From a virus, in the IMG/VR virus record IMGVR_UViG_3300008259_005427, positions 1-23,404 of that record: 23,404 bases of DNA; one strand, given 5' to 3'. Made by a program: the position numbers and the translations under genes. This document shows, in pieces, positions 1-23,404 of the stretch (the stretch's first letter is position 1; each line of letters opens with the position of its first letter). Below the pieces are notes generated by a model that ran no database searches, was not told the origin of the DNA, and saw nothing but the letters and a program-made list of their open reading frames with translations.

Positions 1-180
1 CATAATTAAACTTCTATCAATAGAAGGTTCATCATGTTTAGATTTAAAAGTACGATCATCATTCCACTCAAGCCATAAAATATCACTAGATAATCTAACT
101 AGTCCATCCGATTCACGAACTAACTTCCAATTGTCAACACTAAAACCTAAAGGTATTCTCATTTGATTTAACTTACTCAT
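1..180 (-). CDS. Hypothetical phage protein, cut by the window edge
   Basis: An open frame of 60 codons starts at ATG 178-180 and runs off the left edge without a stop, so the C-terminus is missing. The start overlaps the stop of the upstream gene by 8 bases (ATGAGTAA), a spacing typical of coupled phage genes. The visible part reads as a soluble protein rich in W, D and L (for example LWLEWNDD). I do not recognise a family, and I see no membrane segment or metal motif. Its reality rests on the coupling and on the uninterrupted frame. Confidence 0.6.
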   Translation of the reverse strand, partial: MSKLNQMRIPLGFSVDNWKLVRESDGLVRLSSDILWLEWNDDRTFKSKHDEPSIDRSLIM

Positions 181-418
181 GCTTATCAATTGCTTTAATA
201 CACTTTTTTAGAGCCTTATATTGGCCCCAAGTAAGTTCAATATGTCTATCTCCTTGGGAGTCTAAAATATGGATATCATATCCTTCACCATTAGACCATT
301 CTGTAACCTCTAGAAAATCGTGATTATCTTCTGCTCCCATAGAGTTAACACAATAATCTTTTAACTCTACAAATGCAGATTTACGATTTAATACTTCGAT
401 TTTTGATTCTAGCTTCAT
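173..418 (-). CDS. Hypothetical small protein, 81 aa
   Basis: Small soluble protein with an acidic middle (EDNHDFLEVTEWSNGEGYD) and a lysine-rich C-terminal helix (YKALKKCIKAIDKHE). The second half, with beta-like stretches such as YDIHILDSQGDRHIELTWGQY, suggests a compact alpha/beta fold. No catalytic or metal-binding pattern is visible. It overlaps the next gene by 8 bases and the 48-residue frame upstream by 38 bases in another frame. Function unknown. Confidence 0.65.
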   Translation of the reverse strand: MKLESKIEVLNRKSAFVELKDYCVNSMGAEDNHDFLEVTEWSNGEGYDIHILDSQGDRHIELTWGQYKALKKCIKAIDKHE

Positions 419-527
419 GTTTTCTTGGTTTACAACTGTTTGATACTACTTTTACTAACTCACCAATAGGATTATTTCCTAATAGGAAACGCATTCTGGT
501 GTCTGATTCTAACATTCTAAGTTTCAT
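381..527 (-). CDS. Possible small basic protein, 48 aa
   Basis: A frame from ATG 525-527 to TAA 381-383 encodes 48 residues beginning MKLRMLESDTRMRFLLGNNP and ending in a basic tail (KPRKHEARIKNRSIKS). It would fill a gap otherwise left between the genes ending at 571 and starting at 418. The leader is A/T-rich (TATATAAAATG) with no Shine-Dalgarno, like many neighbours. The 38-base overlap with the downstream gene is longer than usual here, so this could be chance. No family recognised. Confidence 0.45.
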   Translation of the reverse strand: MKLRMLESDTRMRFLLGNNPIGELVKVVSNSCKPRKHEARIKNRSIKS

Positions 528-570
528 TTTATATATGGTTTAAATTCTTTCGCTATACGTAGACTGAGAT

Positions 571-789
571 TTAGGACGAGAACCATTTGACATACTCATA
601 AGTTACTTCTTCAGTAGGTTGTCTGTAAGGATACCTATATTCTGTTATTTTCCTTTTACCACCCCAAGATCTAAATTCACGAGATGTTACTCTAATCCAC
701 TTTCCAATTTCATCATGGTATACTTCTAAAATACCATTATCGTTGTACGGGTTTTCTAATTTTCCGGTATTACCTCGTTTTTCCCCCAT
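571..789 (-). CDS. Hypothetical protein, 72 aa
   Basis: Small charged protein rich in aromatic residues (GKWIRVTSREFRSWGGKRK, then an ITEYRYPYRQP stretch). It has a high K/R/E content, no hydrophobic span and no cysteine. The start ATG 787-789 overlaps the stop of the upstream gene by one base (TAATG), the tight coupling seen elsewhere in the window. It could be a small nucleic-acid or host-protein binding factor, but nothing in the sequence shows this. Confidence 0.6.
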   Translation of the reverse strand: MGEKRGNTGKLENPYNDNGILEVYHDEIGKWIRVTSREFRSWGGKRKITEYRYPYRQPTEEVTYEYVKWFSS

Positions 790-1016
790 TACATCAACAA
801 ATTTTTATTTTCTAAAAACATCCAAAATCTCTCCAACCATAGATCTACCTTAATACCTTCAATTAAATCTTCAGGTTCGTATCCGTCTAATCTTTTATCA
901 GCAATATAAGCGATTCCCAAGTCGCAAAAATCACGAGCTTCTTCTTCATTTCCCAATTTGAAAGATTGTTTTGCCTTGTAAAGACAGGTGTGTAGTAATT
1001 GCTTTTCCATAACCAT
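789..1016 (-). CDS. Hypothetical helical protein, 75 aa
   Basis: Predicted mostly helical. KQSFKLGNEEEARDFCDLGI resembles one TPR-like helix pair (small residues spaced along amphipathic helices), but a single repeat is not diagnostic. Two starts are possible, at residues 1 and 3 (MVMEKQ); the second is also preceded by an A/T-rich leader. It is the first gene after the promoter-like element at 1055-1086 and appears to lead a short unit that continues left through the genes at 571, 381 and 173. Function unknown. Confidence 0.65.
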   Translation of the reverse strand: MVMEKQLLHTCLYKAKQSFKLGNEEEARDFCDLGIAYIADKRLDGYEPEDLIEGIKVDLWLERFWMFLENKNLLM

Positions 1017-1045
1017 TATTTTTTTGTTTTTATATTCGTTTTAAA

Positions 1046-1107
1046 TCAACAATGTAAATCTACGCTGAGGGACTCGGGTCTCCAAATTTTTAGCGTGAGG
1101 CTTTCTG
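1046..1107 (-). repeat. 62-bp intergenic cassette, copy A
   Basis: This stretch aligns without gaps to 2084-2145. The right block (1093-1107, GCGTGAGGCTTTCTG) differs from its partner at one base of 15. The left block (1046-1064, TCAACAATGTAAATCTACG) differs at one base of 19. The central 28 bases are largely diverged. In the direction of transcription the order is CAGAAAGCCTC block, spacer, then the promoter-like block. Unlike copy B, this copy lacks the left arm that would pair with the GAGGCTTTCTG block. Confidence 0.7.
1055..1086 (-). promoter_or_regulatory. Putative Bacteroidetes-type promoter
   Basis: On the minus strand TTTG (1086-1083) is followed after 20 bases by TAGATTTA (1062-1055). 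This resembles the Bacteroidetes consensus of TTTG at -33 and TAnnTTTG at -7 with a 19-21 base spacer; the last G is replaced by A. The first downstream start codon is at 1016, leaving a leader of about 30 bases. The element lies in a repeated cassette, and the -7 block is conserved in the other copy. The promoter role is inferred from pattern only. Confidence 0.5.
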
Positions 1108-1135
1108 TAAGTAGTTTAACGAATTTTTGAAAGTA

Positions 1136-1225
1136 TTACCAATTGATTCGTTTTTCTTGTCTTTTTTTCAAGATAGCTATTACTACTACAAGACACACGA
1201 TTGAAAGTAAAGTGGAGACAAACAT
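1136..1225 (-). CDS. Single-span membrane microprotein, 29 aa
   Basis: A frame from ATG 1223-1225 to TAA 1136-1138 encodes MFVSTLLSIVCLVVVIAILK followed by KRQEKRINW. Residues 5-19 form one uninterrupted hydrophobic span, followed at once by a strongly basic tail. This is the arrangement of an N-out, C-in membrane peptide, so it should sit in the inner membrane. It fills a gap between two genes, and TATATTTA (minus strand, 1241-1234) lies about ten bases before the start, which would give a very short leader. Such peptides in phages include holin-like, antiholin and superinfection-exclusion proteins, but no assignment is justified here. Confidence 0.5.
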   Translation of the reverse strand: MFVSTLLSIVCLVVVIAILKKRQEKRINW

Positions 1226-1233
1226 TTTACTTA

Positions 1234-1241
1234 TAAATATA
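1234..1241 (-). promoter_or_regulatory. Candidate -7 box TATATTTA
   Basis: The minus strand carries TATATTTA, matching the box in the better candidate at 3851-3858. No TTTG lies 19-21 bases upstream, so support is weak. If active it would drive the 29-residue membrane microprotein with an almost leaderless message. Confidence 0.2.
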
Positions 1242-1242
1242 C

Positions 1243-1476
1243 TTAAGTTGTCTTAATCTTATACTTTGTTATGAGATTGCTTATAAGTTTATCTCCAATT
1301 ACCACTTCTTTAATATCTGCTTTAAGTGGGATACCTGGGGTTTCAAAATTGCAATCTAGTAATTCATCTACTGTTTTGTTCTTAAATACCTTAATTTTAT
1401 GTGTAGGGTTTGCTTGAGTAGAGGTTGTAAATACTACCCCAACTGATGATTTAAGTCTTTCACTTGATCTTGCCAT
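1243..1476 (-). CDS. Hypothetical protein, 77 aa
   Basis: Soluble protein with a basic N-terminus (MARSSERLKSSVGVVF) and beta-like stretches (HKIKVFKNKTVDELLD, then ADIKEVVIGDKLISNL). No cysteine cluster or membrane span. It overlaps the SWIM-domain gene upstream by 17 bases in another frame, so the two are probably co-transcribed. Family not recognised; the N-terminus starts cleanly and there is no better downstream methionine. Confidence 0.6.
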   Translation of the reverse strand: MARSSERLKSSVGVVFTTSTQANPTHKIKVFKNKTVDELLDCNFETPGIPLKADIKEVVIGDKLISNLITKYKIKTT

Positions 1477-1792
1477 CTCTTATTTCTTTAATATGTTTAC
1501 AGTTACCTCTTGTTCTCCATACCCCAGGGCATGAACAGTTGTATCTAACAGATCCATCAATGTTAGTATATTTTTTAGTTATATAAATCTCACTACCACT
1601 TGAAGATTTAAACTCAAATGATTGGATATCTGCTTTTTTAACCTCTATTTTCTCTCTTACCCATTCAATATCACTAAAGGTAGTATTTGGGTGTACTTCT
1701 TTCCACCCTGGTACTATATACTTTTTTCCATCAATATGGGAAGTAAATAAAAATGGAGGTAATACGGGATGTGTGTGTTTATATTTTATCAT
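1460..1792 (-). CDS. SWIM-type zinc-finger protein, 110 aa
   Basis: The C-terminal part contains the SWIM signature CxCx(n)CxH: C86-S-C88, then C98-K-H100, set in NCSCPGVWRTRGNCKH. SWIM modules bind zinc and are usually involved in DNA or protein contacts. The N-terminal 80 residues hold a conserved-looking WKEVHPNTTFSDIEWVRE segment and beta strands. No nuclease or transposase domain is attached, so this is a stand-alone SWIM protein. Its start overlaps the stop of the upstream gene by four bases (ATGA). The role in infection is unknown; a DNA-binding or host-takeover factor is my inference. Confidence 0.7.
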   Translation of the reverse strand: MIKYKHTHPVLPPFLFTSHIDGKKYIVPGWKEVHPNTTFSDIEWVREKIEVKKADIQSFEFKSSSGSEIYITKKYTNIDGSVRYNCSCPGVWRTRGNCKHIKEIRDGKIK

Positions 1793-2070
1793 CTTACACC
1801 TGCATTATATTCTAGTAAAACTAATTCTGCTGTTTCTTGGTTAACCCATTCATTTCCATCCATATCCGCAATATGACCAACATAGTATTGGAAATCATAA
1901 CATTCCAAATCTGATAAAGTTAAGGATGATGGAAGTGATGCTTCAGGAAGAAGTTGATCCTTTAGTTTGAAAAACAACGGAAGAAAATCATCTTCCCCTA
2001 TTAATCCGGCATTACTCATTTTGCGCAATTCCTCTATTGCTCTGTAAATTGATTGGTTCTTGTTTTTCAT
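1789..2070 (-). CDS. Hypothetical protein, 93 aa
   Basis: Mainly helical acidic protein (AIEELRKMSNAGLIGEDDF, then a middle segment with LTLSDLECYDFQYYVGHIAD). It has no metal motif and no membrane span. It is the first gene downstream of cassette copy B and is coupled by an ATGA overlap to the SWIM gene, so they likely share one message. Family not recognised. Confidence 0.6.
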   Translation of the reverse strand: MKNKNQSIYRAIEELRKMSNAGLIGEDDFLPLFFKLKDQLLPEASLPSSLTLSDLECYDFQYYVGHIADMDGNEWVNQETAELVLLEYNAGVR

Positions 2071-2083
2071 ATTTCTTAATCTT

Positions 2084-2145
2084 TCAACAATGTAAATTTA
2101 CGAACAGAAAAGCAGAAAGCCTACCATTTCGCGAGAGGCTTTCTG
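2084..2145 (-). repeat. 62-bp intergenic cassette, copy B
   Basis: Second copy of the cassette at 1046-1107, of identical length. Conserved blocks are TCAACAATGTAAATTTACG (2084-2102) and GCGAGAGGCTTTCTG (2131-2145). The minus-strand TAAATTTA (2100-2093) takes the place of the -7 box, but there is no TTTG at the matching upstream position; that space is occupied by the left arm of a hairpin. The copy lies between the 50-residue basic protein gene and the gene starting at 2070. Confidence 0.7.
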
Positions 2146-2146
2146 C
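2112..2146 (-). terminator. Rho-independent terminator-like hairpin
   Basis: GCAGAAAGCCT (2112-2122) and AGGCTTTCTGC (2136-2146) form a perfect 11-bp stem with a 13-base loop. On the minus strand the stem is followed by TTTTCTGTT, a modest T tract. The hairpin sits 50 bases after the stop of the gene ending at 2196 and just before the promoter-like block for the next gene, so terminator followed by promoter is the simplest reading. A regulatory hairpin is possible as well. Confidence 0.65.
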
Positions 2147-2195
2147 AAAAAGATTATTAAAAAATTGTAAAGAAAACAAAAAAATACTTAAAGTA

Positions 2196-2348
2196 TTATT
2201 TTCCTTGCCCTCTATAAACTTTGGCGTAATTTTTATTGTGCTTAGTACTAGAATTTTTAGTCTTAGCGTGTACTCCAGGTCTTGAAACTTTGGTTCTTTT
2301 AGGTGCAAACGAGCTAACTGCCTGTTTTGTTTTTTGTTTTGTTGCCAT
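2196..2348 (-). CDS. Small basic phage protein, 50 aa
   Basis: A frame from ATG 2346-2348 to TAA 2196-2198 encodes a lysine-rich protein of 50 residues. Its core RPGVHAKTKNSSTKHNKNY and end VYRGQGK match, from memory, a pattern of tiny basic proteins in other phages (roughly R-x-GVH-x-K, SKNY, GQG-R/K). The high net positive charge suggests binding to nucleic acid or packaging with DNA, which is inference. It overlaps the upstream gene by 35 bases in a different frame. A terminator-like hairpin follows. Confidence 0.65.
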   Translation of the reverse strand: MATKQKTKQAVSSFAPKRTKVSRPGVHAKTKNSSTKHNKNYAKVYRGQGK

Positions 2349-2658
2349 TTTTGTTTTTACTTTGAATAAACTTTATACCATTAACTATTTCTTGACACCT
2401 TTCATAGTCTTCAAACTTTTCCATGATTTCAAGATTCTTACTGAGGGTTTCTTCCATGTCTTCTCTATCTAATGTAAGGTCCCAAACCATATCTTCTTCT
2501 TGGGCATAAATAGAGACAATAGGTATAACTTTCTTTTTAGTTTGAAGGTTTTCAAGGGTAGTATCTACTACTAAACAGGATAGATTATAATCTCCCCCTT
2601 CTAACATATACCCAATGTTTTCAGAATTATCGTAAACTAAATGATGTTTAAATTTCAT
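2314..2658 (-). CDS. Hypothetical protein, 114 aa
   Basis: Acidic alpha/beta protein with a beta-rich N-terminal half (GYMLEGGDYNLSCLVVDTT, then VIPIVSIYAQEEDMVWDLTL) and a long acidic helix after residue 65 (EDMEETLSKNLEIMEKFEDY). The last 15 residues become lysine/asparagine rich; this is where the frame overlaps the 50-residue basic gene, so this tail may be of little importance. One base separates its start from the upstream stop. Family not recognised. Confidence 0.65.
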   Translation of the reverse strand: MKFKHHLVYDNSENIGYMLEGGDYNLSCLVVDTTLENLQTKKKVIPIVSIYAQEEDMVWDLTLDREDMEETLSKNLEIMEKFEDYERCQEIVNGIKFIQSKNKNGNKTKNKTGS

Positions 2659-2659
2659 A

Positions 2660-2836
2660 TCAGAAGTGTTTAAGAAAGTTGTTGTTAATTTTTTTGTCTT
2701 TTAATTTACGAAACTTTTCTTCGTTTTTCAATATCTTACTTCCTAATTTTTCTAAATGTGTTGACTTTATTTCTTTATAGTTATCCCTAATTTTTTTATG
2801 TTTATCATTTAAATCTTCAAATTCCTCTGAACTCAT
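2660..2836 (-). CDS. Small lysine-rich coiled-coil-like protein, 58 aa
   Basis: A frame from ATG 2834-2836 to TGA 2660-2662 encodes 58 residues, nearly all predicted helical and highly charged (DLNDKHKKIRDNYKEIKSTH and KILKNEEKFRKLKDKKI). It overlaps the stop of the HNH-like gene by four bases (ATGA) and lies one base before the next start. This perfect nesting between two genes makes a real gene likely. It may form a coiled coil; partner unknown. Confidence 0.65.
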   Translation of the reverse strand: MSSEEFEDLNDKHKKIRDNYKEIKSTHLEKLGSKILKNEEKFRKLKDKKINNNFLKHF

Positions 2837-3465
2837 ATTCTTGAAATGTATTGGTTAACATCATCTTCATCGTCATGAAGACCTAATTCTTTTAATCTTT
2901 GAAGATGATAATCATCCACTTCCCAGTTTACAGCATCAGAAATTCCATACTGTTCTTGGTGTGATTCAATGTATTTAAGATCTTTTTCGTTAAATATATC
3001 TCCAACTAGTAGGAAATAGTGATTGTAACAAAGCAACTCTATATTATCCAAAGACCAATTAGAATTGTTTCCATCTTTAAAGTGCAAGAGTAAAGGCATT
3101 TTATAGTCTAAAACTCTACGCTCTTTAAATTTACATTGAACACATTCCTCTGATAAATATCCCTGCTCTATCATTCTATACTTTAGTTTAGGTTGAAAGT
3201 GAGAAGCGGCAACTCTTCCCTCTATAATATCTAATAGAGCAGGTTCTTTTTTGGTATGTTTAAGAAATTTGGGAATACCTTTACCACATTGGTTTTTATG
3301 AAGTTCAAACAAGCTTTTGCCTGTTACCTCATCAACGTATATTTTAGCGAATTTTCTATAATGTTGATACGAAACATGCAAATATCTTGCGGCCGCTAAA
3401 TTAGATTGAGTTTTAGCATGCGCAGCTACAATCATAGCTTTGCTTAATGGTTTAGGTTGAGGCAC
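2833..3465 (-). CDS. HNH-like zinc protein with N-terminal helix-turn-helix, 210 aa
   Basis: The N-terminus (SNLAAARYLHVSYQHYRKFA, about residues 21-40) looks like a helix-turn-helix used to bind DNA. Later C108-x2-C111, H128 in LLLHFKDG, N141 and C146-YN-H149 in LLCYNHYF give an HNH-type treble-clef layout. In active HNH nucleases the first site is usually a His-His or Asp-His pair before the DG; here only one His is present. The protein may therefore be a weakly active or inactive HNH used for DNA binding. It could be a free-standing homing-type or regulatory protein. It sits two bases after the zinc-ribbon gene. Confidence 0.65.
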   Translation of the reverse strand: MPQPKPLSKAMIVAAHAKTQSNLAAARYLHVSYQHYRKFAKIYVDEVTGKSLFELHKNQCGKGIPKFLKHTKKEPALLDIIEGRVAASHFQPKLKYRMIEQGYLSEECVQCKFKERRVLDYKMPLLLHFKDGNNSNWSLDNIELLCYNHYFLLVGDIFNEKDLKYIESHQEQYGISDAVNWEVDDYHLQRLKELGLHDDEDDVNQYISRI

Positions 3466-3467
3466 TT

Positions 3468-3824
3468 TTAGTCTTCTTTGGGATTAATAACTAGTCTTTC
3501 AGAAACAGTATTTTCTTCGTCAAAAGAATGGAATTCTGCTTTGTGAGCTTTCTTTTTTCCTATTAGTTGTAAAGTTAATTCTTCTTGTTTTTCATACTCT
3601 AGAAAATCTTTTTCACTCATGATAATAGTTTCATTCCAGGTATGGTCACCTTCTCCCATTTGAACAGTAATTGCTCTTTTTTTCCCAATCAAACCATATT
3701 GGTCTGAGCAGTGAATACAGAAATCGTAGCCAAATTTAATTTTTCTAAGTTCAGGCATATCTTTACCACACTTAGAGCAAGGAATCATTTCCACGTTTTT
3801 TAATTTTTTAATTTTTAAATTCAT
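3468..3824 (-). CDS. Zinc-ribbon protein, DksA/TraR-like N-terminal finger, 118 aa
   Basis: A four-cysteine finger C16-SK-C19 ... C36-IH-C39 occupies the N-terminal third (PCSKCGKDMPELRKIKFGYD). The spacing and the R between the knuckles recall the DksA/TraR finger, but DksA carries it at the C-terminus after a coiled coil, which is absent here. The remainder is charged and soluble. The gene is the first downstream of the promoter candidate at 3851-3881. A role in binding RNA polymerase or DNA is possible and not shown. Confidence 0.65.
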   Translation of the reverse strand: MNLKIKKLKNVEMIPCSKCGKDMPELRKIKFGYDFCIHCSDQYGLIGKKRAITVQMGEGDHTWNETIIMSEKDFLEYEKQEELTLQLIGKKKAHKAEFHSFDEENTVSERLVINPKED

Positions 3825-3850
3825 AATTTATAACCTTTTAAAATACTTTA

Positions 3851-3881
3851 TAAATATATGAAATAGAATTCAGGAATCAAA
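3851..3881 (-). promoter_or_regulatory. Putative Bacteroidetes-type promoter
   Basis: On the minus strand TTTG (3881-3878) is followed after exactly 19 bases by TATATTTA (3858-3851). This fits the Bacteroidetes promoter form TTTG, 19-21 bases, TAnnTTTG except for the last base. The start codon of the zinc-ribbon gene is 26 bases downstream, and the element lies in a 78-base gap after the end of the glycan cluster. It is the best promoter candidate in the window. The same place reads TATAAATA on the opposite strand, but no plus-strand gene would use it. Confidence 0.55.
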
Positions 3882-3902
3882 CTCGTATTAAAAATTTTTA
3901 GA

Positions 3903-4898
3903 TTATACTTTCCAAAAAGAATATATTCCTTTATCTAATTCGTAAGTTGGCCAAACAAATCTTCCCCTAATTGGTTGTTGTTTTGCCCAATCCCACATTT
4001 TAATTAAACCTTCTTTTAAATTAGTTTGATGTTTAAATCCAAGTATATCAATCGATTTTTGGAAAGTTGGAATTGAATGTTTTACTTCATGTCTTCCTTC
4101 TAAATGAATAATTTCACCTGCCCCCATAACTTCTCTTAAAATCTCTGAAGCATATTTAATTGAAATTTCTTCAATACCCCCCAAGTTAATAATTTGTTTT
4201 GATGCTTCAGGTCTAATTGCTGCATTCCAAAGTGGTTCTAATGAATCATCAATGAATGAAAATGCACGAGTTTGTTCTCCATCACCAAAAATAGTCATTG
4301 GTTCTCCATTCAAATGTTGATACATCCAAATACCTAATACATTTCGGTATTTATCCCAAATATTTTGTTTAATACCATAAACATTGTGTGGTCTGATGAT
4401 TGTCCAATCTAAACCATGCTGTTCCCCAGCGATTTGAATATCCATCTCACAACCATATTTTGCAACTCCATATGGATCAATTGGTTTTGGGATTTGATCT
4501 TCATCAAATATTCCACCATATCCATGACCATATACCGCAAGTGTTGATGTAAACATTAATCGTTTAACATCATGCTTAATACATTGATTTATAATTCTTG
4601 CAGTTGCTACTAAATTATTTTCATAATTATATTGTCTAATAAAGGGTGATAATCCTTCTGCAGCATATGCTGCAAAATGGAATACATAATCAAATTTATG
4701 AATTTCAAAACAATTTTCAATTGGATGGCTAACCAAATTCATCTGCCAGAATTCTACCTTTGGATTTATATTTTCTTTATACCCACCACTCAAATCATCT
4801 ATACCTACCACTTTAATTTTTGGGTGATTTTCAATTAACCAATCCGCAAGTCTACTTCCAAGTAATCCTGCCACCCCTGTAATTAATACTTTATTCAT
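3903..4898 (-). CDS. NAD-dependent sugar epimerase/dehydratase (GalE-like)
   Basis: Extended short-chain dehydrogenase of normal length (331 aa). The NAD-binding GxxGxxG is GVAGLLG (residues 8-14) after strand KVLITG; IDDLSGG (33-39) follows the second strand as in GalE. The catalytic triad is visible: S118/T119 in FTSTLAVYG, and Y143-x3-K147 in YGVAK. IIRPHNVYG is the usual substrate-pocket segment. It should interconvert or dehydrate a nucleotide sugar in the cytoplasm, for use by the glycosyltransferases encoded upstream. Exact substrate cannot be told. It is the last gene of the cluster, coupled to the GT2 gene by an 8-base overlap, and is preceded by AAAGGA, one of the few Shine-Dalgarno-like sites here. 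Confidence 0.88.
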   Translation of the reverse strand: MNKVLITGVAGLLGSRLADWLIENHPKIKVVGIDDLSGGYKENINPKVEFWQMNLVSHPIENCFEIHKFDYVFHFAAYAAEGLSPFIRQYNYENNLVATARIINQCIKHDVKRLMFTSTLAVYGHGYGGIFDEDQIPKPIDPYGVAKYGCEMDIQIAGEQHGLDWTIIRPHNVYGIKQNIWDKYRNVLGIWMYQHLNGEPMTIFGDGEQTRAFSFIDDSLEPLWNAAIRPEASKQIINLGGIEEISIKYASEILREVMGAGEIIHLEGRHEVKHSIPTFQKSIDILGFKHQTNLKEGLIKMWDWAKQQPIRGRFVWPTYELDKGIYSFWKV

Positions 4899-5679
4899 AT
4901 TTTATTCCTTTTATATTTGTATTATTTGGTTTATGTGAATTATTTTGATGTCTAATAGGCCCAAACCCCCACTTATATTCAAACATTTCAGCTGCAGTTT
5001 GTTCACTTTGGGTAAATTTTTCCTTTTCATTGCCATTTTTAGTAGCCATACTACCAAAATGATAAAATGCTAATTTTTGCGATCTTATAAATTTTATATC
5101 AATCATTTCTAATTTTAAAAAGAAATCCCAATCACATATAAATGGGGATGGATACCAAGTATCAAATCCTCCAACAGCCATATAATATTTTTTTTGCATA
5201 AAAAATGGAAATATTTCACCATTTTCAGTTAATTCTTCCTTTCTAAATTTTGGTTCAGTTAATAGATATTCATCTAATTTAAAATCATTTACTCCTCCAA
5301 AATTTTTAGTTATGAAATTAAATATACTGGGGGATTTTTCTATTTGATTGGGGGAAATAACTAATTTGTCTGTTTTATCTTGGGATAAAATAGAATCCCA
5401 ATTCATAGGGAAAACATTATCATCGTTTACTACTAAAATCCATTCACTAGAAGCATTATATACTCCAATATTTAAGGAATACTGCATTCCCATATTTTGA
5501 CTTAAAGGTAGGAAATAGACCTTATTCTTATATTTCTCAACAACATAAGAAGATTCTTCAGCAAAACCATCTAATACAACAATAATTTCATTAGTGTTAG
5601 ATTGAGTTTTTAAAACTGATTCTAAACATATATCCAAACATTTTGGATTTCTATACGAGGGGATAATTACAGATATCAT
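4891..5679 (-). CDS. Glycosyltransferase family 2
   Basis: Starts with the canonical GT2 strand MISVIIPSYRNPKCLDICLE, followed by EIIVVLDG (31-38) and the metal/nucleotide-sugar motif VVNDDNVFP (DDN at 86-88). YMAVGGFDTWYPSPFICDWD matches the acceptor-side GG-[FY]-D region and the E/D-D-x-D catalytic-base area. The length (262 aa) suits a single GT-A domain without membrane anchor. It transfers a sugar from an NDP donor to an unknown acceptor in the cytoplasm. It overlaps the upstream gene by 29 bases and sits between another GT-like gene and the epimerase. Confidence 0.85.
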   Translation of the reverse strand: MISVIIPSYRNPKCLDICLESVLKTQSNTNEIIVVLDGFAEESSYVVEKYKNKVYFLPLSQNMGMQYSLNIGVYNASSEWILVVNDDNVFPMNWDSILSQDKTDKLVISPNQIEKSPSIFNFITKNFGGVNDFKLDEYLLTEPKFRKEELTENGEIFPFFMQKKYYMAVGGFDTWYPSPFICDWDFFLKLEMIDIKFIRSQKLAFYHFGSMATKNGNEKEKFTQSEQTAAEMFEYKWGFGPIRHQNNSHKPNNTNIKGIKYE

Positions 5680-6343
5680 TCCAATTAATTAAAGGGGTTA
5701 ACCATTTTGTTTCTCCATGTGTTGAATATCCTGGAAGTGGTGTTATCAATGTACGACCTTTATCTCGAAGTTCCAAGAACATTTGAAAATCATATGGGTG
5801 AGTTCCAGATGTATATTTTCTAAGAATTCCTTCATCTGATCGTAAGGTTTTAACTTTGGAAGCAAAAGTCATAGTAGTAGAATTAGTTAATTTCCAGTGA
5901 CAATTGTTAGATAGAAATACTCTAGTAATTTCTCCTCCATTCTCTACAAAAGGATTTCCTCCATCAATATACTTATCAGGATGATCATATAAAGACACGT
6001 AGCTTGCCCCTATCTCAAATCCTTCATTTAAGATAGAATAGGAATTAGGTTTGTGCAAGTAATCATTTTCTAAAAAATAAACAATTTCGTTATCTTCTAA
6101 CTTTAGAGCTTCATCTAAAGCCAAATTAAAAGTTCCGGCTCCATGTCCAACATTTACTTGTTGTACGTTGGACTGATACTTTAAAATTATTCTTTCTGTT
6201 TCTTTTGAAACATTATCTGCTATTACTAACCAATCGGCATCTTTAAATATTTGGGTAGCATTTTTCAAACAATTTTCATTATTAACATACTCAGGTTTTA
6301 CTTTATTATAACCTGTGTCTGATATTCTATATATTATTTTCAT
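5651..6343 (-). CDS. Probable GT-A-type glycosyltransferase, 230 aa
   Basis: Begins MKIIYRISDTGYNKVK. A GT-A-like strand with a D-x-D-type site follows (VYFLENDYLHKP, END at residues 92-94). Later come WKLTNSTTMTFA (pocket), HPYDFQMFLEL (possible catalytic-base helix) and GYSTHGETKW near the C-terminus, where the His could contact metal. From memory, proteins with this start and the END-Y motif occur in bacterial polysaccharide clusters and in marine phages. The exact family is not assigned. It is coupled to the GDPD-like gene by an ATGA overlap. Confidence 0.65.
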   Translation of the reverse strand: MKIIYRISDTGYNKVKPEYVNNENCLKNATQIFKDADWLVIADNVSKETERIILKYQSNVQQVNVGHGAGTFNLALDEALKLEDNEIVYFLENDYLHKPNSYSILNEGFEIGASYVSLYDHPDKYIDGGNPFVENGGEITRVFLSNNCHWKLTNSTTMTFASKVKTLRSDEGILRKYTSGTHPYDFQMFLELRDKGRTLITPLPGYSTHGETKWLTPLINWNDICNYPLV

Positions 6344-6774
6344 TTTTTATATTTTTTTATATAATCACTACAAATTCCTAGGCATTTAGAAACATCATCA
6401 TTGTAAACTTCAGGCATTACAGCAATACTCCCTTTAATTGGTTGTTTGCCCGGATACACCCACATATATTGTTTAGATGTTAATGTAAGTGTATCATCTT
6501 CATGCCAAAAGTAATGTAATATTGTACTTCTAATCCAATTTAATAGTTCTACATTTTTGCAATGTATCCATAACTTATCAGCTCTGGTGCTTAGCCATTT
6601 ATCATCTATTTCATAGTGAGGCGCATCGTGTCCTAAGTATGTTCTACCATCGACACACCACATATCAATTTCAACATCATATCCTAATTTGATAGCAGAA
6701 TCAATGTATGGAGGATAGTTTTCATATTCCTCTATTTTTCCATTTATATTTCCTCTATGTGATATTAATATCAT
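6340..6774 (-). CDS. Minimal GDPD-like protein, 144 aa
   Basis: The first half carries the glycerophosphodiester phosphodiesterase (GDPD) core: H6-R7-G, E19-N20, E35-x-D37 (YDVEIDMW) and LGHD with H49. These are the residues that bind metal and perform general acid/base catalysis in the TIM-barrel family. The protein is only 144 residues, against about 240 or more for typical GDPDs, so later strands of the barrel are missing or reduced. It could hydrolyse a phosphodiester in a teichoic-acid-like or lipid-derived glycan, or be a non-catalytic relative. ATGA overlaps on both sides tie it to the neighbouring transferase genes. Confidence 0.65.
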   Translation of the reverse strand: MILISHRGNINGKIEEYENYPPYIDSAIKLGYDVEIDMWCVDGRTYLGHDAPHYEIDDKWLSTRADKLWIHCKNVELLNWIRSTILHYFWHEDDTLTLTSKQYMWVYPGKQPIKGSIAVMPEVYNDDVSKCLGICSDYIKKYKK

Positions 6775-7463
6775 CTATATGCTTTATGATTTCCAATTTC
6801 CATTACTGAAATGTTATTTTTATCTATATGTTTTCGTAAAACATATTCTCCGCAAATCCCCATATTTGGATTATTACCAATTATATAATCTATATGGTTA
6901 AATGTGTCTGAGTATATATCCATAATTTGGGAGCTTGAGTACCCCAATGAATCTAAGTATCCATTTACATTATCAAAACATCCTGTAGCTACCCATAAAT
7001 GATTATTATCCAATTCATTTAAATTTAATGGTCCACTAGGAATTGCCATATCAAATCTAATTCTAATAACCCAATCATATATAAAATTATTTTCGTATTC
7101 GTATTGTTTTTTAAGTTTATTAGATTCATGTATTGAATAAAACATACTGCATAAATGATCACTTTTAATACCTAACATTAATCTACTACCCCATTTATCG
7201 GATTCAAAATATTTTTGGGGCTCTATTATATATTTCTTGGGTTGGTATAGATTAACCATAGTTTCCATTAGATTAGATGGGATTTTATCTCCCATTATCC
7301 CCCCACCTCCACTTTTAAAATGTTGGCCCACCATAGTTGATGTGTCCCAAGTATGTATAAACACATCAGGATTTAAATCATCTATTAGATTGGGTTTCAT
7401 AGATTCATAGTAACATGTTTCTAAAAATCTAGCTTGTCCTGATAGACATAGTGCTACTTTCAT
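6771..7463 (-). CDS. Sugar-transferase-like protein with MKVALCLSGQ start, 230 aa
   Basis: The N-terminal strand and loop MKVALCLSGQARFLE, followed by DVFIHTWD (33-40), is a pattern I associate with a group of viral and bacterial glycan-cluster proteins. WVIRIRFDMAIP (R134-x-R136-F-D138) probably forms the GT-A-type metal/nucleotide site at the end of a strand. A glycine-rich loop (SGGGGIMG, 51-58) lies between. No membrane segment. It probably transfers a sugar, but the donor and acceptor are unknown. A 15-base gap separates it from the methyltransferase gene upstream. Confidence 0.6.
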   Translation of the reverse strand: MKVALCLSGQARFLETCYYESMKPNLIDDLNPDVFIHTWDTSTMVGQHFKSGGGGIMGDKIPSNLMETMVNLYQPKKYIIEPQKYFESDKWGSRLMLGIKSDHLCSMFYSIHESNKLKKQYEYENNFIYDWVIRIRFDMAIPSGPLNLNELDNNHLWVATGCFDNVNGYLDSLGYSSSQIMDIYSDTFNHIDYIIGNNPNMGICGEYVLRKHIDKNNISVMEIGNHKAYR

Positions 7464-7478
7464 TAGGTGTGATTTAAA

Positions 7479-8177
7479 TTACTTTATTATATAGGCTGTA
7501 GGACAATGATAATTTAAGGATTTTATTTGTAAATTTTTTTCCTCTATAAATCTATCAACTCCCCGGGATTCACTCCATTTGTGATAACCATATTCATCAA
7601 ACACAATAATTCCCCCTTTTGTTACATTATCCCATAAATTATTTAAAGTATCATATGTTGGTTGTTCCAAATCTAAATCCATATACAGTAAAGATATCTT
7701 AAATCCAGGATTGTTTTCGGAAAAATGTTTACTAGTTATTGATATATCCCCTTGAATTAATTCAAATTCAGATTTTTGGAAACCATGTGATATAATTTGA
7801 TTATGTAGCACATCTGCAGATGATTCATTGTGTTTAAAATTTCTACCTTCAAATAATACTCCCATTGCTTCTTTATCAATTTTATCTTTTATAGAAGATA
7901 TTAAAGTATCAGTATTGAAGAAATCAAAACCAATTACTTTTTTTGAACTATTAGGATTAAAAATATTTTTTAATTTTAAAAAGGTATATAATCCTGTTCC
8001 TTTAAATACCCCACATTCAACAATATCTCCAGGAATATCTTGAGTTTGATTGTAAAGTAATGTTCGAGCTATTAGTTTATTAAAAACTCGTCTATCCTCA
8101 CTTAATATGAAAGAATTAAAGCTATCAAAAATAACTTGTGATGTTTGGGAAATTTCTAAATTGTCTATTTTTATCAT
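7479..8177 (-). CDS. TylF/MycF-like sugar O-methyltransferase
   Basis: Class I SAM methyltransferase of the TylF/MycF family (Pfam TylF). The SAM loop is VECGVFKGTG (53-62); VIGFDFF (81-87) ends strand two. The LLYMDLDLEQPTYDTL segment (D167, D169) and GGIIVFDEYG (D194) hold the metal-binding aspartates typical of TylF. TylF and MycF methylate hydroxyls of deoxysugars, so this enzyme likely adds a methyl cap to a sugar made or transferred by the cluster. Length (232 aa) is close to the family norm. It overlaps the HAD-nucleotidyltransferase gene by four bases. Confidence 0.85.
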   Translation of the reverse strand: MIKIDNLEISQTSQVIFDSFNSFILSEDRRVFNKLIARTLLYNQTQDIPGDIVECGVFKGTGLYTFLKLKNIFNPNSSKKVIGFDFFNTDTLISSIKDKIDKEAMGVLFEGRNFKHNESSADVLHNQIISHGFQKSEFELIQGDISITSKHFSENNPGFKISLLYMDLDLEQPTYDTLNNLWDNVTKGGIIVFDEYGYHKWSESRGVDRFIEEKNLQIKSLNYHCPTAYIIK

Positions 8178-9526
8178 GATTTGTAATTTTCTAAGTAATA
8201 TTTTAAATCTTCAGGAGTACCTAATCCCCACATTTTAGAAACATTAAACGTTCTAATATGTTTTTTATCTTTAATAGCTTCATTAAACACAGGACAAACA
8301 TAAAATTCATTATTTACTCTAATATTTTTTTCAATCATTTGCTCTGCATATTTTACAAAATCAGAACCATGTTTCCAATAATAAAATCCAACAGTTGCAA
8401 TATTTGATATTGGTTTCTTTTCAGCCACTTCAGTCACCAATCCATTTTCATCCACTTTAGCAAAACTCCATTTTGGGTGTGTAGCTGGAAAAGAAACAAT
8501 TCCTCCATCAGAATTTGTTTCTTGCATTTTATACATAAATTCATTTGAATCCCATTCTACAAATTGGTCTGAATTAGCAAAAAATAAAGGAGCATCTGAA
8601 TCAATATATTTTTTAGATAATAATGCAGTACAAGCAGCTCCCTCAGTTAATTCATTAGTTTCAACTATTTTACATCCTGGGGTTAGTAAATTTAAAAGGG
8701 TATCTAGATTGTATTTTTCCCGATGTGATTTTTGAACTACATAAATGTAATTAGCATCTAAATTTAGATTTTCAATTACTACTTGAATCATGGGCTTACC
8801 ATTTACTTCAATTAATGGTTTAGGAAAAGTATAGCCAGCTTGCTCAAAACGACTTCCCGCCCCAGCCATAGGGATTAAAACATTTAATTTTTCATTTTTC
8901 CATTTAGGAGTCATATTTATTTGATTATTTAAGTATTTGTAAATGTTATTATATGTAATATCTTTCGGGGATTCAACCCTCATTACGTGAGATTTTGATC
9001 TATTTGCTGCTAATAACCCAAATGGTGAATCTTCAATTATTAATGTTTCTTCAGGTAAACACCCCATCATTGAAATAGCTTTCCAATATATTTCGGGGTG
9101 GGGTTTACTGTTTTGGACATCCTCATTAGATAATATCAAATCAAAGCGATCAATAATATCCAATCTTGATAAAACAGTTAAGACTGTTTTACGAATGCTA
9201 TTAGAACATACTGCTAACTTATACCCACTTTGAATTAACAAATCCATACATACTTGCAGTTGTGGGGATGGTTTTAATTCTTTTAAGGATTTTAATGTGT
9301 AATATTGTTTTTTATCCCATACTTGTTTAAAAAGTTCTTGAGGTAGTCCTTTTTTGATATGTAACATTTCTAGCTTCTGATTGGTTTTGAGCCCATCATA
9401 TGTTAATAAGTGTTCATCCCAATTAATGGCAAACTGTGGGTCAAGAGCTTTGTTTAATGACTCATAATGTATATTTTTTGCTTCAACTAATACACCATCA
9501 AGATCAAATATAACTAACTTAATCAT
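8174..9526 (-). CDS. HAD phosphatase fused to sugar nucleotidyltransferase, 450 aa
   Basis: Two domains. Residues 1-195 form a HAD phosphatase: motif I FDLDGVLVE (D8, D10), motif II CSNS (107-110), the lysine in NSKPHPE (K141) and motif IV IIEDSPFG (163-170). From about 214 a nucleotidyltransferase follows: VLIPMAGAGSRF (216-227), then FPKPLIEVNGKP and the metal-site strand FFANSDQFVEW. Such a pair can dephosphorylate a sugar phosphate and activate the product as an NDP-sugar, similar in logic to the Hdd enzymes of heptose activation, though those act through separate genes. The product presumably feeds the neighbouring transferases. It overlaps the GT9 gene by four bases. Confidence 0.85.
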   Translation of the reverse strand: MIKLVIFDLDGVLVEAKNIHYESLNKALDPQFAINWDEHLLTYDGLKTNQKLEMLHIKKGLPQELFKQVWDKKQYYTLKSLKELKPSPQLQVCMDLLIQSGYKLAVCSNSIRKTVLTVLSRLDIIDRFDLILSNEDVQNSKPHPEIYWKAISMMGCLPEETLIIEDSPFGLLAANRSKSHVMRVESPKDITYNNIYKYLNNQINMTPKWKNEKLNVLIPMAGAGSRFEQAGYTFPKPLIEVNGKPMIQVVIENLNLDANYIYVVQKSHREKYNLDTLLNLLTPGCKIVETNELTEGAACTALLSKKYIDSDAPLFFANSDQFVEWDSNEFMYKMQETNSDGGIVSFPATHPKWSFAKVDENGLVTEVAEKKPISNIATVGFYYWKHGSDFVKYAEQMIEKNIRVNNEFYVCPVFNEAIKDKKHIRTFNVSKMWGLGTPEDLKYYLENYKS

Positions 9527-10413
9527 TGCCTCAAATTTATTATTTTACTAATAATTTCATTATCTGTTAAATATGGATCTAACACAATGTGCCCATCATG
9601 GGGAAAATAATAAATAGGGCCTAATTTAGGTTCCTTTATTTTTTTCAATACCCCATTCCACCCATACAATTGATGAATAAAATCACCTGTTAATATCGTT
9701 TTGCATCCTACTCCCGCAGCTAAATTTGCCAATCCACCTTCAGTGCCAATAAAAGCGTCACATGCTTTAAGCAATGAAGCTTCAAATGTTAATGATTTAG
9801 AATCATCATCACTAATATTTGAAGTTTGATATTGTGATAAGTTACCCATACCAATTGGCACCAATGTAAAATGATTAATTAGTTCATTTACAATATACTG
9901 CACATTTCGATGGCTCCCTCCATATCCTAGATTAGGAACATCAATACCTTTTTTATATTGGTCTGGGGTGAATAGATATGTTTTGGGTTCCCAATTAGTC
10001 ATTACCCCAATAACAGGTTTGTTATGTTCTTTTTTTAATTGTTCAACATATTCTTTAGCTATTAAATCATATTGGGGTAAAGTATATATTTTATACTCTG
10101 CGGTTGTATCCGTAAATCCTGCAAATTGTTGATATTCTTCACAGGGAGTTACAAGATAATTTAAGGGTTGCAATTGTATTACACGTGAATACTCCTCCTG
10201 TAAGTGTTGACTGGTGGGGTTTGGACTTGGGGTGTCGGAAACAAATACCTTATGAATTGAGGGATCATTCTCTAATAATGCTTTCATTTGAGGAAAACCA
10301 ATTAAATAATCTACCTGATTATATTGGTTGGCTAATTTAGGGGCTAATGAGGTGGAAAACATAATATCACCAAAATAACCATAGGTAATTACTAAACATT
10401 TAGTATTTTGCAT
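9523..10413 (-). CDS. Glycosyltransferase family 9 (heptosyltransferase-like)
   Basis: GT-B protein of about 296 residues from the preferred start ATG 10411-10413. That start places the typical GT9 strand CLVITYGYFGDIMFSTSLAP right at the N-terminus. The frame stays open up to an earlier ATG at 10485, which would add 24 charged residues without a place in the fold and overlap the neighbour by 86 bases. The C-terminal domain shows VIGVMTNWEPKTY and the donor-site segment FIGTEGGLANLAAGVGC, where GT9 enzymes normally have DSG-P-hAA. Family members transfer heptose or other sugars from NDP donors to LPS-type acceptors. Acceptor here unknown. Confidence 0.75.
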   Translation of the reverse strand: MQNTKCLVITYGYFGDIMFSTSLAPKLANQYNQVDYLIGFPQMKALLENDPSIHKVFVSDTPSPNPTSQHLQEEYSRVIQLQPLNYLVTPCEEYQQFAGFTDTTAEYKIYTLPQYDLIAKEYVEQLKKEHNKPVIGVMTNWEPKTYLFTPDQYKKGIDVPNLGYGGSHRNVQYIVNELINHFTLVPIGMGNLSQYQTSNISDDDSKSLTFEASLLKACDAFIGTEGGLANLAAGVGCKTILTGDFIHQLYGWNGVLKKIKEPKLGPIYYFPHDGHIVLDPYLTDNEIISKIINLRQ

Positions 10414-10771
10414 AGCTCTTTTCTTCTCTAAACTCAGAACCGTACTTTTCATTAATTTGTTTTTTAGTATCCGCTCGTTTATCATTTGTGATATAAACTA
10501 ACCGAGCTAATTCGATGAATTGATTATCAAATTCTGCATTTTTTTCTTTTACTCGGATATCATCTTCAATTTCCCATAACAACTGATTTATATGTAATAA
10601 TTCATCGTAATCAGTTAGAGATATTTTTAATTCATTAAATACAATATCTAGCAAATATGAATATTCCTTTTGAATATTTTCAAGCTTCAATTGATCATCA
10701 ATATACTTTTTTTTAAGTGCAAGTATTGTAAGTTTATCAACAATCTCACCTATAGATACTTCTATTTTCAT
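10400..10771 (-). CDS. DUF6165-like protein, 123 aa
   Basis: Helical protein beginning MKIEVSIGEIVDKLTILALK, with LLWEIEDDIRVKE in the middle and YITNDKRADTKKQINEKYGS near the end. These match my memory of the DUF6165 family, often found beside GT9 or other glycosyltransferases in LPS/capsule loci of bacteria and phages. The biochemical role is not known. It overlaps the GT9 gene by 14 bases and the GT7-like gene by 26 bases, so it is certainly part of the same message and may act with one of them. Confidence 0.8.
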   Translation of the reverse strand: MKIEVSIGEIVDKLTILALKKKYIDDQLKLENIQKEYSYLLDIVFNELKISLTDYDELLHINQLLWEIEDDIRVKEKNAEFDNQFIELARLVYITNDKRADTKKQINEKYGSEFREEKSYAKY

Positions 10772-11489
10772 ATTTAAAATTTTTAATTTTTAGCCAACGT
10801 ACCCCATCTGCATCATATTCATTTACCTCTGCAGTTACTTGTTTGTATCCTAAATCTAATGTATTTTTTAAATTTGCCAATAGGTAATGATTATTAATAA
10901 AATCATTATCATTATCAGCTGGTTTGTTATCAGTATGATATAACCCTAAGAAAGTTCCATCTGTGTTGCGTTTCCATTTATATCCTAATAAACGCAATCT
11001 ATCTCTAGTATCATCATCTTCTTTCCCCCATCCTACATAATAGGGATTAAATCCATTCATTTTATAAAATAAATCACGATGAATAACAAATACCCCCCCA
11101 GAATGGTCCCCTACTGTAATGTGAAAATTTTGATATCCATTTGGTATATCTGAGATTTTTCGTTGTTGGTTGTTTTCGTCTAGAAAAATAACATTATTTA
11201 TAGGATATAAAGGGACATCACACGTTGTATCATATGAAACATTATCTGTTGGATAATAATCAACATCATGGAATATTAATAATTCTCCTTTTGATTTTTG
11301 GGCTGCTAAGTTATATAATGAATTTTTTTGAAATTTTTCATCATTGTCTTGTTCAGCTATAATTATTTCATATGATTTACCATTAAATACCTCAGCTAAC
11401 TTAGGTAATAGCATAGAAAGATGAGATTCTCTATTTCGGTAAGAAATAATTATAGAATAATTAACGTTTGAATCCTGGTATTCTATCAT
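10746..11489 (-). CDS. Galactosyltransferase-like GT-A enzyme (GT7-like), 247 aa
   Basis: GT-A enzyme: YSIIISYRNRESHLSMLLPK (11-30) opens the fold, and LLIFHDVDYYP carries the D-V-D metal site (75-77). GVFVIHRDLFYKMNGFNPYY followed by GWGKEDDDTRDRL (153-165) closely resembles the WGxEDDD-xxxR motif that in beta-1,4-galactosyltransferases (GT7) holds acceptor-binding and catalytic acidic residues; H185 in YHTDN matches the third metal ligand region. No signal anchor precedes it, unlike Golgi enzymes. It probably transfers galactose or N-acetylgalactosamine from a UDP donor; donor identity is inference. Confidence 0.82.
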   Translation of the reverse strand: MIEYQDSNVNYSIIISYRNRESHLSMLLPKLAEVFNGKSYEIIIAEQDNDEKFQKNSLYNLAAQKSKGELLIFHDVDYYPTDNVSYDTTCDVPLYPINNVIFLDENNQQRKISDIPNGYQNFHITVGDHSGGVFVIHRDLFYKMNGFNPYYVGWGKEDDDTRDRLRLLGYKWKRNTDGTFLGLYHTDNKPADNDNDFINNHYLLANLKNTLDLGYKQVTAEVNEYDADGVRWLKIKNFKYENRSIYR

Positions 11490-12237
11490 ATTGATGCACT
11501 ATTGAGTATTGGTTAATGTTATTTAAATTAAATTGAACTAATCCTGCATTTATAACATGTAAGTGAATTGCTAAATTATTTTTTAAATCTGTAAATATAG
11601 TTTTATCTTTGTATTTAGTTTGAATTAAATAGTTATAAGATGTTTGATCTGCTACTTTATATTTTCCTACAGACATTAAATAAATGTCAGCACATATATT
11701 TTTTATTAATTCATAATTACCACCAAATACACCGACATTGTAAACAGGTTTATCTAACAGTGTTTGTAATCCTATTATTCCTAAGTTATAATGAATATGA
11801 GCTTTATTCCATTCCTCATTTTCATATATAATTTCTTCACTTGTAGCTGTTATAAAAGAAGATGATAGTAAATCAAATGGATTATTATTAAAATAAATGT
11901 CTTTTATATCCGTTATTAATACTTTATCATACACATTATCTTGTAAAAAATTCCATATATGAAAAAATCTAATATTATGAATTAAATCATATGATGTGTT
12001 AAAATCACATATACCGGTGTTAAAATTAAATATATTTTTATCATTACCCCAAAAATCAAAATTAGGGATAATTATATCTATGTTATTTATCTTTAAATAT
12101 TCTTCTAACCCGTTATTAGAGGAATTATATAATAATAGTACTCTATCACAATTTTCCCAATTAGATGTATCCACCCAATTTTCCAAATCTTTTGGGGAAT
12201 AATTCCCACTAATTGCTCCTATTAGTAAATTTTTCAT
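11461..12237 (-). CDS. Putative GT-A nucleotide-sugar transferase, 258 aa
   Basis: The start MKNLLIGAISGNYSPKDLEN and the central VLITDIKDIYF (D110-I-K-D113) resemble nucleotide-diphospho-sugar transferases in which D-x-x-D or D-x-D binds the metal. Later NVGVFGG (167-173), DQTSYNYL (197-204) and a C-terminal IVHQYDR follow the order seen in several GT-A families: pocket, catalytic Asp and metal-binding His. A precise CAZy family cannot be given. No transmembrane helix. It overlaps the GT7-like gene by 29 bases and ends one base from the dehydrogenase gene. Confidence 0.65.
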   Translation of the reverse strand: MKNLLIGAISGNYSPKDLENWVDTSNWENCDRVLLLYNSSNNGLEEYLKINNIDIIIPNFDFWGNDKNIFNFNTGICDFNTSYDLIHNIRFFHIWNFLQDNVYDKVLITDIKDIYFNNNPFDLLSSSFITATSEEIIYENEEWNKAHIHYNLGIIGLQTLLDKPVYNVGVFGGNYELIKNICADIYLMSVGKYKVADQTSYNYLIQTKYKDKTIFTDLKNNLAIHLHVINAGLVQFNLNNINQYSIVHQYDRIPGFKR

Positions 12238-12238
12238 T

Positions 12239-13057
12239 TTAAATAACTGCTCGGCCTTTCATTTTTTCCCAATCTCTATTTTTACGAACTTCATTATTGG
12301 TTTTTTGGGTTGCTTCTAAAACATTATTAGTTGTTCCCAGTTCTTCCGTAAGATATAAAAGCGCAGATAAATCCTTAGGAAAACAGTGTCCCCCAAATCC
12401 AAAATCACCATCATGACCTGGAACTCCCCAATGTGATTCTCCTAATCTTTCATCCATAGTTGCATATTCTATTACTTTATCATAATCAGCACCTACTTTT
12501 TCACATAATTGATATATTTCATTTGCAAAAGAAACTTTTACTGAAAGAAATGTATTAGTCACATATTTAACCATTTCAGCATAAGTTGAATCAGTTTTAA
12601 TAATATGTGCCTTTGGAAATACCTTTGAGAATATCTGTTTCAATTCCGTAGTTGTCGGTCTTGGTCCACCTAATATAATGCGGGTTTGATTTTGATAATC
12701 ACTCACTGCATTTCTTTCAGTCAAAAACTCTGGGTTGAATACAATATTGGTTTTGTATTTCTCATTCCATTTTTCCGTACTCATTGGTGGAACAGTTGAT
12801 TTAACTATAATACCTTTGGTCTCACCAATCTCGTTGATTTCTTTAATAACTCCCTCAACAATGTCGGTATTACAGGACCCATCTGGGTTCATTGGAGTTG
12901 GTAAACAAACGAATACATAATCACATCTCGCCACATCCTCAAATGATGTGTTTCGTTCCATTGGATTCAAATCGAATACCCGTACATCGTAATACTTTTT
13001 GAACTTTTGGTAAACAGCATTACCTACAAAACCTTGACCTACTATCCCTAATTTCAT
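12239..13057 (-). CDS. Shortened UDP-glucose/GDP-mannose dehydrogenase-like protein
   Basis: The NAD site GQGFVG is at residues 7-12, followed by VCLPTPMNPDGSC. Middle-domain residues EMVKYVTNTFLSVKVSFANE (K164, N168) and the catalytic cysteine C225 in FGFGGHCFPKDL are present, so both NAD-dependent oxidation steps that turn UDP-glucose into UDP-glucuronate could occur. At 272 residues it stops soon after the central helix and lacks the C-terminal UDP-sugar-binding domain (families run to about 390-450). It may use a different partner or substrate-binding mode, or be a reduced viral enzyme. It is coupled to the GT2 gene by an ATGA overlap. Confidence 0.82.
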   Translation of the reverse strand: MKLGIVGQGFVGNAVYQKFKKYYDVRVFDLNPMERNTSFEDVARCDYVFVCLPTPMNPDGSCNTDIVEGVIKEINEIGETKGIIVKSTVPPMSTEKWNEKYKTNIVFNPEFLTERNAVSDYQNQTRIILGGPRPTTTELKQIFSKVFPKAHIIKTDSTYAEMVKYVTNTFLSVKVSFANEIYQLCEKVGADYDKVIEYATMDERLGESHWGVPGHDGDFGFGGHCFPKDLSALLYLTEELGTTNNVLEATQKTNNEVRKNRDWEKMKGRAVI

Positions 13058-13680
13058 ATTATTTCGTAAAATTTATTTTGTTTTTCTTGTCTTTCGATAT
13101 CTTTGGGGTGATATAAAGAAAATTCTTCTTGTGGTGGTAAAGCTACATAAGTTTTGAATCCATCCAACCTTTCATGAACTTTATTTACCCATTTTATTTC
13201 AGGTTTATTTTTCCAGATTCTCCATTGGTAATCAGGATAATTAACCCATCCTTGTTCATTAACATTCCATCCCCATTTTTGAATATGTGCTTCAGTTAAA
13301 CCTTCTACAGTATTAACTCTTGGCGTTAGATACACTTCGGTTTCAGCGTTTGACTCTAGTATGGTAGGTAATATGGAAATTAGATATTCATTTGGAAATT
13401 CATCGGCATCTATTTGAAAAATATAATCACCTGTACATTGTTTGGTTATATAATTTTTTAATTCTGAAAAGTTGTTTTTGAATTCAAATGAATGCCATCT
13501 GAATGGAGACTCAGAAACTGTTCGGGATTTCAAATATTGTTCCACTTGAGAACTACCATTCGAACTATCGTATACAACCACAATTTCATCTCTATCTCTT
13601 TTGTATTTTTTGAGTTTAAATAAAAGTCTATCTAGCTCAACTAATTCGTCTTTAACAGTTATAGCGTATGAAATTTTCAT
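13054..13680 (-). CDS. Glycosyltransferase family 2 (WaaE-like)
   Basis: Compact GT2 enzyme of 208 residues: ISYAITVKDELVELDRLL opens the fold, DEIVVVYDSS (31-40) binds the nucleotide, and FQIDADEFPNEYL carries the D-A-D site (91-93). NFSELKNYITKQCTGDYIF and the end WVNKVHERLDGF match the LPS-core GT2 enzymes of the WaaE/KdtX type, where the HER segment near the end is conserved. Those add glucose to lipid-A core sugars; here the acceptor is unknown. Overlaps of four bases at both ends show strict co-transcription. Confidence 0.85.
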   Translation of the reverse strand: MKISYAITVKDELVELDRLLFKLKKYKRDRDEIVVVYDSSNGSSQVEQYLKSRTVSESPFRWHSFEFKNNFSELKNYITKQCTGDYIFQIDADEFPNEYLISILPTILESNAETEVYLTPRVNTVEGLTEAHIQKWGWNVNEQGWVNYPDYQWRIWKNKPEIKWVNKVHERLDGFKTYVALPPQEEFSLYHPKDIERQEKQNKFYEII

Positions 13681-14015
13681 AGTATTTTATTTAAAACTTT
13701 TAACCTAAATTTATCCCAACGAGTCATTTTATTTCTATTCCAAACATTTTTATCAGATAAAACTTCAGCTAACATACGTAAGTATCCTCTAAGAAACAAA
13801 AAATCCCAAGAATAGACATGAAAGTATTTTTGGGTTGTTTTGTTGGGTAGTAATAAATCTGCTTCAAATAATGAATAAGTTCTAAGATTATACACTATTT
13901 TGAAGATACTAAAACTAAAATAGCTTCCTGCCCCACTCCAATCAATATAGAGAGGGGAGAAAGCTATATTAACTCTTCTAAATTTCCAAGATATTTTTTC
14001 TAAAAACCTTTGCAT
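13677..14015 (-). CDS. Hypothetical basic aromatic protein, 112 aa
   Basis: No family recognised. The protein is rich in F, Y, W, R and K (RFLEKISWKFRRVNIAFSPL, later KYFHVYSWDFLFLRGYLRML). The hydrophobic segments are short and mixed with charges, so a true membrane span is doubtful; peripheral membrane binding is possible. Its place inside the glycan cluster, with an ATGA overlap to the GT2 gene, suggests an accessory role in the same process. Confidence 0.6.
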   Translation of the reverse strand: MQRFLEKISWKFRRVNIAFSPLYIDWSGAGSYFSFSIFKIVYNLRTYSLFEADLLLPNKTTQKYFHVYSWDFLFLRGYLRMLAEVLSDKNVWNRNKMTRWDKFRLKVLNKIL

Positions 14016-14021
14016 TGTATT

Positions 14022-14465
14022 TTATTCGGGTAACACCCCAATATACGACAAAGCCTCTATAAAGTCACGTTCTTCAAAGTGTTTTATTGTAGACATGTCT
14101 GCTCTGTACTTGGCATTTTTAAATTTTTTCTTTTCTTCTTTATCAACAGGTACAGATTTTACACCTGCCCATCTCCAATTATCTCTACCTGTACCATCTG
14201 CAAATACCATACCTTTTTCTTCTACGTTGATAAAGGAGGGCATCCAAACTTTACCTGTTTCTTCCTCTTCTTCCATTAGAGATTTGTATAAATCTGGGAG
14301 TAAAGCTAGTTGTTCAGCAAAGAATTCAGTTTCTGGTTTCATTAATGAGTGAGATTGAAATCCGCACCCATAACAAAATTCAAGTTTAACTTCAGAGGTT
14401 ACTTCTTGAACGTAGCAGGCGTCACTTCCACACCTGCTACATTCTGTTAATCCATCGTATTGCAT
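14022..14465 (-). CDS. Zinc-ribbon protein, 147 aa
   Basis: The N-terminal 35 residues form a zinc ribbon: C9-SR-C12 and C31-YG-C34, with an extra C17. The rest is acidic and helical (LLPDLYKSLMEEEEETG) followed by a beta-rich segment (VWMPSFINVEEKGMVFADG) and a final helix EERDFIEALSYIGVL. No enzyme motif. It is unlikely to be a sugar enzyme although it lies between glycosyltransferase genes. It may be a regulator or a structural cofactor; from memory similar zinc-ribbon proteins occur in marine T4-like phages. Confidence 0.65.
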   Translation of the reverse strand: MQYDGLTECSRCGSDACYVQEVTSEVKLEFCYGCGFQSHSLMKPETEFFAEQLALLPDLYKSLMEEEEETGKVWMPSFINVEEKGMVFADGTGRDNWRWAGVKSVPVDKEEKKKFKNAKYRADMSTIKHFEERDFIEALSYIGVLPE

Positions 14466-14466
14466 A

Positions 14467-15759
14467 TTATTCTATTTTTTTAAGTTTGGGTAAGGTAATT
14501 TTAGGTAAAACCAATTCTACCTGTTTTGGAAAATTCGGAACATTTTTTTCTAATAAATTAGAGATTAGTTCTTGCATTTTTTCAAAACTAAAATTACTTT
14601 TAGAGTATTGTTTTTGTTGTTTACCACCTAAAACATATTGTTTGTACTTAGTATATGAATCTTTTAAATGTCTTCCAATTTCAACTGTACTGGGTTTAAA
14701 CCATTGGCTTTCTTTCATTAACCAGTCGTTAGCCGCACTTGGGTGAACATTTTCTAATTCTCCGGCAATTAAAGTACTTAGGTTTTGTTTTAAGAAATCT
14801 GTGTGGCCAGACCATCCTGATGCTATGATTGGTTTACCTGTAAAACTAAATTCTAGTAATGGTCTACCAAATCCTTCACCTTTAGTAAAGCTAACCATAG
14901 CTTTTACTTTTGGGTGATTGTATAGTTCATTCATTTCACTATCACTAAACTCTCCGTTTAGAACATAAATGTTAGGTAAATTTGTAGAATTTACAGACTC
15001 TCTAATAATTTTAATTCTATCTAGAATTTCATCTCGGCTAATGTAAGAGGCAATACCAATTGAAGCCTTTAAAATTAGAGCTGGTTTTTGGGGTTTGTCT
15101 TTAAATACTTCATAAAAAGATTTAATTAATAAAGATACATTTTTTCTATCATGCCCAAAATCACCTTGCATCCAATGTCCTACAAACAAATAACAGAACG
15201 ATTCTTTAATTTCATCTAAATTAATTGTTTTAATTTCCTTAGGTTCAATTAATTTGTAAACATCTAATTTAGCGCCTTCAAAAACTACCTCAATTGGTTT
15301 TTCTAGTTGGGTATAACCTTCAACTGCATTAGTTTGTTTATTTCTTCTTTCGTATTTGCTATTTTCAAAAGTTTGTTTAGAAAAATTGGATGAAACCCAA
15401 TTTGTATTCATTCTATTTAAACCTTCAACCCATTCAGCTCGACATAAACTAGATTCAATACCTGCGGTTACCCCAATGTTATATTTTCCAACTGGTTGAA
15501 ATTCATTAGGAATTGAAATTTGCATCCAAATATCAGGTTTTGAAGGTAAATTAGGAGTATCTAATCTATATTGATGAAGATGACTCCATTCAGAATTATC
15601 TTCACAAAATCCCCATGCTGTGCTTCCCCATCTTTGGGGTAAAAGTTTTACATCATATTTGTCTAGATTTAAAATTGCTTGGATAATATCTCTAGCTCTA
15701 GCCCCATATCCTGAGTAAGTGTCATATGGGCTGCTAATTACAAAAACTGGTTTATTCAT
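14467..15759 (-). CDS. Glycosyltransferase family 4, 430 aa
   Basis: GT-B enzyme. The N-terminal acceptor domain opens with the glycine-rich SGYGARARD (16-24). The C-terminal donor domain contains LFVGHWMQ (191-198), VSLLIKSFYEVF, LPNIYVLNGEFSD and the nucleotide-sugar segment GEGFGRPLLEFSFTGKPIIA (294-313) with the E-x7-E type glutamates. It transfers a sugar with retention from an NDP donor. The final 40 residues are lysine/proline rich and may extend beyond the catalytic fold. It overlaps the upstream GT4 gene by a single base, and the two may act one after the other or as a pair. Confidence 0.88.
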   Translation of the reverse strand: MNKPVFVISSPYDTYSGYGARARDIIQAILNLDKYDVKLLPQRWGSTAWGFCEDNSEWSHLHQYRLDTPNLPSKPDIWMQISIPNEFQPVGKYNIGVTAGIESSLCRAEWVEGLNRMNTNWVSSNFSKQTFENSKYERRNKQTNAVEGYTQLEKPIEVVFEGAKLDVYKLIEPKEIKTINLDEIKESFCYLFVGHWMQGDFGHDRKNVSLLIKSFYEVFKDKPQKPALILKASIGIASYISRDEILDRIKIIRESVNSTNLPNIYVLNGEFSDSEMNELYNHPKVKAMVSFTKGEGFGRPLLEFSFTGKPIIASGWSGHTDFLKQNLSTLIAGELENVHPSAANDWLMKESQWFKPSTVEIGRHLKDSYTKYKQYVLGGKQQKQYSKSNFSFEKMQELISNLLEKNVPNFPKQVELVLPKITLPKLKKIE

Positions 15760-17198
15760 TAATAAAATAATTTATGTGGTAAAAACTTTCCTTTGTACTC
15801 TGTAGCATTGGTAATCTCGTACTTTTCTTTAGGTTTCCAAGTTGAAAACAAAGTATCAAATGCTTCCATAACTCTTTCAGCTTGTACTTCAGAGGTAAAT
15901 CCTGCTTCTTCTCCAATTGCCCATTCTCTACCTTTTAATCCTCTTGCTTTACGTTCTTCTCTAGACAAATTGTAGATTTCTTTAATTCTTTCAGTTGCAT
16001 CTTCCCATCTACATCTATCATCATAAATGTAAGGGGTTTGTGGAGAACCTTGAATTGATCTAGAAGTTGGATAAACTGGGAATGCCCACTCTCCATGTTT
16101 TTGGAGTGTACCTGTATGGTTTGAAGGGAAATCTGCAGATGGGGTAAACCATTTTCCGTCTTTAGTTTCAAATCTTATTTGATCCTGCATTCCACCTGTA
16201 ACATTTGCAATAACCGGAGTACCTGCTAAAATTGCTTCGGTTAATGTTAATCCCCAACCTTCATTAGAAGTTAACAATATTTGAGCATCTGCAATATTAT
16301 ACAAATAATTAAGTTGGATTGAAGATAACTTTTGAGTTGAAAATTTAACAGCATTAGGATAACTTTCATCAAAGAAATACTCTTTAACTTTTCTTAAATC
16401 TGTACCATGATCACTTACTTCTTCAGTATGTAATACTATTTTACACTTATCAGCTTTTTCTTTAGGTAAGCTATCTAAGAATGCTCTAAAAGCTAACATT
16501 GCATCTGGAATTTGTTTTCTTCTAATGTTACGGGAGTTAAAGAACAAAACAAAATCAGGATTATCGTTTCCAAAGAAATCTTTTTTAAATTTCTTTAATT
16601 CAGGATCATTTTCTTCTATTGGACGATAAACTTTATGATTTAAACCATGAGGAATATATCTAAATAGTTTATTCTTTCCTTTATCTCCTAAAACTAGCTG
16701 GTTAATGTTTACAGTTTGTTTTGAGATTCCCATCAATAAATCACAAGCCTCATAATATGGTCTGTTATACATTGGAGCTGGGTAATCATCCCAAATATTT
16801 AAGTAAGTAATGGGAATATTTTTTCTAATTTCTTGCTCAATGTTAAACAACCAAACAAAATATCTTGGGTCTGTAATTAGCATTATAGCATCAGGTTTTT
16901 CTAATTTAATTACCTGACGTAAAAAATCAGCATCACCATACCCATTAGTAGGATACATCATAACATAAGCATCTTCAATACCTGCTATTTGATTACTGTC
17001 TGCGCTTAGATCTAATTTTTTACCTTGATCTGGGTGGTTAATAGCACCCCCAATATTAACCCAATTAAAGTGGTGACAAGTGTGAGTTACAATTTCTCTA
17101 GCAACTGTTGCTACTCCAGAATGAACTCTAATATCATCACAAATTAAAACGATTTTTTTTCTTTTATCCTTAGGGATATAATCAAAACTTTTATTCAT
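15759..17198 (-). CDS. Glycosyltransferase family 4, 479 aa
   Basis: First gene of the glycan cluster. KIVLICDDIRVHSGVATVAR (15-34) is the GT-B N-terminal strand and acceptor loop. The donor domain has YIPHGLNHKVYRP (181-193), LFFNSRNIRRKQIPD (218-232) and SNEGWGLTLTEAILAGTPVI (311-330), where the E-x7-E pair binds the nucleotide sugar, followed by the NVTGGMQDQ loop. The enzyme should be soluble and retaining. It starts nine bases after the stop of the ribbon-helix-helix gene, with an A/T-rich leader and no Shine-Dalgarno. The specific sugar is unknown. Confidence 0.88.
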   Translation of the reverse strand: MNKSFDYIPKDKRKKIVLICDDIRVHSGVATVAREIVTHTCHHFNWVNIGGAINHPDQGKKLDLSADSNQIAGIEDAYVMMYPTNGYGDADFLRQVIKLEKPDAIMLITDPRYFVWLFNIEQEIRKNIPITYLNIWDDYPAPMYNRPYYEACDLLMGISKQTVNINQLVLGDKGKNKLFRYIPHGLNHKVYRPIEENDPELKKFKKDFFGNDNPDFVLFFNSRNIRRKQIPDAMLAFRAFLDSLPKEKADKCKIVLHTEEVSDHGTDLRKVKEYFFDESYPNAVKFSTQKLSSIQLNYLYNIADAQILLTSNEGWGLTLTEAILAGTPVIANVTGGMQDQIRFETKDGKWFTPSADFPSNHTGTLQKHGEWAFPVYPTSRSIQGSPQTPYIYDDRCRWEDATERIKEIYNLSREERKARGLKGREWAIGEEAGFTSEVQAERVMEAFDTLFSTWKPKEKYEITNATEYKGKFLPHKLFY

Positions 17199-17207
17199 AT
17201 TTTAGTT

Positions 17208-17390
17208 TTAAAGTTCGGTTGTGTTTTGGTTTGTAATTTTTTTACGAAAATCTTCATCTGTAAGGTACAAATAAATAGCCCGATCGGCAAGTTTTTGAAA
17301 ACTAAATTTTCGTTTTACACACTCAATTTTGAAATTTTCAAACAGGTCTGTTTGAATCTTTACGCTTGTTAAAGTTAAGTCTTTAGCCAT
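17208..17390 (-). CDS. Ribbon-helix-helix (Arc-like) DNA-binding protein, 60 aa
   Basis: LTLTSVKIQTDLFENFKIEC gives a beta strand followed by helix A; FSFQKLADRAIYLYLTDEDF gives helix B. This is the size and order of Arc/MetJ/CopG repressors, which dimerise and insert the strand pair into the DNA major groove. The gene lies directly before the glycan cluster and directly after an A/T-rich, promoter-like gap, so autoregulation or control of the cluster is a reasonable guess. No toxin partner is adjacent, which argues against an antitoxin role. Confidence 0.7.
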   Translation of the reverse strand: MAKDLTLTSVKIQTDLFENFKIECVKRKFSFQKLADRAIYLYLTDEDFRKKITNQNTTEL

Positions 17391-17451
17391 AGTTTTAAAG
17401 TTTAATTAAAATGTTTGTATATTTGTATATAATATAAATATATAAGGAGTA
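17391..17451 (-). promoter_or_regulatory. A/T-rich intergenic gap with TATATTTA box
   Basis: This gap between the nuclease remnant and the ribbon-helix-helix gene is almost pure A/T. On the minus strand it holds TATATTTA (17442-17435), the box seen at 3858-3851, but no TTTG 19-21 bases upstream. It also holds the palindrome TTTAATTAAA (17401-17410). It is the only clear break before the glycan cluster and so is the likeliest site for its promoter or for repressor binding. Confidence 0.3.
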
Positions 17452-17871
17452 TTAAAAAATAATACCTTCTCCACAATTATCTTTATCTTCTTTGAAGGGA
17501 CAGTACATACAATTCCACTTGCTTACAACTTTGGGATATTCCTCTTCTCTAACTTCCCCAGTAGTGTTAAAGCATTTTTTTATAAAATTATTTAAAGATT
17601 CTTTGGCTTTAGTTATTTTAATTTTCCCACTAGCAGGAATAAATGTTTGTACTCTGTATGCTTGATGTGGAGATAAGATTTTTTCATCATCCCAATCCAT
17701 CACTTTTCGTTTAACAATAAAGAATTCAACACTAATATCATCAACTGGGATATTATATTGTTCTGAGAAGAAATGTTTATATAGGATTAGTTGGAATTGT
17801 TTGTTTTCGTCTTTCTTTTCCTTATCACCCCATCCTCTAGTACTTGTTTTTATATCGAGAAGTTGGTTCAT
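17452..17871 (-). CDS. Cas4/RecB-like PD-(D/E)XK nuclease, C-terminal fragment
   Basis: Second half of a nuclease whose first half lies upstream in another frame. LLDIKTSTRGWG (D6-I-K8) supplies the DxK part of the PD-(D/E)XK site; FQLILYKHF (Q27, Y31) is the QxxxY motif of RecB-type nucleases. C121-MY-C124 and C133 near the end, together with a cysteine in the upstream fragment, form the four-cysteine set that holds an iron-sulfur cluster in Cas4/AddB-type nucleases. The apparent ATG at 17869-17871 may not be a real start: the region ahead of it in this frame closes at a stop a few codons upstream. Alone, this fragment lacks the motif-I His and the first metal-binding Asp. Confidence 0.75.
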   Translation of the reverse strand: MNQLLDIKTSTRGWGDKEKKDENKQFQLILYKHFFSEQYNIPVDDISVEFFIVKRKVMDWDDEKILSPHQAYRVQTFIPASGKIKITKAKESLNNFIKKCFNTTGEVREEEYPKVVSKWNCMYCPFKEDKDNCGEGIIF

Positions 17872-18406
17872 GGTACATTACAACATCCAAGAATCCATTA
17901 TATAATACGTTATTATACATTTTATTTGGCTGAATTACGATTGGCACCTCACAACCCACTAAATACCATCCTTTTCTAGAGAAGTATTTGTTTCGTTTTT
18001 TCTTTAACCAATTTAAAATTCCAACTCCATCCTCAAAGAATTCCCTCATTTCCTCAGCTGTAGAAAAGTGTTGTTTATTGTTGGACGTGTACTGTTTTTT
18101 GTACTCGTCCATAAACTTTTCCTGGAATATCTCAACTAAATCTAGCCTATCGGCTTCAGCCCCACTACTAGAGTACATTACATCTAGATATTTTTGGATT
18201 GCCTCGTGTATAGCAGTTCCAAATACAGTATGGATAGAAGAGGTAAATGCCTTAATTTTATCTTTGTACTGTAGTTTCCATCTGTGAGGACAATTGTTGA
18301 ATATTGTCATCTGGGAAAATGAAATTCCTTTTTGATAAGAATAATCCACCCCCGGAGGAGTAAATTTTTGAATTTCTTTAATTATTTTATGGATTTTTCT
18401 GGGCAA
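17837..18406 (-). CDS. Cas4/RecB-like PD-(D/E)XK nuclease, N-terminal fragment
   Basis: First half of the same nuclease. ISFSQMTIFNNCPHRWKLQY contains C39, the first iron-sulfur ligand. FGTAIHEAI (H67) is motif I; E153 and GFLDVVMYHE (D174) are the metal site up to the point of breakage. After D174 the frame leaves the family pattern (SRYKNKY) and stops, while the expected DIK continues one frame over (+1) from about 17860. The start codon is TTG at 18404-18406; no ATG precedes C39, so TTG is the best choice. In T4-like phages such nucleases act on DNA ends during recombination and replication. Frameshift mutation, sequencing error or programmed +1 shift are all possible. Confidence 0.75.
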   Translation of the reverse strand: MPRKIHKIIKEIQKFTPPGVDYSYQKGISFSQMTIFNNCPHRWKLQYKDKIKAFTSSIHTVFGTAIHEAIQKYLDVMYSSSGAEADRLDLVEIFQEKFMDEYKKQYTSNNKQHFSTAEEMREFFEDGVGILNWLKKKRNKYFSRKGWYLVGCEVPIVIQPNKMYNNVLYNGFLDVVMYHEPTSRYKNKY

Positions 18407-18546
18407 AATCTTTTAGTTTTTCAATGTATAAGGTAGCATCCAATTCCAGTTTGTGAACGCTGCTCAAATTTTTCCTTTACAGACTGAACGTAACTGTCCT
18501 GTCTATCTTTTTCTCTATCGTAGTAAGCAGTTATAGAATCGCTCAT
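18387..18546 (-). pseudogene. Broken small phage gene (internal deletion and frameshift)
   Basis: From ATG 18544-18546, overlapping the upstream stop by one base, a frame reads MSDSITAYYDREKDRQDSYV and on to EKFEQRSQTGIGC, then stops at 18421 after 41 residues. One frame over, from 18446 to the stop at 18387, runs ELDATLYIEKLKDFAQKNP. Together they resemble, from memory, a conserved T4-like phage protein of about 75-85 residues whose middle (around KYG ... WLxHLQEEL) links the N-terminal helix to a MDATLYIEKLK helix. Here that middle, some 25-30 residues, is missing. The restored gene would overlap the nuclease start by 20 bases. I take it as a deletion derivative. Confidence 0.55.
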
Positions 18547-18767
18547 TAGATTACAGATTTAGATCTAAAATATTTTTGCAATGTCTCCATTTTATCATCT
18601 GCATCTACTAACATTTTTAATGCTTCTTCAGCATTATTATAAAAATCTGTTGTAGAGTGATCTCCAATGCCAGCAGGATGTTCAGATAATAGATTAAGAG
18701 TTAGCATGGCTTTACTTCTTTCTGCCATTGCTTGAGTCATTAACATTTCGTATAATTCTAGTTTCAT
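18546..18767 (-). CDS. Conserved-looking small phage protein, 73 aa
   Basis: Helical protein beginning MKLELYEMLMTQAMAERSKA, with HPAGIGDHSTTDFYNNAEEA and a final helix DADDKMETLQKYF. I recall similar proteins in T4-like marine phages near replication genes, but no function is known to me. The GIGDHST-DFYNN core is probably the conserved face. It is coupled to gp62 by an ATGA overlap and to the broken gene by TAATG, within the replication operon. Confidence 0.7.
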   Translation of the reverse strand: MKLELYEMLMTQAMAERSKAMLTLNLLSEHPAGIGDHSTTDFYNNAEEALKMLVDADDKMETLQKYFRSKSVI

Positions 18768-19177
18768 TTTAGTAGTTTTTTAATTTCTTTTTCTTCTAAT
18801 CCTTGTTTAGCTAAAATACTTTGTACTTGTTTTTTGTCTAAAATTTTTAAATAATCTTTTATTTCTCTAACAGATACATTAAAGTATTTTTTTAGCTGTA
18901 AAATTAAATCTTTGTCTGGTTCTTTAGTACTAGATTTAACATACTTAGACCATTTGTTGTTTTTAGGAATATATTCTCGATAAATTGAATATATTTGCTT
19001 TTTGTTGGTTGGGGGTAATATTTGAATTTCATTTACCAGTTCTATATAGTCCGGATTCATACTTAAGAATCTGTGAACCATATAAGAATTCCAAACATCC
19101 CAATCCTGATTAGAAAATGAATCAGGATGGGATTTTGTGGAATTAATTTCCTTTAACCAATCAAAAATATTGTTCAT
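18764..19177 (-). CDS. 62: Clamp loader small subunit, gp62-like
   Basis: 137 residues, shorter than T4 gp62 (187). The match is in the middle: KWSKYVKSST (75-84) corresponds to the KWAKLVEDST segment of T4 gp62, followed by a helix and LKKYFNVSVREIKDYLKIL, which parallels its KRYQVNTNDAINYKSIL segment. The N-terminal YMVHRFLSMNPDYIELVN also fits. In T4, one gp62 joins four gp44 subunits to open and load the sliding clamp on primer ends. The gene follows gp44 with one small gene between, close to T4 order. It overlaps the 78-residue gene by one base. Confidence 0.82.
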   Translation of the reverse strand: MNNIFDWLKEINSTKSHPDSFSNQDWDVWNSYMVHRFLSMNPDYIELVNEIQILPPTNKKQIYSIYREYIPKNNKWSKYVKSSTKEPDKDLILQLKKYFNVSVREIKDYLKILDKKQVQSILAKQGLEEKEIKKLLK

Positions 19178-19413
19178 TAAATACTTTCGTCTTTAAGCTC
19201 TTCACGCAATTCTTTTGGTAGTGCTTCTCCAAAGATTTTAAATGTGTGTGGGTCGTAAAATACTGGAATTGGTAGAATTGCATCTTCAGGTGTACCTGCA
19301 ATGAATTTAGAGATTTTTCTCAAGATAAGACCTTGTTGAAATACGCTACCACCTTCAGAATTCTGGATTCCTGTAGTGTTTTTTAAGTCAATGTTAAGTT
19401 GTGGTTGTTCCAT
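19177..19413 (-). CDS. Small protein between clamp-loader genes, possibly a zinc ribbon that lost its cysteines
   Basis: 78 residues with no cysteine. The layout PQLNIDLKNTTGIQNSEGGS, then FQQGLILRKISKFIAGTPED, then LPIPVFYDPHTF matches, from memory, a T4-like marine phage protein in which CxxC follows NTTG-x and a second CxxCG follows IPIPVF. Here both cysteine pairs are absent. If the relation is right, the protein keeps the hydrophobic core and has lost zinc binding. It is interposed between gp44 and gp62 with two- and one-base spacings, so it may bind the clamp loader or be regulated with it. Confidence 0.6.
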   Translation of the reverse strand: MEQPQLNIDLKNTTGIQNSEGGSVFQQGLILRKISKFIAGTPEDAILPIPVFYDPHTFKIFGEALPKELREELKDESI

Positions 19414-19415
19414 GT

Positions 19416-20333
19416 TTATTTGTTATTTATTAGATTTTGTATTAAACTCATAGTGTTAATTTCCTTATCAATTCTAAAATTAGCTTTGTATTGGTGATCA
19501 TTTACAAGCATAGCTACTGTTCCTTCTTTGTTAGGTAAAAATTCGGAAGCACGTTCATATAATGCTTTAAATAGCTCATCAAAATCTTCTACATTTGAAT
19601 CAGCAATTGTTTGTCGAATATTATTAAAGTATGGTTTTGATTTCTTTAACTCATCAATTACTTTATCTATGTAATTAGAAGATACTAAAATGGAATTGTC
19701 TAACTTTAAAGTACTATCTTTAGAATTTAATTGAATAGTGTTAAGACATTTTCTTAAATCCGGATAGTATTGGTTTACAATAACTTTAATATCTTCTAAT
19801 GTATAAGATATAGATTCTTTCTCTAGAATCCAAACTAAATGCTTAGCTACTTCAGATTTAGAGGGGGGAACAATCTTAATTACTTGACATCTGGATTGTA
19901 ATGGATCAATAATTCTCTCTACAAAATTGCAGGTCATTATAAATCTTGTAGTACGAGAAAATGTTTCGATTACATTGCGAAGCGAGGCTTGTGCTTGAAT
20001 GGTTAGAAAATCTGCTTCGTCTAAAATAACCACTTTAAGGGGTTTGAATGAAGCTACACTTGCAAATCCCGATACCTTATCTCTAATGGTTTCAATACCT
20101 CTTTCGTCAGAGGCATTAATATAGAGATAATCGCAATTAAGATTGTTAACTATTAATTTAGCTAAAGTAGTTTTACCACCCCCAGCTTGACCATAAAATA
20201 TAAGATTTTGAATATCGTTTTGTTCTAGATATTTAGAAATTGTGGTTTTAAGGTGTTCATTACCTACATAATTTTCTAAACTAGAAGGACGGTATTTTTC
20301 TACAAATAAACTATGTTCTTTAGTATTCGCCAT
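19416..20333 (-). CDS. 44: Clamp loader ATPase subunit, gp44-like
   Basis: AAA+ clamp-loader ATPase of 305 residues, close to T4 gp44 (319). FVEKYRPSSLENYVGNEHLK is the RFC box leading into the fold. Walker A is GQAGGGKT (48-55), Walker B VVILDEAD (101-108), sensor 1 TCN (134-136), and the arginine finger lies in the SRC motif (147-149). The C-terminal region is a helical collar. With gp62 it forms the ATP-driven loader for the sliding clamp in phage DNA replication. The start overlaps the upstream 87-residue gene by 14 bases. No Shine-Dalgarno; leader CTATTTATGG. Confidence 0.92.
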   Translation of the reverse strand: MANTKEHSLFVEKYRPSSLENYVGNEHLKTTISKYLEQNDIQNLIFYGQAGGGKTTLAKLIVNNLNCDYLYINASDERGIETIRDKVSGFASVASFKPLKVVILDEADFLTIQAQASLRNVIETFSRTTRFIMTCNFVERIIDPLQSRCQVIKIVPPSKSEVAKHLVWILEKESISYTLEDIKVIVNQYYPDLRKCLNTIQLNSKDSTLKLDNSILVSSNYIDKVIDELKKSKPYFNNIRQTIADSNVEDFDELFKALYERASEFLPNKEGTVAMLVNDHQYKANFRIDKEINTMSLIQNLINNK

Positions 20334-20583
20334 AAATAGAGTATTTCTTTTCAGGTACAGGGATTATTTCTTGTTCTTCATTTTGCACAATATACAATTC
20401 CCCTTTCATGGGGGCAAGTCTATATTCACCTCTAAAGCCAGTTAGCACCATATATGTTTCTAAAGCTTCAGTTAAAGAACCATGGATTTTTTCTTTACCT
20501 TCCTCTATTTCCAATTTCCATCTATCGCCCGGAGGCATTCTCCGAGCGATTAAGATGTTTTTTTCAACAACCTTTTTTTCCAT
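20320..20583 (-). CDS. Hypothetical protein, 87 aa
   Basis: Soluble alpha/beta protein. RRMPPGDRWKLEIEEGKEKI gives a strand pair, LTEALETYMVLTGFRGEYRL a helix, and the end is beta-rich with GELYIVQNEEQEIIPVPEKK. No known motif. It lies three bases after groEL and overlaps gp44 by 14 bases, so it links the chaperonin and clamp-loader genes on one message. Confidence 0.65.
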   Translation of the reverse strand: MEKKVVEKNILIARRMPPGDRWKLEIEEGKEKIHGSLTEALETYMVLTGFRGEYRLAPMKGELYIVQNEEQEIIPVPEKKYSIYGEY

Positions 20584-20586
20584 AAC

Positions 20587-22197
20587 TTACATCATACCCA
20601 TCATTGGGTCCATTTGGTTTGATTTTTCCTCTTCTGGTTCATCCACTACAGTACATTCTGTTAAGAGAATAGTTCCTGCAACTGAGGCTGCATTTTGTAG
20701 TGCAGTTCGGGTTACTTTAGTAGGATCGATGATACCTGCTTCTTTCATGTCTACACACTTTTCTTCCTTAATGTTATACCCTAACCAGGTATTTGAAGGA
20801 TCAAGTTGTAAACCTACCATTTGAGCTTCCATTGGGCTGAAACCAGCATTTACTAGAATTTGTTCAAATGGTTTACCACATGCTTTGTAAACAATTTTTG
20901 CTCCTGTTGTACTTGGGTACATAATTGCTTCTCTAGCATACCACAAAGCAGCTCCACCACCAGGTACAATACCTTCTTGAATAGCGGCTTTTGTTGCATG
21001 TAGTGCATCATCTACTCTATCCTTAAGTTCCTTCATTTCGGTTTCAGTAGCTCCACCTACGTGAATAATAGCTACTCCTCCGACGAACTTTGCCAGTCTT
21101 TCTTGGAGTTTTTCAATTTCAAACGGGGTTTGTGCTTTGTTGATTTGTTGTTGAAGTTCTTCAATACGTGCTTCAATTGATTCAGTTCTTCCTTTTCCAT
21201 CGACGATCGTGGTTGTTTCTTTATCTATAGTTATTGTTCTTGCTTCTCCGAACCAATCCCAACTGAATTTTTCAAGCTTCATTCCTTTTTCTTTAGAAAA
21301 TACTTGACCTCCAGTTGTGATGGCTATGTCTTCTAAAATTAATTTTCTTCTATCTCCAAAGTCAGGTGCTTTAACAGCACATACTTTCATGATGCCTCTC
21401 ATTTTGTTTACAATAAGAGTAGCTAGCGCTTCACCATCTACATCTTCAGCAATGATCAAAAGTGATTTGCCTTGAGATGATACTGCCTCTAGAATAGGCA
21501 ACAATTCTTTTACTTGTGTAAACTTTTGATCTGCAATCAACACTACAGTATTTTCCAATACTGAGGTCATATTGTTGTTGTTAGTTACAAAGTATGGGGA
21601 TTTGTATCCTCTGTCAAACTGCATACCTTCTACAGTTTCTAGGTATGTTTCTCCAGTTCTAGATTCCTCAATGTGAACTACTCCTTCCATGCCTACTTTT
21701 TCAATTGCGGTTGCAATCAATTTTCCGGTTTCAGGATCGTTATTTGATGAAATAGTAGCAATTTGTTCCAGCTGTCCTTCGGAAGAAATGTCCTCAGAGA
21801 TATTTTCTCTTAGATTTCTTACAATAAGATCAACTGCTTTATCAATTTCTCGCTTAATTTCAACTGCATTTTCTCCATTATTTAGAGCTTGCAAACCTGC
21901 TTTAACCATTTCTCTAGCTAAAAGAGTAGAGGTAGTTGTACCATCTCCTGCTTTTTCTGCAGTTTTAATAGCTGCTTGTTTAACTAGTTGAACTCCTACC
22001 TCTTGAGTAGGATTTTTAAGAGTGATAGATTTAGCTACAGTTACACCATCTTTAGTAGATTGTGGAATGCCATTGTTTGCGATTACAACATTTCGTCCGT
22101 TAGGACCTAAAGTAGTTACAACCGCATCTGCTAAAACATCAATCCCTTTCATTAGCTCGGTACGAGCTGTGTTTCCAAAATTTATTTCTTTTCCCAT
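20587..22197 (-). CDS. groEL: Chaperonin GroEL, full length
   Basis: 536 residues, near the usual 540-550. Nucleotide-site residues are kept: TLGPNGRNV (29-37), D50 in TKDGVTVAK, GDGTTTSTL (84-92), VPGGG near residue 415 and the catalytic D397 in DALHATKAA. The apical peptide-binding face is also kept (FDRGYKSPYF, LIIAEDVDGEALATLIVNKM). The tail ends NQMDPMMGMM, shorter than bacterial GGM-repeat tails. It forms a double ring in the cytoplasm that folds proteins with GroES. It starts on the stop of groES (TAATG). Nothing is missing, so it should be active; likely clients are phage capsid or tail proteins, which is inference. Confidence 0.95.
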   Translation of the reverse strand: MGKEINFGNTARTELMKGIDVLADAVVTTLGPNGRNVVIANNGIPQSTKDGVTVAKSITLKNPTQEVGVQLVKQAAIKTAEKAGDGTTTSTLLAREMVKAGLQALNNGENAVEIKREIDKAVDLIVRNLRENISEDISSEGQLEQIATISSNNDPETGKLIATAIEKVGMEGVVHIEESRTGETYLETVEGMQFDRGYKSPYFVTNNNNMTSVLENTVVLIADQKFTQVKELLPILEAVSSQGKSLLIIAEDVDGEALATLIVNKMRGIMKVCAVKAPDFGDRRKLILEDIAITTGGQVFSKEKGMKLEKFSWDWFGEARTITIDKETTTIVDGKGRTESIEARIEELQQQINKAQTPFEIEKLQERLAKFVGGVAIIHVGGATETEMKELKDRVDDALHATKAAIQEGIVPGGGAALWYAREAIMYPSTTGAKIVYKACGKPFEQILVNAGFSPMEAQMVGLQLDPSNTWLGYNIKEEKCVDMKEAGIIDPTKVTRTALQNAASVAGTILLTECTVVDEPEEEKSNQMDPMMGMM

Positions 22198-22493
22198 TAT
22201 TCTCCAGTTTTAATTCTTGCTAAAATTTGATTTTCAGGTCCTACATAATATTCCTCGTTATCAAATGGGAACTTTGTAAATCCCATAGTAGGCAATACTA
22301 CTCTATCTCCCACTTTTACTGTAGTGGGAATGAAATTACCGGTAACTGAATATTTACCTGGTCCTACAGCTACAACAGTAGCGGTTTCATTTTTTTCTTT
22401 ACCTAAATCAGGTACAATGATGTTTCCAAAAGTAGTTTCCTCAGTTTCCTGTGGTTTAACTATAACGGCATCAAATAATGCTTCTAAGCTCAT
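22197..22493 (-). CDS. groES: Co-chaperonin GroES
   Basis: 98 residues, normal GroES length. The N-terminal strand LFDAVIVKPQETEETTFGNI leads to the mobile loop, which carries the hydrophobic tripeptide IIV (25-27) that docks on GroEL. The roof and core segments VVAVGPGKY, VKVGDRVVLP and the end QILARIK are typical. This is a GroES with the bacterial length, unlike T4 gp31, which is a diverged functional substitute. It is coupled to groEL and overlaps the upstream unknown gene by 23 bases. Confidence 0.95.
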   Translation of the reverse strand: MSLEALFDAVIVKPQETEETTFGNIIVPDLGKEKNETATVVAVGPGKYSVTGNFIPTTVKVGDRVVLPTMGFTKFPFDNEEYYVGPENQILARIKTGE

Positions 22494-22788
22494 GTGTGTA
22501 TTCTTTTATTTCGTTTGTAATAGTTTCATAATTTTTTAAGTATTCATCTAGAGAATTAAAATCACCAATCCCTGCCCTTAACTCCGCAATTCGGGTTAAA
22601 GCCATTCCTAAGTTGGGAACATAAAATAGAGATTTTTCGTATACTTTAGCTTTACCACTAGATTTAAAGTGATCAGTATCCGAGGTAACTCTTTCCTTTA
22701 TTGTAAAACAATAGTCATCTACTGTAATAAAGAATGGTTCTAGCTTAGGATCTCTAAGAGTTTGGTTTGTTTTTCGTTTTCTTAACAT
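22471..22788 (-). CDS. Hypothetical protein upstream of groES, 105 aa
   Basis: Basic N-terminus (MLRKRKTNQTLRDPK), then a beta-like section (PFFITVDDYCFTIKERVTSD), and a helical end (NLGMALTRIAELRAGIGDFN, then LKNYETITNEIKEYT). The layout of strands followed by a helical 'AL-x-xI' segment recalls the DUF5405 phage family, but this is only a weak resemblance from memory. It overlaps groES by 23 bases and is the first gene after a 63-base gap. Function unknown. Confidence 0.65.
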   Translation of the reverse strand: MLRKRKTNQTLRDPKLEPFFITVDDYCFTIKERVTSDTDHFKSSGKAKVYEKSLFYVPNLGMALTRIAELRAGIGDFNSLDEYLKNYETITNEIKEYTHELRSII

Positions 22789-22801
22789 TATAACTTCTTT
22801 T

Positions 22802-22809
22802 TAAATATA
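22802..22809 (-). promoter_or_regulatory. Candidate -7 box TATATTTA upstream of the groES operon
   Basis: The minus strand carries TATATTTA 14 bases before the start of the 105-residue gene. There is no TTTG at 19-21 bases; the nearest lies 30 bases upstream, just before an inverted-repeat arm. A promoter here would separate the groESL-clamp loader unit from hsp20. Confidence 0.25.
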
Positions 22810-22817
22810 ACCTAAAG

Positions 22818-22840
22818 ATAATAAAATAATACGCTGGGGC
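22818..22840 (-). repeat. Inverted repeat flanking hsp20, left arm
   Basis: Read on the minus strand, GCCCCAGCGTATTATTTTAT pairs with the plus-strand arm at 23314-23337. Over 24 aligned columns there are 22 identities, one gap and one mismatch. It lies 12 bases after the hsp20 stop. It stands out as G/C-rich (GCCCCAGC) in an A/T-rich region. Confidence 0.6.
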
Positions 22841-22851
22841 AAAGGGATTTT

Positions 22852-23259
22852 TTACTTTATCTTTAAAACTTTCGGTTTAGCTTTTTCAGATGTAGGAATA
22901 GTAATTTCAAGTAAACCATTTTCTAGTTTGGCTTCTGCTTTACTCAAATCATATTTTGCTGAAATTTTGTAGCCTAGATCAAATGAACGTCTAGCTAAAC
23001 CTCTGTAAATTGTACCAGGATGAATTACTTCATCCTCTTCTGGTTTTTTGTAACTGATTTTTAGAATATCTTCTTCGATATTCACTTTTACATCTTCTTT
23101 TGTAAGACCGGTACACGCAACTTCAAAATGAAGTTTGTCGTCAGTATAAAAGATGTTTAGGGGGTGGGGTTGTTTTGCCGTTGCGGCTGAGAGAAATCCA
23201 CTTGACGGGTGGAAGAAATTGTGAAATAGGATGTCAAAATCATTAAATAGAGTACTCAT
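22852..23259 (-). CDS. Small heat-shock protein Hsp20
   Basis: 135 residues with an alpha-crystallin domain from about 35 to 122: LNIFYTDDKLHFEVACTGLT, then DVKVNIEEDILKISY and the signature KAEAKLENGLLEITIP (A-x-x-x-x-G-x-L). The C-terminal LKI (132-134) acts as the I-x-I motif that docks on neighbouring subunits. The N-terminal arm (FNDFDILFHNFFHPSSGF) has the phenylalanine-rich character of the family. It should form oligomers that hold unfolded proteins. Hsp20 is common in T4-like marine phages, where it is thought to help capsid assembly. No clear promoter was found; inverted repeats flank the gene. Confidence 0.93.
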   Translation of the reverse strand: MSTLFNDFDILFHNFFHPSSGFLSAATAKQPHPLNIFYTDDKLHFEVACTGLTKEDVKVNIEEDILKISYKKPEEDEVIHPGTIYRGLARRSFDLGYKISAKYDLSKAEAKLENGLLEITIPTSEKAKPKVLKIK

Positions 23260-23313
23260 AAGATATACGGTTTGTGATGTCCTAGGATCATCGGTTAAAC
23301 ATTAATTTAATAC

Positions 23314-23337
23314 GCCCCAGCTGTATTATTTGATTAT
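23314..23337 (+). repeat. Inverted repeat flanking hsp20, right arm
   Basis: Plus-strand GCCCCAGCTGTATTATTTGA continuing ATTAT matches the left arm at 22818-22840 in inverted orientation. The site also has a short self-complementary flank: AATAC (23309-23313) and GTATT (23323-23327) could form a small hairpin around GCCCCAGCT. It lies between the end of the upstream gene (23349) and the hsp20 start (23259), so it may serve as terminator, operator or recombination site. Confidence 0.6.
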
Positions 23338-23348
23338 ACATATAGTGT

Positions 23349-23402
23349 CTACTCGTTTCTTGCTACAAAGTATTCACTGTTTAGATCATCTGAATAGAAG
23401 TT
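23349..23402 (-). CDS. C-terminal end of an unknown gene, cut by the window edge
   Basis: From the right edge one minus-strand frame reads NFYSDDLNSEYFVARNE and ends with TAG at 23349-23351. The other two frames stop at once or within six codons. The 17 residues are too few to identify the gene. It is the expected upstream neighbour of hsp20, separated by about 90 bases. Confidence 0.35.
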   Translation of the reverse strand, partial: NFYSDDLNSEYFVARNE

Positions 23403-23404
23403 TA

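Follow-up and report, generated by a model that had tools for sequence, protein, structure and literature searches.

To our knowledge, few bacterial messages have been described whose two untranslated regions (UTRs) pair with each other. Long-range helices bracket a unit in rRNA processing stalks, which are cut by RNase III, and in the hok mRNA the ends of a short message pair, while a local 5′ hairpin can compete. RNA thermometers occur on some bacterial small heat shock genes. A paper on the icaR mRNA of Staphylococcus aureus (PMC3868564) describes a 5′ UTR-3′ UTR pairing that controls the message through the Shine-Dalgarno region, blocking translation; there the authors call this pairing a singular example and name the hok fold-back beside it. 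Another paper (PMC2864571) presents the manA RNA motif as a structured leader; the genes that follow it include ibpA chaperone genes, and it occurs in T4-like cyanophages and, for the most part, in marine metagenome sequences.

The window analyzed here, the whole stretch of DNA under study, is a virus record of 23.4 kb. Its T4-like clamp-loader genes (phrog_168 and phrog_225) are located, together with groEL, groES, and hsp20, on the minus strand. The hsp20 gene was identified by a match to PF00011 (E value, 9.2e−13). A reading of the sequence alone had claimed that an imperfect inverted repeat with one gap and one mismatch encloses this gene, and the repeat was confirmed as described: positions 22818 to 22840 of the plus strand read ATAATAAAATAATACGCTGGGGC, and a near reverse complement is found at 23314 to 23337, with one extra base at 23322 and one mismatch. 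As hsp20 is on the minus strand, the copy at 23314 to 23337 is the 5′ UTR arm and that at 22818 to 22840 the 3′ arm (Table 1). In the coding-strand RNA, the two strands of the predicted helix are AAUAAUAC-A-GCUGGGGC in the leader and GCCCCAGC-GUAUUAUU behind the stop codon. Three copies of GCTGGGGC are present in the window, the third (8859) away from hsp20. An ungapped search of the window with AATAATACGCTGGGGC, allowing up to three mismatches, gave no further match; the extra base in the second arm hides that arm from such a search. Between hsp20 and groES lies a gene (22471 to 22788) that overlaps the groES start and weakly matched phrog_154, labeled a replication initiation protein (3e−05). 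Positions 3903 to 17198 of the minus strand carry a long series of sugar-nucleotide, glycosyltransferase-like, and methyltransferase-like genes, as judged from their translations.

Table 1. Features in and around the hsp20 unit of the window
Feature	Positions	Strand	Remarks
Promoter-like TATATGTATAAT	23333–23344	−	Directly upstream of the 5′ arm, overlapping its outer end
5′ arm of predicted long-range helix, hsp20 leader	23314–23337	−	Bulged A at 23322; core GCUGGGGC at 23321–23314
Local 5′ UTR hairpin with bulged A (GAUG[A]UC-CUAG-GA-CAUC)	23276–23292	−	Covaries among relatives
hsp20, small heat shock protein, 135 aa, enclosed by the helix	22852–23259	−	
3′ arm of predicted long-range helix	22818–22840	−	Starts at the 12th base past the hsp20 stop codon; core GCCCCAGC at 22840–22833
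Downstream gene, 105 aa, weak phrog_154 match	22471–22788	−	Start 29 bases past the 3′ arm; outside the unit

Relatives of hsp20 were collected from viral contigs by scans with hsp20 queries and with groES. Using an HMM, hsp20 was found in 165 of 301 loci (three window loci were skipped), many of these coming from contigs that were present more than once. Left out were four loci in which a start or an edge was missing and six named-record loci (L248 to L253, the last a fecal record); usable flanks were present in 155 loci, which gave 79 distinct flank pairs and 34 representatives with <90% identity. Seven more distant relatives were added for a set of 41, in which L105 stands for the window. 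All 41 representatives of this T4-like phage lineage had one arm in the hsp20 5′ UTR and the other just past the stop codon, and in all 43 hits of one hsp20-query scan the arm pair was visible by eye. Examples are L130 (GCUGGAGC/GCUCCAGC), L127 (ACUCUAGGGC/GCCCUAGAGU), L219 (GCUAGAGCACG/CGUGCUCUAGC), L239 (ACUUUAGGGAG/CUCCCUAAAGU), L346 (GACAGGUCUC/GAGACCUGUC), and L348 (UUCACAGGCGGAAC/GUUCCGCCUGUGAA). The contiguous arm helix was ∼9 to 21 bp in length, frequently with a bulged A. When contiguous helices were listed for the set of 41, an A/T stretch was returned for L333 and the outer part of the helix for L130 and L135; their sequences and duplexes show the expected arms. The pattern TAATACN{0,2}GCTGGGGC gave at least 120 stretches across the collection, a number set aside as evidence since so short a pattern is expected often by chance. 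No match was returned by a nucleotide search of the phages collection, and genome_contigs searched with the hsp20 alignment contained no relative that could point to a host.

Among the 36 genes of the window, the flanks of hsp20 formed the strongest duplex (−33.0 kcal/mol). The runner-up (gene 4891 to 5679; −28.8 kcal/mol) was taken as chance, its flanks overlapping neighboring coding regions. Ranking by flank duplex placed hsp20 first in all 12 sources assessed (the window and 11 loci), where the 188 other genes had a mean of −12.8 compared with −31.6 for hsp20; when helix score replaced duplex energy, hsp20 was first in 11 of the 12 and second in L144. On the 173-kb contig of L151, for which genes of at least 70 codons were ranked and genes cut by the ends of nine pieces were excluded, hsp20 was first of 212 genes (−30.3; mean, −12.6; standard deviation, 4.1). 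The same element at many unrelated gene ends, which according to the sequence-only reading would make it a plain terminator, was not seen, and no other gene on the contigs tested had comparable flank pairing. Dinucleotide shuffles were as good as the arm duplex in 0 or 1 of 200 cases for 32 of the 34 representatives, the exceptions being L188 (7/200) and L229 (4/200); L105, near-identical to the window, beat 200 of 200. RNAfold predicted the arms of the window unit to be paired in both the MFE and the centroid structure (z, −3.46; 0/100 shuffles as good). Predicted core pairing probabilities for the full unit, which began 14 bases before the core at a start chosen by the analyst, were 0.84 to 1.0 in all 34 representatives at 10, 25, 37, and 45°C.

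Each 5′ arm was also compared with its own and with swapped 3′ arms. Mean energies were −31.6 versus −21.7 kcal/mol for the 41 representatives, with none of 20,000 permutations as good when relatedness was ignored; they were −30.0 versus −21.5 kcal/mol for the 34 representatives and −30.9 versus −22.0 kcal/mol for 14 clusters including the window, the observed sum being reached by 0 of 20,000 permutations in both. Related sequences inflate such permutation tests, and for only 13 of the 41 did the own arm outrank every swapped one. The arms of L346, L348, and L352 are unrelated in sequence to those of the window, yet they are still complementary. By parsimony on a tree of 33 sequences with a sequence-only alignment, from which L299 was dropped because it was misaligned, 14 both-side changes were counted in the 11-pair core, compared with 0 to 4 in slid registers. 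The same test gave 33 breaks and 85.2% of cells paired, partly because about one-third of the 3′ arms were out of register. Mismatches were counted in the best 12-base Watson-Crick pair of each sequence, chosen without regard to wobble (it differed from the core in L130, L105, L180, and L243 of the 34 listed). The 79 sequences, in which inherited changes are counted more than once, had 64 G·U, 6 A·C, and 34 other mismatches, and the 34 representatives alone had 25, 3, and 18, respectively. A DNA repeat has no reason to favor G·U on one strand, and the preference for G·U over A·C therefore points to the sense-strand RNA as the selected molecule. Overall, these sequence comparisons lend good support to the inverted repeat being the DNA of a conserved RNA helix that would join the 5′ UTR and 3′ UTR of hsp20 and is specific to this gene. 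Pairing of the two UTRs within one message, as in icaR-type regulation, is thus indicated here by comparison and prediction.

Thirty of the 76 occurrences of [CT]GTATA[AT]T were intergenic, though intergenic sequence makes up only ∼10% of the DNA, and 28 of these 30 were in the main coding direction. One lies just upstream of the 5′ arm, and many relatives have another close behind the 3′ arm, ahead of the following gene. With promoter-like motifs at both sides, the arms appear to bracket one probable transcription unit, and the 5′ arm, close behind such a sequence, is probably the very 5′ end of the message. After the 3′ core, positions 5 to 11 are U-rich (T, 0.59 to 0.78, and A, 0.12 to 0.29, compared with 0.36 and 0.38 in the flanks; 41 representatives), a tract that could simply be the complement of the A-rich outer 5′ arm. 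In relatives such as L139, L143, and L193, TTCGTATATT recurs 8 to 93 bases ahead of several genes, in the coding direction, resembling a phage promoter or leader motif.

In 40 of the 41 representatives the 5′ arm begins at −56 to −85 relative to the start codon, a placement that leaves the Shine-Dalgarno and start region outside the pairing. A bulged-A hairpin separates the arm from the start codon; its pattern matches 40 of the 41, L166 being without it. Its pairs were counted in the 16 sequences of the 4-bp type among the 34 representatives; alignment A2 misregistered 3-bp and 4-bp lower stems. All 96 cells were paired, both-side changes were present in four of the six pairs, and the covariation score was 0.701 versus 0.162 in shuffles (0/500 as high), while the bare count of pairs changed on both sides was not above shuffles (433/500 as high). 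A model of the hairpin identified 18 hsp20 leaders at an E value of <0.01 in 25 sources (nine were in the training set) and three weak matches elsewhere (E values, 0.07 to 0.93), with no match in L166 or the six named-record loci. Conserved bases flank the hairpin, including CACAAA in 16 of 16 sequences. The hairpin region could be a candidate protein- or ribosome-binding site.

A comparable leader was observed in cyanophage-type hsp20 loci, of which 22 were chosen among 80 listed of 351 found. All 22, read by eye, had a UUCG-loop hairpin with a bulge before hsp20. In the cyanophage leaders (L249 to L251 and the 22 sampled among L357 to L435) this hairpin stands shortly past a TAAATA sequence, which we take to be late-promoter-like. 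The 179-kb P-SSM3 record contains CCTTCGGGG once, immediately ahead of hsp20. The bulged-A and UUCG hairpins may be homologous. The long-range helix was not found in the 22 cyanophage-type loci, which served as a negative control and where 5 to 100 of 100 shuffles were as good (lowest in L430, with 5), nor in five named phages, where 9 to 124 of 200 shuffles were as good as the hsp20 arm duplex.

The gene neighborhood bears on whether the arms could act as DNA, either as inverted repeats at the ends of a cassette, mobile or invertible, or as paired operators, all of which had been raised from the sequence alone. In 28 of the 34 representatives, a member of one and the same gene family precedes hsp20, either directly or with one gene in between, and in 29 a relative of the 105-aa gene of the window lies downstream; in L166 and L299 other neighbors adjoin hsp20 and the arms are still present. 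In four relatives (L170, L171, L172, and L221) the genes on both sides are, by eye, the same, but hsp20 and both arms are absent, so that arms and gene come and go together, and none of the relatives examined, with or without hsp20, keeps only one arm. The cassette proposal gains from these empty sites and loses from the lack of a conserved repeat sequence, the arms of L346, L348, and L352 being unrelated; there is also no second gene between the arms. An invertible segment was not supported, as hsp20 and groES were on one strand in 68 of 68 groES loci having hsp20 (hsp20 was missing from 12 of 80 groES loci, 8 of which were too close to a contig end to judge). Paired DNA operators likewise found no support, given that the arms of distant relatives have no fixed common sequence and that mismatches are mostly sense-strand G·U rather than A·C. 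A DNA-level element is largely refuted by these data and is regarded as very improbable.

If the arms act in the transcript, each might still be an ordinary local hairpin of a terminator or leader, the two looking alike and their long-range pairing being a by-product. The earlier terminator suggestion holds to the extent that a U-rich tract follows the 3′ arm and that several 3′ arms fold locally before it (z, −4.1 in L138 and −3.73 in L200); for the many 3′ arms with a local hairpin, an ordinary terminator is possible. However, the local hairpin is weak on average (mean z, −1.55) and weak or absent in L105 (0.18), L139 (0.93), L348 (0.38), and L352 (1.09), all phages with a strong long-range duplex. 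In many relatives the 3′ stem has its stronger partner in the arm on the far side of the gene. The two arms evolve in concert, and no relative was seen to keep local hairpins while losing arm complementarity, which makes independent hairpins quite improbable. An RNA thermometer, in which heat would melt the structure and release hsp20 expression, is suggested by the presence of such elements on some bacterial small heat shock genes; it is scarcely credible here, as the predicted core pairing shifts by ≤0.06 from 10 to 45°C in each of the 34 representatives and the arm is away from the start region. The near-continuous helix brackets exactly one gene, as would an RNase III-type processing stem whose arms pair in a longer transcript and are cut on both sides to release the hsp20 message, and PMC3868564 reports that the icaR 5′-3′ UTR pairing yields an RNase III substrate. 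With a promoter-like sequence immediately ahead of the 5′ arm, however, the message appears to start there already, and processing of this kind seems unlikely. Translation control by refolding, where a local 5′ hairpin would form first and be displaced by the finished 3′ arm, altering ribosome access or delaying expression, has precedents in icaR and hok, which are discussed as such systems in PMC3868564. An exchange of partners may be possible at the 5′ arm, since its flanks form stronger pairing with their own than with swapped partners (36/20,000 permutations as good). Against refolding stand the distance of the 5′ arm from the start region, the intervening bulged-A hairpin (both in 40 of 41), and weak local 5′ folding (mean z, −0.80). 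Like RNase III processing, refolding is regarded as a real, though less likely, alternative to the closing helix.

The best explanation, which is given about an even chance of being correct, is a 5′-3′ closing helix that would protect the ends of the hsp20 message and help to form its 3′ end. The arms would pair within the hsp20 transcript, making the coding region the loop of a closed message with both ends double-stranded, and such ends would protect it from 5′-end-dependent and 3′ exonucleolytic decay. The helix would also help to define the 3′ end of the message, as the 3′ arm runs into the U-rich tract, and the bulged-A hairpin upstream of the start codon would be a second leader element. 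We infer these protective and 3′-end functions from the arrangement of the arms around the gene; end protection of a short, probably single-gene message, together with a role in 3′ end formation, appears to be the most economical function. More speculatively, and with a lower probability, hsp20 could be enclosed by a terminator split in two: the start of the transcript would provide the first half of the stem, and the 3′ arm with the U-rich tract the second. Polymerase would then terminate as the message paired with its own 5′ end, giving a closed, decay-resistant mRNA, and a local 5′ hairpin in these phages would hold until the 3′ arm appears.

The proposed closing helix is a UTR pairing kept through extensive sequence turnover in many phages and tied to a single gene, which makes it testable by compensatory mutations. 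If it sets message stability or 3′ ends, it would be a means by which a phage makes a message last, and an example of how strong RNA elements can escape searches for local structures. Among 4227 Rfam families, none matched window positions 22400 to 23404 at E values of up to 5, and at gathering scores none matched in any of 15 sources; a match would be hampered by the coding region that separates the halves of the helix. A literature search limited to open-licence papers, and so weak evidence of absence, gave no title on a helix closing hsp20.

Compared with the described systems, the hsp20 locus shares with the manA motif a structured leader of chaperone genes in T4-like phages and differs in matching no Rfam family. 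The cyanophage hsp20 leader has a hairpin like the bulged-A hairpin found here, but without the long-range helix. Like an rRNA processing stalk, the hsp20 helix brackets a unit; it encloses a coding region, and cleavage here is hypothetical. As in hok, the 5′ and 3′ ends of the message would pair and a competing local 5′ hairpin is possible, although hok is a toxin gene and hsp20 is not, and refolding at hsp20 is putative. The closest likeness in layout is to icaR, where the 3′ UTR and 5′ UTR of one message pair across the coding region as they are predicted to do in hsp20. The icaR pairing covers the Shine-Dalgarno sequence, whereas the hsp20 5′ arm begins, in 40 of the 41 representatives, 56 to 85 bases ahead of the start codon and is probably at the 5′ end of the message, and the hsp20 pairing is conserved by covariation across many phages.
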